Shown in pieces: positions 1 through 64,000 of a DNA stretch of 64,000 bases. The stretch lies in the NCBI RefSeq assembly GCF_000376225.1, contig NZ_AQXL01000135.1, positions 62,001 to 126,000 of the forward strand, given 5' to 3'. The translations under genes were made by a program, and so were the position numbers. This stretch comes from Effusibacillus pohliae DSM 22757 (GTDB lineage: Bacteria > Bacillota > Bacilli > Tumebacillales > Effusibacillaceae). Under the pieces are notes generated by a model, which made no database searches, was not told the DNA's origin, and saw only the letters and a program-made list of their open reading frames with translations. The stretch's first letter is position 1, and every line of letters starts with the position of its first letter.

Positions 1-46
1 TTGACCTCCCATACACTGTAAAAAAAGCTGAGAGGTGGGACGGAAA

Positions 47-739
47 TTGGCGATACTGATCTGCAACGACCCGGGACACGGAGGTACCGATCCTGGTGCG
101 CAAGGCAACGGGCTGCAGGAAAAAACGGTAGTGCTGGAGATTGCCCTGAAAGCGAATGAAAGGTTGAAAGCTCACGGTTTTCAAACGATTATGACGCGAA
201 CGGACGACACATTCATAGGGCTTTCCGAGCGGGCGGACATGGCGAACCGCGCGCACGCCAACTATTTCATCTCCTATCACCTGAACGCGGGAGGCGGCAG
301 CGGATTTGAATCGTATGTGATGGACGGCTATGACAATGGTGAAACCGGTCGCATTCGAAGCGTGATCCACAGCCGTGTAGCTGAATATTTTGTGAGCAAT
401 GGGCTGCCCGACCGCGGGAAGAAACAGGCTGATTTTGCCGTTTTGCGGGAAACGGTTATGCCGGCCGTACTGCTGGAACTGGGATTTATCGATAATGGAG
501 CCGATGCGGAGAAGCTGAAAGATGCGGTATTCAAGAGCGGACTGGTGGAAGCGATCGTCAGAGGGGTATGCGAAGCGTTTGGCGTTCCTTATGTACCGCC
601 GACACCGCCCTATCTGGGCTACCGGGTAATTGAAGACGGCGTGCAAACGGGAACGTACAGGGAACACAACAATATCCTGGCTGCCATTGACCGGGCGTTG
701 TCCAGGGGGGTATCGGAAATTATTGTGCGGAAAGTGTGA
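47..739 (+). CDS. N-acetylmuramoyl-L-alanine amidase (Amidase_3)
   Basis: Zinc amidase that cuts the bond between N-acetylmuramic acid and the stem peptide of peptidoglycan. The N-terminus carries the DPGHGG zinc-ligand motif, a second ligand glutamate about 14 residues later, a histidine in SYHLNAG, and the catalytic glutamate in LLELGFIDN, all in family order. There is no signal peptide; a short tail of about 45 residues follows the catalytic domain. I prefer the TTG at 47 because the purine-rich GAGAGGTGGG lies about 6 bases upstream; a GTG at 35 is in frame but falls inside that ribosome binding site. The missing export signal suggests a phage-type endolysin or a mother-cell/spore enzyme, which is inference. 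Confidence 0.88.
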   Translation: MAILICNDPGHGGTDPGAQGNGLQEKTVVLEIALKANERLKAHGFQTIMTRTDDTFIGLSERADMANRAHANYFISYHLNAGGGSGFESYVMDGYDNGETGRIRSVIHSRVAEYFVSNGLPDRGKKQADFAVLRETVMPAVLLELGFIDNGADAEKLKDAVFKSGLVEAIVRGVCEAFGVPYVPPTPPYLGYRVIEDGVQTGTYREHNNILAAIDRALSRGVSEIIVRKV

Positions 740-744
740 AAAAA

Positions 745-1823
745 CTACACCCGGTAACAATGCGGTAACCGGGTCCCTTTATTTTTTGCAGGTGGATTTC
801 TCCGGTGCTTGATCCATAACCTGGCTCGCTCCTGGCTGTCCAAGCGAGGACAGGTCAGACAGGGGCGGTTGCCCGGGAACTGGTACCACAAACAGCAGGT
901 GGAACGCACCCGCACCGACTCGGGCGGAGTGAGCGCATGCAGCCGTACGGTCTGATAGGTCGAGCGAAGAGGCGGCGCTTCAAATCCCCGACTGGTATGC
1001 AATGCTTCCAGGTGTTGCTTCAATTCGGGTGTGGTGCGGGAAGCCCCTTGGTACTGTTCGTTCAAATATCCCACATAGTTGCCGACGTTTCCCCACATAA
1101 TCGCCAGAGACAGGCCGAATTCGCCAGCGATTCGGTCGATCAGCCGGCCCAGATTGCCATCGAACACCGCTTGCAACACTTTTGCCCGCAGCTTGTCCGA
1201 GGCGGACTCGCATGGATGACGATCTGCGCTTCCGTCTCGTCTGATTTTGGTCCCCGGCTTGTCCAAGGTAGGCGCCGGGGTACGCGAACCGTTGCGGGAG
1301 GCCGCCGGTGGCAAACCGACAGGTCGAACCATTCGACCGATTCTAGAAACCGGATGGCGACCGGCAGATGTTCCCTCAGTCGAATCGCAGTCTGTTCAGC
1401 GTCCGCCAGGATGCCGATGTTGGCTGACAGCAGCGGATGCAGGACGGAAGCGAGCAGAACGCTTGCGTAGCGCTTTTGGAACAGGGAAGCGGCTGCCAAC
1501 CGGTTGCTGGAATTCATCCGGTCGGCGACGCGTTCCACCACCAGCCGCAACGTGTTGCCCGCAAGCAGTTGCTGCACCGAAACGGTTTCGCTCGCGTCCA
1601 GCTCATGCTGGGCAATGGCCGCCTGCGAGGAAGCGGTACGGATCGGGCGGAAAGTTCCGGAGGAGCCTGTATCGCTGCCGTCCGCCGGCTCGGGCGAAAC
1701 GGAACGGGGGCGGTTGGCCGTCCTTTGTGATTGGGCGTCCACCGGCTCCACCTCAAGCGGAATCTGGAGACCCCGCTTTAGCAACTCGACTTGGATTTTT
1801 GACAGAGTAACGGTTTGCTGCAT
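745..1823 (-). pseudogene. FhuF-type ferric-siderophore reductase, frameshifted
   Basis: The C-terminal part has the FhuF [2Fe-2S] signature: two adjacent cysteines, then C..C about ten residues on (CCLWYQFPGNRPCLTC). Before it comes the family MWGN segment. Such proteins reduce Fe(III)-siderophores at the inner face of the membrane to release iron. The N-terminal half starts at ATG 1823 behind GGGAGG, but the two halves lie in different frames. The frame must change between about 1330 and 1250 by one missing base (or two extra). The neighbouring ABC transporter fits the role. This is either a real inactivating mutation or a base-calling error; raw reads would decide. Family call is firm, pseudogene status less so. 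Confidence 0.72.
749..787 (+). terminator. Rho-independent terminator after the amidase
   Basis: ACCCGGT at 749-755 pairs with ACCGGGT at 768-774, and a T-rich run follows. It sits just after the amidase stop codon and faces the end of the fhuF-like gene on the other strand. Confidence 0.6.
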
Positions 1824-1872
1824 GACGGGCCTCCCTTCAGCCTGTACTCCATCCTCCACCGCTTCCGATGGT

Positions 1873-2688
1873 TCAGACAGCCGCCGCCTGTTTTCGCGTG
1901 ACGATTCTCCCTTTCCCATACGGGATACAGAGCGGCGTTCCGTAGATCGGATCCTGCGTGAGCTGACAGTCCATCCCGAACACGTCCCGCACCAGTTCTT
2001 CCGTCACGATTTCCTCCGGTTTTCCTTGCGCGTAGACGGTCCGATTTTTCAGCGCCACGATGTGGTGGGCGTAGCGGCAAGCCAGGTTCAGGTCGTGCAG
2101 CACCATGACGATCGTCCGGTTTTCCTTTTCGTTCAGCTCAAACAGGATGTCGAGCACTTCGATCTGATGAGCCATGTCCAGATAGGTCGTCGGTTCGTCC
2201 AGCAAAATCGTGTCGGTGCCCTGCGCCAGCGTCATCGCAATCCAGGCCCGCTGCCGCTGCCCGCCGGACAGGGAGTCGACAAGCTGTTCGGCAAACGGCT
2301 GCATGCGGGTCGCTTCCAGGGCAAAATCGACCATCGCCGCGTCTTCCGCCGACCATTGTTGCAACCAGGTCTGGTACGGATAGCGGCCTTGCTTGACCAA
2401 TTGCAGGACGGTCAGCCCTTCCGGGGCAACCGGCGATTGCGGGAGAATCGCCAGCCGTTTGGCGATCTCTTTCGTCGGCAGTTTGGCGATCGCCTTGCCG
2501 TCCAGCAACACCGAACCGGCCTCCGGTTTCAGCAAACGGGCGAGCGCCCGCAGCAGGGTCGACTTTCCGCAGCCGTTGCTGCCGATGAAGACGGTGATTT
2601 TTCCCTTTGGAATTTGCAAATTCAGTTGGTCAATGATGACGGTGTCTCCATAGGACAACGTCAGGTCCCGGGTTTCCAGCGTTTGCAT
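1873..2688 (-). CDS. Iron-siderophore ABC transporter ATP-binding protein
   Basis: FecE/FhuC-type ATPase that powers ferric-siderophore import. Walker A (GSNGCGKST), the LSGGQRQR signature, Walker B with [12 protein letters not shown], and a downstream switch histidine (VLHDLN) are all present in order. Length 271 residues is normal. ATG 2688 is preferred, since GGGAGGGG lies just upstream; the in-frame GTG at 2706 overlaps that site. It follows the two permease genes by 18 bases and is last of the intact transport genes in a Fur-box-controlled minus-strand operon. The substrate is probably a hydroxamate/citrate-type siderophore (YusV-like ATPase), inferred from the binding protein. Confidence 0.92.
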
Positions 2689-2706
2689 GAGCTTCCCCTC
2701 CCTCAC

Positions 2707-3744
2707 TTACTGATGGCGGTTGCGATACAACAGGTAAATAAAAAATGGAGCGCCGATGGCCGACGTAAAAATTCCCACAGGCAGATCGACCGGCGAAAAA
2801 GCGGTCCTTGCCACCAAATCGGCCAGCAGCACGGTCAGCCCACCGACCAATGCAGCAACCGGCAGCAATGCGCCGAATGTGGAACCGACCCATTTTCGCG
2901 CGATATGGGGGGCCAGCAGTCCGACGAATGCGATCGCGCCGCCGATCGCGATCGCCGCACCGGCCAGGCCGACCGAAATCAACAACAGGAAAAACCGCTG
3001 CCGCTGCAGGGCACTGCCGACGCCCGTCGCGAGCTCGTCGCCCAATTGCTGCACGTTTCCATTTCTGCCGCAAACGAAGGCGAGCGGAATCAACACGAGC
3101 GTCCACAGGAACAGGGTGCCGACATCGTGCCAAGCGGTCCCGTACACGCTGCCGGTCAGCCAGATTTTTGCTTTGCTCGTCAGATGAATCCGGCCGCTGA
3201 CCAGGAGCAGTGTGGTCAATGCGTGCATCGCAAAATCCAGCCCGACCCCGATCAGCACCAAACGGAGCGGAGTGACCCCGTTTTTCCAGGCCAAACCGTA
3301 AATCAGCAGCGCGATCAATGCCGCGCCGAGAAACGCCACAAACGGGAGCCAGCGGATGCTGGCCGTCTCAAACAGCGTGATATAAGCCACTGCTGCCACC
3401 GATGCGCCGCCGGTGATGCCGATGATGTCCGGCGAAGCCAGCGGGTTGCGAAAGACGGCTTGCAGGATGGCACCGGCTGCCGCCAATGCCGCCCCGACCA
3501 GCATGGCGGCCAGGCTGCGCGGCAGGCGGAACGTGTGGATGATCATCCGGTCTTGTTCCGAGCCGATTCCCAGCAGGGCTTTCACCACATCGAGCGGGTG
3601 GATCGTTAGCGTGCCGATTCCCGTGCTGATGATCAATGCCAGCAGTGTGACGATCAATAGCGCCAACGTGACCCAGACCGCTTTTTTGTCGAGCAGCATC
3701 GAAACAGGCGGCCGGTTGATGCGAAACGAAACGTATTTTTTCAC
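2707..3744 (-). CDS. FecCD-family siderophore permease (second subunit)
   Basis: Integral membrane subunit of the ferric-siderophore importer, 345 residues with the usual nine to ten hydrophobic segments. The FecCD hallmarks LPRSLAAMLVGAALA, RNPLASPDIIG and the ATPase-contacting GGAIAFVGLLAPHIAR are visible. The start is a GTG at 3744 that overlaps the stop codon of the preceding permease (GTGA), so translation is likely coupled; AAAGGGG lies upstream. The reading frame stays open further upstream, but that part only mirrors the neighbouring gene. It should pair with the first permease as a heterodimer. Confidence 0.9.
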   Translation of the reverse strand: MKKYVSFRINRPPVSMLLDKKAVWVTLALLIVTLLALIISTGIGTLTIHPLDVVKALLGIGSEQDRMIIHTFRLPRSLAAMLVGAALAAAGAILQAVFRNPLASPDIIGITGGASVAAVAYITLFETASIRWLPFVAFLGAALIALLIYGLAWKNGVTPLRLVLIGVGLDFAMHALTTLLLVSGRIHLTSKAKIWLTGSVYGTAWHDVGTLFLWTLVLIPLAFVCGRNGNVQQLGDELATGVGSALQRQRFFLLLISVGLAGAAIAIGGAIAFVGLLAPHIARKWVGSTFGALLPVAALVGGLTVLLADLVARTAFSPVDLPVGIFTSAIGAPFFIYLLYRNRHQ

Positions 3745-4751
3745 GACCGGGCCAACCCCTTTCGCGCAGCGTAGAGAAAGAACGGCGTCCCGATCAAAGC
3801 GGTCATCACACTCAGCGGCATCTCTTTCGGCATCGCGATCAAACGGGCCGACACATCCGCTCCGAGCAGCAGGACCGCACCCAGCAGCCCGCTGTATGCA
3901 ACCACCCAACGCGTGTCGATTCCGACGAGAAAGCGGGCGATGTGCGGAATCACCAGCCCGACGAAACCGATCGGTCCGGCCACCGCCACCGAACTGCCGG
4001 CCTGCAGGACGATCAATAGGCCGGTTGCGATTTTTACCAACAGCGTCCGTTGACCCAAGCCTTTCGCCACATCTTCCCCCATCATCAGCAGGTTGATCGG
4101 GCCCGCGATGACGAGCGCCAGCAGCCAAGCGACAATCATATACGGGAGGACCGTCCACAGCATTTCCAGTTTTCGGCCGGCCACCGAACCGGCCAACCAA
4201 AACAGCACTTCTTCCAGCGTTTTTTCGTTTGCCGCCAACAACCCGTGTGTCAGCGAAGAAAACAGGGCGGTCATCGCTGCGCCGGCCAATGTGAGTTTGA
4301 CCGGGGACAAGCCGTCTTTTCCGATCGATCCGAGAAAATAGACGGCCATTCCGCTGAGGGCCGCGCCGACGAACGCGATCCAGGTGAACTGTGTCAGCGA
4401 ACTGACGGAAAACAGCGACACGGCCACCACCACGAAAAACGACGCGCCCGAGTTGATGCCGAAAATGCTCAGATCGGCCAGCGGATTTTTGGTCATCGCC
4501 TGCAACAGGGCGCCAGCGATGCCGAGGCTCGCTCCGACCGCCGCCGCAATCAACGCGCGCGGGACGCGGGCCTCCCGGATCACGATCTGTTCGTTCGTTC
4601 CATGAAACTGGGTATACGCTTCAATCGCCGATTTCCAGCTTATATCCATCACGCCGAACACGATGCTCGCCAGAACGGCGCCGATGAATATCAGAAACAA
4701 GAGAAACAATCCGAAGATCTTCCGTTTCCCCGACGGCAAAACATGCGTCAT
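3741..4751 (-). CDS. FecCD-family siderophore permease (first subunit)
   Basis: Inner-membrane permease of the ferric-siderophore importer, 336 residues. Family motifs are VPRALIAAAVGASLG, KNPLADLSIFGINSGA and AGPIGFVGLVIPHIAR. The start at 4751 has AGGAAGAAGGA upstream. An earlier in-frame ATG at 4823 lies upstream of the transcription start expected from the TTGACA/TAAACT promoter (4842-4813), so it is unlikely. First gene of a minus-strand operon permease-permease-ATPase-FhuF reductase, divergent from the binding-protein gene with Fur boxes between them. Confidence 0.9.
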   Translation of the reverse strand: MTHVLPSGKRKIFGLFLLFLIFIGAVLASIVFGVMDISWKSAIEAYTQFHGTNEQIVIREARVPRALIAAAVGASLGIAGALLQAMTKNPLADLSIFGINSGASFFVVVAVSLFSVSSLTQFTWIAFVGAALSGMAVYFLGSIGKDGLSPVKLTLAGAAMTALFSSLTHGLLAANEKTLEEVLFWLAGSVAGRKLEMLWTVLPYMIVAWLLALVIAGPINLLMMGEDVAKGLGQRTLLVKIATGLLIVLQAGSSVAVAGPIGFVGLVIPHIARFLVGIDTRWVVAYSGLLGAVLLLGADVSARLIAMPKEMPLSVMTALIGTPFFLYAARKGLARS

Positions 4752-4812
4752 GCCAAATCCTTCTTCCTGGCAAAAATACTCATTCGGTGCAAAACGTATG
4801 CTTTCATACCAA

Positions 4813-4868
4813 AGTTTAGGCATATGGCTCCCGATTTGTCAATGAGTTTGAAAATCATTATCATTTGA
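4813..4868 (-). promoter_or_regulatory. Promoter and Fur box of the permease operon
   Basis: On the minus strand TTGACA (4842-4837) and TAAACT (4818-4813) are 18 bases apart. A Fur-box-like 19-mer, GAAAATCATTATCATTTGA (4850-4868), lies just upstream. Fe-Fur binding here should repress uptake in iron-replete cells. Confidence 0.75.
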
Positions 4869-4870
4869 TC

Positions 4871-4928
4871 TTGACGAACGGCGAGGGATCGGTTAGGATT
4901 TAAAATGCAAATGATAATCATTATCAAT
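4871..4928 (+). promoter_or_regulatory. Promoter and Fur box of the binding-protein gene
   Basis: TTGACG (4871-4876), 17 bases, then TAGGAT form a plausible promoter. Near the expected start lies GATAATCATTATC (4913-4925), a perfect inverted repeat matching the classical Fur consensus core. This is the stronger of the two Fur sites in the divergent region. Confidence 0.8.
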
Positions 4929-4955
4929 TACTATGCGGAATCGAGGGGGAGAAAC

Positions 4956-5933
4956 ATGTCGGTAGGTACATACTTCAAACGAAACCCGATTTTCGGGTTG
5001 TTCGGGCTGCTCCTGTCAGTTGGATTGGTTGCAGCGGGGTGCGGCGTGCAGCAAACGGCAGCGCCGGCGAAAACGGAACCGGCCAGCCAAAACGGTGAGT
5101 ACACGGTCAAACACGCGATGGGCGAAACGAAAATCAAAGGCACGCCGAAGCGGGTGGTGGTGCTGACGAACGAAGGAACGGAAGCGGTGCTGGCGCTCGG
5201 CGTCAAGCCGGTCGGAGCGGTCAAGTCCTGGACGGGGGATCCCTGGTACGATCACATTAAACCGGAAATGGAAGGGGTCAAGCCGCTGGGGACGGAGCCG
5301 CAGCCGAATCTGGAGGAGATCGCCGCTCTCAAGCCGGACCTGATCCTCGGCAACAAAATGCGCCATGAAAAAATCTACCCGCAATTGTCCGCGATCGCGC
5401 CGACCGTATTTTCGGAAACGCTGCGCGGCGAGTGGAAAAACAACTTCCGGCTGTATGCGGAAGCGCTGAACAAGAAGGCGGAAGGCGAGAAGGTGATCGC
5501 CGATTTTGACAAGCGGGTCGAGGACTTCAAGAAAAAAGCGGGCGACAAGTTGAAAACGAAAGTGTCGCTGGTCCGCTTTATGCCGGATCGTACGCGGATT
5601 TACTACAATGACACGTTCGCCGGCATCATTTTGAAACAGATCGGCTTCGCTCGTCCGGAAAAACAGAACAAAGACGCGTTTGCCGATGATGTCACGAAGG
5701 AACGGATTCCGGACATGGATGGCGACATCCTGTTCTACTACACGTATGAGACTGGCAACGGCCAAGCGTCGAAAGCGGAAAAAGAGTGGACCAACGATCC
5801 GTTGTGGAAAAACCTGAACGTCGTCAAGAACGGCAAGGCGTACAAGGTCAACGACGTGATCTGGAACACCGCCGGCGGCGTTAAAGCGGCAAACCTGCTG
5901 CTGGATGATTTGGAGAAGTATTTTTTGAAGTAG
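4956..5933 (+). CDS. Iron-siderophore substrate-binding lipoprotein
   Basis: Cluster A (TroA/BtuF-fold) binding protein that captures ferric siderophore at the outer face of the membrane and hands it to the permeases. A hydrophobic signal with lipobox LVAAGC precedes the lipidated cysteine at about residue 29. The body has the usual PKRVVVL strand, a long central helix and a WNTAGGVKAA end. It resembles the YfiY/YhfQ group for citrate-hydroxamate siderophores, but the exact ligand cannot be read. Start ATG 4956 has GAGGGGGAG upstream; the earlier in-frame ATG at 4905 lies within the Fur box region. Divergent from the permease operon. Confidence 0.92.
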   Translation: MSVGTYFKRNPIFGLFGLLLSVGLVAAGCGVQQTAAPAKTEPASQNGEYTVKHAMGETKIKGTPKRVVVLTNEGTEAVLALGVKPVGAVKSWTGDPWYDHIKPEMEGVKPLGTEPQPNLEEIAALKPDLILGNKMRHEKIYPQLSAIAPTVFSETLRGEWKNNFRLYAEALNKKAEGEKVIADFDKRVEDFKKKAGDKLKTKVSLVRFMPDRTRIYYNDTFAGIILKQIGFARPEKQNKDAFADDVTKERIPDMDGDILFYYTYETGNGQASKAEKEWTNDPLWKNLNVVKNGKAYKVNDVIWNTAGGVKAANLLLDDLEKYFLK

Positions 5934-5939
5934 AATGTG

Positions 5940-5968
5940 AGGGGGTTGTCACAGGGGCAACCCCTTTT
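5940..5968 (+). terminator. Terminator after the binding-protein gene
   Basis: GGGGTTG and CAACCCC form a 7-bp stem followed by TTTT. Confidence 0.8.
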
Positions 5969-6126
5969 GACATGTATGCAAATCGTATTTTGAACGCCTG
6001 CCCGCCAACCTGTTAACGCTTCGTCCATTCCGATTCACTCTTCGTGCAGGTCAAGTATATCAGCGCTTTGATGGATCGCGGCTTGATTCCGCTGGGAGCG
6101 ATCCTCGTAAGTGCGGTAGCCGAGTA

Positions 6127-7272
6127 TCGCGGCTGGTTGACACGCTGCCCGCAAAATGCCGTCTGTTCTATGCGGTGAAGGCCAATTCGGAAGCACCGGT
6201 GCTCAAGGCGTTGGCCCCGATTGTACACGGTTTTGAGGCAGCCTCGCTAGGGGAGATCGAAAAGGTGAGGGCGGTGGACCTGGAGATCGCTGTCATCTTC
6301 GGCGGCCCCGCCAAGACAGACGACGAGATCGCGGGAGCGATCGGGTACAGAGTCAGTCTGCTGCATGTCGAGAGCCTGCACGAGTTGCAACGGATCGAGT
6401 ACATCGCCGGTCAATTGCAAACGGTGGTGCCGATCCTGCTTCGCGTTAACCTGCGGGGGCCGCTTTCCGCGGCTCAGCTGCAAATGGCGGGAGTGCCGAC
6501 ACAGTTTGGCATCGACGAAGTGCGGGTAGCGGAAGCCATTCGGCTTGCCCGGCGGTTACCGCATGTCGATCTGCAGGGATTCCATTTTCATTCGATGTCG
6601 AACAACCTGGATGCGGCCGGGCACGTTCGGTTTGTCGACCTTTGCATTCGCAAATCGCAGGAGTGGGCGAGCGAGTTTCGCCTCCCCCTGTCCTATCTGA
6701 ACGCGGGCGGGGGAATCGGGGTGAATTATCAGGATGTCGAGCAGCAGTTTGATTGGGACGCTTTTACATCCGGGCTTGACCGCATGATCCGGGAACAGGA
6801 GATGCTCGCCGGCATGATGGAACCCGCTCGCATGGGCGCTGTAAGCCAGGATCAAGGGTTGCCCGCCGGCTCCCTTTTGTTTGAATGCGGGCGGTATTTG
6901 ACGGCGGCATGCGGCTATTACGCGGCGGAAGTGGTGGATATCAAGCAAAATCACGGCAAGCAGTTTGCCGTAGTGCGCGGCGGGAGCCACCATTTCCGCC
7001 TGCCTGCCGCATGGAAGCAGAGCCATCCTTTTACCGTCGTGCCGGTTGAGGAGTGGCATTATCCGTTTCCCCGTCCGGAACTGCGTGACAGTGCCATAAC
7101 GGTGGCGGGCGAACTGTGTACGCCAAACGATGTGCTGGCGCGCGATGTGTTTGTGCCGCGGGTTCGGATTGGGGATGTGATCCTGTTCCGCTACGCCGGA
7201 GCATACGGGTGGTCGATCTCGCATCATGATTTTCTGAGCCATCCGCATCCGGAGCATATTTTTTTGGAGTAG
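6127..7272 (+). pseudogene. Type III PLP decarboxylase, 5' end missing
   Basis: Alanine-racemase-fold (fold III) decarboxylase of the ornithine/diaminopimelate decarboxylase group often found in siderophore clusters. The PLP lysine sits in LFYAVKANSE, HFHSMSNN and the GGGIG phosphate loop follow, and the C-terminal GELCTPNDVLARD and GAYGWSISHHDF motifs are intact. The only usable start in frame, GTG 6175, would place the catalytic lysine at residue 2. Homologous coding (SRLVDTLPAK) extends upstream to about 6127, after which the frame is open to 5971 but unlike the family and lacks an ATG or ribosome site. So the first 20-30 residues are lost or degenerate. Position beside siderophore uptake genes suggests a former NRPS-independent siderophore locus; that is inference. 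Confidence 0.7.
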
Positions 7273-7354
7273 CCGTTGATTCATTCCGCTTCCGCTGTAA
7301 CAGTCCGTTTTTTTCCTGACGGAGCGGTGCAGACTAGGAACATCGAAGGAGGCG

Positions 7355-7537
7355 ATGTTCATGCGAACCAGTTTGCGGCAACAGGCCAGACAAGCAGCGA
7401 ACGAACGGATGGTGGCCGGGGATGCAGGCGATCGATTGGCTCCGTCTCCCTTACTGGAAGATATCGAAACGGCGGCTGAGCTGGGGATGAGCCGGCAGCA
7501 GACGGAAGCGGTCAAAAGGCGGATCGGCAGAGGTTGA
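7355..7537 (+). CDS. Small hypothetical protein
   Basis: Predicted 60-residue charged, helix-prone protein rich in Arg, Gln and Glu. I do not recognise it. GAAGGAGGCG lies immediately upstream, so the second methionine (7361) is the better spaced start. It ends about 50 bases before hemZ in the same direction and may be cotranscribed with it. Support is only the ribosome binding site and open frame. Confidence 0.45.
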   Translation: MFMRTSLRQQARQAANERMVAGDAGDRLAPSPLLEDIETAAELGMSRQQTEAVKRRIGRG

Positions 7538-7588
7538 CGCAGGGGCGGCGCCAGAGTAGACTCAATCTAGCGGAAGGGGGCGGCGCCT

Positions 7589-9181
7589 GTGCGGATTTAC
7601 GTCAACCAAATCGGCTTCGATTTTACTGCGGAAGTCGAGGGAATGACCAGCCTGTTTTTCGAAGACGGGAGTGTGACGTTCGAACATACGGGCGATCCCG
7701 ATCTGGAACTGCGGCTGCGGTTGCAGGATGCCGACGGGACACTGTGTGCAACGGCTGAACTGTTGGAAAAAGGGGAGTTGCGCTCCACCGCCGCTGATCA
7801 GCAACAACTGCCGGTTGGCGCGGAACAGGCCGTCCGCCGGAAACGGGCGAAACAGACGGTTCTGCGGGCGATCCATGATTGTCTGACCGCTTTTACCGGG
7901 GCGGGGCAGCCGTGGGGGATTCTCACCGGAGTCCGCCCTTTAAAATTGGTGCACGGCATGCTGGAACAAGGCAGGACGCCGGACGAAATCCGCAAGACGC
8001 TGGCGGACGGTTACCGCATCTCGCCCGACCGGATCGATCTGCTGCTGGAGATCGCGGACGTGCAGTTGCGGGCAGTACCGGATCTTTATCAGTTGGCCAA
8101 TCAGGTGAGCATCTACATCGGAATCCCGTTTTGCCCGACTCACTGCGCGTATTGCACGTTCCCCGCGTACTCGATGCAGGAGAAGCATGCGTACGCACAT
8201 GATTTTCTGAAAGCGTTGGAAAAAGAGTTTGTGGCGGTCGGCCGATTTTTGCGCGAATATGGCATTCCGGTCACCAGCGTATATCTTGGAGGGGGAACGC
8301 CGACCAGCCTGAACCCGCCCGAGCTGGAATTTCTGATGGACGTGCTGTACCGGGAAATCCCCGGCGGTGCGGCATGGACGAAGCGGGCGGCAGAATCGCC
8401 GGTGCAGGCGATCGTCGGTGACGATGTACGGAATGTGGGGCCAGCCGGGATTTGGCGCGAATTTACGGTCGAGGCGGGGCGGCCGGACACGATTACACCG
8501 GAGCGGGTCGAAGTTCTGCGGCGCTACCATGTCAACCGGATTTCCGTCAATCCGCAAACGTTCAAGGCGGCAACGTTAAAAGCGATCGGCCGCGGGCATA
8601 CGCCTGATATTGTGGACCGGCGGTTTCATCTGGTGAAGGAAGCCGGATTCGAAAATATCAACATGGATATGATCCTCGGGTTGCCGGGTGAAGATCTCGA
8701 TGATGTGCGCCACACCAGGCAGCGGATCGAGGCGCTGATGCCGGATTCGGTGACAGTGCACACGCTGTCGTTCAAACGGACGGCGGTGGTGAACAAGGAA
8801 AAAGAGCGGTTTGAGATTCCGCACACGCAACTGGTTCGCATGATGATGCGGGAAACGGAGGAGTGGGCGCGCGGATTGGGGTATCACCCGTACTATGTAT
8901 ACAGGCAAAAACATATCCTCGGCAACCTGGAAAACGTCGGGTACGCCAAACCGGGCAAGGAAAGCGTCTACAACATCTGCATCATGGAAGAACGGCAGTG
9001 CATCATCGGCCTGGGCGGCGGAGCGTCCACCAAACTAATCGGCCCGGGCGGCAGAAGTTACGGACGGCACGGCAATCCGCGGGAGCCGAAGGCGTATGTG
9101 GAAACGATCGATGCGGTGATCGAAAAGAAGCTGGATCTTTTGCGGCGGCTCTATGAATCGGTTTTGCAGCCTTCGCGATAA
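7589..9181 (+). CDS. hemZ: Oxygen-independent coproporphyrinogen III oxidase-like radical SAM protein HemZ
   Basis: Radical SAM enzyme of the coproporphyrinogen dehydrogenase family, 530 residues. The cluster-binding motif CPTHCAYC lies near residue 182, followed by GGGTPTSL (SAM binding) and the HemN-type GRGHT segment. HemZ-type proteins are longer than HemN at the N-terminus, as here, and decarboxylate propionate side chains in anaerobic heme synthesis, or act as related heme-pathway enzymes. The GTG start has GGAAGGGGGC upstream. No other heme gene is nearby. Assignment to HemZ rather than HemW rests on the long N-terminal domain and is fairly safe. Confidence 0.88.
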   Translation: MRIYVNQIGFDFTAEVEGMTSLFFEDGSVTFEHTGDPDLELRLRLQDADGTLCATAELLEKGELRSTAADQQQLPVGAEQAVRRKRAKQTVLRAIHDCLTAFTGAGQPWGILTGVRPLKLVHGMLEQGRTPDEIRKTLADGYRISPDRIDLLLEIADVQLRAVPDLYQLANQVSIYIGIPFCPTHCAYCTFPAYSMQEKHAYAHDFLKALEKEFVAVGRFLREYGIPVTSVYLGGGTPTSLNPPELEFLMDVLYREIPGGAAWTKRAAESPVQAIVGDDVRNVGPAGIWREFTVEAGRPDTITPERVEVLRRYHVNRISVNPQTFKAATLKAIGRGHTPDIVDRRFHLVKEAGFENINMDMILGLPGEDLDDVRHTRQRIEALMPDSVTVHTLSFKRTAVVNKEKERFEIPHTQLVRMMMRETEEWARGLGYHPYYVYRQKHILGNLENVGYAKPGKESVYNICIMEERQCIIGLGGGASTKLIGPGGRSYGRHGNPREPKAYVETIDAVIEKKLDLLRRLYESVLQPSR

Positions 9182-9213
9182 AGAGAGGGTGCGGTGAGCC
9201 GCCAGCAGAAATC

Positions 9214-9241
9214 AGGAGAGAGTTCGCCTCTCTCCTTTTTT
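9214..9241 (+). terminator. Terminator after hemZ
   Basis: GGAGAGAG (9215-9222) pairs with CTCTCTCC (9228-9235) around a short loop, followed by six T. Confidence 0.9.
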
Positions 9242-9311
9242 CATATCCGGACCCTGGCGGAATAAAACAGATTGAATTAAAATAAAATTATGAATGATCG
9301 ATCGATTGATG

Positions 9312-9329
9312 ATACCAACCGGTTGGTAT
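9312..9329. promoter_or_regulatory. Perfect 18-bp palindrome, TetR-type operator candidate
   Basis: ATACCAACC and GGTTGGTAT are exact reverse complements with no spacer. The site ends 16 bases before the acyl-CoA ligase start and just ahead of its ribosome site. Operators of TetR-family regulators of fatty-acid genes often have this TACCNACCGGTNGGTA look. The cognate regulator is not in the window. Confidence 0.6.
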
Positions 9330-9344
9330 TTTGGGGGGAGCTTG

Positions 9345-11018
9345 ATGAACGCGCGTCATTTTTCATTCTGGCCGAAACGGATTCCGAAGTCGCTGACCGT
9401 TCCGCAAACCTCGGTGTACGACAATCTGGAAGTGACGGCCCGCCGGTATCCCGCCAAAACGGCGGTTCATTACTACGGTGCCGACATCTCCTACCGGCAA
9501 TTGGTTGAGGAAGTCAACTTGCTGGCCGGTTTCATGCAAAATCGGCTTGGCGTGGCAAAAGGTGACCGTGTACTCCTGTACATGCAGAATTCCCCGCAAT
9601 TTATGATCGCTTTTTACGCGATCCTGCGGGCGAATGCGGTGGTGGTACCGATCAATCCGATGCTTGTCACGGAAGAACTGGCTTTCTACATACAAGACGC
9701 CGAAGCAAAAGTGGCGATCGTCGGACAGGAACTTTTGGAGCGGATCGCGCCGCTGCGGCAGGCGACCGGATTGCAGGACATCATTCTCGCCGCATATTCC
9801 GATTACGCGCCAGCCGATTCCGATTTTTTGCTGCCGCCTGAGGTCGGCGCTCCCCGCCTGACGGTGGACGATCCTTTTATCACCTGTTGGCGGCAAGCGC
9901 TTGCCTGCGGTTTGCTGCCCGGTCCCCATACGACGGGAGCGCACGATTTGGCCGTTTTGCCTTACACATCCGGAACCACCGGCACACCGAAAGGATGTAT
10001 GCATACCCACTGCTCCACCCAGGCGAACATTGCCGGCGCGGCCGTGTGGTCCAATCTGACTCCCAATTCCGTGGTACTGACCACTTTGCCGCTGTTTCAT
10101 GTCACAGGCATGCAGCACAGCATGAACGCGCCGATTTTTGCCGGCAGCAGCATGGTGGTGATGACGCGCTGGAACCGGGAAACGGCCGCGCAGCTGATTG
10201 AACGGTTTGGCTGTACCCACTGGACGAACATCAGCACGATGGTGGTGGACTTCCTCTCAAATCCCAATCTCGCCAACTACAATTTGTCCACCCTGGAAGC
10301 GGTGGGCGGCGGAGGGGCGCCGCTGCCGGAAGCGGTCGGCGAAAAGCTGTACCAACTGACAGGCGTCCGTTACTTCGAAGGATACGGGTTGAGCGAAACC
10401 ATCTCGCAAACACACTTTAACCCGCCTGACCGGCCCAAACTGCAATGCATGGGCATTCCCTCGTTTGACGTGGATGCCCGCGTTGTAGACCCGGAAACGC
10501 TGCGGGAACTGGGACCCGGCGAGCAGGGGGAAGTGATCGTGCACGGGCCGCAGGTGTTCAAAGGGTATTGGAAGCGTCCGGAAGAGACGGAAAAATCGTT
10601 TGTCACCATCGACGGGAAAAGGTTCTTCCGGACAGGGGACATCGCCCAATATGACGAGGAAGGGTATTATTTTATGGTCGACCGCGTCAAGCGGATGATC
10701 AACGCGGCGGGATACAAAGTGTGGCCGACGGAAGTCGAGTCGATTTTGTACAAACACCCTGCCGTTCAGCAGGCGTGCGTGATTGGAGTTCCGGATGAGC
10801 GGCGGGGGGAAACGGTCAAGGCGTTCATCGTACTGCATGAGAAGGACCGCGGCAAAGTGACCGAGCAGGACATTATTGAATGGTCGAAACAGCGGATGGC
10901 CGCCTACAAGTATCCCCGAATCGTAGAGTTCCTCGACCAGCTGCCGATGTCAGGCAGCGGCAAAATTCTCTGGCGGAAACTGCAGGAAGCGGAACTGGCG
11001 AAAATGAAAGAGGCCTGA
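9345..11018 (+). CDS. AMP-dependent acyl-CoA synthetase
   Basis: ANL-superfamily ligase that adenylates a carboxylic acid, most likely a fatty acid, and transfers it to CoA. The P-loop-like YTSGTTGTPKG, the GYGLSET motif, the hinge YYFMVDRVKRMINAAGYKVWP and the late catalytic lysine in GSGKILWRKL are all present. With start ATG 9345 (GGGGGGAG upstream) the protein has 557 residues; an ATG at 9294 lies before the palindrome and is unlikely. It precedes the lactonase gene by about 90 bases in the same direction. Chain-length preference cannot be told. Confidence 0.9.
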   Translation: MNARHFSFWPKRIPKSLTVPQTSVYDNLEVTARRYPAKTAVHYYGADISYRQLVEEVNLLAGFMQNRLGVAKGDRVLLYMQNSPQFMIAFYAILRANAVVVPINPMLVTEELAFYIQDAEAKVAIVGQELLERIAPLRQATGLQDIILAAYSDYAPADSDFLLPPEVGAPRLTVDDPFITCWRQALACGLLPGPHTTGAHDLAVLPYTSGTTGTPKGCMHTHCSTQANIAGAAVWSNLTPNSVVLTTLPLFHVTGMQHSMNAPIFAGSSMVVMTRWNRETAAQLIERFGCTHWTNISTMVVDFLSNPNLANYNLSTLEAVGGGGAPLPEAVGEKLYQLTGVRYFEGYGLSETISQTHFNPPDRPKLQCMGIPSFDVDARVVDPETLRELGPGEQGEVIVHGPQVFKGYWKRPEETEKSFVTIDGKRFFRTGDIAQYDEEGYYFMVDRVKRMINAAGYKVWPTEVESILYKHPAVQQACVIGVPDERRGETVKAFIVLHEKDRGKVTEQDIIEWSKQRMAAYKYPRIVEFLDQLPMSGSGKILWRKLQEAELAKMKEA

Positions 11019-11106
11019 ACGGCATCCCGGAACGACATCCAGACTCCGCACCTTTGCAGGGAAACCGGCCAGGAATCCAAACCGAGGAGAAAGGGAGGAG
11101 TTTCCA

Positions 11107-12114
11107 ATGACCAGAATGGTGAATACGGTGACGGGACCTGTTTCGGTCGATCATCTGGGGAAGACGCTGATTCATGAACATTTTGTGTTCGGATACCCCG
11201 GTTTTCAAGGAGACACCACGCTGGCGCCGTATGACCGGGAAGCTGCATTGCAGGTCGGAATCCATGTAGCAGAGCGGCTGAAAGCGCATGGGGTAAAAAC
11301 GGTCGTCGACCCGACCCCCAACGAGTGCGGCCGCGACCCGGAGCTGTTGCGGGAAATTTCGGAGCGCACCGGCATCCAGATCATCTGCGCAACCGGTTAC
11401 TACTACGAAGGGGAATCCGCGACCGCCTATTTCAAATTCCGGGCCGCCTTGGGTGACGCCGAAACGGAAATCTATGAAATGTTCATGAGAGAGATCACCG
11501 AGGGAATCGGACGGTCGGGAATCAAACCGGGGATCATCAAGCTGGCGTCCAGCAAAGACCGGATCACCGATTACGAGCGGATGTTCTTCCGAGCGGCCGC
11601 GAGAGCGCAAAAAGAGACGGGCATTACGATCGTGACCCACACCCAGGAGGGCACGATGGGGCCGGAACAGGCCGAACTGCTCGTGTCGTTGGGGGCGGAC
11701 CCGGACCGCATCGTGATCGGCCACATGTGCGGGAACACGGATGTTTCCTATCATCTGCGGACGTTAAAACACGGTGTCAATATCGCGTTTGACCGGTTCG
11801 GAATCCAGGGAATGGTCGGGGCACCGATGGACGAAGAGCGGGTGACCGTTTTGCTGGGGCTGCTCGGAAAAGGGTACGGCGACAAAATCATGCTGGCGCA
11901 CGACACGGTCAACTTCTGGCTGGGAAGACCGCTGGTTCTGCCGGAGCCGGTGCAGCAGTTGATGGCCAATTGGCATCCGACTCATTTGTTTGAAAACATT
12001 CTCCCCGCGCTGAGGCAGGCGGGAATCTCCGAAGAACTGATCGATACGCTGTTTGTGGAAAATCCGAAGCGACTGTTTGGCGGGAAAATTGCTGCGCAGG
12101 AGCAGTCTGCTTGA
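11107..12114 (+). CDS. Phosphotriesterase-like lactonase (PTE/PLL family)
   Basis: Binuclear-metal amidohydrolase of the phosphotriesterase family, 335 residues. Metal ligands are visible: HEH at residues 23-25, the lysine (usually carbamylated) in GIIKLAS, histidines in VTHTQ and VIGHM, and the aspartate in LAHDT. Characterised relatives hydrolyse lactones such as acyl-homoserine lactones and, promiscuously, organophosphates. The start has GGGAGGAG at good spacing. It probably shares a transcript with the acyl-CoA ligase upstream, which would fit processing of acyl lactones or related acids, but that pairing is inference. Confidence 0.88.
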   Translation: MTRMVNTVTGPVSVDHLGKTLIHEHFVFGYPGFQGDTTLAPYDREAALQVGIHVAERLKAHGVKTVVDPTPNECGRDPELLREISERTGIQIICATGYYYEGESATAYFKFRAALGDAETEIYEMFMREITEGIGRSGIKPGIIKLASSKDRITDYERMFFRAAARAQKETGITIVTHTQEGTMGPEQAELLVSLGADPDRIVIGHMCGNTDVSYHLRTLKHGVNIAFDRFGIQGMVGAPMDEERVTVLLGLLGKGYGDKIMLAHDTVNFWLGRPLVLPEPVQQLMANWHPTHLFENILPALRQAGISEELIDTLFVENPKRLFGGKIAAQEQSA

Positions 12115-12338
12115 GCCGCCCGGGAGATCGACCCATTTGTCGAACATGATTTGCGCGACCACGGGGCGACGCCGGAACAAAGGGATACCGCGGATTCCGC
12201 CTGGTCGTATGCGGTCGGCACGATATGAGCATACTGTGGCGATTGCAGAGGAAGGACCGTTGATTTTAACCGAACAAGAAGTTGGCTGAATGGCGGTTGA
12301 AATTGCAATGAATAACTCGCTTGTGATATCATAAAGAT
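12115..12338. other. Intergenic stretch without a recognised gene, with sRNA promoter
   Basis: Short open stretches here lack start signals and resemble no family I know. At its right end TTGCAA (12303-12308), 18 bases, and an extended -10 TGATATCAT (12324-12332) make a convincing plus-strand promoter for the RNA annotated next. Confidence 0.5.
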
Positions 12339-12467
12339 AAATAAGAGTCGGGTGGTCAGACCCGACTCCTGTACAGTCGGCTTGGGTGGTTATGCTTCCA
12401 CTCAAGTTTTGGGAATGAAAGAAGTAGCCACCCACGGCTGCAACCTTGGGGGTGGCTACTTCTTTTT
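12339..12467 (+). ncRNA. Candidate antisense antitoxin RNA of a type I system
   Basis: An RNA of about 130 nt is predicted from the promoter at 12303-12332. It folds a 9-bp stem (GAGTCGGGT 12345-12353 with ACCCGACTC 12360-12368). It ends in a 13-bp terminator stem (GAAGTAGCCACCC 12421-12433 with its complement 12450-12462) followed by five T. No open frame with a ribosome site is inside. Its 3' end is complementary to the 3' end of the toxin mRNA on the other strand, the same convergent layout as txpA/RatA in Bacillus subtilis. Confidence 0.6.
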
Positions 12468-12551
12468 GTTCAAAGCAACCACTAAGGCAACGAGGGAAAC
12501 GATCAACATGGCAAACGAAATCATCAGTTGAAGCGCATCCTTTATTTCCAT
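12456..12551 (-). CDS. Holin-like type I toxin, 31 residues
   Basis: The encoded peptide is 31 residues. It has a short charged start (MEIKD), one hydrophobic membrane helix from about residue 7 to 27, and a lysine tail (NKKK). This matches the small putative holin-like toxin family of Bacillota (Hol_Tox type), whose members depolarise the membrane when translated unchecked. A strong GGCAGGAGGTGAG ribosome site precedes the ATG, and an extended -10 promoter lies about 60 bases upstream. The stop codon is inside the terminator stem shared with the convergent RNA. Toxicity is inferred from family features, not shown. Confidence 0.78.
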   Translation of the reverse strand: MEIKDALQLMISFAMLIVSLVALVVALNKKK

Positions 12552-12604
12552 CAGTGTCTCACCTCCTGCCACGGAGGGAAGACAAACACCCAAGGTTCGA
12601 CTGT

Positions 12605-12640
12605 ACAGTTACGATTATATCATAGAACTGATGTTCGTAT
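12605..12640 (-). promoter_or_regulatory. Toxin gene promoter (extended -10)
   Basis: On the minus strand TGATATAAT includes a perfect TATAAT (12619-12614) with the TG extension. The -35 is poor. Transcription would start near 12607, giving a leader of about 55 nt with the strong ribosome site. Confidence 0.6.
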
Positions 12641-12738
12641 ATACTGGCGAATTCCTAGTATTCTAAAATAGAGACAGTTGCAGTTGGGGGAGGGCTGTTT
12701 CTGGTTGCCGCACCTGTTCTGTTGGTCATCATTACGAT

Positions 12739-12782
12739 TGGTTTCGCTGGTTAAAAGTGGTGGTTTCGCTGGTTAAAAGTGG
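12739..12782. repeat. 22-bp perfect tandem duplication
   Basis: The 22-mer at 12739-12760 is repeated exactly at 12761-12782. It lies at the broken 5' end of the EamA remnant and looks like a slippage duplication. Confidence 0.9.
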
Positions 12783-13270
12783 CTTTTGGCGTCCATGATT
12801 GTACATGGAGTGTACACATATCTCTTAGCCAAGACGTATATGGTCTCGGACTTGTCGCAAGCCTACCCGCTGATGCCGGCACTGCCCCTTTGCTGGTTCC
12901 GATGATTGGAGTTCTGTTGCTTGGTGAACGGCTCACGTTCTTTGGGTGGGTTGGAGTGGCGGGCAATTTCGCAAACATGGCTGCATTGTCATGGGCTGTT
13001 CTGCGTTCCCACGAAATTCGGCAAGAATGGGCGATGAATTGGCGAACGGTGCTGCTTGGCGGCGTAATGGCGCCGGGCGGATACCTGTTGTTTTTGTACG
13101 CGGCGGGAATGGCGTCCGTGTCGCAGTTGGCGCCGATGCGGGAGATCGGCACGGTGTTTGGAACGGTGCTCGGCATCCTGGTTTTACGGGAGCGGCAGGC
13201 GGTGCGGCGCATACTGTCATCCGTCTTGATTACCACAGGCGTGATCATGTTAGGAATCTGGGGAAAATAG
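12739..13270 (+). pseudogene. EamA/DMT-family transporter remnant
   Basis: The C-terminal half of a ten-helix drug/metabolite (EamA) transporter is readable, ending in PMREIGTVFGTVLGILVLRERQ and a final helix. It needs two frame changes. The segment MIVHGVYTYLLAKTY..LSQAYPLM lies in one frame (from 12795), while the parts before about 12793 and after about 12885 (PMIGVLLLGERLT onwards) share another. The first helices are absent and a tandem duplication sits at the break. This is a decayed gene, not a single sequencing slip. Substrate unknown. Confidence 0.75.
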
Positions 13271-13280
13271 GGGGCGCGAC

Positions 13281-14012
13281 ATGCTTGAATCGATTCGCTC
13301 AACGATGAAAAACAGGAAGGCGTCGGTGATGGGCCAGCAACAACTGTTCCGGTCGGCCGTGCTGCTGCCGCTTGTGGAGCAGAACGGCGAACTGTGCGTT
13401 CTGTTCGAAGAACGAGCACACCACCTGAACCGGCAACCGGGGGAAATCTGTTTTCCGGGCGGACGCATCGATCCAACCGACGAACATGAGCTGGCGGCGG
13501 CGATTCGGGAAACCTGCGAAGAACTGGGACTGGAACGCGAGGCGGTGGAACCGCTTGGGCCGTTGGATTATATCGTGAATTCGTTCCAAATCATCTACCC
13601 GTTTGTCGGGTGGATTACCGATTTTGCTAAAATCAGGCCGAACCTGGACGAGGTGGCGAGCGTGTTTTGCGTCCCGCTGAGTTACTTGCGAAACACAACT
13701 CCTGATTTGCACTACGTGGATTTGAGAGTGACGCCGCCGGACGATTTTCCGTTCGACCGGATTCCCCACGGACGGAACTACAAGTGGCGGAGCGGGAAGA
13801 TTCCCGAGTATTTTTATTTCTACGGGGATCGTGTGATCTGGGGGCTGACCGCAAGGATTCTGCACCATTTTTTGCTGGTCACGCAGGAGGAACGTCGCGT
13901 TGACGGTGCGCCTTTCGTCCACATCCGGGAAAGCAACCCGAACTGTCCAAAAACAGCATTGTGTACTCGGAAACAGGGTTCCAAACAATTTTTTGGAGGG
14001 GAACCATCATGA
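13281..14012 (+). CDS. NUDIX hydrolase, CoA pyrophosphatase-like
   Basis: NUDIX-box hydrolase with FPGGRIDPTDEHELAAAIRE followed by TCEELGL, the form typical of CoA diphosphatases (NudL/YeaB group), which split CoA into phosphopantetheine and 3',5'-ADP. The core ends near HHFLLVTQEE. About 40 further residues, rich in Asn, Cys and Lys, run to the stop and are not family-like. The stop codon overlaps the ATG of the next gene (ATGA), suggesting coupling. The start at 13281 has a G-rich site upstream. Substrate is inferred from motif shape only. Confidence 0.8.
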   Translation: MLESIRSTMKNRKASVMGQQQLFRSAVLLPLVEQNGELCVLFEERAHHLNRQPGEICFPGGRIDPTDEHELAAAIRETCEELGLEREAVEPLGPLDYIVNSFQIIYPFVGWITDFAKIRPNLDEVASVFCVPLSYLRNTTPDLHYVDLRVTPPDDFPFDRIPHGRNYKWRSGKIPEYFYFYGDRVIWGLTARILHHFLLVTQEERRVDGAPFVHIRESNPNCPKTALCTRKQGSKQFFGGEPS

Positions 14013-14310
14013 TCCTGGAAGCTGTCATGCTGCAAGTGAAACAGGGAATGCAACAGGAATACGAAGAGGCTTTTTGCAAGGCATCCCGTATCATCTGATC
14101 AATGAATGGCTACTTGGGCCACGAACTGCATCGGTGTATGGAAACCCAGGGAAAATATCTGCTTTTCGTCAAGTGGAAAAAGCTTGAAGACCATACGATC
14201 GGATTCCGGCAATCGCCTGAGTACCAGGAATGGAAAAAAGCTGCTGCACCGCTTTTACGACCCGTTTTCCACCGTTGAGCACTTTGAAAAAGTGGAACTT
14301 TCCGAGTTGA
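14009..14310 (+). pseudogene. Antibiotic-biosynthesis-monooxygenase-like protein, disrupted
   Basis: Translation from ATG 14009 (TTGGAGGGG upstream) gives the start of a small ABM-fold protein. An in-frame TGA at 14096-14098 interrupts it between CKASRII and SMNGYLGHEL. The same frame then continues as a good match, LLFVKWKKLEDH and FRQSPEYQEWK, until an A6 run (14234-14239). There the frame shifts to the segment LLHRFYDPFSTVEHFEKVE. Two independent lesions make this a pseudogene unless the TGA is read through. ABM-fold proteins are small oxygenase or heme-binding dimers. Family call is moderately sure. Confidence 0.7.
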
Positions 14311-14336
14311 TTACCCTGATCAAAAAAAAGCGGACC

Positions 14337-14849
14337 CTACGCAGGATCCACCAATTGAAACCCTTCTTTTTGCAACGCCGCTTTCGCCTCGGCGATCGTG
14401 TCGGCATCTTCCGCCAGCAGCGTGTGGTAGTGGAGCCCGCCCGTCACTTCGGAAAACAATGGAATCGGCGAGCGGTCCCTTTTTTCAACGAATTCTTTTA
14501 CGTCTCTTGGTGTCCGAATGTTTAATTCGCCTTTAATCCGGCCGTACACCGGATGATCGATAAACACGTCCTCGACTGTGACGTGGTGGGCGACGAGGAT
14601 TTCCAATTCCCGTTTCAGTTGTTCGGGGGTATGGATAATGCCCAGCACCTCGCGATATTGAGACTTGGAACCGTGTGCCAGCATGTAGCCTTGCGTCGTG
14701 CTGATGATGTCGAAACCGTCTTTGCGCAGGAAGGCGATGTCCTGCACGATCGTTTGTCGGCTGACGTCCAGCGCATCGGCCAGATGGGAGCCTGGAATCG
14801 GCTTGTTGGATGACTTCAGGATATCCAAAAGCTGTTGTCTGCGATCCAT
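14337..14849 (-). CDS. niaR: NiaR, niacin-responsive repressor of NAD synthesis
   Basis: Transcription repressor with an N-terminal helix-turn-helix (ADALDVSRQTIVQDIAFLRK) and a C-terminal 3H domain named for three conserved histidines, visible in AHHVTVEDVFIDHPVYG and GGLHYHTLL. Known NiaR (YrxA) proteins bind nicotinic acid and repress nadBCA and niacin uptake. About 170 residues from ATG 14849; an earlier ATG at 14867 is possible, as the GGAGG element is 12 bases before 14849. Last gene of the minus-strand nad operon, as in several Bacillales. Confidence 0.9.
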   Translation of the reverse strand: MDRRQQLLDILKSSNKPIPGSHLADALDVSRQTIVQDIAFLRKDGFDIISTTQGYMLAHGSKSQYREVLGIIHTPEQLKRELEILVAHHVTVEDVFIDHPVYGRIKGELNIRTPRDVKEFVEKRDRSPIPLFSEVTGGLHYHTLLAEDADTIAEAKAALQKEGFQLVDPA

Positions 14850-14886
14850 GCGGCGGCAAGCCTCCATCAAACTGATTTGTTCCAGA

Positions 14887-15990
14887 CTACGATATCTGCA
14901 GCATCCGGTCAATCGCCAGCTTGGCCCAGCGGGCGGTTTCCGGTTCCACTTGGATCACATTTTGCGGCGTGCCGGTCACCAGATTTTCCAGGGCCCAGAG
15001 CAAGTGCGGCCGGTCGATCCGGTTCATCGTCAAACACGGGCAGATCATCTCGTTCAGCGACACAATGAACTGTTCCGGATGCTCTTGTGCCAGCCGGTTG
15101 ACCAGGTTGTGTTCGGTGCCTATCGCCCATTTCGTGCCGGGCGGGGCTTTGCGGACCGCCTTGATGATATAGTCGGTCGAGCCGTGCTCATCCGCTAACT
15201 GGACAGTCTCATACATGCATTCCGGATGCACCAGCACCCGGATGTCCGGGTATTTGGCTCGCACTTCCTGCACGTGCCGCGGCTCAAACTTCATATGGAC
15301 GGAACAGTGCCCCTTCCACAGAATAACCCGCGGATCGCCTTCGCCGTGCGGAAACTCGATCGCCATTTCTTTCGGATTGTAGACGCACATCTCGTTCAGC
15401 GGAATCCCGAATTTCACCCCGGTGTTGCGGCCGAGGTGCTGGTCGGGCAGGAACAGGATGCGCTGCTTGGCTTGCAGGGCGTACGCAAAAATTTTCTCGG
15501 CGTTGGACGAAGTCACCGTCAACCCGCCATGTTTCCCGACGAACGCCTTAATAGCGGCGGTCGAGTTCACGTAGGTGACAGGGATGATCGAGTCGCCATA
15601 CCGCTCCGTAATCAGTTCCCAACATTCTTCCACTTCCTGGTCGTCCGCCATGTCGGCCATCGAACAGCCCGCTTTCATGTCGGGCAGAATCACGATTTGC
15701 TCGTCGGATGTGAGAATGTCGGCCGTTTCGGCCATAAAGTGGACGCCGCAAAACACCACATACTTGGCGTCTTTCAACTCGGCCGCGATCCGGGCCAACT
15801 GCAGCGAATCGCCGCGATAGTCGGAAAATGCGATCACATCATCCCGCTGATAATGATGACCGAGAATCACCAGGTCTTTCCCCAACACCTGTTTGGCGGC
15901 CGCGATCCGACGGTTCAGCTCCTCCGACGACAAAAGCGAGTATTCGTGAACTCCCGGGTCTTCGATGATCAGATCATTCACCATCGCCAT
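14887..15990 (-). CDS. nadA: Quinolinate synthase NadA
   Basis: Condenses iminoaspartate from NadB with dihydroxyacetone phosphate to quinolinate, using an oxygen-sensitive [4Fe-4S] cluster. Family segments VILGHHYQRDD, FCGVHFMAET, HPEC and ICPCLTMNRI contain the cluster cysteines. 367 residues, the long Bacillus-type form. ATG 15990 is chosen because AAGGGGGA lies eight bases upstream. The gene follows nadC by 21 bases, and the dedicated cysteine desulfurase NifS, which in B. subtilis matures this cluster, is divergent from the operon. Confidence 0.95.
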   Translation of the reverse strand: MAMVNDLIIEDPGVHEYSLLSSEELNRRIAAAKQVLGKDLVILGHHYQRDDVIAFSDYRGDSLQLARIAAELKDAKYVVFCGVHFMAETADILTSDEQIVILPDMKAGCSMADMADDQEVEECWELITERYGDSIIPVTYVNSTAAIKAFVGKHGGLTVTSSNAEKIFAYALQAKQRILFLPDQHLGRNTGVKFGIPLNEMCVYNPKEMAIEFPHGEGDPRVILWKGHCSVHMKFEPRHVQEVRAKYPDIRVLVHPECMYETVQLADEHGSTDYIIKAVRKAPPGTKWAIGTEHNLVNRLAQEHPEQFIVSLNEMICPCLTMNRIDRPHLLWALENLVTGTPQNVIQVEPETARWAKLAIDRMLQIS

Positions 15991-16011
15991 TTGCAAAATC
16001 CCCCTTAGCTC

Positions 16012-16857
16012 TCATGGATGATTTTTTCCGTTCAGATCGAGGCTGATGTCCATCGCCCGCACCGAATGCGTCAGCCAGCCGAGGGAGATGATGTCCACTC
16101 CGGTGGCGGCAAAATCCCGCACGGTTTCCGGCGTGATCCCGCCCGACGCTTCGGTGATCGCCCGGCCGTTCACGATCTGCACCGCCTCCGTCAGCATGGC
16201 GGGCGACATGTTATCCAGCAAGATCACGTCCGCGCCCGCTGCGACCGCCTCTTTCACCTGTTCCAGCGTGTCGGTTTCCACTTCGATTTTCACCAGGTGC
16301 CCGATCCGGCTTTTGATTTTTGTAACGGCCGCCGTCAGCGAACCGGCTGCCGCGATATGGTTATCCTTGATCATCACTGCATCGTACAGGCCAAACCGAT
16401 GGTTGACGCCGCCGCCCACCGTGACCGCGTATTTGTCAAAGATCCGCAGCCCCGGCACCGTTTTGCGGGTGTCGGCAATGCGCACGGGCAGATCTTCCAC
16501 TTTGCGGCAGACGTCGCGGGTGGTCGTCGCAATCCCGGACATCCGCTGCAGCAAGTTTAACGCGACCCGCTCAGCCGACAGAATCGCCCGCGCACTTCCG
16601 GTGACGGTGGCGAGCACGTCCCCTTTTTGCACGTCGGCCCCGTCCTGCACATGCGCTTCGAAGCGAACTTGCGGATCGAGCAGGCGAAACGTTTCTTCCG
16701 CTACCAGCAAGCCGGCGACTCTCCCCGCCTGTTTGGCAAGCAGTGCGCCGCCAATTTGCTCACCCGGTTCAAACATCAGTTCCGACGTCAGATCCCGGTG
16801 TCCGATATCTTCAATCAACGCTTGCTGAAGCAACTGGCGTACGAGCAACAGATTCAT
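16012..16857 (-). CDS. nadC: Nicotinate-nucleotide pyrophosphorylase NadC
   Basis: Quinolinate phosphoribosyltransferase that makes nicotinate mononucleotide with loss of CO2. The RTRKT-like IADTRKTVPGLR, the KYAVTVGGGVNHRFGL segment and IEVETDTLEQ are diagnostic. 281 residues, standard. The ATG has AAGGAGG upstream, and the gene overlaps the end of nadB by 47 bases, so expression is coupled. Confidence 0.96.
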   Translation of the reverse strand: MNLLLVRQLLQQALIEDIGHRDLTSELMFEPGEQIGGALLAKQAGRVAGLLVAEETFRLLDPQVRFEAHVQDGADVQKGDVLATVTGSARAILSAERVALNLLQRMSGIATTTRDVCRKVEDLPVRIADTRKTVPGLRIFDKYAVTVGGGVNHRFGLYDAVMIKDNHIAAAGSLTAAVTKIKSRIGHLVKIEVETDTLEQVKEAVAAGADVILLDNMSPAMLTEAVQIVNGRAITEASGGITPETVRDFAATGVDIISLGWLTHSVRAMDISLDLNGKNHP

Positions 16858-18379
16858 AGGTGCCTCCTTGGATCGAGTGAGTTTGGAATGCCGCTGCTGT
16901 TTCCGGATAATCGGCGCGAAAATGGGCGCCCCTGCTCTCCCGCCGCCAAAGCGCCGCCTGCACGACCAAGCGGGCGGCTGTCAGCAGATTTTGCTCCGGT
17001 CCGGGACCGGGTGGAAGCTGCGCCTGCCAGCTCCGGAGTTGTTGCAGGGCGCGATTCAGGCGCAAACCGTCGCGGACGATCCCGACATGGGTCCACATCA
17101 ATTCCTGCACTTGCCGCAGCAGAGTAGGGGACGGGCTTGTATTCATTTTCACAAAGTCGGCATAAGAAAAATCGGGTGTTCGGAAGCGCCACCGCACGGG
17201 CCGCAAGGAAACGATCGCCTCGACCGCCCGGTGTGCCATCACAAGCCCTTCCAACAATGAATTGCTGGCCAGCCGGTTGGCCCCGTGAAAACCGCTGGAG
17301 GCAGCTTCGCCGATGGCGAACAACCTGGGCACTGATGTCACTCCCCGGCTGTCTGACAGGATTCCGCCCATCGTGTAGTGGGCCGCCGGCACCACCGGGA
17401 TCAGATCGGCGGACGGGTCCAGGCCGATTTTTTGGCAGGATGCGTGGATCGTCGGGAAGCGCCGGGCAAACTGAGGTATCGAGCGGGCATCGAGAAACAC
17501 GTCGCGGCCGGCTTGCATCTCGGAAAAAATCGCCCTTGCCACGATGTCGCGCGAGGCCAGATCCGCCCAGTCATGATAGAAATGCATGAATCGTTCTCCG
17601 TTTGCATTGACCAGCACGGCTCCCTCGCCACGAACCGCTTCCGAAACAAGCGGCAATGGATTCGAATGGGTGCGCAACGCGGTCGGGTGGAACTGCACGA
17701 ATTCCATGTCGCGCAGTAGCGCGCCCGCCCGGTAGGCGAGAGCGTACCCTTCGCCGGTGGTGCCGGCCGCATTGGTCGTGTATTTGTAAAGCTGGCCCAA
17801 TCCGCCTGTCGCGAGAATCACCGCTTTTGCGCGAAAACAGACCGGGTTCCCGTCCGAATCCTTGCCGATGGCCCCTGTACATTCGCCGTTTTCCAGCAGA
17901 AGTTCAGCGACATAGGTGTTTTCCCACAAGTCAATGCGTGGGTTGCTGCACAGGTGTTGTGTCAGCGTCTGGATAATCGTCCGGCCTGTCGCGTCGCCCC
18001 CGGCATGCACGATCCGGTTGCGGCTGTGTGCGCCTTCTTTGCCTAACTGGGGTGTACCGTCGGCAGCGCAATCCAATTTGACGCCCAATTGTTGCAAGAA
18101 ACGAACTGCGTCGGCCGCTTGGCTGACAAATGATTGGACGGTCTCTGTCTCACACAGCCCCTGCCCGGTGCGAAGCGTATCCACTCTGTGCAAAGAAGCG
18201 TCGTCATCGGCAGACAGCGCAGCCGCGATCCCCCCTTGCGCCAGGCTGCTGTTGCTGTGGCGGACAGCCCCTTTCGTCACAAGGGCGACTTGGCCATGTC
18301 GGGAGAGGAGCAAGCTGAGCGTCAATCCGGCAATGCCGGAGCCTATGATCACGTAATCGGCCTCGATAACCTGCCACAT
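16811..18379 (-). CDS. nadB: L-aspartate oxidase NadB
   Basis: FAD enzyme that oxidises L-aspartate to iminoaspartate, first step of de novo NAD synthesis. The FAD-binding VIIGSGIAGL, SLAQGGIAAA, the active-site RTHSNP/SEAVRGEGA region, and PAAHYTMGGI are all present. 522 residues. I take ATG 18379, as AAGAAGG is well spaced from it; ATG 18385 would abut that site. First gene of nadB-nadC-nadA-niaR; its promoter overlaps the NiaR-like repeat region shared with nifS. Confidence 0.95.
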   Translation of the reverse strand: MWQVIEADYVIIGSGIAGLTLSLLLSRHGQVALVTKGAVRHSNSSLAQGGIAAALSADDDASLHRVDTLRTGQGLCETETVQSFVSQAADAVRFLQQLGVKLDCAADGTPQLGKEGAHSRNRIVHAGGDATGRTIIQTLTQHLCSNPRIDLWENTYVAELLLENGECTGAIGKDSDGNPVCFRAKAVILATGGLGQLYKYTTNAAGTTGEGYALAYRAGALLRDMEFVQFHPTALRTHSNPLPLVSEAVRGEGAVLVNANGERFMHFYHDWADLASRDIVARAIFSEMQAGRDVFLDARSIPQFARRFPTIHASCQKIGLDPSADLIPVVPAAHYTMGGILSDSRGVTSVPRLFAIGEAASSGFHGANRLASNSLLEGLVMAHRAVEAIVSLRPVRWRFRTPDFSYADFVKMNTSPSPTLLRQVQELMWTHVGIVRDGLRLNRALQQLRSWQAQLPPGPGPEQNLLTAARLVVQAALWRRESRGAHFRADYPETAAAFQTHSIQGGTYESVARTPVASASVD

Positions 18380-18417
18380 GGCCATACCTTCTTTCCCTGT
18401 TGGAAATCTATGATCCT

Positions 18418-18471
18418 ATTATGAAAGTTGCTGTTGTAAGCTGTCAAGACAGGTGTAAAATAAGGTGTAAA
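18418..18471. promoter_or_regulatory. Divergent nadB/nifS promoters with NiaR-type operator
   Basis: For nadB, TTGACA (18447-18442) and CATAAT (18423-18418) are 18 bases apart on the minus strand. For nifS, TTGTAA (18434-18439) and TAAAAT (18456-18461) give a promoter in the other direction. AGGTGTAAA occurs twice, 18451-18459 and 18463-18471, exactly 12 bases apart, next to GACAGGTGTAAA, resembling known NiaR sites with an ACAGGTGT core. Binding here would silence both genes. Confidence 0.72.
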
Positions 18472-18510
18472 GCAATCATACAAAATGTATATGTCAAAGG
18501 GGTGTTGCGA

Positions 18511-19683
18511 ATGCCGGAGCTGGCACGGTATTTTGATCATGCGGCGACGACCGTCATGCGCAAGGAAGTGGTTGATGCGATGGCGGCTTACTTGGTAGAG
18601 GATTTTGGGAATCCGGGCAGCTTGCATCAATTTGGGATGAGGGCAAAAGAGGCGCTGGAAGTGGCGAGGACGGCGATCGCGGAGACGATTGGCGCGCGCG
18701 GCAAAGAGCTGATTTTTACAGGGAGCGGGACGGAAGCGGACAATCTGGCGGTGCTCGGTGCTGCGCGGCGGCTGCGCCGGCTCGGCAAGGGGAGCCATGT
18801 GGTGACAAGCGCGGTCGAGCATCCGGCGGTGCGGGAGGCTTGCCGGGCGCTGGAAAGAGAGGGTTTTCGGGTCACGTACGTACCGGTCGACGAAGCCGGG
18901 CGGGTCAATCCGCAGGATGTGAAAAAATCGATTGAACCGGACACAGTGCTGGTCAGCGTGATGCATGCCAACAACGTGGTCGGCACGATCCAGCCTGTTA
19001 CGGAGATCGGGCGTTTTTTGCGGGAAAAAGGGATTTTGTTTCATTGCGACGCCGTGCAGAGTTACGGAAAAATTCCGGTGGACGTAAAGCAGATGCAGGT
19101 CGATCTGCTGACGATCAACGCCCATAAAATCGGCGGTCCGAAAGGAGTGGCCGCGCTGTATGTGCGAAAGGGGGTTCGCCTGGATCCGATCGTGTACGGC
19201 GGCGGGCAGGAGCGGGGGCTGCGCCCGGCCACCCCGAATGTCGCGGGCATCGTCGGATTTGCAAAAGCCGCCCGGTTGGCGATCGCCGACCTGCAGCAGG
19301 AGCGGCAGCGCTTGGAGCGATTGCGGGCTCGTCTGATCGGCCGTCTGACTGCCACCATCCCAGGCTGCAAGATCAACGGCGACCCGTCCGATTGCCTGCC
19401 CACCCACGTAAACATCAGCATCGACCGGATCGAAGGGCAGGCGTTGATGCTGGAGCTGGACCGGCTTGGGTTTGCTACATCCAGCGGTTCCGCTTGCAGC
19501 TCGACCGACCATGAACCGTCCTATGTGCTGCTGGCGATGGGCAAGTCGCGCGAAGTGGCGCTGGAAAGCCTGCGGATCACGATGGGCAGAACAACAACCG
19601 AACAGAGTGTGGACGAGTTGGCGGCGTCATTGGAGCAGATTGCGAAAACGTGGCGGGCGGCGATCAGCGTGCCTGGTGTATAA
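18511..19683 (+). CDS. nifS: Cysteine desulfurase NifS (NAD-pathway type)
   Basis: PLP enzyme that takes sulfur from cysteine as an enzyme persulfide. The PLP lysine is in INAHKIGGPKG and the catalytic cysteine in SSGSACSS. Start ATG 18511 follows AAAGGGGTG; earlier in-frame methionines fall in the promoter region. Divergence from nadBCA and the shared operator match the B. subtilis nifS, which supplies sulfur to the NadA cluster. A second cysteine desulfurase, iscS, is at 34455, so the two are probably specialised. Confidence 0.92.
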   Translation: MPELARYFDHAATTVMRKEVVDAMAAYLVEDFGNPGSLHQFGMRAKEALEVARTAIAETIGARGKELIFTGSGTEADNLAVLGAARRLRRLGKGSHVVTSAVEHPAVREACRALEREGFRVTYVPVDEAGRVNPQDVKKSIEPDTVLVSVMHANNVVGTIQPVTEIGRFLREKGILFHCDAVQSYGKIPVDVKQMQVDLLTINAHKIGGPKGVAALYVRKGVRLDPIVYGGGQERGLRPATPNVAGIVGFAKAARLAIADLQQERQRLERLRARLIGRLTATIPGCKINGDPSDCLPTHVNISIDRIEGQALMLELDRLGFATSSGSACSSTDHEPSYVLLAMGKSREVALESLRITMGRTTTEQSVDELAASLEQIAKTWRAAISVPGV

Positions 19684-19696
19684 AGTGTCGATACAG

Positions 19697-19726
19697 CGGC
19701 AGGGATCACTCCTGCCGTTTTTTTTT
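19697..19726 (+). terminator. Terminator after nifS
   Basis: CGGCAGG (19697-19703) and CCTGCCG (19711-19717) form a stem followed by nine T. Confidence 0.92.
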
Positions 19727-19862
19727 CATAAAGTGAACGCAGCTGTCCGAACGGTTGCCCAATTCGTTCATTTTGCTTATCATGTCAAGTAGTTTGATTG
19801 AGAACAGCACAGGAGAAGCGTATTACCCGAAACTGGAGCCATAAAGATTTGGAGGGTTCACC

Positions 19863-21101
19863 ATGAGTCCCATCAGTTGTCTCAGCCACCTGGAATGTCC
19901 GAAATGCGGCCGCACTTATGACCCGGATCAACCGCAGCATCTGTGCGTTTGCGGTTCCCCTCTGCTCGTCAGGTATGATCTGCAAAAAGCCGCCCAGTCG
20001 TTGCGGAAAAGCGACCTGGTGCACCGGAAGCCGACGCTGTGGCGGTATCGGGAACTGCTGCCGGTGCGCGAAGAAGCGAACATCGTATCGCTCGGGGAAG
20101 GCATGACACCGATCATCCCGCTGAAGCGGATCGGCGAGAAAGCGGGACTCCGCCACCTCTACCTGAAAGACGAGGGCACGATCCCGACAGGCTCGTTCAA
20201 AGCGCGCGGGGCTGCAGTCGGCGTCTCCCGGGCCAAAGAGCTGGGCGTGCAGTTGCTCGCGATGCCGACAAACGGAAACGCCGGCGGGGCTTGGGCGACC
20301 TATGCGGCGCGGGCGGGCATCAAGGCCACGATCGTGATGCCGAAACATGCGCCTGCGATCACCCGCAGCGAATGCGCCGTTACGGGAGCCGATCTGTATC
20401 TGGTTAACGGATTGATCAGCGACGCCGGAAAAATCATCGGACGAGCCATCGAGAAATACGGCTGGTACGACGCTTCGACGTTGAAGGAGCCGTACCGGAT
20501 CGAAGGCAAAAAGACGATGGGCTACGAAATCGCCGAACAGTTTGATTGGAACGTGCCCGATGTGATCCTTTATCCGACGGGCGGCGGCGTCGGCATCATC
20601 GGGATCTACAAAGCGTTGCGGGAATTGCAGGAAATGGGCTGGATCGGCGAAAAAATGCCTCGTTTGGTCGCCGTTCAGGCCAGCGGCTGCGCACCGATCG
20701 TCAAAGCCTGGGAGGCTGGAAAAAAAGCTTCCGAGTTCTGGCCGGATGCGTCGACGGTTGCATTCGGCATTACGGTGCCGAAGGCGCTGGGCGATTTTCT
20801 GGTGTTGGAGGCGGTTTACAACACGGATGGCTGTGCCGTCGCCGTCGAGGACGAGGAGATTTTGCATGCGCAACAACAATTGGCGTCGTCTGAGGGACTC
20901 TTCATTTGCCCGGAGGGGGCGGCGACTTTCGTGGCCGCGTTAAAATTGAAGGAGCAAGGATGGCTGCATCCGGACGAAAATGTGCTGCTGCTGAACACCG
21001 GCACTGGCTTGAAATACCCGGCCATCTTACAGATCGACCCGCCCGTGCTGGAACCGGACGACGACTTGCCGGCCGCAATGCCGTCATTCATCAGCTCCTA
21101 G
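19863..21101 (+). CDS. thrC: Threonine synthase
   Basis: PLP enzyme converting O-phosphohomoserine to threonine. An N-terminal rubredoxin-like zinc knuckle (CPKC then CVC) precedes the catalytic domain, with the PLP lysine in GSFKARG and a phosphate loop in PTGGGVGI. 412 residues. The start has GGAGG about five bases upstream. It stands alone between nifS and the T-box. Paralogous PLP lyases of this fold exist, but the zinc ribbon and the TNGNAGGAWA segment favour threonine synthase. Confidence 0.85.
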   Translation: MSPISCLSHLECPKCGRTYDPDQPQHLCVCGSPLLVRYDLQKAAQSLRKSDLVHRKPTLWRYRELLPVREEANIVSLGEGMTPIIPLKRIGEKAGLRHLYLKDEGTIPTGSFKARGAAVGVSRAKELGVQLLAMPTNGNAGGAWATYAARAGIKATIVMPKHAPAITRSECAVTGADLYLVNGLISDAGKIIGRAIEKYGWYDASTLKEPYRIEGKKTMGYEIAEQFDWNVPDVILYPTGGGVGIIGIYKALRELQEMGWIGEKMPRLVAVQASGCAPIVKAWEAGKKASEFWPDASTVAFGITVPKALGDFLVLEAVYNTDGCAVAVEDEEILHAQQQLASSEGLFICPEGAATFVAALKLKEQGWLHPDENVLLLNTGTGLKYPAILQIDPPVLEPDDDLPAAMPSFISS

Positions 21102-21175
21102 GTGTACAAATTTGGCGATGCTTCGGCTGCCGAAGACCCAGGCATCGGCGCGTAACCGCCGGTGCCAAGCCACAC

Positions 21176-21204
21176 TTGACATCGCTCACCGACATGAGTA
21201 TGAT
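21176..21204 (+). promoter_or_regulatory. Promoter of the hisS-aspS leader
   Basis: TTGACA (21176-21181), a 17-base spacer and TATGAT (21199-21204). Transcription should begin near 21211, about 370 bases before hisS. Confidence 0.85.
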
Positions 21205-21229
21205 ACATGCTAACAATGATGATTTTTTG

Positions 21230-21567
21230 GAAAATCGGATCCGTTGAAGGGAAGAAGTAGCAAGGTTCCCGCCTGGCCAGAGAGAAGACGCCGCGGCTGA
21301 GAGCGTCTTTCCGGAGCGCCCTTGCGAAAGACATCCTGGAGGACCCCTTGTGAAACCTGCAGGGCTGATGGATCAGGCGGGGGGGTGCTGCGCTTTGCAG
21401 ACAGTCCCCGGACCGGGCATTGCGGCGAGTAACAGGCTGGCGCGACCGGGCGTTATCGGTGAGCGGGAGCTTTGGCAAAGCGCAAAGCTCCAAACAGGGT
21501 GGTACCACGGGTGATTTTGGATCTCTCGTCCCTGACAGGGGGTTGCTGTCAGGAACGAGGGATTTTT
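21230..21567 (+). ncRNA. T-box riboswitch leader
   Basis: The hallmark T-box sequence AGGGTGGTACCACG is at 21496-21509, preceded by a Stem III-like hairpin (GAGCTTTG with CAAAGCTC). An upstream Stem I region has an AGAGAGA GA-motif. The competing terminator pairs TCTCGTCCCTGACA (523-537 of 21 kb) with TGTCAGGAACGAGG, followed by five T. Uncharged tRNA would stabilise the antiterminator and allow hisS-aspS expression. The specifier is not certain: both GAC (Asp) and CAT (His) occur on the 3' side of Stem I. Confidence 0.92.
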
Positions 21568-21584
21568 CATTTGGAGGGGTTCTG

Positions 21585-22832
21585 ATGTTTACCAACAAAC
21601 CGCGGGGAACGTACGACATCCTCCCCGGCGAAACGGAAAAATGGCAATTCGTCGAAAAGGTGGCGCGTGCTGTATGCCGGCGTTACAACTATCGGGAAAT
21701 GCGCACTCCGATATTCGAACACACTGAGTTGTTCGCGCGTGGGGTGGGCGAAACGACCGACATTGTGGAAAAAGAAATGTACACGTTCACCGACCGCGGC
21801 GGCCGCAGTCTGACGCTGCGGCCGGAAGGGACGGCTGGAGTCGTGCGGGCGTTTGTGGAAAACAAGTTGTACGGACAGCCCCAGCAACCGGTCAAATTGT
21901 ATTACTTCGGCCCGATGTTCCGGTATGAGCGGCCGCAGGCAGGACGCAACCGCCAGTTTGTACAGTTTGGGATCGAAACGTTGGGATCGGATCATCCCAG
22001 CGTCGATGCGGAAGTGCTGGCGCTGGCGATGACGTTTCTGGCAGAAGTGGGAATTCGCGGCCTGTCACTGGAGATCAATTCGGTCGGCTGTCCGGAGTGT
22101 CGACCCGTCTACCGGGAACATCTGAAACAGTATTTGGCGGGCCAGCTTGATCAACTCTGCGAAGATTGCAACAATCGCTACGAGCGCAATCCGATGCGGA
22201 TTCTCGACTGCAAGGTGGACAAGGACAAGCTGGCGGATGCACCGGTGATGCTGGATCACCTGTGCGAAGGGTGCAAAACGCACTTCGAGCAACTTCAGGG
22301 GTACTTGCAGGAATCGGGCATTCCGTTCACCGTCAACCCGCACATCGTCCGCGGGCTCGACTATTACACAAAAACCGCGTTTGAGATTCTCGTTGACGGG
22401 GCAACGGTGGTCGGCGGCGGACGCTACAACAAGCTGGTGTCGGAGCTCGGCGGACCGGAAACGCCGGGGATCGGTTTTGGCTGCGGGGTCGACCGCGTGT
22501 TGATTACGCTCGCCGAGCAGAATGTCGAACTGCCGTTGGAACAGGCGCTCGATGTGTTTATCGTCGCTTTGGGCGAGTCGGCCGACCGGCAAGCGGTATC
22601 CTTACTGCAAGAGATGCGGGTGGCCGGACTGGCTGCCGACAAAGACTATCTGGGCCGCGGCATGAAGGCGCAGCTGAAAGCGGCCGACCGTCTTGGCGCC
22701 AAACAGGTGGTTCTGCTTGGGGATGATGAATTGGCGCAGGGTGTGGCCAACGTGAAAGAAATGGAAACGGGCGAGCAGGTGACCGTGCCGTTGCCGGAAT
22801 TGATTCGGAAGCTGCAGATGAGGAAGGGGTAA
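21585..22832 (+). CDS. hisS: Histidyl-tRNA synthetase
   Basis: Class II synthetase that charges tRNA-His. Motif 1 around RGTYDILP, motif 2 in FRYERPQAGRNRQFVQFG, the histidine-binding RGLDYYTKTAFEI, and motif 3 GIGFGCGVDR are present, with an anticodon-binding C-terminal domain. 415 residues. The ATG at 21585 has TTGGAGGGG upstream and lies right behind the T-box terminator. Three bases separate it from aspS. Confidence 0.97.
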   Translation: MFTNKPRGTYDILPGETEKWQFVEKVARAVCRRYNYREMRTPIFEHTELFARGVGETTDIVEKEMYTFTDRGGRSLTLRPEGTAGVVRAFVENKLYGQPQQPVKLYYFGPMFRYERPQAGRNRQFVQFGIETLGSDHPSVDAEVLALAMTFLAEVGIRGLSLEINSVGCPECRPVYREHLKQYLAGQLDQLCEDCNNRYERNPMRILDCKVDKDKLADAPVMLDHLCEGCKTHFEQLQGYLQESGIPFTVNPHIVRGLDYYTKTAFEILVDGATVVGGGRYNKLVSELGGPETPGIGFGCGVDRVLITLAEQNVELPLEQALDVFIVALGESADRQAVSLLQEMRVAGLAADKDYLGRGMKAQLKAADRLGAKQVVLLGDDELAQGVANVKEMETGEQVTVPLPELIRKLQMRKG

Positions 22833-22835
22833 ACG

Positions 22836-24647
<1,812 letters not shown>

Positions 24648-24670
24648 CGGAATAGCGGATGTTTGCTGAG

Positions 24671-24704
24671 TCCCTGGGATGCTATCGTGCACCCGGGGAT
24701 TTTC
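24671..24704 (+). terminator. Terminator after aspS
   Basis: TCCCTGGG (24671-24678) pairs with CCCGGGGA (24692-24699, one G-T pair), followed by TTTTC. Confidence 0.75.
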
Positions 24705-24844
24705 TTGATTCGGATGAGGGATTGGACTGGTTGCTTTTGGCAGAGGGGCGCGACCGGTTGCAAAGAGGAGCAGGAGATTTTGACCGGGACGTCGAACTGG
24801 AAACGGGGGGAATTTTCAAAGTCTTGAGTCAGGGTGAGTGGGGT

Positions 24845-25069
24845 ATGGAGAACAAACCGAGACCGCAAAAGGAATGGGTTCGGTCGCTGGGATATGTAAA
24901 AATTGGGGAATACAAAGGCGTACTGTACCAAAACGTGCGAAACCGGACGCTATGGAAATGGCGGAATTGCATCGTCAAAGCGGACAATTACGTGGCCGCC
25001 ATCCAGGAACTGAAAAACCGTAATGCGATACCGAAAGGATTGAAGAAAAATGCCGCCGCGGATCGTTAA
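24845..25069 (+). CDS. Small basic hypothetical protein
   Basis: 74 residues, basic and aromatic-rich (KEWVRSLGYVKIGEYKGVLY, then LWKWRN). I do not recognise a family; the short beta-like pattern could be a small nucleic-acid or ligand-binding fold, which is speculation. GTGAGTGGGGT lies upstream of ATG 24845. The frame stays open further upstream, but the earlier part has unlikely composition and overlaps the aspS terminator. Confidence 0.5.
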   Translation: MENKPRPQKEWVRSLGYVKIGEYKGVLYQNVRNRTLWKWRNCIVKADNYVAAIQELKNRNAIPKGLKKNAAADR

Positions 25070-25091
25070 CGCCCGGCGGTACATTTTCAGC

Positions 25092-25115
25092 AAAAAGAGG
25101 GGGCGCCGCCCCCTC
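25092..25115 (-). terminator. Terminator of the carrier gene
   Basis: GAGGGGGC (25097-25104) pairs with GCCCCCTC (25108-25115). Read on the minus strand it is followed by five T, so it serves the gene ending at 25120. Confidence 0.85.
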
Positions 25116-25119
25116 TCGA

Positions 25120-26394
25120 TTAACCTGCTATGCTGTTGCCCGATTCAAGCGAAGTGACATATTGTTTTGCTTGTTTCGTGTCGTACTGGCCTTCCCATTT
25201 GGACATAACCACCGCAGCCAGCGAGTTGCCGATCACGTTGACGGCGGTGCGGGCCATGTCGAGAATCCGGTCGATCCCCGCGATAAACGCCAGCCCTTCC
25301 AACGGAATGCCGACGGAACCGAGGGTTGCCAGCAATACGACAAACGATACGCCCGGCACTCCGGCGATTCCCTTGGAGGTCACCATCAGCACGAGCATGA
25401 GAGTGATTTGGGCGCTCAGCGGCATATCGATCCCGTACATTTGCGCGATAAAAATCGCAGCCAGCGCCTGATACAGGGTGGAACCGTCAAGATTGAACGA
25501 ATAGCCGGTCGGGATCACGAATGAAGTGACCGCTTTCGGACAACCAAACTTTTCCATTTTTTCCATTATCTTAGGTAGCACCGTTTCCGAACTTGCCGTC
25601 GAATAAGCCAGCAACAGTTCGTCTTTCAGGATTTTGATCAGCGTGAATACGCTCGTGCCGGCCATTTTTGCGATAATGCCGAGCACCACCAACACAAAGA
25701 ACACCATTGCCCCGTACACGGTCAACACCAGCTTGCCGAGCGGGATAAGGGAACCGACGCCAAATTTGGAAACGGTTACACCGATCAGGGCAAATACCCC
25801 GAAAGGAGCGAATTTCATAATCTGGTTGGTCACCCAGAACATCGTGTCGGCGACGCCTTCAAAGAAGCGAAGCACCGGCTTGCCTTTCTCGCCGATCGCA
25901 GCCACGCCGAGACCGAACAGCACCGAAAAGAAGATGATCGCCAGCATATCGCCGTTCGCGATCGCCTGGAACACGTTTTTCGGCACGATGTTGACGAACG
26001 TGTCAACAAAGCTGTGTCCGACCTGGTGGGTGGTGTCCACATATGATTTGATATCTGATTTCGTCAGGTGCTGCATGTTGACACCCACACCCGGCTTGAA
26101 CAGGTTGGCGGCCAACAGCCCGACGACGATTGCGATCGTAGTAACGATTTCAAAATAGATGATCGTTTTGCCGCCCAACTTGCCGAGCTTCTTCACATCG
26201 CCGACGTTTGCGACACCGACCGTCAGCGTGGCGATCACGATCGGGACGACGATCATTTTGATCAGGCGAATGAAGATGTCGCCGATCGGCTGCAAGTATT
26301 TGGCGACGTTCGGGTTTCCGTAAAAAATGGCGCCAACGGCAATCCCCAAGATCAGTCCGATTAAAATTTGTACAGCCAAACCAAATTTTTTCAT
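25120..26394 (-). CDS. Glutamate/dicarboxylate:cation symporter (DAACS family)
   Basis: Eight-helix, two-reentrant-loop carrier of the GltP/GltT/DctA type that imports glutamate, aspartate or C4-dicarboxylates with protons or sodium. The serine-rich loop AYSTASSETVLPK, the NMDGT-like SFNLDGSTLY, and the final DRILDMARTAVNVIGNS are present. 424 residues from ATG 26394, which has GAGAGGTGAGAG upstream. Stands alone with its own terminator. The arginine in DMARTAVNV favours an amino-acid or dicarboxylate substrate; GltP and DctA cannot be separated by reading alone. Confidence 0.9.
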   Translation of the reverse strand: MKKFGLAVQILIGLILGIAVGAIFYGNPNVAKYLQPIGDIFIRLIKMIVVPIVIATLTVGVANVGDVKKLGKLGGKTIIYFEIVTTIAIVVGLLAANLFKPGVGVNMQHLTKSDIKSYVDTTHQVGHSFVDTFVNIVPKNVFQAIANGDMLAIIFFSVLFGLGVAAIGEKGKPVLRFFEGVADTMFWVTNQIMKFAPFGVFALIGVTVSKFGVGSLIPLGKLVLTVYGAMVFFVLVVLGIIAKMAGTSVFTLIKILKDELLLAYSTASSETVLPKIMEKMEKFGCPKAVTSFVIPTGYSFNLDGSTLYQALAAIFIAQMYGIDMPLSAQITLMLVLMVTSKGIAGVPGVSFVVLLATLGSVGIPLEGLAFIAGIDRILDMARTAVNVIGNSLAAVVMSKWEGQYDTKQAKQYVTSLESGNSIAG

Positions 26395-26593
26395 TCTCTC
26401 ACCTCTCTTGAAATGCCTATAACAGCAGTTTTCAAGATACTGCAAAACGATGTTTTACGACAAGACACAAATTCTAGCAAAAATCGTTTTGGCTGCCGAG
26501 CAATTGCTCGGTGCTTGCCGATTCGCGGAGAATATCCGTTTTTTGGGGTGCAAAAAAGTCTCCGCTGTATGGCAGGCTACAGGAGTGCTGCAA

Positions 26594-27932
<1,339 letters not shown>

Positions 27933-27966
27933 CGTTGAAGGCGAACACGGGAGTGAATGGAAGAAC

Positions 27967-28000
27967 ACGGGCGTCCACGGGTGCCCGCTGTTTTTTTTTC
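27967..28000 (+). terminator. Terminator after mnmA
   Basis: CGGGC (27969-27973) and GCCCG (27984-27988) form a short stem followed by nine T. Confidence 0.8.
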
Positions 28001-28059
28001 GCACCTGCCCGAGGGTTTCCCCATATAGTACAACGAATGATACGTTGGGGGGATTCCAT

Positions 28060-28902
28060 ATGGTTTTTCCAAGTCCATGCCACCTGTATCCCTACGGCTG
28101 GCCTGTGACAGCCGGGTACCATCCATACCGCTTTTCACCACCGCCTGCCGCTTTGTTGGTTCGACCGGATCAGTGGAAGTATCTGTCACGCCAGGTGGCA
28201 CCGTTTCAGCACGGCCCGGAGCGAATGGCGGAGCGGCACCCGCACGTCCGGCATGTAGACTGGGCGTCCCGATTTCCGAACGATGTGATTTTGCACGGAC
28301 CGCGTCGCAATGAAATCGCCCTCACATTTGACGATGGCCCGGACGATGTGTGGACGCCGCGTGTTCTGAGCGTGCTCGCCCATTATGATGTAAAAGCGAC
28401 TTTTATGTGTGTCGGCAGGCGCATCGCGGACCATCCGCAAGTATTGCGCCGGATTTACAGGGAAGGGCACGTGGTCGGCAACCACAGTTGGAATCATCCG
28501 AACCTGACGAAAATCCCGATTTCGCAAGTCGGCGAGCAGGTCGAGCGCACGGCAAACGAAATTCACCGGCTGGTCGGCGTCAGACCGCATCTATTCCGTC
28601 CGCCATACGGCGCTCTCAATGAACCGGTGATTCGTGAGATCATCGCCCTGGGCAACAAAATTATTTTGTGGAATGTGGACAGTCTCGACTGGGCAAGGCT
28701 GACTGCGGCGCAAGTAACAGCCAACATCCTCGCCCATGCCGGTCCCGGTTCGATCGTGTTGGAACACAGCGCCGGCGGACGCGGGGAAAGCCTGGAGGAT
28801 ACGGTGCGGGCGCTGCCGCGTGTGATCGAGACGCTGCGGGAAGAAGGCTACCGGTTCGTCACTGTCCCCGAATTGCTGGGCATCCCGGCTTATCGTTCGT
28901 GA
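28060..28902 (+). CDS. Polysaccharide deacetylase (NodB/CE4)
   Basis: Metal-dependent deacetylase of N-acetylated polymers such as peptidoglycan or chitin-like glycans. Catalytic motifs: TFDDGPD with the base and metal aspartates, HSWNHP with two metal histidines, RPPYG, and a late VLEHS in place of the usual LxHD. 280 residues from ATG 28060, which follows GGGGGG. No signal peptide; instead a Pro/Tyr-rich N-terminal tail of about 60 residues. That suggests a cytosolic, mother-cell or spore-associated role rather than a secreted one, which is inference. Confidence 0.88.
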   Translation: MVFPSPCHLYPYGWPVTAGYHPYRFSPPPAALLVRPDQWKYLSRQVAPFQHGPERMAERHPHVRHVDWASRFPNDVILHGPRRNEIALTFDDGPDDVWTPRVLSVLAHYDVKATFMCVGRRIADHPQVLRRIYREGHVVGNHSWNHPNLTKIPISQVGEQVERTANEIHRLVGVRPHLFRPPYGALNEPVIREIIALGNKIILWNVDSLDWARLTAAQVTANILAHAGPGSIVLEHSAGGRGESLEDTVRALPRVIETLREEGYRFVTVPELLGIPAYRS

Positions 28903-29113
28903 GTGGATCACACCGGCGGGCGGGTGTAAAATTCTGCACACCGCACTGGCTGTCCAAAGGATCAGGCCACGCCGCCCGACATGGCGGAAGGCAGGAAGCG
29001 GGACGAGATAGTCTGTCTGCTAGAAATGTGGAGCGACGACGCATCAAAGTGGAATCCGCAGTGGAATTCACAGGGATGCACCTCATGGTGTCAAACGTGA
29101 AACAAAAATTTGA

Positions 29114-29153
29114 AAGAGGCCGCGTGATAGTATCCCCGAGCGCGCCTCTTTTT
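29114..29153 (+). terminator. Possible terminator after the deacetylase
   Basis: AAGAGG-CGCG pairs with CGCG-CCTCTT across a 16-base loop with one bulged C, followed by TTTTT. The stretch from 28903 to this hairpin holds no gene I can support. Confidence 0.6.
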
Positions 29154-29227
29154 AACGTTAACGAGCTGGCCGTTTTTCTTCCATAATTTACCGCTTTTTC
29201 GCGAGGGATTTTCTTGTTATCGTAGTT

Positions 29228-29368
29228 GATGCCGAAACTTCAAACCATCGAAGTGCGGGGGACCTATTTTTTACGGAGCGGCGCGGTCGTTCCGTTTGGG
29301 GTGAATCGCCGATGGCGTAGGGTTGTATCCTCAATCCGAACCCGACAACTAACTCCGCAGGCGAACAA
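29228..29368 (+). ncRNA. c-di-AMP riboswitch (ydaO/yuaA type)
   Basis: Conserved blocks of the ydaO class occur in order: GCGGGGGACC, GGGGTGAATC, GTAGGG, CCGAACCCGACA and a closing GCAGGCGA pairing back to the 5' GCCGAA region. c-di-AMP binding usually turns expression off, and such riboswitches commonly precede wall hydrolases and potassium transporters. The gene controlled here, a LysM-3D protein, fits that regulon exactly. Confidence 0.93.
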
Positions 29369-29382
29369 AAGGAGAGGATAAC

Positions 29383-30198
29383 ATGAGTGCAAAAAAGAAA
29401 CTGGCCGCAATGGCCGCAGGCCTGTCCATCGCCAGTCTGGCGACGCCGGCGTTGGCGAGTACATACGAGGTGAAGCCGGGTGACACGCTGTGGAAAATCT
29501 CCCGAACGCATCATGTGTCGCTCGCAGAGCTAACCGCAGCCAATCCAAGCGTGCATCCGCGGAATCTGCAGATCGGACAAGCCATTCGGGTGCCGGATGG
29601 AAAGGCGGACGCCGATGGCACATACGTAGTGACCGGCGATGACACGTTCTGGAAAATCTCCCGCAAGCTGCATCTTCCCCTGAAGGATCTGCTGGCGGCG
29701 AATCCGGGCGTCGATCCGTTGAATCTGTACCCCGGTGTTGTGCTGCGCCTGCCAAAAACGGGTGTAGCCAGCAAACCGGTTGTGTCCCCGGCTGCCACCA
29801 AGCATGCAACAGCGACTGCAGCCGCGACTGCGGGGCAACAGCCGCAAGTGAAAACAGCCTTGGGACAAACGTTGGCCTACAGCCGGGTGATTTCCGGCGT
29901 GGCAACCGCTTATACCGCATCTGCGCAGTGCAATGGATCATGGGGAGCGGTCGACTACTTCGGCAATCCGCTGCAGGTGGGTACCGTGGCGGTCGACCCG
30001 TCGGTGATTCCGCTCGGTTCCAAGCTGTACATCACCGGTTACTCGTTTTCCGGTCTGCCGTTCGGCGGCATGATCGCCTACGCAAGAGATGTGGGGGGCG
30101 CGATCAAAGGGAACCACATCGATATTTTCGTGCCGACATCGGATGAGGAAGCCAGCCAGTTTGGCATGCAAAATGTAAAGATTTATATATTGAAGTAG
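29383..30198 (+). CDS. Secreted LysM and 3D-domain wall protein
   Basis: Signal peptide (cleavage near ALAS), then two LysM modules (about residues 27-70 and 80-125) that bind peptidoglycan glycan strands. A Thr/Ala linker and a C-terminal 3D domain follow, with its three aspartates in VAVDPSVIPLG, YARDVGGAI and HIDIFV. The 3D domain is the lytic-transglycosylase-like fold of YocH, YuiC and Rpf-related proteins, so this is probably a muralytic enzyme. GGAGAGGATAAC precedes the ATG. It is under the c-di-AMP riboswitch just upstream. Confidence 0.92.
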   Translation: MSAKKKLAAMAAGLSIASLATPALASTYEVKPGDTLWKISRTHHVSLAELTAANPSVHPRNLQIGQAIRVPDGKADADGTYVVTGDDTFWKISRKLHLPLKDLLAANPGVDPLNLYPGVVLRLPKTGVASKPVVSPAATKHATATAAATAGQQPQVKTALGQTLAYSRVISGVATAYTASAQCNGSWGAVDYFGNPLQVGTVAVDPSVIPLGSKLYITGYSFSGLPFGGMIAYARDVGGAIKGNHIDIFVPTSDEEASQFGMQNVKIYILK

Positions 30199-30225
30199 AA
30201 AAAAGCGGATATTTCGCCTCCCTGA

Positions 30226-30257
30226 CGCCGTTCTCTTGGAAGAACGGCGATTTTTTT
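30226..30257 (+). terminator. Terminator after the LysM-3D gene
   Basis: CGCCGTTCT (30226-30234) pairs perfectly with AGAACGGCG (30241-30249), followed by seven T. Confidence 0.93.
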
Positions 30258-30321
30258 GGTCAGATGCAGGAGTTTTGCCGATCGGTATGGAATAATTTTC
30301 TAGGATACGGGAGGGGATTCG

Positions 30322-30498
30322 ATGAATGACTGGCGTTACGTTTTGTATGCGATCGTGCTGGCGATTGTCGCCTGTTTTACGAGAGAAATCGTCACGTTTG
30401 TGATGCTTGGGTTTATTTTGCTCGCATTGGGCAACATCGGAAACACGCTGCGGCAGATTCACCAGGAATTGAAAAGGCAAAACGATTTGCGCGGATGA
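30322..30498 (+). CDS. Small membrane protein, 58 residues
   Basis: ATG 30322 has GGGAGGGG upstream and encodes 58 residues with two hydrophobic stretches (about 6-19 and 23-38) and a basic, polar C-terminal tail (QIHQELKRQND). I do not recognise a family. It stands between two terminators and so seems to have its own transcript. Support is the strong ribosome site, the membrane pattern and the clean boundaries. Confidence 0.65.
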   Translation: MNDWRYVLYAIVLAIVACFTREIVTFVMLGFILLALGNIGNTLRQIHQELKRQNDLRG

Positions 30499-30553
30499 CG
30501 GGGTGATCCAGGTTTGGATTGTCGGAAAAGAACTCAATCAAACTTGAACAAAG

Positions 30554-30583
30554 AAACCCGGACGAAAGAATTCGGTTTTTTTT
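30554..30583 (+). terminator. Terminator after the small membrane protein
   Basis: AACC(C)GGA pairs with TTCGGTT around a purine-rich loop, followed by a run of eight T. Confidence 0.6.
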
Positions 30584-30624
30584 GCATTGGGTCTCCTGAA
30601 TGGCACAGGGTGGATTTTTTGTTT

Positions 30625-30688
30625 GATTTACATTTATTGTAAATCCCCTTTTGGCGATCTTGTGATATGCGGCGCACTGGATTACAAT
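30625..30688 (+). promoter_or_regulatory. ltaE promoter with an upstream palindrome
   Basis: TTGTGA (30660-30665), 17 bases, TACAAT (30683-30688). Just upstream GATTTACA (30625-30632) and TGTAAATC (30638-30645) are perfect inverted repeats with a 5-base AT spacer, a plausible operator of unknown owner. Confidence 0.6.
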
Positions 30689-30745
30689 AGTAAAATCAGA
30701 GTGAAACAGTCGGAAATTACATCGAGACAAACGGGAGAGAGAACG

Positions 30746-31783
30746 ATGCAGCGGATCGATTTGCGGAGCGATACGGTCACCCTGCCGACGGAGGCGATGC
30801 GGAAAGCGATGGCTGAGGCGGAACTGGGTGATGATGTATATGGGGAAGATCCGACCGTCAACCGATTGGAGGAACTGGCGGCGGAGAAACTGGGGAAGGA
30901 AGCGGCCCTGTTTGTGACGAGCGGCACGCAGGGCAACCAGGTGGCGATTTTGTCGCACGCGCGGGCGGGCGAGGAAATCATTCTCGAGGCCGATTCCCAC
31001 ATCTTTTTCTATGAAGCGGCTGCCGCGTCTGCGCTGGCCGGCGTGCAAACGCGAACGATCGCGGGCGTGCGCGGGGTGATGGATCCGCGGGAGGTGGAGC
31101 GGGCGATCCGCGGGGTGAACATCCATTTTCCCCGCACCGCCTTGATCTGCCTGGAAAATACGCACAACCGGGCGGGTGGAGCCATCCTGCCGCTCGAAAA
31201 TCTGCAGGCGATCTACGAACTGGCACAACGCAAACAGGTCCCGGTACATCTGGATGGAGCACGGGTGTTTAACGCGGCGGTCGCGCTTGCGGTGGATGTC
31301 CGGGAGATCACCCGGTTTGTCGATACGGTGCAAGTCTGTTTTTCCAAGGGGTTAGGGGCGCCGGTCGGCTCCGTCCTGGCCGGTCCGCGCGATTTCATTG
31401 AAGCGGCAAGGCAATGGCGGAAACGTTTGGGCGGCGGCATGCGGCAAGCGGGGGTGATTGCGGCGCCGGCGATCGTGGCGCTGACCGAGATGGTGGACCG
31501 ATTGGCGGAAGATCACGAGAACGCCAGGCGGCTGGCCCTGGCGCTCGCCGAAATGAAGGGATGGCAAGTCGACCCCGGTCTGGTCGAGACGAATATCGTG
31601 ATTGCAGATGTGGCAGGCACCGGCCGGTCTGCGACTGAATGGCTGGATTGGCTGGCTAAAGAAGGCGTGCTGGCGGTTGACTTCGGCGATACGCTGATCC
31701 GCTTTGTCACCCATAAGGATGTCAGTTCATCCGATCTTGAAGAGGCGATCCGGCGGATTCACCGGGTCGTGAAGCGTCTGTAG
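30746..31783 (+). CDS. ltaE: Low-specificity L-threonine aldolase
   Basis: Fold-I PLP enzyme cleaving L-threonine or L-allo-threonine to glycine and acetaldehyde. Family segments: [12 protein letters not shown] at the start, [32 protein letters not shown], and the PLP lysine in [12 protein letters not shown]. 345 residues from ATG 30746, with GGGAGAGAG upstream. It has its own promoter. Confidence 0.93.
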
Positions 31784-31888
31784 GGCGGCGGCCCGCTGCC
31801 CAAAAGGTGCAGCAAGTGGCGCGAAGTACTCGGAATCCGCTGCCAAGCTTTGCGTCACTTTGATGGGAATATTTGAGGGGTGGAGAAA

Positions 31889-33232
31889 ATGGATCTGTTC
31901 TCTTTCCAGGCGGAAGAATCGCAGCAAAAATTGGCTCCGCTCGCCGCCCGCATGCGTCCGCGGACATTGGACGAACTGGTCGGACAGGATGCGATTGTCG
32001 GGCCGGGCAAGCTGCTCAGGCGGGCGATCGAGGCGGATCAGCTGTCGTCGATCATTTTGTACGGTCCGCCGGGGACGGGGAAAACGACGATTGCCAAAAT
32101 CATTGCCGGCCATACGAAATCCTATTTTCACACGTTGAACGCGGTGACGGCAGGTGTGTCCGACATCCGGCAAGTGGTGGAAGAGGCGAAAAACCGGCTG
32201 GCGATGTACAACCAACGCACGGTGCTGTTCGTCGATGAGATCCACCGCTTCAACAAAGCCCAGCAGGACGCGCTGCTGCCGAATGTGGAAGACGGCTTGA
32301 TCATTCTGATCGGAGCGACGACGGAGAACCCGTTTTTTGAAGTGAACGCGGCGCTGTTGTCCCGATCGCAAGTGTTCCCGCTGTCTTTGCTGGCGGAGGA
32401 CGATTTGCGCCAGGTTGCCCGCCAGGCGCTGCAGGACCCGGAGCGGGGATTGGGTCATTTTTCGGTCAAAATGGATGAAGAAGCGCTCGATCATCTGGTG
32501 CGCTGTGCGGACGGGGATGCCAGACGGTTGTTGAACGCGCTGGAACTGGCGGTGCTGTCGACCCCTCCGGGCGACGACGGTACGATTCACGTAACGCTGG
32601 ACGTGGCGGCCGAATCGATTCAGCGGCGGGCGGTACGCTATGACAAATCGGGCGACCAGCATTACGATACGATTTCCGCGTTTATCAAGTCGATTCGCGG
32701 CTCTGACCCGGACGCGGCGCTGTTTTGGCTGGCACGGATGATCGACGCGGGGGAAGATCCCCGCTTTATCGCACGACGCCTGGTGATTTCGGCGTCGGAG
32801 GACATCGGAAACGCCGATCCGCAGGCGTTGCAGGTGGCGGTGGCCGCGTTCCAGGCGGTCGAGCTGATCGGCATGCCGGAGGGGCGGATCGTGTTGGCTC
32901 AGGCAGCTGCCTATTTGGCGTCCGCTCCGAAAAGCAACGCGGCGTATGTGGGGATCGGCGAGGCACTGGAGACAATCCGGCAAGGTGCGTCGGTGGAAGT
33001 TCCCTTGCATTTGCGGGATAAGCATTACAAAGGCGCGGTACAACTGGGCCACGGCCAGGGATACTTGTACCCGCACGATTACCCGGGCAATTACGTGAAA
33101 CAGCAGTACCTGCCGGATGCGTTGCGGGATGCGACATTTTACCGGCCGACCGCAAACGGCTATGAGAAAAAGATTCGCGAATACTTGCTGTCGATTGGCA
33201 AGCTGAGACGGGAGGATACGGATGGAAACTGA
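31889..33232 (+). CDS. rarA: Replication-associated recombination protein RarA
   Basis: AAA+ clamp-loader-like ATPase (MgsA/RarA, YrvN in B. subtilis) acting at stalled replication forks. Opens with the LAARMRPRTLDELVGQD motif, Walker A GPPGTGKTT, Walker B VLFVDEIHRFNKAQQD, sensor 1 GATTENP, and the C-terminal tetramerisation region with HYKGA and PHDYPG. 447 residues from ATG 31889 (GAGGGGTGGAG upstream). It overlaps the next gene by 11 bases. Confidence 0.95.
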   Translation: MDLFSFQAEESQQKLAPLAARMRPRTLDELVGQDAIVGPGKLLRRAIEADQLSSIILYGPPGTGKTTIAKIIAGHTKSYFHTLNAVTAGVSDIRQVVEEAKNRLAMYNQRTVLFVDEIHRFNKAQQDALLPNVEDGLIILIGATTENPFFEVNAALLSRSQVFPLSLLAEDDLRQVARQALQDPERGLGHFSVKMDEEALDHLVRCADGDARRLLNALELAVLSTPPGDDGTIHVTLDVAAESIQRRAVRYDKSGDQHYDTISAFIKSIRGSDPDAALFWLARMIDAGEDPRFIARRLVISASEDIGNADPQALQVAVAAFQAVELIGMPEGRIVLAQAAAYLASAPKSNAAYVGIGEALETIRQGASVEVPLHLRDKHYKGAVQLGHGQGYLYPHDYPGNYVKQQYLPDALRDATFYRPTANGYEKKIREYLLSIGKLRREDTDGN

Positions 33233-33920
33233 GTCGCATACTACTCCTGTGCAGACTGCGTATCTTCAGGCGCATCGGACGGCGCCAAAACAATTTTTTT
33301 CGCTGTTGGCGGTTCGTTGGCTGGTGTTTGTGTTCGGACTGATGATCATGAGCTACGGTATCGTCGCCGTGGTGAAAGCGAATTTGGGCGCCTCACCGTG
33401 GGATGTGCTGCATTTGGGGATCAGTTGGAACACGGGGCTGTCGTTCGGCAGGGTGCAGCAGCTGGTCGGTGTCGCGATTTTGGCAAGTGCTGGTCTGCTG
33501 CTGAAAAAATGGCCCTCCCTGGGTGCGGTCGCCAACATGCTGTTGGTGGGGGAGTTTTGCGATCTGATTCTGCGCTTTCACCTTGTGCCGGAGTACGAAT
33601 CGGTTTACGCCCGGATCGGCTTGTTCACCGCTGGCATCCTGATTTGGGGCTTTGGCACCGGCGTCTACATCCAATCCAACCTGGGGGCCGGGCCGCGCGA
33701 TTGGCTGATGCTGGCGCTGCATCAGAAAACCGGCTGGGCGATCCGTTGGGTCCGCACTTTTTTGGAAGTGTCTGCTGTAGGACTCGGTATCTGGCTGGGC
33801 GGTCCGTTTGCCTGGGGGACGGTTGCTTTTTCGCTGACGATCGGCCATGCGACCGAATACGGGTTGCGGCTGGCGAAAAAATGGCTGGGACGGTATACGG
33901 AGAGGGGAGATGTTGCATGA
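33222..33920 (+). CDS. YczE/YitT-like membrane protein
   Basis: 232-residue integral membrane protein with about five hydrophobic segments. The duplicated NLGASPWDVL and NLGAGPRDWLM motifs are typical of the YczE/YyaS group. Function of the family is not established; a YczE is linked to lipopeptide synthesis in some bacilli. The start overlaps rarA and the stop overlaps the cymR start codon (ATGA), so it is translationally knitted into rarA-cymR-iscS. That position is unusual compared with B. subtilis, where rarA and cymR are neighbours. Confidence 0.85.
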   Translation: METESHTTPVQTAYLQAHRTAPKQFFSLLAVRWLVFVFGLMIMSYGIVAVVKANLGASPWDVLHLGISWNTGLSFGRVQQLVGVAILASAGLLLKKWPSLGAVANMLLVGEFCDLILRFHLVPEYESVYARIGLFTAGILIWGFGTGVYIQSNLGAGPRDWLMLALHQKTGWAIRWVRTFLEVSAVGLGIWLGGPFAWGTVAFSLTIGHATEYGLRLAKKWLGRYTERGDVA

Positions 33921-34324
33921 AGCTGTCCACGAAAGGACGGTATGGCGTGACTTTGATGGTCGACCTCGCCCTGTATCAGGGGGAAGGACCGATTTCCCTG
34001 AAGACGATCGCTGAACGGGAAGATCTGTCGGAGCATTATCTGGAACAACTGATCGCGCCTTTGCGCAATGCCGGTCTGGTCCGTTCGATCCGCGGCGCGT
34101 ATGGCGGCTATGTGCTGGCCAAGTCGCCGAATGAAATCACGGTCGGGGACGTCATTCGCGTCCTGGAAGGACCGATTACGATCGTTGACAATCCGGACGA
34201 TGAGCTCAATTACTTGTGGGAAGAGGTGCGGAACGCGATCAATCAGGTGTTGGACTCGGTGACTTTGGCGGATGTTGCCGAGCGGAAAAAGACGGGCGGC
34301 GACAATTTTATGTATTACATTTAG
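33917..34324 (+). CDS. cymR: Rrf2-family regulator, CymR type
   Basis: 135-residue winged-helix repressor beginning MKLSTKGRYGVTLMVDLAL, with recognition region LSEHYLEQLIAPLRNAGLVRS. No cysteines at all, so it cannot hold the Fe-S cluster of IscR. That and the position before iscS identify it as CymR-like, the global repressor of cysteine metabolism that works with CysK. ATG overlaps the upstream stop; GAGGGGAG precedes it. Confidence 0.9.
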   Translation: MKLSTKGRYGVTLMVDLALYQGEGPISLKTIAEREDLSEHYLEQLIAPLRNAGLVRSIRGAYGGYVLAKSPNEITVGDVIRVLEGPITIVDNPDDELNYLWEEVRNAINQVLDSVTLADVAERKKTGGDNFMYYI

Positions 34325-34454
34325 GCTGCTTGCAGGGGCACGGGTAGCGAGTGACCGTGCAAGCAGTCGGAATCGTACGGGATCTTGATTGGCCAGGCGA
34401 AACCTTTTTGCTGCCAAAAGGGGTTTCTCCGGTTTGTGACAGGAGGTTCGTTCG

Positions 34455-35594
34455 GTGATCTATCTGGACAACGCGGCGACGACACCGCTGCACCCGTCGG
34501 TGCGGGAAGCGATGACCCCGTATCTGGAAGCGGAATACGGAAACCCGTCGAGCACGCATCAACCGGGGCGGGCTGCCAGAAGGGCGGTGGAGCGCGCGCG
34601 CGAGCAGGTGGCGAAAGCGATTGGCGCCGATCCTGCGGATATTGTGTTTACGAGCGGCGGCACCGAATCGGACAACGCGGCGATTGTGGGCGCGGCGCTG
34701 GCGAATCGGGACAAAGGACGGCATCTCGTGACCACCGCGATTGAGCACCATGCTGTGTTGCATACCTGCGAATTCCTTGAAAAAATGGGCTTTACCGTAA
34801 CGTATGTCCCCCCGGACCCGGATGGGATCGTTCCGGCGGAAGCGGTCGTTGCCGCGATCAGGCCCGATACCACACTCGTTTCTGTAATGTATGTGAACAA
34901 TGAAACGGGAGCGATCCAGCCGGTTGGCGAGATCGCGCAAGCATGTGCCGAGCGCGGGGTTCTGTTTCATACCGACGCGGTGCAGGCGATCGGGCTGCTG
35001 CCGGTCAACGTAAAAGAAACGGGCATCGACATGCTGTCGCTGTCCGCACACAAATTGCACGGACCAAAAGGGGTCGGCGCCCTGTATGTAAGGCGGACGG
35101 CGGCATGGCAGCCGGTTCTGCATGGTGGATCGCAGGAACGAAAAAAGCGGGCCGGCACCGAGAACGTTCCGGGGATCGTCGGACTTGGGGCTGCGATCCA
35201 ACGGGTGCTTGAGCATCGGCAAGAAAATTACCAGCACATCGAACAACTGCGCAATCGGATGCTGGCCATCCTGCAGGAAGAGGTCGATTTTTTGCGTGTG
35301 AACAGTCCCGCCCGGTCGGTTCCGTCGATTCTCTCGGTGTCGTTTCCGGGAGTCGCCGCCGACACGATGCTGATGAATCTCGATCTGGAAGGAATCGCGG
35401 CTGCCAGCGGCTCGGCCTGCACCTCCGGATCGCTGCAGCCGTCCCATGTGTTGACGGCGATGGAGTTGGGACCCCACTGCGTGAAATCGGCGATCCGCTT
35501 CAGTTTTTCAGAGCAAAACACAATCGCGGAGGTGGAAACGGCCGCCCGCAAAACGGCCGCGATCGCCCGTCGCCTGAAGCGAAACCTTGCATGA
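34455..35594 (+). CDS. iscS: Cysteine desulfurase IscS (YrvO type)
   Basis: PLP enzyme delivering sulfur for tRNA thiolation and Fe-S clusters. MIYLDNAATTP at the start, PLP lysine in LSAHKLHGPKG, catalytic cysteine in ASGSACTSGS with a long mobile loop. 379 residues from a GTG start with ACAGGAGG upstream. In B. subtilis this enzyme is dedicated to MnmA; here mnmA is 6.5 kb upstream. It differs clearly from the NAD-linked NifS at 18511. Confidence 0.94.
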   Translation: MIYLDNAATTPLHPSVREAMTPYLEAEYGNPSSTHQPGRAARRAVERAREQVAKAIGADPADIVFTSGGTESDNAAIVGAALANRDKGRHLVTTAIEHHAVLHTCEFLEKMGFTVTYVPPDPDGIVPAEAVVAAIRPDTTLVSVMYVNNETGAIQPVGEIAQACAERGVLFHTDAVQAIGLLPVNVKETGIDMLSLSAHKLHGPKGVGALYVRRTAAWQPVLHGGSQERKKRAGTENVPGIVGLGAAIQRVLEHRQENYQHIEQLRNRMLAILQEEVDFLRVNSPARSVPSILSVSFPGVAADTMLMNLDLEGIAAASGSACTSGSLQPSHVLTAMELGPHCVKSAIRFSFSEQNTIAEVETAARKTAAIARRLKRNLA

Positions 35595-35713
35595 AGAAGC
35601 CCGATGAAGGGCATTTTTTCATTGTAACGGCTGAATACGGGGAAACTCTGCCCGAAGTGCGTGTCTGCGCGGGCTGAACAGATCAGATCATCCGGCAGCA
35701 AGGAGGTGGCGGC

Positions 35714-36217
35714 ATGAGGCGAGCGCGGCCTTGGATCGGATTGCCTGTGATCGAACTGCGGAACGGGAGCCGCCTAGGACAGGTGGTCGATTTGCTGTTT
35801 CAGCAGGACAACCGGCTGGATGCTTTGCTGGTTGAGCGGGATGGGTTGTTTGCGGGGCAGGGGGTTGTACCGATCTCGGATGTCAAATCGATCGGCGAGG
35901 ATGCGGTGACGGTCGAATCTCCGGAGTGCATCCGGGAACTCGCTCCACAAGAGGGACAGCGGCGTTTGCTTTGCGGCAAGCAGGCGCTGGTCGGCAAAGA
36001 ACTGTATACGGAAAATGGAACGGTGCTGGGAACGGTGGCAGATGTTTACATCGCTTCGCAAACGGACAACATAGTAGGGTACGAAGTGTCGGACGGCTTG
36101 CTGGCGGATCTGACGGCCGGGCGCAAGTGGATGCCCTTTTCGGACACGCTGCAGATCGGGGATCAGATCATCGTCAAGGCAAACGCCAGACTTTCCGACC
36201 TGCAATCCGATACGTAG
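35714..36217 (+). CDS. yrrD: PRC-barrel protein YrrD
   Basis: 167 residues with two PRC-barrel units. The first is GLPVIELRNGSRLGQVVDL, the second LVGKELYTENGTVLGTVADVY. PRC barrels are small beta folds found in RimM and reaction-centre subunits and often bind RNA or partner proteins. B. subtilis has yrrD in the same neighbourhood; its role is unknown. GGAGGTGG precedes the ATG. Confidence 0.85.
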   Translation: MRRARPWIGLPVIELRNGSRLGQVVDLLFQQDNRLDALLVERDGLFAGQGVVPISDVKSIGEDAVTVESPECIRELAPQEGQRRLLCGKQALVGKELYTENGTVLGTVADVYIASQTDNIVGYEVSDGLLADLTAGRKWMPFSDTLQIGDQIIVKANARLSDLQSDT

Positions 36218-36233
36218 GAGTGGATGCAGCTTG

Positions 36234-36422
36234 ATGCGCTGTCCCAATTGCAATTGCCGCGACATCGGAAAAATCGGCACCAACCAGTACTATTGCTGGG
36301 AGTGTTTCGTCGAGTTCAGCATGATCGGCGAACAAGTCAAACTGTACCAGGTGGAAGAGGACGGATCTCTCAGTCTGTTCAACGATCTTTCCGGAAGCGG
36401 GACACGAGTGCAGCAGATTTGA
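36234..36422 (+). CDS. Small zinc-ribbon protein
   Basis: 62 residues. The N-terminal half is a compact zinc ribbon (CPNC..C then CWEC), followed by an acidic tail. The paired CxxC motifs indicate one bound Zn. A TTG at 36231 is an alternative start, since TAGGAG lies ten bases before it. Sandwiched between yrrD and DUF116 in a likely operon; role unknown, perhaps a nucleic-acid or protein adaptor. Confidence 0.75.
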   Translation: MRCPNCNCRDIGKIGTNQYYCWECFVEFSMIGEQVKLYQVEEDGSLSLFNDLSGSGTRVQQI

Positions 36423-36447
36423 CCCATTCGGTGAAGGAGGAACGAAA

Positions 36448-37290
36448 ATGTCCAAGATCGATTCGGCCAACAGGATGGAGCAGATCCCTCCGCGCAAACT
36501 GGGCGACACGTGGGAAGGCTGGTCGGGCGAAATTGAAGAAAACAATGGGGATCTCGCCACATCTCCTTGGTACTTCCTCTCTTTTTACGGACTCGCTGTG
36601 CTGATCCTGCACGGGGTCGCCTGGCTGCTTTGGTTCCTGGCGGAACCGCGGCTGGCGGAAATCGGCGTGTGGCTGAAAAAGACGGTTTTCGCCGGCGGCA
36701 TAGCTGTGCTCGGAACGATGGATCTTGGGCTGTTGCTGATCGTTGCCACTGTGATCACCGGCCAAAATTTTGTCCCCTACTACAAAGGAAAACATATCGC
36801 TTTGTCCCCGCTGCTGCCGGCGATTGTCAAGATCGGCACGGCAGTGGGGCTGTCCAAGGATCGCATCTCCAACTCTTTGCTGCAGGTCGGGAATCGGATC
36901 ACAGCGGCCAATATCGGGCGGGTTCAATCGAACGAACTGTTGATTCTGCTGCCCCGCTGCCTGACCAAAGTGATGCGGGATGCAGTCAATGAACTGGCCG
37001 GCCGTTATGGGGTGGTTGCGTATGTGTGCAGCGGCGGCCAGCAAGCCCGCCAACTGCTCGCCGAGAAAAAACCGAAAGGTGTGATCGCGGTCGCCTGTGA
37101 ACGCGACCTGATGGCCGGCGTGCAGGATGTGGGAGCGGCGATACCGGTGATCGCGATCGCCAACAAGCGCCCGGAAGGCCCCTGCCGCAATACGCATATT
37201 GATATGTTGGAAATGGAAAACGCGTTCCGCACGTTTCTCGGCGAACGGCCAATCGACCGGACGGGTGAACAACTGGAACTGGTAAAATGA
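36448..37290 (+). CDS. DUF116 membrane protein
   Basis: 280 residues with two membrane helices near residues 43-67 and 82-105, then a cytosolic DUF116 domain. Conserved family cysteines occur in LLPRCLT, VCSGG, ACERDLM and GPCRNT, a pattern that looks suited to metal or Fe-S binding. DUF116 has no established function. GAAGGAGG precedes the ATG. The gene follows the zinc ribbon by 25 bases. Confidence 0.85.
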   Translation: MSKIDSANRMEQIPPRKLGDTWEGWSGEIEENNGDLATSPWYFLSFYGLAVLILHGVAWLLWFLAEPRLAEIGVWLKKTVFAGGIAVLGTMDLGLLLIVATVITGQNFVPYYKGKHIALSPLLPAIVKIGTAVGLSKDRISNSLLQVGNRITAANIGRVQSNELLILLPRCLTKVMRDAVNELAGRYGVVAYVCSGGQQARQLLAEKKPKGVIAVACERDLMAGVQDVGAAIPVIAIANKRPEGPCRNTHIDMLEMENAFRTFLGERPIDRTGEQLELVK

Positions 37291-37378
37291 GGTAATATGC
37301 GCAGTTGATGCTTGACAAGCCTCCTCCCCTGTCGCTTAATGGTAATGTGAGTTCAGGCTGCAGCGGGAGGTTATCGCT

Positions 37379-38251
37379 TTGTCGAAAATCCGTCTTTTTC
37401 TTGCAATGATCAAGTTTGAACATACGATCTTCGCTCTGCCGTACGCTTATATCGGCATGATCATGGCCAGCTTTTACAAGGACGGGACCTGGCCTGGCTG
37501 GCGAACGTTTTTTTGGGTGACGTTGGCGATGGTCGGGGCGAGAAGCGCGGCGATGGCGCTGAACCGGTTGATCGATCGACAAATCGACGCGAAAAATCCG
37601 CGAACCGCTGACCGCGAACTGCCAAAAGGCGCGATCACGAGTTTTGAGACGTTGCTGTTTATCATTGCCTCCCTCGTGCTGCTCGGCATATCGGCATGGA
37701 TGCTGAACCCGCTGTGCTTCTACCTGATGCCGCTGGCGGTATTTTTCCTCGTAGTCTATTCCTATACCAAGCGGTTCACTTGGGCGTGCCATCTCGTGCT
37801 TGGCATCACGGACGGACTGGCGCCGCTTGGTGCCTGGATCGCTGTCACCGGCAAATTCGATCTGCCGGGCCTGCTGTTGGCAGGTGCAGTAGCTGCGTGG
37901 ATCGCAGCGTTTGACATCATTTACGCCTGCCAGGACGTGGAGTTTGACCGGCGCGAAGGTCTGTACTCGATCCCGGCGCGCTTTGGCATCGCCGAGGGAT
38001 TGTGGATTTCCCGGGCGCTGGATGTGTTGACGATCGTCCTGTTTTTGCTGATTCCTCTGTACGTGTCGCTCGGCCCGATTTATTATGTGGGTGTGGTGGT
38101 GGTGGCCGCACTGCTGGTCTATGAACATCTGATTATCTCGCCAAACGATATGTCACGGATCGACATTGCCTTTTTCAAGGTAAACAGTATCATTGCGACG
38201 GTGGCATTCCTGTTTACGTTTACCGACATCGGGTTGCGATTGTGGCGGTAG
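37379..38251 (+). CDS. UbiA-family prenyltransferase
   Basis: Polytopic membrane prenyltransferase, 290 residues. The first Asp-rich motif is in NRLIDRQIDAKNPRTADRELP and the second in ACQDVEFDRREGLYSIPARFG. The sequence resembles the UbiA/MqnP type that attaches a polyprenyl chain to an aromatic acid in ubiquinone or futalosine-route menaquinone synthesis. Start is TTG 37379 with GGGAGG upstream. No other quinone gene is in the window, so the substrate is inferred. Confidence 0.88.
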   Translation: MSKIRLFLAMIKFEHTIFALPYAYIGMIMASFYKDGTWPGWRTFFWVTLAMVGARSAAMALNRLIDRQIDAKNPRTADRELPKGAITSFETLLFIIASLVLLGISAWMLNPLCFYLMPLAVFFLVVYSYTKRFTWACHLVLGITDGLAPLGAWIAVTGKFDLPGLLLAGAVAAWIAAFDIIYACQDVEFDRREGLYSIPARFGIAEGLWISRALDVLTIVLFLLIPLYVSLGPIYYVGVVVVAALLVYEHLIISPNDMSRIDIAFFKVNSIIATVAFLFTFTDIGLRLWR

Positions 38252-38300
38252 CCGGTCAGAAAACGGACAGGGACCACCCGAGCGGGAAGGACCAATCGGT

Positions 38301-39077
38301 ATGAAACGGGTAGGTTTGGCTTTGGGGGGCGGCGCTGTGCGCGGTCTGGCGCATATCGGCGTGCTGAAAGTACTGCAGCGGCATCAAATCCCGATCCACT
38401 ACATTGCCGGCACCAGCATGGGGGGCCTGATCGGGGGCCTGGTGGCGGCCGGCATCGCGCCGGAAGAAATCGAGGAGTTTATTTATGCGACGCCCACCTA
38501 TCGGTTGGTCGACTTTGCGATTCTCAAACGGGGAATCCTGGCGGGCGACAAGATTTACACCCTGCTGATCCAAATGTTGGAACAGAAAGGGTTGGGCGAT
38601 GTGCAAATCGAGGATCTGCCGATCACCTTCCGGGCGGTTTCGGTCGATCTGAAGCGTGGCCAGATTTTTCTGTTTGAACGGGGCAGCCTGCTGCTGGCGA
38701 TTCGGGCAACCACTTCGATCCCCGGCCTGTTCGCGCCGGTGGCGTATCAGGACAAAGTGTTGGTGGACGGCGGCATTCTCAACAACCTGCCGGCCGATCT
38801 GGCACGCCGTGAAGGGGTGGATGCGGTGGTCGCCGTCGATGTGGAACGGGAACATGAGGAGCAGGAGCCGCGCAACATTTTTGAGGTTTTGTACCGCTCG
38901 TATTCGATCATGACAACGACGATTCGCCGAGCCAATCTGCGCTATGCGGACGTCGTGCTGCGACCGCGGGTCGGGCATATCCTGGCGTTTGATTTCAGCA
39001 AGGTGAGAGAGAGCATCGAGGCGGGGGAACGGGCGGCGGAACGCAAGCTGAAACAGGTGGCCCAACTGTTGGAGTAG
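38301..39077 (+). CDS. Patatin-like phospholipase (RssA/YlbK type)
   Basis: Serine hydrolase with a Ser-Asp dyad: oxyanion GGGAVRG, nucleophile in GTSMGG, and the aspartate in VDGGILNNLP. 258 residues with no signal peptide, like cytosolic bacterial RssA/YlbK proteins. Substrate is probably a lysolipid or acyl ester but is unproven. GGGAAGGA precedes the ATG at good distance. Confidence 0.9.
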   Translation: MKRVGLALGGGAVRGLAHIGVLKVLQRHQIPIHYIAGTSMGGLIGGLVAAGIAPEEIEEFIYATPTYRLVDFAILKRGILAGDKIYTLLIQMLEQKGLGDVQIEDLPITFRAVSVDLKRGQIFLFERGSLLLAIRATTSIPGLFAPVAYQDKVLVDGGILNNLPADLARREGVDAVVAVDVEREHEEQEPRNIFEVLYRSYSIMTTTIRRANLRYADVVLRPRVGHILAFDFSKVRESIEAGERAAERKLKQVAQLLE

Positions 39078-39098
39078 CTAGCTCCGGTTGGGCCATTT
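39059..39098 (+). terminator. Terminator overlapping the patatin stop
   Basis: GGCCCAAC (39059-39066) and GTTGGGCC (39087-39094) pair perfectly, with an inner GGAG/CTCC stem, followed by ATTT. A second small stem, GCCATTT/AAATGGC, follows at once (39092-39112). Confidence 0.6.
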
Positions 39099-39132
39099 CC
39101 GGGGAAAATGGCTGTTGACGTTGAAATGAAAG

Positions 39133-39173
39133 ATGGAGGTCGTATTTTCATAAAGTTTTTTATAGACCTCCAT
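39133..39173. repeat. 9-bp inverted repeat at the left side of the IS110 element
   Basis: ATGGAGGTC (39133-39141) and GACCTCCAT (39165-39173) are perfect inverted repeats around an AT-rich 23-base loop. It may be part of the element's left end or a target hairpin that the element entered. Confidence 0.6.
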
Positions 39174-39231
39174 GCCGCTACGGCGGCACCATCAGATGAT
39201 GAAAATCGGGCAGTTGAGGTATAATCAACTT

Positions 39232-39411
39232 GCGGCTGGTGAAGGCAGGTCGTGACTTCATGGTGCTTGCGAGCCCGATAGGTAGACTGAACCCCAACGA
39301 CCAGGTGCACCACAGACTGTTGCTCCGATTCGGAAGCACGCGGGATAGAATGATCGAGAATGGTCGTTGCACCAGTCCTTCCATTTGAAAGCCGCAAGGA
39401 GTTTGACGGAT
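39232..39411 (+). ncRNA. Candidate IS110 bridge RNA
   Basis: A TATAAT box (39220-39225) is followed by a GC-rich, strongly structured stretch with no coding. It includes TGAAG/CTTCA (39239/39256), GCTTGCGAGC (39265-39274), and a 9-bp stem CAACGACCA (39295-39303) with TGGTCGTTG (39361-39369) enclosing a 57-base loop. Recently described IS110 bridge RNAs come from exactly this 5' non-coding position and carry target- and donor-binding loops. Confidence 0.6.
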
Positions 39412-40632
39412 ATGGACGTGGTATACAGTCGCGTTTGCGGTCTGGATGTACACAAAAAGAACGTCGTGGCTTGTGTGCTCACACCGGAAACAAAAGAAAT
39501 CCGTACTTTCTCCACCATGACTGAAGATCTTCTGGCGCTGGTCGATTGGATTAAGCAACACGGATGTACGCACGTTGCGATGGAAAGCACCGGTTCGTAC
39601 TGGAAACCTGTTTACAACCTGCTGGAGATGGAAGACATCAAAACGTTGGTGGTCAATGCCCGCCACATCAAGCATGTGCCGGGGCGTAAAACGGACGTCA
39701 AAGATGCGGAATGGATTGCCGGTTTGCTGCGGCACGGCCTGCTGCAAGGCAGTTACATTCCAAGTCGTGATCAGCGGGAACTGCGGGAACTGGTCCGGTA
39801 TCGCCGCAGCCTGATCGAAGAACGGGCCCGGGAAGTCAACCGGATTCACAAGGTTCTTGAAGGGGCCAACATTAAACTGTCATCGGTGGCAAGCGATGTG
39901 CTGGGCAAATCCGGACGGGCGATGATCGAAGCAATGGTCGCGGGAGAAACGGATGCCGTGATGCTGTCCGAATTGGCACAACGGCGGCTGAAAAGCAAAA
40001 AGCCGGAATTGATCAAGGCATTGAACGGACTGATGGGTCCGCATCAGCGGCTGATGCTGGCAGCGCAATTACGGCATATCGACGATTTGGACGCGCTGAT
40101 CAAACAACTGGACGAAGAGATCAAGAGGCGGATGCTCCCTTTTGAGGAAGACCTGGAACGGTTGGATACGATTCCCGGAGTGGCAAGGCGCACCGCAGAA
40201 CAGATTTTGGCGGAAATCGGCACCGACATGAACCGGTTTCCCTCCGCCGCCCATCTGTGTTCGTGGGCGGGGCTGGCTCCAGGTAACCATGAAAGTGCCG
40301 GTAAACGTAAATCCGGTCGAACGACAAAAGGGAATCAAAAGCTGCGAAGCGCCTTGGTAGAGGCCGCCCAAGCTGCAGCCCGAACGAAGAACACGTACTT
40401 GTCGAGTCAATACCGTCGAATCGCCGCCCGTCGGGGAGCCAATCGAGCTGCGGTTGCAGTTGCCCACAGCATCTTGACGATCGTTTACCATCTCCTGAAG
40501 CGCAAGCAAACGTATGTGGAACTAGGTGCTAACTATTATGAAGAACGGCAGCGCGACCGAGTGGTCAAACAAGCCGTTCGAAAGCTGGAAGCGTTAGGAT
40601 TGAAGGTCACGGTGGAGGAAGCGATTGCGTAA
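39412..40632 (+). CDS. IS110-family transposase (recombinase)
   Basis: 406-residue DEDD recombinase. The RuvC-like N-terminal domain shows GLDVHKKNVVACV, AMESTGSYWKPVYN and KTDVKDAEWIA, and the C-terminal Transposase_20 domain has IPGVARRTAEQILAEIG, FPSAAHLCSWAGLAPGN and the serine in NHESAGKRKSG. The gene is intact, so the element may be active. AAGGAG lies about 12 bases before ATG 39412. Confidence 0.93.
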   Translation: MDVVYSRVCGLDVHKKNVVACVLTPETKEIRTFSTMTEDLLALVDWIKQHGCTHVAMESTGSYWKPVYNLLEMEDIKTLVVNARHIKHVPGRKTDVKDAEWIAGLLRHGLLQGSYIPSRDQRELRELVRYRRSLIEERAREVNRIHKVLEGANIKLSSVASDVLGKSGRAMIEAMVAGETDAVMLSELAQRRLKSKKPELIKALNGLMGPHQRLMLAAQLRHIDDLDALIKQLDEEIKRRMLPFEEDLERLDTIPGVARRTAEQILAEIGTDMNRFPSAAHLCSWAGLAPGNHESAGKRKSGRTTKGNQKLRSALVEAAQAAARTKNTYLSSQYRRIAARRGANRAAVAVAHSILTIVYHLLKRKQTYVELGANYYEERQRDRVVKQAVRKLEALGLKVTVEEAIA

Positions 40633-40831
40633 GAAACAGGTCGTCCAGAAATTACCATGTGGACGATAGATGAGTTGTGGCCTTTTTTTGTCTTTTCAAG
40701 AGCTAATATTTTCGGGATAGAAAGAGGAAATAGCGTGAAAGAGCGCATAGAACTTGTACCGCTGGCATATTTCTAACAATGGGCGGTCTGCCGTCCAAAT
40801 TCCGGCTCTTTTTGCAAGGAGGGACACTTGC

Positions 40832-41896
40832 ATGGAAAGGGCCCCGCGAAACCGCTCGCTCGACATCGCGCTGCTGATTTTGATCATCCTGGGCTGCGTT
40901 TTTTTGTTGAACCAGCTGAGCGGATTGCTGCTTGGGATCTGGCTTGTCCTGCGGACAGTGCTGGCGCCTTTTTTAATCGCCATGATCATCTCTTATATGC
41001 TCAATCCGATCGTTTGCCGGCTGGTCGACCGGGGCGTGCCGCGCGGCGTCAGTGTGATCATGATTTACTTTGTGTTCTTTACGTTGCTGGCTGTGGTGCT
41101 GGTCAACACGATCCCGATTTTTATCGAGCAGCTGAAAGAATTTGTGGAAACGTTGCCGTCGATCGTCGAACAGGTGGAGAAATGGAGCAAACATCTGGAC
41201 GATGGCGCCAGACGGATGCCGGATGCGGTGCACAAGGCGATCGACACGAATCTGATCCGCTTTGAGGAAGCGGTTACCCGCTATATCACCAATTTTCTCG
41301 GCTCTTTGGGCGACACGCTGGAACAACTTTTAACGGCGCTGGTGATTCCGTTTCTCGTGTTTTATATGCTGAAAGATTTGAAAGTGATGGAACGAACGGT
41401 GGTTGCACTGTTCCCGACACGCCACCGCAAGGAATTGATTGAGCTGACCAAATCGATCGACGAGGCGCTTGGCAACTACATTCGCGGCCAGTTGATCGTC
41501 ATGCTGGTTGTCGGAACGCTGGTGTACATCGGGTATCGAATCGTCGGCATGCCGTACGGCCTGATGCTCGCTCTGCTGGTGGCGATCACCAACATCATTC
41601 CCTACGTCGGGCCGTTCATCGGAGCCGCGCCGGCAATCATCCTCGCCTTCACGATTTCGCCGGTAATGGCGCTGAAAGTGACGATCGTCAATCTGGTCGT
41701 GCAGCAACTGGAGGGGAATTTCATCTCGCCGCAAATCGTCAGCAAAAGCTTGAATCTGCATCCGCTGTTGATTATTTTTGCATTGCTCTTGGGCGGCGAG
41801 ATCGGCGGCATTCTCGGCCTGATTCTTGCCGTACCGGTAGTCGCCATCCTAAAGGTGATCCTGGAGCACGTAGTGATGCATTATGTCAGAAGATAG
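40832..41896 (+). CDS. yrrI: AI-2E family transporter YrrI
   Basis: 354-residue membrane protein of the AI-2E (YrrI/PerM/TqsA) exporter family with about eight hydrophobic helices. Characteristic segments are YMLNPIVCRLVDRGVPR near the start, ALGNYIRGQLIVMLVVG, and NIIPYVGPFIGAAPA. Members export autoinducers or ions; the substrate of YrrI is unknown. AAGGAGGG precedes the ATG. In B. subtilis yrrI is followed by alaS; here ireB follows after 105 bases. Confidence 0.9.
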   Translation: MERAPRNRSLDIALLILIILGCVFLLNQLSGLLLGIWLVLRTVLAPFLIAMIISYMLNPIVCRLVDRGVPRGVSVIMIYFVFFTLLAVVLVNTIPIFIEQLKEFVETLPSIVEQVEKWSKHLDDGARRMPDAVHKAIDTNLIRFEEAVTRYITNFLGSLGDTLEQLLTALVIPFLVFYMLKDLKVMERTVVALFPTRHRKELIELTKSIDEALGNYIRGQLIVMLVVGTLVYIGYRIVGMPYGLMLALLVAITNIIPYVGPFIGAAPAIILAFTISPVMALKVTIVNLVVQQLEGNFISPQIVSKSLNLHPLLIIFALLLGGEIGGILGLILAVPVVAILKVILEHVVMHYVRR

Positions 41897-42001
41897 TCAA
41901 CGTGGGATAAAACTTCCGTGTTTTAAAAAGAGGAAATTGCCGACAAGAGAGCGAATAAGTTTCCATGGGATCTGTCAGACTACCAAAAAGAGGTGTCACT
42001 C

Positions 42002-42265
42002 ATGACTTCACATCTCGACAAGACGATGATGTTCTCCGGGAATAAAGAGGAAGAGGTGAATGAGGCGCAGCGGGCGCTGCTGGTTGCGTACGAGGCGCTG
42101 AAGGTGAAGGGATACAATCCGATTCATCAGATTGTCGGCTACCTGATTTCGGGCGACCCGGCCTACATTACCAGCCACAACGACGCGCGCAACACGATCC
42201 GCAAAGTAGAGCGGGACGACCTGATTGAAGAACTGGTGCGCGCTTATCTGGCCGATCGGACATGA
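42002..42265 (+). CDS. ireB: IreB regulatory phosphoprotein (UPF0297, YrzL)
   Basis: 87 residues, beginning SHLDKTMMF with the conserved phosphorylatable threonine region. In Enterococcus IreB is phosphorylated by the PASTA kinase IreK and restrains cephalosporin resistance. ATG 42002 has AAGAGGTG six bases upstream. Its stop overlaps the ruvX start (ATGA). Confidence 0.93.
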
Positions 42266-42690
42266 AGGGACGTCTGCTGGGAGTCGATCTCGGCGACGTC
42301 CGGATCGGCGTTGCGGTCAGCGACCCCTTGGGAATGACGGCGCAAGGCATCGAAGTGATCCGGCGCACATCGGACGCGGAAGCTTTGCAGCGACTGGGTG
42401 AACTGATCCGGCAGTATGAAGTGGAAACGATCGTCCTCGGATTCCCGAAAAATATGAATGGCACGATCGGCCCGCGGGGAGAAGCCACCCGCGAGTTTGC
42501 CGAACGTTTGGAAGAAACGTTTCAGATCCCGGTCGTCCTGTGGGATGAGCGGCTGTCGACGATGGCGGCGGAACGCATGCTGATCGAAGCGGACGTTCGC
42601 CGCAACAAGCGGAGGCAAGTCGTTGACAAAATGGCGGCGGCGATCATTCTGCAAAGCTATCTGGATTCGTTGTCAACCTGTCGTGACTGA
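42262..42690 (+). CDS. ruvX: Putative Holliday junction resolvase / pre-16S rRNA nuclease RuvX (YqgF)
   Basis: RNase H-fold nuclease, 142 residues. [15 protein letters not shown] at the N-terminus, LGFPKNMNG, and the late [16 protein letters not shown] carry the acidic catalytic residues. In E. coli YqgF trims pre-16S rRNA; in other bacteria resolvase activity is reported. Start codon overlaps the ireB stop. Confidence 0.94.
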
Positions 42691-42729
42691 GCTGCTGCGG
42701 CTTTTGAATCTGGATCGAGGAGTGACAAA

Positions 42730-42999
42730 ATGAGCGACGTACAAAGCGAAAACATTATTGTCTTGACGGATGAAGAGGGCGCGGAGCACGAATTTGAAGT
42801 GTTGGAAGTGCTGGAAGTGGACGAAAAAACGTACGCGATTCTGCAGCCGACCGATGCGAAAGAGGACGAAGCGATCATCTTGCGGATCGAACAGGACGCG
42901 GATGGCAACGAAATTCTGGTCAGCATCGATGATGACGACGAATGGGACAAGGTGGCGGAAGCGTACGACACCTTGCTCTTTGAGGAACTGGAAGACTAG
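42730..42999 (+). CDS. yrzB: DUF1292 protein YrzB
   Basis: 89-residue very acidic protein, with the DUF1292 pattern IIVLTDEEGAEHEFEVLEVLE. No known function; almost always next to ruvX and mltG. GGAG lies just upstream of the ATG. A terminator follows. Confidence 0.92.
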   Translation: MSDVQSENIIVLTDEEGAEHEFEVLEVLEVDEKTYAILQPTDAKEDEAIILRIEQDADGNEILVSIDDDDEWDKVAEAYDTLLFEELED

Positions 43000-43018
43000 C
43001 GTGGATTGCAATGGCGAT

Positions 43019-43047
43019 ACCGGACGTCAACACCGTCCGGTTTTTTG
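43019..43047 (+). terminator. Terminator after yrzB
   Basis: ACCGGACG (43019-43026) pairs with CGTCCGGT (43034-43041), followed by six T. A TATAAT lies immediately behind and could start the mltG transcript. Confidence 0.92.
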
Positions 43048-43126
43048 TTATAATAAAGACTGTTGCTATTGACATACAACCTAAGACTATGGCAAATACA
43101 GGTTAAGAAACATTGTTGTCTGGAAG

Positions 43127-43233
43127 CTGCTCTTTAAAGGGGAGCAGTGGATGCTGTGAATGCGCGCCACGCATGGCGAAGACTCGTCATGCAACTCATG
43201 GGCTTTTCGTAAACCAACAAAGTTTACGAAAAG
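43127..43233 (+). promoter_or_regulatory. Structured leader of mltG
   Basis: Two stems lie between the yrzB terminator and mltG: CTGCTC (43127-43132) with GAGCAG (43142-43147), and a perfect 12-bp repeat CTTTTCGTAAAC (43203-43214) with GTTTACGAAAAG (43222-43233) around a 7-base loop. No T run follows, so neither is a simple terminator. I do not recognise a known riboswitch class. Confidence 0.55.
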
Positions 43234-43268
43234 AGCGCTAATGGGGCTCAGAGAAGGGAGGGGTCAAA

Positions 43269-44363
43269 ATGGACTGGGCGGCTATGTGGCAATGGGCCAA
43301 TCGGATATTGGCTCCGGCCCGCGATGGTCTGCGACGTTTTCGGCTGACCATCCTGCTCGGAACCGTGTTGGCCGCTGGAGCTTTCTATACTTGGTGGCAA
43401 TGGACTCCGCCTGCCGGGACCGGCCAGGTCGTGTCGTTCGAAATTCCGCAAGGCGCGACGACGCAACAAATTGCCGAGATTTTGGCGAACAAGGGATTGA
43501 TCCGGAATTCGTTCATCTTCCGGGCCGCCGCTTTATGGGGCGGACAAGCCGGTTCCCTGCAGGCGGGCACGTATGCGATTCAGCAGGGGGCGACGATTCC
43601 GGAAATTCTCGATCGGATCCGGCAGGGAAAAGTGACTGTGAACACTGTGCGGGTCACCATTCCGGAGGGATTTACGATCGAACAGATCGCGGACACGCTT
43701 GCAAAAAAAGGATTGGTTGACCGGCAACGTTTTCTGCAAGAAGCGGACAACGGGACGTTTGACTATGATTTTGTCAAGGAGATTCCCAGGCAGCCGGACA
43801 TACGGCATCGCCTGGAAGGATATCTGTTTCCCGACACATACGAAATCAAGCCGGGAATGAGTGAACATGAGATACTCGACATGATGCTGAAGCGGTTTGG
43901 ACAAGTGGTCACGCCCGAACTGCGACAACGTTTCCAGGCAAACGGGCTGTCGCTGCACCAAGCGGTGACGATGGCTTCGCTGGTCGAGCGGGAAGCACGC
44001 GTGGCGAAAGAGCGGCCGGTGATCGCAGGCGTCATGTTTAACCGGTTGCACCAAAAACCGCCTATGCTTCTGCAAATCGATGCAACCGTGCAATATGCAG
44101 TCGGGCAAAAAACGGATCTTCTCTTGAAAGATCTGGAAGTGGACAGTCCCTACAACACGTACAAGCGGGCAGGACTGCCGCCCGGTCCGATTGCCGCTCC
44201 CGGACTGGACAGCCTGCAAGCGGTCGCCTCGCCGGAGAAGCACGAATATCTTTATTATGTAACGAAAAAGGACGGTACCGGCGAGCACTATTTTGGAAAA
44301 ACGCTGGAAGAGCACAACCGCAACATCGCGTTAAGCGAACAGAATCTGAAAAAGGGAAACTAG
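43269..44363 (+). CDS. mltG: Endolytic transglycosylase MltG
   Basis: Membrane-anchored YceG-family lytic transglycosylase that cuts nascent glycan strands within the septal and elongation machinery. One transmembrane helix at about residues 20-40, a LysM-like subdomain, then the catalytic YceG core with the glutamate in ASLVEREARVAKERPVIAGVM and the QIDATVQYA motif. 364 residues; GGGAGGGG precedes the ATG. Matches yrrL of B. subtilis. Confidence 0.94.
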   Translation: MDWAAMWQWANRILAPARDGLRRFRLTILLGTVLAAGAFYTWWQWTPPAGTGQVVSFEIPQGATTQQIAEILANKGLIRNSFIFRAAALWGGQAGSLQAGTYAIQQGATIPEILDRIRQGKVTVNTVRVTIPEGFTIEQIADTLAKKGLVDRQRFLQEADNGTFDYDFVKEIPRQPDIRHRLEGYLFPDTYEIKPGMSEHEILDMMLKRFGQVVTPELRQRFQANGLSLHQAVTMASLVEREARVAKERPVIAGVMFNRLHQKPPMLLQIDATVQYAVGQKTDLLLKDLEVDSPYNTYKRAGLPPGPIAAPGLDSLQAVASPEKHEYLYYVTKKDGTGEHYFGKTLEEHNRNIALSEQNLKKGN

Positions 44364-44440
44364 CAGCCGGCGTTCTGTTCAGGGCGGCCGTCGTATTCGC
44401 CATTCCGCCAACGTGCAAACTAGTGGCGAGGTGGTGCCAG

Positions 44441-45229
44441 ATGGAAACGAATGAAAACCGGAACGAGCGGGAGGCGGCGGAGCAGATGGTGACCGATTGG
44501 TTGCAGTCTCCCGTTATCAAGGGAGAGTCGTGTTTCGGCGATTCCCGGTTCGAACCGGAAAAGGATGTCAGGAGAATGGATGATCGTTTGCTTTCTTACA
44601 TTCGCGGGCTGATTCCGGCCCGCGATCCGCTTTTGACGAGCATCGAACGGCGGGCGGAGGAACTGTTTATCCCGATCCTCGATCTGGAGACCGCCCAGTT
44701 TTTGCGCGTATTTTTACGCACCCACCAGCCGCGTCGGATTTTGGAAGTCGGAACGGCAATCGGTTATTCGGCGATTGTGATGGCAAAGGCTTGTTCCGCC
44801 TCGATCGTGACGATTGAGCGTGACCCGGTGAGGGCGGCGGAGGCGCTTCAGAATATCGAACAGGCGGGATTGCGGGATCGGGTCCGGCTGTTGCAAGGGG
44901 ATGCGTTCGACATTCTGCCCGGCTTGCTTCGCGATTCACCGGAATCGTTTGACATCGTGTTTTTGGATGCAGCCAAAGGGCAGTATCCCCATTTTCTCGA
45001 ATTGGTGCTGCCGTTGTTGCGGCCGGGCGGCATCCTGTTCAGCGACAATGTGTTTTTTCAGGGATTGGTCGCCGGACCGGAACATGTGAAGCACAAACTG
45101 CGGACGATCGTCATGCGGCTGCGGGAGTACAATCGGACGCTCGCGGACCATTCCGCTCTCGAAACGGCGTTTGTACCGATCGGCGACGGGCTCGCCATTT
45201 CGATGAAAAAAGAAGGGTCGCCGGCGTGA
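44441..45229 (+). CDS. trmR: SAM-dependent O-methyltransferase YrrM/TrmR
   Basis: Class I methyltransferase of the catechol-O-methyltransferase-like family. SAM-binding ILEVGTAIGYSAIVMA, the acidic TIERDP, metal aspartates in IVFLDAAKGQY and FSDNVFF. In B. subtilis TrmR (YrrM) methylates 5-hydroxyuridine at tRNA position 34. From ATG 44441 (GAGGTGG upstream) it has 262 residues, with about 45 extra at the N-terminus. ATG 44576 would give the usual 217, but its ribosome site is poor. Either the extension is real or translation starts at 44576. Confidence 0.85.
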   Translation: METNENRNEREAAEQMVTDWLQSPVIKGESCFGDSRFEPEKDVRRMDDRLLSYIRGLIPARDPLLTSIERRAEELFIPILDLETAQFLRVFLRTHQPRRILEVGTAIGYSAIVMAKACSASIVTIERDPVRAAEALQNIEQAGLRDRVRLLQGDAFDILPGLLRDSPESFDIVFLDAAKGQYPHFLELVLPLLRPGGILFSDNVFFQGLVAGPEHVKHKLRTIVMRLREYNRTLADHSALETAFVPIGDGLAISMKKEGSPA

Positions 45230-45259
45230 ATTGTTGAAGCCGGCTTTGCAGTCGGATTC

Positions 45260-47410
45260 CTAGTGGATCAGTTGGCTTTTTTTCGCTTTCTTGACCAGTC
45301 CTTCAGTTGCCTGGTTAATAAATTTCTTTAATGCCAGGCCCATCATGAGTGTAATCACGACATAGACACCCAGCATGAAAAGATCCTTGCCGACAATATC
45401 CCAAAGGATCCCTCCGACGGCTTCCCGGAGCATACTGATGGCATACGTAAACGGCAGGAAAGGGTATAAGACCTGAAAAAACTGCGGCGTCACCTGAATC
45501 GGAAACGTACCGCCAGAACCGGCAATCTGCAGCACCAGCAAAAGAATCGCCATCGCTTTGCCGACGTTGCCGAACACGGAAACCAGGGTATATACGATAA
45601 ACATGAACACGGAGCTGAGCAGCATGCCGAATAAGATGAACCACATTTTATCTGCCACATAGGCCTGTACAATCAGAATGTCCCCGGTTGTGACCACGAG
45701 CGATTGCAGATCCGCCAGGGTCAGAAACGTAAGATAACGTCCAAAGTAGATCTCGTAGCTTTTATACTCGACGTTTGGATCATGCACTTCAACAGTCAAT
45801 AAGGAAACCAAGAGCAACGCTCCCACCCAAAGCGAAAGGGTAGTAAAAAATGGCGACATGGCAGATCCGTAATTCGGAATGGGAAACAGTTTATTTTCCT
45901 TCAATACGACAGGTTGGGTGAAAAATTCACTTTCTTTTTTCGCATCTTTTTTTAACAGGTCAATCAGTTGGTCAAGGGTTCCTTCCTTTTCCAAGGTTCG
46001 AATCAGGTTGGCCAGGCGTTTGATTCCCGCCTCTACGGCAGGCAGATTGCTTTGGATGGCTTGCAGTTCTTGCATACCTACTGCCAGCCCTTGCGACGCA
46101 TCGTTTAGAATACGCTGCACATCGGGGATCCTTTTGCTTGCTTCAGCCAACACTTCATCCACATTCTGGACAGATGCTTTCGCCTGATCCACCCCTTGTT
46201 GGATCTGAGGCGCGATCTCGCTGTCATATCGCTGTAAAATATCTCCGATGGACCGGTTGCTGTCTTCCGAAATACGATGGAGATTGTTGATCAGTTCGTC
46301 GGCTGGCCTTCCTCCTTGCTTGAGAACATTGTGCACGTTATTCACCAGGGACAACTGCTGTTGAAAATTCTGGCTGACTTGCCGCAGCCGACCTGTCATG
46401 GAAGCGAGCCGGTGGTTGCCAGCGAGACTGTTCAGCCGATCAAACAGGGCAACCAGATTGTCCGTGTTTTTCATTGCAATCGCCAGCCGCTCAGCGGATC
46501 TGTCCAGTTCCACTTCCAGGGCGGCAGGGTCGGTTCCGACATCTTGCAAAATGGCACTCACCTGCTCTGCGGCCAAGGCGGTTTGCTGTAACAGCGCAAG
46601 ATCCTGTTTGACATTGGGCGAAATTGTGGCGAACGCCTCCGAAATCCGGTCAAGAAATTGGCCGACCCGGTTGGCCAGGTCTTGTCCGTCCTGCGCCAGT
46701 CGGGCCAACAACGGAAGATTGGCCTGTGCCTTACGGATGAGCTCGTTCAGGGTACGAATATCATCGGAGGCAACGTTTACGATCGAATTGATCTCGGGTA
46801 TCAGGGCCTCCAGTTTGAATATCAAATCCCTCACTTTTTCGATCGCAGGGCGTTGGGTTTCCAATTCGATTCCGAGCTCGTTAAAAATCCGAAACAGCGT
46901 TTCGGTTGCGACCTTGATAAAGGTACGGTTGATTTCTTCCACAATGCCGCTTGCTCCCTTCGCGGTGATTCTCGGGGCAATCGCATTGATTTTTTCGTTC
47001 ACATAGTAGTCAAGCTCAGCTTTTTGCGGATTGTCCGTCAGAACCGTCGCGATCTTTTTCGAAAAATCCGCGGGAATCAGGATGCTCGCATAATAATCAC
47101 CATGCTCCACACCTTTCATCGCCTGCTTTTCATCGACGAACGTCCAACCGATTTTCCGGTTTTCCTTTAACGCAGAAATAATCTGATCTCCGATATTCAG
47201 CGGTTTCCCCTGCAAGGTGGCCCCTGCATCCCGATTCACGACAGCTACCTGAAGACCGCTGGTCCGCCCATAGGGATCCCAGGACGCTTTAATATTAAAC
47301 CAGGCATAAAGGGAAGGTAAAATCACCAGTCCCAGAATCAAAACAAAAGCCACCCAGTTTCCGGAAATATTTTTCAAATCGCGGAAATAGATCAGCCAGA
47401 TTTTTTTCAT
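45260..47410 (-). CDS. YhgE/Pip-type membrane protein
   Basis: 716 residues. One N-terminal helix (WVAFVLILGLVILPSLYAWFNI), a large extracytoplasmic region of about 480 residues dominated by coiled coil, then five C-terminal helices of an ABC-2 permease-like domain. This is the YhgE/Pip layout (phage-infection protein of Lactococcus; YukE-secretion EsaA relatives). Function in bacilli is not settled. ATG 47410 is chosen because the family starts MKKIWLIY; the site GGGGAT is weak. Composition is more AT-rich than its left neighbours. Confidence 0.9.
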   Translation of the reverse strand: MKKIWLIYFRDLKNISGNWVAFVLILGLVILPSLYAWFNIKASWDPYGRTSGLQVAVVNRDAGATLQGKPLNIGDQIISALKENRKIGWTFVDEKQAMKGVEHGDYYASILIPADFSKKIATVLTDNPQKAELDYYVNEKINAIAPRITAKGASGIVEEINRTFIKVATETLFRIFNELGIELETQRPAIEKVRDLIFKLEALIPEINSIVNVASDDIRTLNELIRKAQANLPLLARLAQDGQDLANRVGQFLDRISEAFATISPNVKQDLALLQQTALAAEQVSAILQDVGTDPAALEVELDRSAERLAIAMKNTDNLVALFDRLNSLAGNHRLASMTGRLRQVSQNFQQQLSLVNNVHNVLKQGGRPADELINNLHRISEDSNRSIGDILQRYDSEIAPQIQQGVDQAKASVQNVDEVLAEASKRIPDVQRILNDASQGLAVGMQELQAIQSNLPAVEAGIKRLANLIRTLEKEGTLDQLIDLLKKDAKKESEFFTQPVVLKENKLFPIPNYGSAMSPFFTTLSLWVGALLLVSLLTVEVHDPNVEYKSYEIYFGRYLTFLTLADLQSLVVTTGDILIVQAYVADKMWFILFGMLLSSVFMFIVYTLVSVFGNVGKAMAILLLVLQIAGSGGTFPIQVTPQFFQVLYPFLPFTYAISMLREAVGGILWDIVGKDLFMLGVYVVITLMMGLALKKFINQATEGLVKKAKKSQLIH

Positions 47411-47506
47411 TCTGAATTCATCCCCAACACCGCGTTTTCTCGCGTGTAGTATGACTGCTTTCATTTTTATGTATACAAATGGGCGTTGTTCATCTGTGTA
47501 GCACTA

Positions 47507-47531
47507 CAGTTGTAGCGGTTCGATACAACTG
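47507..47531. promoter_or_regulatory. Candidate AcxR upstream activator site
   Basis: CAGTTGTA (47507-47514) and TACAACTG (47524-47531) are perfect inverted repeats with a 9-base spacer, about 95 bases upstream of the sigma-54 promoter. Another small repeat, TGTAG-CA-CTACA (47497-47508), overlaps it. TACAACTG recurs in the acxR promoter. Confidence 0.65.
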
Positions 47532-47623
47532 CCCCGGGAACGAAAGGGAGACTGTTTTCCAATGTGACGGGAAAGCCTGTAGCAGCCGGATGGAAACAGC
47601 GAAAATCGGTCGTGTCCGGAGGT

Positions 47624-47639
47624 TGGCACTGTTTTTGCT
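47624..47639 (+). promoter_or_regulatory. Sigma-54 promoter of acxABC
   Basis: TGGCACTGTTTTTGCT matches the -24/-12 consensus TGGCACN5TTGCW completely, with GG (47625-47626) and GC (47637-47638) ten bases apart. It lies 75 bases before acxA, and an enhancer-binding activator gene is at the far end of the cluster. Confidence 0.9.
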
Positions 47640-47712
47640 AGTTATTTAATGGCAGCAAGGGGTAGTCCTCTTGTGTCAGCCAATATTGTATTGAAGGGAG
47701 ATGAGTCACCAC

Positions 47713-49854
47713 ATGGCAAGCGTGAATGCGCAAATTCTCGCGATCGACGCCGGAGGCACCATGACGGACACCTTCATCATCGACGACAAGGGGGAATTTG
47801 TGGTCGGCAAAGCGCAGTCCACCCCCGATGATGAATCGATCGGCCTCCTGAACTCGGCGCGCGACGCCCTTTCCTATTGGGGCACGACCGTGGAAGAAGC
47901 TTTCCCCCAGCTGGTGGCAGGCGTGTATTCCGGGACGGCGATGCTCAATCGTTTGGTATCCCGCAAGGGGCGGCGCGTCGGACTGATTGTCAACAAGGGA
48001 ATGGAAGATTTTCACCGCATGGGCAGAGCAATCCAAGCTTATCTCGGGTACTCTTATTCGGACCGCCTGCATTTGAACACACACCGCTATGATCCCCCAC
48101 TGGTGCCGAGGGAGTTGACGCGCGGGGTTACCGAACGGGTGGATCTGTTCGGGAACGTCGTGATTCCACTCTATGAACATGAGGTGGAACAAGCGGTGGT
48201 CGATTTGCTGGATCAGGATGTGGAAGCGATCGTCATCAGCTTCCTTCACTCCTATAAGTACCCCGCGCATGAGCGCAAGGTTCGGGACATGGCGAAGGAA
48301 ATCATGAAAAAACGGGGGAAAGAGGTGCCGATTTTCGCCTCGGTCGATTACTATCCGCTGCGGAAAGAGTCGCACCGCACCAATACCACCATCATTGAGG
48401 CTTATGCGGCGGATCCTTCCCGCGAAACGCTGTCAAAGATCGATACGCGCATCAAGGAAAAAGGGGCCAGATTCGATCTGCGGGTCATGGCCAGCCACGG
48501 CGGAACGATCAGCTTTCAGGCGAATGAATTGGCCCGCACGCTGGTGTCAGGACCGATCGGCGGTGTTGTGGGGGCGAAATATTTGGGCGAGCATTTGGGC
48601 ATTCGCAATATCGCATGTTCCGATATTGGCGGGACCAGTTTTGACATGGCTCTGATCACGCAAGGGGATTTGAGCATCAATACCAGCCCGGACATGGCGC
48701 GCCTGGTTTTGTCGCTGCCGTTGGTCGCGATGGATACGGTGGGGGCCGGCGCCGGCAGCTTCGTCCGGATTGACCCAAACTTCAAGTCGATTACACTGGG
48801 ACCTGACAGCGCCGGATATCGGGTCGGCGTATGCAATCCGGCCGGCGGTATTGAAACCGTTACCGTATCCGACTGCCACGTCGTGCTCGGATTGATCAAT
48901 CCCGACAACTTTCTGGGAGGAGAGGTGAAACTGTTTCCGGAAAGAGCCTATCAGGCGGTCAAGGAACAGATTGCCGACCCGCTCGGCCTGAGCGTGGAGG
49001 ATGCCGCCTACGGGGTGATCGATCTGCTGGAGTCGCAGCTCCGCAATTACCTGGAATCGATGATTCTTGGCAAGGGCTACTCTCCATCCCAATATGTGTG
49101 TTTTTCGTACGGAGGGGGCGGACCGTTGCATACGGCGGGCTACACGAAAGGGCTTGGCTTCGAGGACATCCTGGTTCCGGCCTGGGCCGCGGGATTTTCC
49201 GCTTTCGGGTGCGGTGCCGCCGATTTCGAATACCGTTATGACAAAACGCTTGATATTAATGTAAGCGCTGTCGCGGACGAACAGGAAAAATTGAACGCGC
49301 TCACAGAGTTGCAACACGCTTGGCAGGAACTGATGGACAGAGTGGCCGACGAGTTTGAGAAAAACAGTTTCTCCCGCGACCAGGTCGAATTCCGCTTTTA
49401 TTTCCGGATGCAATATCAGGGGCAGCTGAACGATCTGGAAATCGAATCGCCGACCAAGGCGCTGCGAACGACCGAAGACTGGGAGGTGTTGGTCAGCGCT
49501 TTTGAAGAAACGTATAGTCGCGTGTACGCAAAAGCCGCCCGCTCCCCCGAACTGGGATATTCGGTCACCGGGGCGATTGTCCGCGGGATCGTGGAAGTGC
49601 CGAAGCCGAAAATTCCGGAAGAGCCGCTGTGCGGCGAGAATCCTCCGGCGGACGCGTACCTTGGAACCCGCAATGTCTATTGGAAAGGAGAGTGGGTGAA
49701 GGCCGACATCTGGGAAATGGAAAAATTGAAAGCGGGGAACCGGATCAAGGGGTTTGCCATTCTGGAATCGTCCGCCACAACGTTTGTCATTCCGCCGGGT
49801 TATGAGACGTATCTGGATCAACACCGCATTTTCCACCTGAAGGAACCCAAGTGA
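47713..49854 (+). CDS. acxA: Acetone carboxylase beta subunit (hydantoinase A family)
   Basis: ASKHA-fold ATP-binding subunit, 713 residues from ATG 47713. Opening phosphate loop AIDAGGTMTDTF, Gly-rich SGPIGGVVGAKYLG, SDIGGTSFDMALI and FSYGGGGPLHTAGY are the HyuA/OplA signatures. In acetone carboxylase this subunit phosphorylates acetone and bicarbonate, which the alpha subunit joins to acetoacetate with ATP going to AMP. GAAGGGAG is 12 bases before 47713; ATG 47701 abuts it. First gene of a three-gene operon with the matching gamma subunit, which is what separates it from oxoprolinase or hydantoinase. Confidence 0.93.
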   Translation: MASVNAQILAIDAGGTMTDTFIIDDKGEFVVGKAQSTPDDESIGLLNSARDALSYWGTTVEEAFPQLVAGVYSGTAMLNRLVSRKGRRVGLIVNKGMEDFHRMGRAIQAYLGYSYSDRLHLNTHRYDPPLVPRELTRGVTERVDLFGNVVIPLYEHEVEQAVVDLLDQDVEAIVISFLHSYKYPAHERKVRDMAKEIMKKRGKEVPIFASVDYYPLRKESHRTNTTIIEAYAADPSRETLSKIDTRIKEKGARFDLRVMASHGGTISFQANELARTLVSGPIGGVVGAKYLGEHLGIRNIACSDIGGTSFDMALITQGDLSINTSPDMARLVLSLPLVAMDTVGAGAGSFVRIDPNFKSITLGPDSAGYRVGVCNPAGGIETVTVSDCHVVLGLINPDNFLGGEVKLFPERAYQAVKEQIADPLGLSVEDAAYGVIDLLESQLRNYLESMILGKGYSPSQYVCFSYGGGGPLHTAGYTKGLGFEDILVPAWAAGFSAFGCGAADFEYRYDKTLDINVSAVADEQEKLNALTELQHAWQELMDRVADEFEKNSFSRDQVEFRFYFRMQYQGQLNDLEIESPTKALRTTEDWEVLVSAFEETYSRVYAKAARSPELGYSVTGAIVRGIVEVPKPKIPEEPLCGENPPADAYLGTRNVYWKGEWVKADIWEMEKLKAGNRIKGFAILESSATTFVIPPGYETYLDQHRIFHLKEPK

Positions 49855-49907
49855 GCCGCAAACCGTTTTCCAGGTTTGCCTGAGAAAAATTGGAGGAGGG
49901 GTTGCAA

Positions 49908-52187
49908 GTGGCGATTTTGGAGAATGAATTGGGAGTTCGGTTGACCGCCCGCCGTCCGATCGGTTGGAATGGAAAAACGCTCAAACAAATGAGGGAAGAA
50001 GTTGACCGGCTCAGCCGTGAAACCGGCTGCTACGCCGGATTGAAAGAATTGCCGTTCAAAGAATCGAATCCGATTCGGTACGAAAAAATATTTGCGAAAC
50101 TGCGCGGCGGCGTGGTTCACGCCCGCGAGACGGCCAAGCGGGTGGCCGCCTCCCCGATCGTCGAGCAGGAAGGGGAATTGTGTTTCACCCTGTATACGCC
50201 GGAAGCGGATTCGATCGTGACCTCCACGGGCATCATCATCCACGTGGGTACGATGGGCGCCGCGATCAAGTACATGATCAAAAACGATTACGAAGAAAAT
50301 CCGGGAATCGAACCGGGCGATATCTTCTGCAACAACGACTGTCAGATCGGCAACGTCCACCCTTGCGACGTGCACACGATCGTGCCGATTTTCTGGGGAG
50401 AGGAACTGGTTGGCTGGGTAGGCGGCGTCACCCACGTGATCGACGTCGGGGCCACCGCTCCCGGCAGCATGACGGTCGGTCCCGTAACTCGATACGATGA
50501 CGGATATCAGGTGGCCTGCCGGAAAATCGGCAAAAACGACATTTTGTTGCGAGATTGGCTGATCGAAAGCCAGCGTTCCGTGCGCACCACCAAGTACTGG
50601 CTGCTGGATGAGCGGACCCGCGTCGCCGGCTGCCATATGATCCGCGATTTGGTGCTGCAGATCATCGAGGAGGAGGGTATTGACGCCTATAAACAATTCA
50701 TCCGGGAAGTGATCGAGGACGGGCGCCGGGGGTTTATCAACCAGGTGAAGTCGATGACCATTCCGGGCAAGTACCGCGGCGTTTCGTTTGTCGATGTTCC
50801 CTACAAACATCTCGATGTGCCGCCGTATGCCCGCCTCAACACCATCATGCACGCCCCGTCCGAAATGACGATTCACAAGGACGGAAAATTGGAAATCGAC
50901 TTTGAAGGAGTCAACCGCTGGGGATGGCACAGCTATAACGCGACACCGGTTTCGATCACCAGCGGAATCTGGGTGATGCTGTCACAAACCTTGATCCCGA
51001 ACGACCGGGTCAACGACGGAGCCTATTACGCTAGCAGATTTGGACTTCCCTATGGTTCCTGGCTGAATCCGGACGACATCCGCACCGCCCACAGCTATGC
51101 CTGGCATTTCCTTGTTTCCGCGTGGAGCCCGTTGTGGCGGTCGCTTAGCCGAACCTATTTTGCCCGCGGTTACCTGGAAGAAGTGAACGCGGGGAATGCG
51201 AACACCAGCAACTGGTTGCAGGGCGGCGGGTACAATCAGTTTAACGAAAACCATGCGGTCAACAGTTTTGAATCGGCAGCTGAAGGAGTCGGTGCGAGTG
51301 CGGTCAAGGACGGGATCGATCACGCGGCGGCCGTGTGGAATCCCGAAGGAGACATGGGGGATATGGAAATCTGGGAGCTGGCCGAACCGCTGTTGTATCT
51401 CGGGAGAACGATCAAGCCGAACACGGGAGGGTACGGAAAGTACCGAGGCGGAAACGGGTACGAAACCTTGCGGATGGTATGGGGTGCCAAAGATTGGACC
51501 ATGTTTTTCATGGGCAATGGCTACATGAGCAGCGATTGCGGTCTGATGGGAGGATATCCGGCAGCGTCGGGATACCGTTTTGAAGCACATGGGACAAACA
51601 TCAAGGAATTGATCGAAAAGCGGCTCCCTCTGCCGTTGGGGGGAGATCCGGATCCCGGCGATCCGAAATATGAAAAACTGATCGAGGCGAAAGAAATCAA
51701 GCGGGACAAACAGGCGATCACGACGGAAACGATTTTTGAAAATTACGACTTGTATCTGAATTACCTGCGTGGAGGCCCCGGTTTCGGCGACCCGCTTGAG
51801 AGAAATCCGAAAGCGGTGGAAACAGATCTCAACGACGGGCACCTGTTGCCAAAGTATGCGGAAAAAGTGTATGGCGCCGTCATTTCCCGGGACGAAAAAG
51901 GACGCTGGGTGGTCGACGCGGCGAAGACCGAACAGCGCCGTGCCGAAATCCGGAAAGAGCGGATCAAGCGTGGAAAACCCACACGCGAATGGATGAAGCA
52001 AGAGAGGAAGCGGATTTTGAACAAACAGGCCGCGATTCAAGTTCGTCACATGTACGCCAGCAGTTTTGCCTTAAGCGAGAAGTTTACCAACGAGTTTCGT
52101 CAATTCTGGAACCTGCCCGAAGATTGGATCATCAAGGAAAACGAACTGGAAATCCCGGTATTCGGGGCCCGCAATCAAATCCAATAA
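49908..52187 (+). CDS. acxB: Acetone carboxylase alpha subunit (hydantoinase B family)
   Basis: 759-residue Mn-dependent carboxylation subunit. HyuB-like segments: GDIFCNNDCQIGNVHPCDVHTIVPIFWGEE broken by conserved Asp and His, VTHVIDVGATAPGSM and GGYPAASGYRF. Its size and pairing with acxA and acxC are as in Xanthobacter acetone carboxylase. Start is GTG 49908 with GGAGGAGGGG six bases ahead; the TTG at 49890 is less likely. Lies 53 bases behind acxA. Confidence 0.92.
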   Translation: MAILENELGVRLTARRPIGWNGKTLKQMREEVDRLSRETGCYAGLKELPFKESNPIRYEKIFAKLRGGVVHARETAKRVAASPIVEQEGELCFTLYTPEADSIVTSTGIIIHVGTMGAAIKYMIKNDYEENPGIEPGDIFCNNDCQIGNVHPCDVHTIVPIFWGEELVGWVGGVTHVIDVGATAPGSMTVGPVTRYDDGYQVACRKIGKNDILLRDWLIESQRSVRTTKYWLLDERTRVAGCHMIRDLVLQIIEEEGIDAYKQFIREVIEDGRRGFINQVKSMTIPGKYRGVSFVDVPYKHLDVPPYARLNTIMHAPSEMTIHKDGKLEIDFEGVNRWGWHSYNATPVSITSGIWVMLSQTLIPNDRVNDGAYYASRFGLPYGSWLNPDDIRTAHSYAWHFLVSAWSPLWRSLSRTYFARGYLEEVNAGNANTSNWLQGGGYNQFNENHAVNSFESAAEGVGASAVKDGIDHAAAVWNPEGDMGDMEIWELAEPLLYLGRTIKPNTGGYGKYRGGNGYETLRMVWGAKDWTMFFMGNGYMSSDCGLMGGYPAASGYRFEAHGTNIKELIEKRLPLPLGGDPDPGDPKYEKLIEAKEIKRDKQAITTETIFENYDLYLNYLRGGPGFGDPLERNPKAVETDLNDGHLLPKYAEKVYGAVISRDEKGRWVVDAAKTEQRRAEIRKERIKRGKPTREWMKQERKRILNKQAAIQVRHMYASSFALSEKFTNEFRQFWNLPEDWIIKENELEIPVFGARNQIQ

Positions 52188-52213
52188 AACATTACAGGCA
52201 GGGAGGTTGCATC

Positions 52214-52720
52214 ATGGCCAAATATGACAAAAAAACGATAGAAGAACTGATCGACGGCACGATTGATTTTTTCAAGCTGAAGGAAATGCTTTCCAACTTT
52301 AAGGATCCCGAGCGGTTTGACACATATCTCGGCATCTTGCAGGAAAGGGTCCCGTGGGAGGACCGTATTCTCCTCCCAGCCGGCCTGCACTTGTACATTG
52401 TGCAGAAAGAAAATGGCGACCGCATTGTGAAGTGCGACTGCGGCCACGAATTTTGCGACTATCGGGACAACTGGAAACTGCATGCGCTGATTTACGTCCG
52501 GGATACGGAAGAGAAGCTGGAAGAGCTGTATCCCAAACTGCTGGCTCCGGATCCCGAATGGCAGGTGATTCGGGAATATTACTGTCCCTCTTGCGGCGTG
52601 CAGTTAGAGGTGGAAAACGTGACTCCCTGGTACCCGGTGATCAAGGATTTCGAACCCGATATCGACGCGTTTTATGAAGAATGGCTGGGACGCCCTGCGC
52701 CGCGGCCGCAGGCGGGGTAG
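52214..52720 (+). CDS. acxC: Acetone carboxylase gamma subunit
   Basis: 168-residue small subunit. Two zinc-binding cysteine pairs are visible, KCDCGHEFCDYRDNWK and YYCPSCGVQLEVE, the hallmark of the AcxC family. It completes the alpha2beta2gamma2 enzyme. GGGAGG precedes ATG 52214. A strong bidirectional terminator follows. Confidence 0.93.
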   Translation: MAKYDKKTIEELIDGTIDFFKLKEMLSNFKDPERFDTYLGILQERVPWEDRILLPAGLHLYIVQKENGDRIVKCDCGHEFCDYRDNWKLHALIYVRDTEEKLEELYPKLLAPDPEWQVIREYYCPSCGVQLEVENVTPWYPVIKDFEPDIDAFYEEWLGRPAPRPQAG

Positions 52721-52733
52721 GAAACAAACAGGA

Positions 52734-52767
52734 AAAAGCGACGATCTTGCCACAGATCGTCGCTTTT
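52734..52767. terminator. Bidirectional terminator between acxC and acxR
   Basis: AAAAGCGACGATC (52734-52746) pairs perfectly over 13 bases with GATCGTCGCTTTT (52755-52767). A run of A on one side and T on the other lets it serve both convergent genes. Confidence 0.92.
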
Positions 52768-52778
52768 CTGTAAAGCGC

Positions 52779-54704
52779 TTACAGTAGGTTGTATTTTTTC
52801 ATTTTTCTGTATAATGTGGTGCGAGCAATCTTGCAGCGCCTCGCGATTTCTGACAGGTTTCCGTTTGTCTCCTGGTACAATTGATAAAGCAGCTTTTTTT
52901 CTTCCTGTTCCAAGGGAGACTTCGAGCGGTTCACAAGGGTAAACATATGATTGGGCAAATCGGACAACTGAATGCGCTCTCTGTCGGCAAACAGTACGGC
53001 ATGCTCGATCGCGTTTTCCAGTTCCCTGATATTTCCGGGCCAATGGTATTCGCGAAGGAAAGACAACACTGCATCATCGGCGCCGACCACCTGCTTGCCA
53101 TGCTTTTTGGCAAACTTTTCAATAAAGTGGCCGCATAACACAAGCACATCATCCCCTCGTTCCCGCAGCGGAGGAAGCGCCAGTTGGACAACATTCAGCC
53201 GGTAAAAAAGATCGGATCGAAATCTCCCTTCTTTAACCAGTTTGTCCAGATTTTGATTGGTGGCGGCGATAATTCGCACATCAACCGGAACCGGTTTGGA
53301 TGCTCCCAGGCGGACGATTTCTTTTTCCTGCAAAACGCGCAGCAAGAAAACTTGCAAATCAAGCGGCATTTCACCGATTTCATCAAGAAATAATGTCCCG
53401 CCGTCCGCTTCTTCAAATTTTCCCGTTTTGCCTTTCGGATTGCCGCCCGTGAAGGTGCCGGCATCATAACCAAACAACTCGCTGGCGATCAGCTCCTTCG
53501 GGACAGCTCCGCAATTAATCGCTACAAAAGGAGCTCGGTGTCGTGGACTCGCACGATGGATCGCTCTGGCGAACCGTTCTTTGCCGGTGCCGCTTTCTCC
53601 TGTGATTAACACAGGGACATTGGTGGGGGCGACGATTTGGCTCTTGGAAATGATGTTCTTCAGCGCTTTCGATTCGCCGATGATCCCAGACCAATGATTT
53701 GCAGGCGGAGTGAGTGAGCGGTGTTGTGTTTTATTATTATGAAGATGCAGAAGGAAACCGACTCTTGTATGATTCCATACAATGGGTTCGATTGAAACGG
53801 TCAATTGCCGAGCAGGGAGGAAAGCTTCCGTTTGCGCGTCGGTGAGGCTGAGCAGGGTCGACTTCAACTGGTTCATGTCTGACAGCGTCCAAAAATCGCG
53901 CCTGTCTTCCATTTGCAAAAGGGAAAATGCGGTCGAAGTCGCGGCAACAACTTGCAAAGTTTCGTCCAGTAGCAAAATCGGGCCATTTTTCGATTTTTCC
54001 ACCGCCTGTATAAAATGGGCCTGCAGATGATGGCGCATTTCCAGGGAGACTCTACGAAACCGCTTCTCAATCGTTTTGGCCGTCATTACCGCAATCCCCA
54101 GGGAATGGGGTTGGGCAACATCGCTGGGACCGGTCAAGTCGACCACGCCCAACAATTGTCCGGTTAATGGATCTTCGATTGGGGCAGCTGAACAGACCCA
54201 AGGATGGCATCCTTCACAAAAATGCTCATAGGAAAAAATCTGGATTGGTTGTTTTGTCTCAAGACAGGTCCCGATCGCATTGGTTCCGGCAGCTGCTTCG
54301 CTCCAGTCGGAGCCCTGCACAAAATTCATGCGCTCCGCTTTCTGCAAAATCTTGCGTTCTCCCTGCAAATGAATAATCCTTCCTTTGTTGTCGCAGAGGG
54401 TGATCAAATGCTGGGTGCCATCGATTTCCCGGGCCAAATCCCGAAGGATGGGCAGAGAAATCTGGTAGAGGTGAGATTGCTTCACCCAGTCGACCAATTG
54501 ATCGTCGGTCAGCACGATGGAGGTTTGTTTTTGCCGGGGATTGACGCCCAGCGTTTGACAGCGCTTCCATGACTGATATACAAGATTGCGCATCCGTTGC
54601 GGTTCACGCTTTTCGAAGACAAAGCGACTCCACATCGCTTCCAGATCCTTTATCTCTTTATGTATGTCGCTGATTGAGCGAATAGCTATATTCGGATTCC
54701 CCAT
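52779..54704 (-). CDS. acxR: Sigma-54-dependent activator AcxR (AcoR-like)
   Basis: 641-residue enhancer-binding protein: an N-terminal GAF-type sensor (about 60-200) with [14 protein letters not shown] and [14 protein letters not shown], a PAS-like middle, an AAA+ domain with Walker A GESGTGKE and Walker [13 protein letters not shown], and a Fis-type helix-turn-helix at the end. The sigma-54-contacting loop reads GTFTGG rather than GAFTGA. Convergent with acxABC, whose promoter is sigma-54 type, so it is the obvious activator, responding to acetone or a related compound. A GGGGGGATC element precedes the ATG. Confidence 0.92.
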
Positions 54705-54729
54705 AACGATCCCCCCAAAACGGAACGAT

Positions 54730-54748
54730 CAGTTACAACTGTATTATA
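54730..54748 (-). promoter_or_regulatory. acxR promoter with autoregulatory palindrome
   Basis: On the minus strand a perfect TATAAT (54748-54743) follows a GTTGCA-like -35. CAGTT-AC-AACTG (54730-54741), containing the acx half-site TACAACTG, sits on the expected start site, so AcxR may repress its own sigma-A promoter. Confidence 0.6.
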
Positions 54749-54877
54749 ACAAAATTTGAACAATTGCAACACCTGATTTTCTTACAGTACTTTCGCATTA
54801 ATGACTTCGCCCGGCCTGAGTCGCCACGAAAACGTATCAAGGAAAAGAGACGGAACAAAATTTTCTGGAAAAAGATA

Positions 54878-54927
54878 TTGACTGCTGACGTGTCCTTTTA
54901 CTAAAATACAATTAATCGAAACGTTTC
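54878..54927 (+). promoter_or_regulatory. Promoter and operator of the LacI-family regulator
   Basis: TTGACT (54878-54883), 18 bases, TAAAAT (54902-54907). The palindrome GAAACGTTTC (54918-54927) lies at about +5 to +14, a classical position for autorepression by a LacI-type protein. It is also close to a catabolite-response element. Confidence 0.75.
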
Positions 54928-54950
54928 AATACGAAAGATAGGTGGTGAGT

Positions 54951-55964
54951 ATGGCAACGATCAAAGATGTGGCGAAATTGGCGGGGGTTGCGGTATCCAC
55001 GGCATCGTACGCCCTCAACAACAGCGGTCTCGTAAGTTCCGATACCAGAAAGAAAGTGCTGGATGCGGCGAGAAGATTGAACTATCAACCGAGCGGAATC
55101 GCCAGGGATTTGAAATCAAACAAAACCAATACGGTTGGTTTGATCCTGCCCGATCTGTCGGGGCCGTTCTATTCCGAATTGATCAAAGGAATCCAGGATG
55201 TAACAATTGCAAACGGTTACGACCTGATTGCGGTCAGCTCGATTGGCGGAAAAAACAGTACAGCCGCAAAGTTTTTGAAGGAAAAACGAGCGGATGGAGT
55301 CATCATACTCGCATCCAACATCGACGAAAACCTGATCAGCGACGCTGCAAGAAAAGATATGCCGGTTGTTTTGCTCGATAAACGGATTGAAGCAGAGTAT
55401 GTCTTAAATATTCAGGTCGACAATGAAGGCGGAGCTTACAAGGCTGTTGAGCATCTTGTTTCTTTGGGGAGGAATGAAATCGCTTACTTAAGCGGCCCCA
55501 GTAATTCATTCGATAATTCGAAACGTTTCGAGGGGTACAAAAAGGCTTTGCGGGATCACGGAATTCCGTTTTCAGGCCATCTTTTGTACCAGGGGAATTT
55601 TACAAAAGAGGGAGGGAATCATGCGGCCAAGTTGATGCTTCTGCAAAACAGATTGCCGGAAGCGATATTCGCTGCCAATGATGAGATGGCGATCGGGGCG
55701 ATGGAGGTATTGAAGCAGGCAGGAATAAACATCGGGCAGGAGATTGCGATTGTCGGGTTTGACGATATTCAGCTGGCCGAATATGTGCAACCGCCGCTTA
55801 CAACCATTCGCCAGCCGATGCGAGAGATGGGATCGCTGGCGGCGCAACAGATTTTCAGGGCACTCAATGGCGATTTTTCATCCAATTTTATTCTGTTGGA
55901 AACAGAGTTGATCATCCGCGAATCATGCGGCGGCAAACAACTGAATAAGCAGATGCCCAGGTGA
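54951..55964 (+). CDS. LacI-family transcription regulator
   Basis: 337 residues. N-terminal LacI helix-turn-helix (TIKDVAKLAGVAVSTASYALN) and hinge helix, then a periplasmic-binding-protein-like effector domain (VGLILPDLSGPFYSELIKGI, DNEGGAYKAVEHL). Probably represses the following transport and glycosidase genes until a sugar from the transported oligosaccharide is bound. ATG 54951 has GATAGGTGGTGAG upstream. The effector is unknown. Confidence 0.92.
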   Translation: MATIKDVAKLAGVAVSTASYALNNSGLVSSDTRKKVLDAARRLNYQPSGIARDLKSNKTNTVGLILPDLSGPFYSELIKGIQDVTIANGYDLIAVSSIGGKNSTAAKFLKEKRADGVIILASNIDENLISDAARKDMPVVLLDKRIEAEYVLNIQVDNEGGAYKAVEHLVSLGRNEIAYLSGPSNSFDNSKRFEGYKKALRDHGIPFSGHLLYQGNFTKEGGNHAAKLMLLQNRLPEAIFAANDEMAIGAMEVLKQAGINIGQEIAIVGFDDIQLAEYVQPPLTTIRQPMREMGSLAAQQIFRALNGDFSSNFILLETELIIRESCGGKQLNKQMPR

Positions 55965-55986
55965 AATAAAAGGGGGAACCGTAGCG

Positions 55987-57261
55987 ATGAGAATGGGGAA
56001 ATGGATTCATTGGTGGCTCACGGCTTTGTTGATGTTCACTGTCGCGGTTGCTGGATGTTCCAAAAATACTGATGGCTCGAATCAACCAAATGCGGCCGGT
56101 AATGAGAAAAATCCAATCGTTTTGAAAGTATGGGCGATGGGCGAAGAGGGAAAGATTTTGCCCCAGATGGCAAAAAAATTTGAAGCTCAAAACCCCGGTG
56201 TTCAGGTGGAAGTCCAGGCGATTCCTTGGGATGTCGCCTATAACAAACTGATGACGGCGGTTGCTTCGAAAACAGGACCAGATGTGGTTCAGTTGGGAAC
56301 GACCTGGGTACCTGAATTTGCAAGTTCCGGGTCGCTGGCGGATCTCACACCGTATTTTGCCCAATATCCCGAACTGAAACCAGAAAACTATTACGAAGGT
56401 TCTGTGAAGACAGTGAAATATAATGATCAGATTGTCGGCGTGCCGTGGTATGTCGATACCCGCGTCTTGTTCTATCGTACGGACCTATTAAAAGAAATCG
56501 GGTATGACCATCCTCCGAAAACATGGGATGAACTGAAGGATGCGGCGGTCAAATTGGCGAAACGCGGGCAGGGAAAATACGGAATCGATTTTTCGCCGAA
56601 AGACCAGTTGGCGGTCTATATGCTAGCGTGGCAAAATGGGGCGAAGTTAATCGACGAGAATGGAAATCCGCAGTTTAACAGCAAGGAATTCGCGGAAGCC
56701 GTAAAGTATTATAGCAGCTTTTTTACAGGTGGAGCGGCACCTGCAACGGCTGATCAGAATCTCGACCTCTTCCAGGCTTTCAAACAGGGGATCAAGCCTA
56801 TGTTTGTCAGTGGACCCTGGATGGTAACTCTGTTAAACAAGCAATTGCCTGATCTAAAAGGAAAATGGGCGACAGCCGTTCTGCCCGGAAATCAGACGAA
56901 CACTTCGTTTGTTGGCGGCTCCAATCTTTCGGTTTTCAATTTTTCTAAAAATAAAGACGATTCTGTTAAATTTATCGCCTTTATGAGCAAGCCGGAAAAC
57001 CAGCTCGAATGGTTTAACATTTCAACCGACCTGCCTGCCCATCAACAAGCATGGAAAGATTCGAAGCTCAAAGATGATCCAATTCTAGCAACATTTGGCG
57101 AACAGCTGAAAAATGCCCAATCTACGCCTCTGATCAAAAATTGGACTGCCATTGAAAAGGCGACCGCGGACGCTTTGGAGAAGATCATCGTCGGGAAACA
57201 GGATATCCAATCCACGCTGGATCAGTTGAATGAACAAGTGAAAGCCAATATGAAAAAATAA
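55987..57261 (+). CDS. Sugar ABC transporter substrate-binding lipoprotein
   Basis: CUT1-type solute-binding protein, 424 residues. Signal with lipobox VAVAGC (lipidated Cys near 24), then the usual VLKVWAMGEEGK start, DVVQLGTTWVPEF and a GPWMVTLL ligand loop. Should capture an oligosaccharide outside the membrane for the two permeases. GGGGGAACC precedes the ATG. Ligand is inferred from the neighbouring GH2 and GH35 enzymes: a beta-galactoside or beta-mannoside is the best guess. Confidence 0.9.
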   Translation: MRMGKWIHWWLTALLMFTVAVAGCSKNTDGSNQPNAAGNEKNPIVLKVWAMGEEGKILPQMAKKFEAQNPGVQVEVQAIPWDVAYNKLMTAVASKTGPDVVQLGTTWVPEFASSGSLADLTPYFAQYPELKPENYYEGSVKTVKYNDQIVGVPWYVDTRVLFYRTDLLKEIGYDHPPKTWDELKDAAVKLAKRGQGKYGIDFSPKDQLAVYMLAWQNGAKLIDENGNPQFNSKEFAEAVKYYSSFFTGGAAPATADQNLDLFQAFKQGIKPMFVSGPWMVTLLNKQLPDLKGKWATAVLPGNQTNTSFVGGSNLSVFNFSKNKDDSVKFIAFMSKPENQLEWFNISTDLPAHQQAWKDSKLKDDPILATFGEQLKNAQSTPLIKNWTAIEKATADALEKIIVGKQDIQSTLDQLNEQVKANMKK

Positions 57262-57275
57262 TCTGAAAAATGGGA

Positions 57276-57300
57276 CTCCCCCCTACTTCGGTAGGGGGAG
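57276..57300 (+). other. Intercistronic UUCG hairpin
   Basis: CTCCCCC-CTAC and GTAGGGGGAG close over a cUUCGg tetraloop. There is no T run, and a ribosome site follows at once, so it is more likely an mRNA-stabilising element that keeps the binding protein more abundant than the permeases. Confidence 0.75.
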
Positions 57301-57313
57301 AGGAGGTGATTCA

Positions 57314-58213
57314 ATGGGAAATGTGATCAAATGGATCAATAAATATAAATACCCGTATCTGTTTATCGCTCCTACCATCGTTCTTTTGCTGATTTTTATG
57401 ATTCTACCGATCCTTGTGTCGCTGATCATAAGTTTTACAAATATCGATCTTGCGGGTCTCGCCAATTGGACAACGATCCAATTTGTAGGTTTAAAAAATT
57501 ACACCAACATAGTGTCTGACAGCGCATTTCGGCAGTCAATCCTGAACACCCTCTTCTATGTGGTTGTCGGTGTCCCGTTGGTGATTCTTTTTTCCATGGC
57601 GGCAGCGATTCTGCTGGATTACAGTAAAAGCATGATTTTTAAATTGCTGAGGTTGTTTTATTATATGCCGTCTATCACCAATTCCATTGCGGTCGCTGTC
57701 GTTTGGGGCTGGATTTATAACTCCAACTACGGGTTGTTGAATTATTTTCTCTCTTTGGCTGGCTTGCCGGCAGTTCAATGGCTTTCGCATCCTATTTGGG
57801 CCAAGTTGTCGCTGATCATACTGGCGTTATGGAAAGCGATCGGTGCCAACATGATCATATTTTTGGCCGCTCTGCAAGGGATTCCAAAAGTGTATTACGA
57901 AGCGGCGGAAATCGATGGGGCGAGTAAATGGCAGAAGTTAATGTATATCAAGATTCCGTTGATGGGTCACGCGATATTTTTCGTTGCCATCACGACAATC
58001 ATAGGCTGGCTGCAGTTTTTTGATGAACCGTTTATGATGACGGGGGGCGGACCGCTCAATTCTACTTTGTCGATCGCTCTGTACGTGTACCAGAATGGTT
58101 TTCAACTCGGATTTTTTGGCTACGCGGCGGCAGGTTCCTTTATCTTGTTTGTTCTGATCATTACCGTCACCTTTCTTCAATTTAAGCTGAGCAAAAAAGG
58201 AATTGAATATTAA
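57314..58213 (+). CDS. Sugar ABC transporter permease (MalF type)
   Basis: 299 residues with six membrane helices. The EAA loop that contacts the ATPase reads EAAEIDGASKWQKLMYIKIPLM. First of two CUT1 permeases in the operon; GAGGAGGTG precedes the ATG. Forms a heterodimer with the next gene product. Confidence 0.93.
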   Translation: MGNVIKWINKYKYPYLFIAPTIVLLLIFMILPILVSLIISFTNIDLAGLANWTTIQFVGLKNYTNIVSDSAFRQSILNTLFYVVVGVPLVILFSMAAAILLDYSKSMIFKLLRLFYYMPSITNSIAVAVVWGWIYNSNYGLLNYFLSLAGLPAVQWLSHPIWAKLSLIILALWKAIGANMIIFLAALQGIPKVYYEAAEIDGASKWQKLMYIKIPLMGHAIFFVAITTIIGWLQFFDEPFMMTGGGPLNSTLSIALYVYQNGFQLGFFGYAAAGSFILFVLIITVTFLQFKLSKKGIEY

Positions 58214-58240
58214 AGCGGCGAACGGTGGTGAAGTTTGAAA

Positions 58241-59059
58241 ATGAAAGAAAACCGCAAGGAAAAAGTTTGGATCGTGTTACTGCTCCTAATTGGTGCAGCA
58301 GCGATGGTCCTTCCATTTTTGTGGATGGTCGTTACGTCCTTTAAGCCGGAAAGCGAAGTTTTCAACATTCCGCCAACATTGATTCCCAAGCATCCGACTC
58401 TCGGGAATTATATCGAGTTGTTTCAAAAAATGAATTTTGTCGTTTATCTGAAAAACACGTTCGTGATAGCGATTTTTTCCTTTCTCGGCTTGTTTCTTAA
58501 CGCTTTAGCGGGGTATGCGTTCGCCAAGTTTCAATTTCCGGGGAAAGAAAAACTGTTCTATCTCGTTTTGGCGACGATGATGATACCCGGTCAGGTCACC
58601 ATGATCCCCGTATACTTGATGCTGAATGAAATGGGGCTGACCAATACGATGGCCGGCATCATCCTTCCTGGGCTCGTCGGGGCATTTGGCATCTTTCTGT
58701 TTCGACAGTTTATGGCGACCATACCAACCGAATTGATTGAGGCGGCCCGACTTGACGGCGCGGGTGAATTTCGGATCTTTTGGCAGATTATTTTGCCTGA
58801 ATCAAAACCGGTGCTTGCGGTACAGAGCATCTTTACATTTATCGGTGCGTGGAACAGTTTTCTATGGCCGTTGATCGTCGCAAACGACGAACGCCTGTAC
58901 ACTCTGTCTGTCGGACTCGCCCTGTTGAAAGGACAACATGGGGGTAACTTTGCCTTGCAGATGGCGGGTTCCGCCTTCTTGGTGATTCCCATTATCATCG
59001 TTTTTCTGTTTTTCCAGAAGTATTTTGTCAAGGGAATTACGATTTCGGGTATGAAATAA
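58241..59059 (+). CDS. Sugar ABC transporter permease (MalG type)
   Basis: 272 residues with six helices and the EAA loop EAARLDGAGEFRIFWQIILPES. ATG 58241 lies 27 bases after the previous stop; a TTG at 58235 is an in-frame alternative and the ribosome site (GGTGGTGAAG) is modest. No ATP-binding subunit is encoded here, so a shared MsmX-like ATPase elsewhere must energise it. Confidence 0.92.
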   Translation: MKENRKEKVWIVLLLLIGAAAMVLPFLWMVVTSFKPESEVFNIPPTLIPKHPTLGNYIELFQKMNFVVYLKNTFVIAIFSFLGLFLNALAGYAFAKFQFPGKEKLFYLVLATMMIPGQVTMIPVYLMLNEMGLTNTMAGIILPGLVGAFGIFLFRQFMATIPTELIEAARLDGAGEFRIFWQIILPESKPVLAVQSIFTFIGAWNSFLWPLIVANDERLYTLSVGLALLKGQHGGNFALQMAGSAFLVIPIIIVFLFFQKYFVKGITISGMK

Positions 59060-59093
59060 TGAAGCAAGATGCGCGGTCAAAGGGGAGGCAAAA

Positions 59094-61163
59094 ATGAGAA
59101 TTGATTTGAACGGGGAATGGGAATACAGGCCTTTATCCCGCACCTGTATCGGTACCGATGGAGGAATCAGGGAAGACAAAACAGACCTTCCTGCTCCCGG
59201 TGTTATGACCATTCCGCAAAACTGGGAGCTGGCGGGAGTGCATAATTTTGCGGGAAGGATCGAATTTGTCAAACACTTTTCTGCGAGTCCGGAACAATTC
59301 GAGGGAAAAATGGTTTTCTTACGGTTTGACGGGGTGGATTATTTTGCAAAGGTCTATTTGAATGACCGGTACATTGGCGAGCATGAGGGGTATTTTCAAC
59401 CGTTTGAGTTTGACGTAAGTGGATTGTTAAAAGAAGACAATGTAGTAAAAGTTATTGTCGATTCCCCCATGGAAGACCCGGAGGAAGTTTGGCCCGACAA
59501 CAAGCTCTTAATCAAGGGTGTATTGAATCACCACGATGCGCGGCCCGGAGGATGCAGTCCAAAATGGGGACAATCCATGAATACGGGCGGTATCTGGAAC
59601 GATGTGTATCTCGACATAAGGCCATACAATTTTATTGAAAGCGTGAAATGGATTCCTATATTGTTAAAAGATGGAAGCGCTAAAGTAACAATCAGGCCGA
59701 AAATCTATTGTACAGTACCGGGAGATTATCAACTTCGGATCAAGATTGACGGCCAAGAATATGTGCGTGATGTAAAATTGCAAACGATCTTGCAGGAGAA
59801 AGATTTTGTCATATCAATCCAGTCACCGAAGCTCTGGTGGACGTGGGATTTGGGAGAACCCTACCTGTACCGCTGTGAAGTTGAGCTTTTTCGGCAAGAT
59901 CAGTTGATTCACAAAAAGGAATTTGCTGCAGGCATCCGGAGTTTTACATTTGATGCGGTGAAAAATCAATGGCTCCTGAACAACAAACCAATATTTATCC
60001 GTGGAACGAATATCATACCGGCACAATGGTTGAGCGGATACACCCAAGAGAAAATCGAGAAAGATGTCGAACTGATTAAAAACGCGAATATCAATTCGGT
60101 TCGTGTGCACGCCCATATCACCAGGAAAGAATTCTACGAGGCGTGCGACCGTGAAGGGGTGTTGATTTGGCAGGATTTTGCACTCCAGTGGTCTTATAGC
60201 CGCAGCGATATTTTTGCAGAGAATGCAGTTGGACAAATCAAAGAGATGGTAGATATTTTATATAACCATGCATCCATCGGAATCTGGTGTTGCCACAATG
60301 AGCCAAGCGTAAACACGGAAGAATTGGATCCCTTGCTGTATCAAGCTGTGTGCGCTTTGGATTCCACAAGATACGTTCACGAACATTCGGATTTTAGCGA
60401 ACATCCGTATCCGGGATGGTACTATAAAACGATGGAAGAATTTATGACGAGACCTTACAAACCGATTGTCAGTGAATTTGGTGCCCAGGCTCTTCCTAAC
60501 ATTCAGATCGCAAAAGACATTTGCGGCAAGACATGGCCACCGGATTGGGAAAGGATGGCGTATCACAATTTTCAATATGACGAGACCTTCCACGTAGCCA
60601 GAATCAAAATGGGAGACAATCTGGAAGAGTTGGTCCGCAACTCGCAGGAATATCAGGCCAGACTGCTGAAGTTTGCGATCGAAGAATATCGACTTGACAA
60701 ATACAATAATCTGGGCGGGCTTTACCAATTTATGTTTGTGGATTGCTGGCCGTCGATTACATGGGCGGTGATCGACTACGACAGAATTCCGAAACTGGGG
60801 TATTATGCATTAAAAAAAGCTTATCAACCCGTACTTCCAGTGGCAAGAATGGGGCGAACGATCTGGACGAAAGGAAAACATGTGGAGATCAAGCTCTATA
60901 TAATCAACGATTATCATAAAAATCTCGCCGATTACCGTTATGAACTGTCCATCGAAAGACATGGCAGGGCTACCGTTCTGAAAGATGAAAGATTTGACAT
61001 GGAAGCTGATGCGATTCATGAAATAACATTGGGTTATTCGCCGTCCCAAGAACTGGAAAACGGAGCCTATAAACTGGTCATTAAGGTATTTGACAACGAT
61101 GGGCAATTCGTTTCTTCCAATGATTATGATGTAGAAATTGTTTCTGTGGTATTTTACCAGTAA
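59094..61163 (+). CDS. Glycoside hydrolase family 2 protein
   Basis: 689 residues in GH2 order: a jelly-roll sugar-binding domain (RIEFVKHFSAS, FDGVDYFAKVYLNDRYIGEHEGYF), an immunoglobulin-like domain, then a TIM barrel with acid/base glutamate in WCCHNEPS and nucleophile in VSEFGAQALP. Retaining exo-acting beta-glycosidase; motifs look more like beta-mannosidase or exo-glucosaminidase types than LacZ, but specificity cannot be fixed. No signal peptide, so it acts inside the cell on imported oligosaccharide. GGGGAGG precedes the ATG. Confidence 0.88.
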   Translation: MRIDLNGEWEYRPLSRTCIGTDGGIREDKTDLPAPGVMTIPQNWELAGVHNFAGRIEFVKHFSASPEQFEGKMVFLRFDGVDYFAKVYLNDRYIGEHEGYFQPFEFDVSGLLKEDNVVKVIVDSPMEDPEEVWPDNKLLIKGVLNHHDARPGGCSPKWGQSMNTGGIWNDVYLDIRPYNFIESVKWIPILLKDGSAKVTIRPKIYCTVPGDYQLRIKIDGQEYVRDVKLQTILQEKDFVISIQSPKLWWTWDLGEPYLYRCEVELFRQDQLIHKKEFAAGIRSFTFDAVKNQWLLNNKPIFIRGTNIIPAQWLSGYTQEKIEKDVELIKNANINSVRVHAHITRKEFYEACDREGVLIWQDFALQWSYSRSDIFAENAVGQIKEMVDILYNHASIGIWCCHNEPSVNTEELDPLLYQAVCALDSTRYVHEHSDFSEHPYPGWYYKTMEEFMTRPYKPIVSEFGAQALPNIQIAKDICGKTWPPDWERMAYHNFQYDETFHVARIKMGDNLEELVRNSQEYQARLLKFAIEEYRLDKYNNLGGLYQFMFVDCWPSITWAVIDYDRIPKLGYYALKKAYQPVLPVARMGRTIWTKGKHVEIKLYIINDYHKNLADYRYELSIERHGRATVLKDERFDMEADAIHEITLGYSPSQELENGAYKLVIKVFDNDGQFVSSNDYDVEIVSVVFYQ

Positions 61164-61188
61164 AAGATTGGAACTGGAGGTTGCAAGC

Positions 61189-63555
61189 GTGAACGTGCGG
61201 ATGAAGCAAGGGAAATTTATCATTCATGGCGAGGATACGTTTTTATACGGCGGGGAAATGCATTATTTCCGCGTGCCGAAACAAGAGTGGGAACAACGTT
61301 TGGATTTGTTAATCGAAGCCGGCTGCAATCTTGTCAGCACCTATGTGCCCTGGGTGTGGCACGAAATGGAAGAAGGCGTGCTGGATCTCACTGGACAAAC
61401 GAGAGGGGAACGGGACCTACAGGGATTTTTGAAACTGATCAAAGAAAAAGGTTTGTATTGCATCGTTAGGCCCGGCCCGTATGTAATGGCTGAAGTTCGC
61501 TACCATGGCATTCCGAATTGGTTGTTGGACCGCTATCCGGAAGTGATTGCAAAAACGCGCGGCGGCAAGGAACATCCGACAAAGGTGGTATCGTATCGAC
61601 ACGCGCTGTTTCTTGAAAAGGTGGAAAAATGGTATAAAGCCGTCAACGAAATCATTGCACCGATGCAGATTTCACAGAACGGACCGGTGATTATGTATCA
61701 ATTGTGTAACGAGATCGGGATGTTGCATTGGGTTTCCAATACGTCCGATTTCAATCCAGACACGCTGCGGAGGTTTGCCGCTTATTTGGAAAGGAAGTAT
61801 CAATCGATCGAGCGTTTTAATGCCGAGTACGGACTACAAGAAACTTCTTTTTGGGGATTTGTCGAAACGTTTCAAAAAGGCTTGTCCGACGAATATCCTC
61901 CGTTTCATTATGAATGGAGAAAGTTTTGGCGCGAATATCTGAAAGATTATGTCGGAGATTTACGAACATTTGCGTTACAGAGCGGGATTGACGTTCCATT
62001 TATCATTAATGTGCACGGATTTAAAGATTATTCCATTTACAGCCGCGGTGTTGACTATCCGATCGGTCTGTCACAGCTCTATAAGACAGCCGAGTTTTCT
62101 GATGTGGTTGTGGCTGGCGATTTTTATCCCGGTCATATCGGTTACGATACTTATCACGATCTGGTTCTGAGTTCGACTTACACGAGGGCGATCTCCAACA
62201 AGGAACAGCCGTTATTTTCTGCAGAGTTCCAGTCTGGGCGCCTGGCCGACCGGCCGCGATTGTACCCGCAGGATCTCGATCTGAACACCAGAACTTGTGT
62301 CGCACATGGGATGAATGCGTTGAATTATTACATGTTTGTAGGTGGCGAGAACTACGGGGATATCGGTTTGTTCGGCAGACGCCACGAATGGCAGGCGCCG
62401 ATCGATGCAAACGGGAATATTCGGCCCAACTATGAAAAAGCGCAACATCTTGGGAAAGTGTTGCAGGCTGTCGGGAAAAGGCTTTTGAATGCTCCCAAAA
62501 AAGTGCACACTTTCGTTGGTTTCAACCCGGACGATTATATGACGGAAGTTATTGATGAGCGGGAAAAACGTATGATCGAGGAAATCATCGACAAACGCGA
62601 GCATTTTGCTTTTGATGGAATCTTACGCTTGCTGGTAGGAGCCAACATTCATTTTGAGGCCGTTGACCTGTTGAAGGAAATACGGGTAGAAGAAGTACCC
62701 ACCTTATGGGTGTTTTCCTGCCGATATATGGACAGAGGCTTGCAAAAACGGCTTGCTTCTTATGTAAAAAACGGCGGAAAACTCGTTTTATATCCGGAAA
62801 TTCCAATAATGGATTTGCAAGGAAAAGCTTGTAGGATATTGGCTGACGAATTGCAGTTGGGCAAATGGGAAGTGGTTCGGGAAATCGATACTGTCGATGT
62901 CCTAAATATCGATTCGGTGATGGTCAAACAACGTTTGCGTTTTATCGAATTTGACGGTGAAGCCATAGCTTCGTTCACCCGCAATGGAAAATCGGAGGTT
63001 GCCGCATATGTGAAACAAGCCGGTAGCGGCAAGATCGTTGTCTTGGGATTGGCAATGGGACAGGACTACGGCTATCAGCTTGGCGTTATCAAAGAAATTG
63101 CCAAGTTGATCGGTGTAGTCGGCCACCTATCCTCGACAAATCCGGATTTGTCACTGGTTGAACGATGCAATGAAAAAGACTCTTTTCTATTTCTGAACAA
63201 TTACGACGAAGTCGAGCAGAGAGCGGTCATTTATGAGAACGGCTTACCGCTCTTTGACGGGGAGGAGGTGGTGATTCCCCCTCGTTCGGGTGCGATTTTT
63301 GTACGGGACTTTGACCTGGCCGAGGGACTGACGATTGAGTATGCGACGGTGGAAATCGTGGATTTAAAACAAACGGATCAGACATTGACCTTGACGGTTC
63401 AGCCTGTTGGCGGACAAGGAACGATTCGAATCAGAACAAATGGAAGTTGGAAGTCGGGGAATGATGGAACGGCGGAAGGGAGCAGCATCGTACAGAAAAT
63501 TACGGCATCGGCAACAATAAAATTCCACAGAACGCAACATACGCAACACAGTTGA
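61189..63555 (+). CDS. Glycoside hydrolase family 35-like beta-galactosidase
   Basis: 788 residues. GGEMHYFRVPKQEW near the start, VRPGPYVMAEV, acid/base glutamate in YQLCNEIGM and nucleophile in LFSAEFQSG are GH35/GH-A hallmarks. A long C-terminal part with a flavodoxin-like beta-galactosidase domain and a beta-sandwich follows. Cytosolic, no signal. GTG 61189 has CTGGAGG eight bases ahead; ATG 61201 is an alternative. Lies 25 bases behind the GH2 gene, so the two likely take turns on one oligosaccharide. Confidence 0.88.
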   Translation: MNVRMKQGKFIIHGEDTFLYGGEMHYFRVPKQEWEQRLDLLIEAGCNLVSTYVPWVWHEMEEGVLDLTGQTRGERDLQGFLKLIKEKGLYCIVRPGPYVMAEVRYHGIPNWLLDRYPEVIAKTRGGKEHPTKVVSYRHALFLEKVEKWYKAVNEIIAPMQISQNGPVIMYQLCNEIGMLHWVSNTSDFNPDTLRRFAAYLERKYQSIERFNAEYGLQETSFWGFVETFQKGLSDEYPPFHYEWRKFWREYLKDYVGDLRTFALQSGIDVPFIINVHGFKDYSIYSRGVDYPIGLSQLYKTAEFSDVVVAGDFYPGHIGYDTYHDLVLSSTYTRAISNKEQPLFSAEFQSGRLADRPRLYPQDLDLNTRTCVAHGMNALNYYMFVGGENYGDIGLFGRRHEWQAPIDANGNIRPNYEKAQHLGKVLQAVGKRLLNAPKKVHTFVGFNPDDYMTEVIDEREKRMIEEIIDKREHFAFDGILRLLVGANIHFEAVDLLKEIRVEEVPTLWVFSCRYMDRGLQKRLASYVKNGGKLVLYPEIPIMDLQGKACRILADELQLGKWEVVREIDTVDVLNIDSVMVKQRLRFIEFDGEAIASFTRNGKSEVAAYVKQAGSGKIVVLGLAMGQDYGYQLGVIKEIAKLIGVVGHLSSTNPDLSLVERCNEKDSFLFLNNYDEVEQRAVIYENGLPLFDGEEVVIPPRSGAIFVRDFDLAEGLTIEYATVEIVDLKQTDQTLTLTVQPVGGQGTIRIRTNGSWKSGNDGTAEGSSIVQKITASATIKFHRTQHTQHS

Positions 63556-63599
63556 ACGGACTGCTTGAATCGATGACAATCTTTTGGGCATTGCAAATA

Positions 63600-63629
63600 C
63601 TCCTCCCGATGAGCCAGTGTCGGGAGGAG
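63600..63629 (+). terminator. Hairpin closing the sugar operon
   Basis: CTCCTCCCGA (63600-63609) pairs perfectly with TCGGGAGGAG (63620-63629). The following TGTCATTTAT has only a weak T run. Confidence 0.7.
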
Positions 63630-63639
63630 TGTCATTTAT

Positions 63640-64000
63640 AAGCTGCATTTTGGCCTTTGGTGAATCGTATTCTTCCAATTTGCACATCGATTGCAAAAGA
63701 GGATGCTGGGTATGGCGGCGATGGGGCGGGAACCTCGAAGGCGTTTGAAACCACTATCATCATGGCTCGTCTTCTGGTTCCCGCTTTACAATTCAAGTTG
63801 ATCCAACAATAAACCTGGCCTCATGATGATTGAGGGTAGCACCTGAACCAGCGTCAAGACGCAGTCAATCATGTGAAAAGAATTTTGTGTGGGGGCTGTT
63901 ACAGGTATTACCCTGGAGTTTCAACCTGGAATGAACTGGTTAAGGTATTTCCTGTATATGATAGATATTATCGGATCACCTCTGGCAATTGAAGCCCTGG
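63640..64000. other. Right edge without a recognised gene
   Basis: No open frame with a good start is visible. GCGGGAACC (63726-63734) and GGTTCCCGC (63776-63784) are perfect 9-bp inverted repeats with a 41-base loop, resembling the stems of an IS110-type leader RNA. A 39-codon open stretch starts near GTG 63876, and another frame from about ATG 63931 runs off the edge. I cannot assign either. Confidence 0.4.

What the first reader, a model, noticed from the sequence alone, without database searches (positions are those of the whole stretch)
39220..39411. Candidate bridge RNA of the IS110 element
IS110 recombinases are guided by a bridge RNA made from the element's non-coding end. Here a TATAAT leads into a coding-free, highly paired stretch with a 9-bp stem enclosing a 57-base loop, right before an intact transposase. 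The loops could be matched to donor and target DNA.
Basis: partly seen in the sequence, partly recalled or inferred. Interest (0 to 1): 0.62.

Follow-up and report, generated by a model that had tools for sequence, protein, structure and literature searches.

The report
Bridge RNA with flipped guide order
The stretch in front of this jumping gene encodes a guide RNA that tells the IS110 recombinase where to cut; across about 140 related elements the guide segments follow the insertion sites, but in the opposite order from the well-studied relative IS621, so guide order does not mark the IS110 branch as had been proposed.

Summary
The finding holds. The window carries a complete IS110-family element, 39164-40720. 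Its ends were fixed by relatives, including copies inside CRISPR repeats with intact repeats as empty sites. The flagged stretch is its left non-coding end.

A covariance model finds the same RNA in 48 of 399 genomes of the class. Its two-loop fold is supported by compensatory changes in 30 of 38 pairs. Bases 39279-39283 track the left flank and 39342-39346 track the right element end; these were the top signals in an unsupervised scan. This copy's donor guide CGGGATAG equals its right end exactly. Its own target guide matches its left flank poorly (2 of 5 bases; 125 of 142 elements have at least 4).

What is new compared with IS621, re-derived here as a control: guide order is reversed in the target loop, the right-end guide sits on the opposite side of the donor loop, and the core reads AG instead of CT. 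This is the order reported for IS1111 elements, but here the RNA lies upstream and the transposase is not in the IS1111 clade. The donor/target site is turned round relative to the RNA-transposase cassette. No RNA was measured, and no guide for the left element end was found.

The parts
39164..40720 (+). Whole IS110-family element, from the AG core at the left end to the AG core at the right end
   Evidence: Identity between copies stops here: three copies in G033, LE/RE comparison of relatives, empty sites in CRISPR repeats for L093/L096
39164..39165 (+). Left copy of the AG core dinucleotide
   Evidence: Shared by LE, RE and target; the preceding T is not constant (L002, L107, L094, L108)
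39220..39225 (+). -10-like box TATAAT of the RNA
   Evidence: Conserved at fixed offset: perfect in 25/100 leaders vs 1.3% shuffled. No good -35 seen; promoter activity not tested
39229..39398 (+). Bridge RNA (approximate extent)
   Evidence: Model R1 match 39230-39398, 163 bits; covariation
39229..39237 (+). 5' arm of the outermost stem (partner 39390-39398, which overlaps the tnp Shine-Dalgarno AAGGAG at 39396-39401)
   Evidence: 9 bp, 100% complementary
39248..39251 (+). Target-loop closing stem GGUC, partner GA.CC 39289-39293
   Evidence: Double changes at three of the four pairs (helices 3-4)
39253..39260 (+). 5' target guide; pairs with the top strand RIGHT of the core in relatives
   Evidence: 0/5000 shuffles; exact in L103, L124 and L128; poor fit to this copy's own flank; not at the top of the unsupervised scan
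39261..39276 (+). Hairpin inside the target loop
   Evidence: helix 5, 98.9% of cells paired
39278..39285 (+). 3' target guide including core AG; pairs with the bottom strand LEFT of the core in relatives
   Evidence: Left flank -1..-5 with 39283..39279 are the top five covarying pairs; 0/5000; only 2/5 in this copy
39286..39287 (+). Handshake-like AC, equal to the donor left end after the core
   Evidence: AC/AC here, AT/AT in L002, TGG/TGG in Variovorax; most variation follows clades
39295..39303 (+).
   Evidence: All 9 pairs have double changes in the family (helix 6)
39321..39338 (+). Hairpin inside the donor loop
   Evidence: helix 8
39341..39348 (+). Donor guide CGGGATAG = right end of this element (40713-40720)
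   Evidence: Exact in this copy; RE -3..-7 with 39346..39342 identity 0.93-1.00 for the top pairs; 0/5000
39361..39369 (+). Donor-loop stem 3' arm
39412..40632 (+). IS110 transposase/recombinase, 406 aa; D12, E58, D95, D98 and S295 align with IS621 D11, E60, D102, D105 and S241
   Evidence: Pfam PF01548 and PF02371, NF033542 310.7 bits, alignment (the columns printed there are two residues before the catalytic ones)
40713..40720 (+). Right end CGGGATAG with the right copy of the AG core

Best explanation
The region encodes the bridge RNA of an IS110-family insertion sequence. It is transcribed from the left end and bound by the downstream DEDD/serine recombinase. One loop recognises the insertion site: its 5' guide pairs with the top strand right of the AG core, its 3' guide with the bottom strand left of the core. 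The second loop recognises the joined ends of the excised circle; [quoted passage not shown] The chemistry is taken to be that of IS621, but the DNA is presented turned round: read on the other strand, the core is CT and the guides follow the IS621 scheme. The donor/target site is thus inverted relative to the RNA-transposase cassette. Shown here: element ends, fold, covariation of guides with flank and right end, reversed order. Inferred: expression, RNP formation, circle intermediate, recombination.
For: Ends include the region. Same RNA in 48/399 class genomes; fold with double changes in 30/38 pairs. Guides: 3' target guide vs left flank 4.82/6 vs 2.55 shuffled, 5' guide vs reverse complement of right flank 2.42/5 vs 1.64, donor guide vs right end 5.76/6 vs 5.11, all 0/5000; IS621-type order gives no signal (1803/5000, 4224/5000). 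Unsupervised covariation recovers the left-flank and right-end diagonals as top hits. This copy's donor guide is exact. IS621 re-derived as control shows the opposite order and a CT core. Variovorax relative (44% aa) has the same reversed order. Catalytic residues conserved.
Against: No RNA or recombination data. This copy's target guides fit its own flanks poorly (2/5 left). The right-flank signal is weaker than the left and absent from the top of the unsupervised scan. No guide for the left element end was found. Shuffle tests do not correct for shared ancestry.
Confidence: 0.9

Rival explanations
1. It is a bridge RNA with ordinary IS621 order: 5' guide to the left target and 3' guide to the right target.
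For: RNA is upstream of tnp and the transposase is outside the IS1111 clade, as for IS621.
Against: The IS621-type assignment shows no signal (1803/5000 and 4224/5000), the reversed one 0/5000; the core is AG, not CT; the IS621 control behaves the opposite way.
Confidence: 0.03
2. It is a structured 5' leader that only regulates transposase translation (the outer stem overlaps the Shine-Dalgarno sequence) and guides nothing.
For: The 3' arm 39390-39398 overlaps AAGGAG 39396-39401.
Against: Loop bases follow the flanks and the right end of each element, which a leader would not explain. A double role is not excluded.
Confidence: 0.04
3. The RNA is a real bridge RNA type, but this copy is stranded: its target guide has drifted, its flank was rearranged, or it landed off target, so it may no longer excise or re-insert at its present site.
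For: 2 of 5 left-flank matches, whereas 125 of 142 elements have at least 4. The intergenic region is not conserved in the genus. The guide-predicted site ATAGGTAGAAGTC occurs once in the genome with one mismatch, below the reversed-pattern control.
Against: The ORF, catalytic residues, RNA fold and donor guide are intact. IS621 also tolerates some off-target insertions (PMC11208160).
Confidence: 0.5

Closest known systems
IS621 bridge RNA (IS110 family, Piv-like branch; PMC11208160, PMC11208158)
   Same: RNA in the left end upstream of tnp on the same strand; target loop then donor loop, each a stem with an inner hairpin; guides include a core dinucleotide; DEDD plus serine recombinase
   Different: Guide order reversed in the target loop and right-end guide on the 3' side of the donor loop; core AG instead of CT on the tnp strand; transposase 406 aa versus 315-330 aa for that branch; no guide for the left element end found
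ISEc21 seekRNA (IS110 type; PMC11187229)
   Same: NCR upstream of tnp, guides for both target strands
   Different: ISEc21 has the bottom-strand match first; this family has it second
IS1111-group seekRNAs (ISEc11, ISKpn4, ISPa11; PMC11187229)
   Same: Top-strand complement first, bottom-strand match second
   Different: IS1111 RNAs lie downstream of tnp; IS1111 transposases form a separate clade (100/99) of 330-350 aa; IS1111 has longer subterminal inverted repeats

Membership tests
IS110 family (broad) | DEDD (RuvC-like) N-terminal domain plus Transposase_20 domain with a catalytic serine | tested here: met
   PF01548 2.4e-41, PF02371 6.7e-27; NF033542; catalytic residues aligned
IS110 family (broad) | No target duplication beyond a shared core dinucleotide | tested here: met
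   CRISPR-repeat empty sites of relatives L093/L096: AG once when empty, at both ends when occupied
IS110 family (broad) | Structured non-coding RNA with loops matching target and donor | tested here: met
   the donor left-end guide was not found
IS110 family (broad) | Circular intermediate; RNA bound by the recombinase | not testable with these tools
   Needs an experiment
IS110 group (IS621/ISEc21 type) | RNA encoded upstream of tnp in the left end | tested here: met
   39229-39398 upstream of 39412 and inside the element
IS110 group (IS621/ISEc21 type) | Guide order: bottom-strand match (left target) first, top-strand match second | tested here: not met
   Reversed order 0/5000; IS621 order no signal; IS621 control. 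So it is filed as an IS110-family variant, not as an IS621/ISEc21-type member
IS1111 group | Guide order: top-strand match first | tested here: met
IS1111 group | RNA downstream of tnp | tested here: not met
   RNA upstream
IS1111 group | Transposase in the IS1111 clade | tested here: not met
   IS4321, IS5075, ISShdy1 and L261 form one group at 100/99 that excludes the window family; the deep split between it and the rest is only 82/89
IS1111 group | Subterminal inverted repeats of 7-17 bp | tested here: inconclusive
   Only GAAAAT / ATTTTC (6-7 bp), placed asymmetrically in LE and RE; seen by eye, not tested statistically

The most novel reading that the evidence does not exclude
IS110-family elements exist in a third layout: guide RNA upstream of the transposase, as in IS621, but with the whole donor/target site inverted relative to the RNA-transposase cassette, as the guide order of IS1111 implies. 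The RNP scheme would be unchanged and only the direction in which DNA ends are attached to the cassette would have flipped. Guide order would then be a matter of cassette orientation and not a mechanistic divide between IS110 and IS1111.
Probability: 0.8. Interest if true: 0.62.

Novelty: new variant of a known kind. Interest (0 to 1): 0.57.

Why it matters
The seekRNA paper (PMC11187229) took the reversed guide order of IS1111 versus IS110 as a sign that the two families may work differently, on the basis of one IS110-type element. Here a large upstream-RNA family has the IS1111 order. That makes the question testable: one RNP scheme with swapped DNA polarity, or two mechanisms. It also supplies a structure-based RNA model for which Rfam has no match, and rules for reading left and right guides in long-transposase IS110 elements, including members from thermophiles that may interest genome-engineering work.

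Tried and rejected
Rfam gave no match. Single-sequence folding energy was not significant. An empty site for this copy was sought through the AI-2E neighbour gene in the same genus; the intergenic DNA is not conserved. A search of the genome for the guide-predicted target found one near match, fewer than the reversed-pattern control. A left-end donor guide was sought by covariation and nothing was found. The alternative helix GGUCGU / ACGACC, which appears in the single-sequence minimum-energy fold, competes with the donor-loop stem; the consensus uses GGUC/GACC for the target loop and CAACGACCA/UGGUUGUUG for the donor loop, where every pair has double changes. An automatic parse misplaced the left end of one element (L033) and created a false zero. 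The first catalytic-residue columns printed were two residues off and were corrected by reading the motifs.

Full report
OBSERVATION. All described features are present. TATAAT lies at 39220-39225. The 9-bp stem with a 57-nt loop is 39295-39303 / 39361-39369. An intact IS110-type transposase ORF follows at 39412-40632. As a single sequence the stretch folds only slightly better than shuffles (z -1.22; -1.81 for the trimmed RNA), so 'highly paired' alone would not have been evidence.

ELEMENT ENDS. Relatives were found in the window's genome and in 23 of 101 related genomes, 67 of 399 genomes of the class, and by protein search in named genomes. Copies in G033 and many other genomes share sequence that stops abruptly at LE ..AG-AC..CCATGCC and RE ..TTTTC.GGAT-AG. 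In the window this gives 39164-40720. Members with LE preceded by AA (L002, L107, L094, L108) and RE ending in CAG (L094, L108) reduce the shared core to AG. Two Thermoanaerobacter wiegelii copies sit inside CRISPR repeats whose intact neighbours GTTTCAATTCCTTATAGGTAGGCTAAAAAC are empty sites: AG is present once when empty and at both ends when occupied. The flagged stretch is therefore inside the element, in its 5' non-coding end.

THE RNA. A covariance model from 24 members matches the window at 39230-39398 with 163 bits. It has matches at E <= 0.001 in 48 of 399 genomes of the class, and weakly in a Variovorax IS110 element (34 bits, E 7e-7) and, below significance or marginally, in Bradyrhizobium, Citrobacter and Arthrobacter elements. 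On 77 aligned sequences 94.2% of cells pair and 30 of 38 pairs show changes on both sides, against 8-14 when partners are slid. That alignment was fitted to the model and so leans towards it, but the RNAalifold consensus on a plain MAFFT alignment is where the helices came from. A TATAAT-like box sits at a constant offset upstream. The outermost stem's 3' arm overlaps the tnp Shine-Dalgarno sequence; regulation by that overlap is conjecture.

GUIDES. I extracted loop segments and compared them with each element's own flanks and ends. In 38 non-redundant elements the 3' segment of the target loop matches the left flank at 4.82 of 6 positions (shuffled 2.55, 0/5000). The 5' segment matches the reverse complement of the right flank (2.42 of 5 versus 1.64, 0/5000). 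The IS621-type assignment shows no signal (1803/5000 and 4224/5000). The donor-loop 3' segment matches the right end (5.76 of 6 versus 5.11, 0/5000). An unsupervised mutual-information scan of every RNA column against every flank or end position put the diagonals left flank -1..-5 with 39283..39279 and right end -3, -4, -6 and -7 with 39346, 39345, 39343 and 39342 at the top (143 elements with a left end, 95 with both ends, effective number 72). The right-flank signal was not at the top of that scan. Of 142 elements, 125 match the left flank at 4 or 5 of 5 bases. Exact covarying right ends include CGGGATAG, CAGGATAG, CAGGGTAG, CGGGGTAG, CAAGATAG, CAGGGC(AG) and CATGGG(AG). Shuffling does not correct for shared ancestry, but identical RNAs at independent sites (for example the Paenibacillus brasilensis copies with AGTATTAG) and distant members behave alike.

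THIS COPY. Its donor guide CGGGATAG (39341-39348) is identical to its right end (40713-40720). Its target guides fit its own flanks poorly: left 2 of 5, right only partly. I could not find an empty site or an abundant matching target in the genome. It may be an off-target insertion, a rearranged flank or a drifted guide; I cannot decide.

ORDER OF GUIDES. In IS621 the 5' sides of both loops carry the left-target and right-end sense sequences (PMC11208160, PMC11208158). I re-derived this from six IS621 copies as a control: NCR segment ATCGGGCCT versus target ATCAGGCCT, segment ACAGTATC versus right end ACAGTATCT, core CT, RNA upstream (read by eye from its printed sequences). In the window's family the corresponding sequences are on the 3' sides of both loops and the core is AG. 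Read on the opposite strand the two schemes coincide (core CT), including a handshake-like pair: the bases after the 3' target guide equal the first bases of the donor left end (AC/AC here, AT/AT in L002, TGG/TGG in Variovorax). That handshake point is suggestive only, because most of its variation follows clades. The seekRNA study reports 'top-strand complement first' for IS1111 elements, with the RNA downstream, and the reverse for ISEc21 of the IS110 type, with the RNA upstream (PMC11187229). The window's family combines upstream RNA with the IS1111 order. Its transposase is not in the IS1111 clade; at 406 aa it has the length that paper gives for the subgroup of IS110 itself (395-455 aa). 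The Variovorax element, 44% identical in protein, has the same order.

WHAT IS NOT SHOWN. Expression, processing, RNP formation, circle formation and recombination are inferred from IS621 and ISEc21. The segment that reads the left element end was not found: variable LE positions 5-7 covary with no RNA column, so the LE may be read through constant bases or by protein. I could not see the figures of PMC11208160 (Extended Data Fig. 10 shows six further elements), so the reversed order may already be drawn there; the passages of the papers I read do not mention it.

VERDICT.

Noticed in passing
L093 and L096 (Thermoanaerobacter wiegelii), right after the 'CTTATAG' flank: Two copies of a related RNA-guided element are inserted exactly inside CRISPR repeats (29 repeats in each fetched stretch), and the element's guides resemble the repeat (left 6 of 8 bases, right TACCT). 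An IS110 element that targets CRISPR arrays would be worth a study.
   Followed up: partly
L077, L083, L036, L058 flanks: Paenibacillus brasilensis and other copies sit in or next to a short repeat of the type TTAGACT..AAATAAAGT, which occurs in tandem in L036 and L058.
   Followed up: partly
L045, L046, L247 (genome G007): Short elements of about 250 bp with the family's left and right ends but no transposase, some in tandem: apparent non-autonomous derivatives. One group lies upstream of the AI-2E transporter gene, the gene next to the window's element.
   Followed up: partly
L047 (G000:C134:14500-14730): An internally deleted remnant of the window's own element in the same genome: left end, an internal piece and the right end joined.
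   Followed up: no
L215, L216, L217, L218 (G000 contigs C69, C121, C130, C95): A second, distant element family with the same RNA fold in the window's genome; its left flanks end in CTTAA and its 3' target segment reads GGCTTAAAC, suggesting an AA core.
   Followed up: partly
L060, L106, L091, L061: Some elements are inserted exactly at the right end of another family member or in tandem, with a target guide equal to a right-end sequence (for example CAGGATAG in L091, CATGGGAG in L061).
   Followed up: no
window 39164-39210 versus 39283-39320: The left end (TAGAC..GCACCATCAGATGAT) resembles, in the same order and spacing, the RNA segment from the target guide into the donor loop (TAGAC..GCACCACAGATTGT in relatives). 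Seen by eye and unexplained; it could be an old duplication or a shared binding motif.
   Followed up: no
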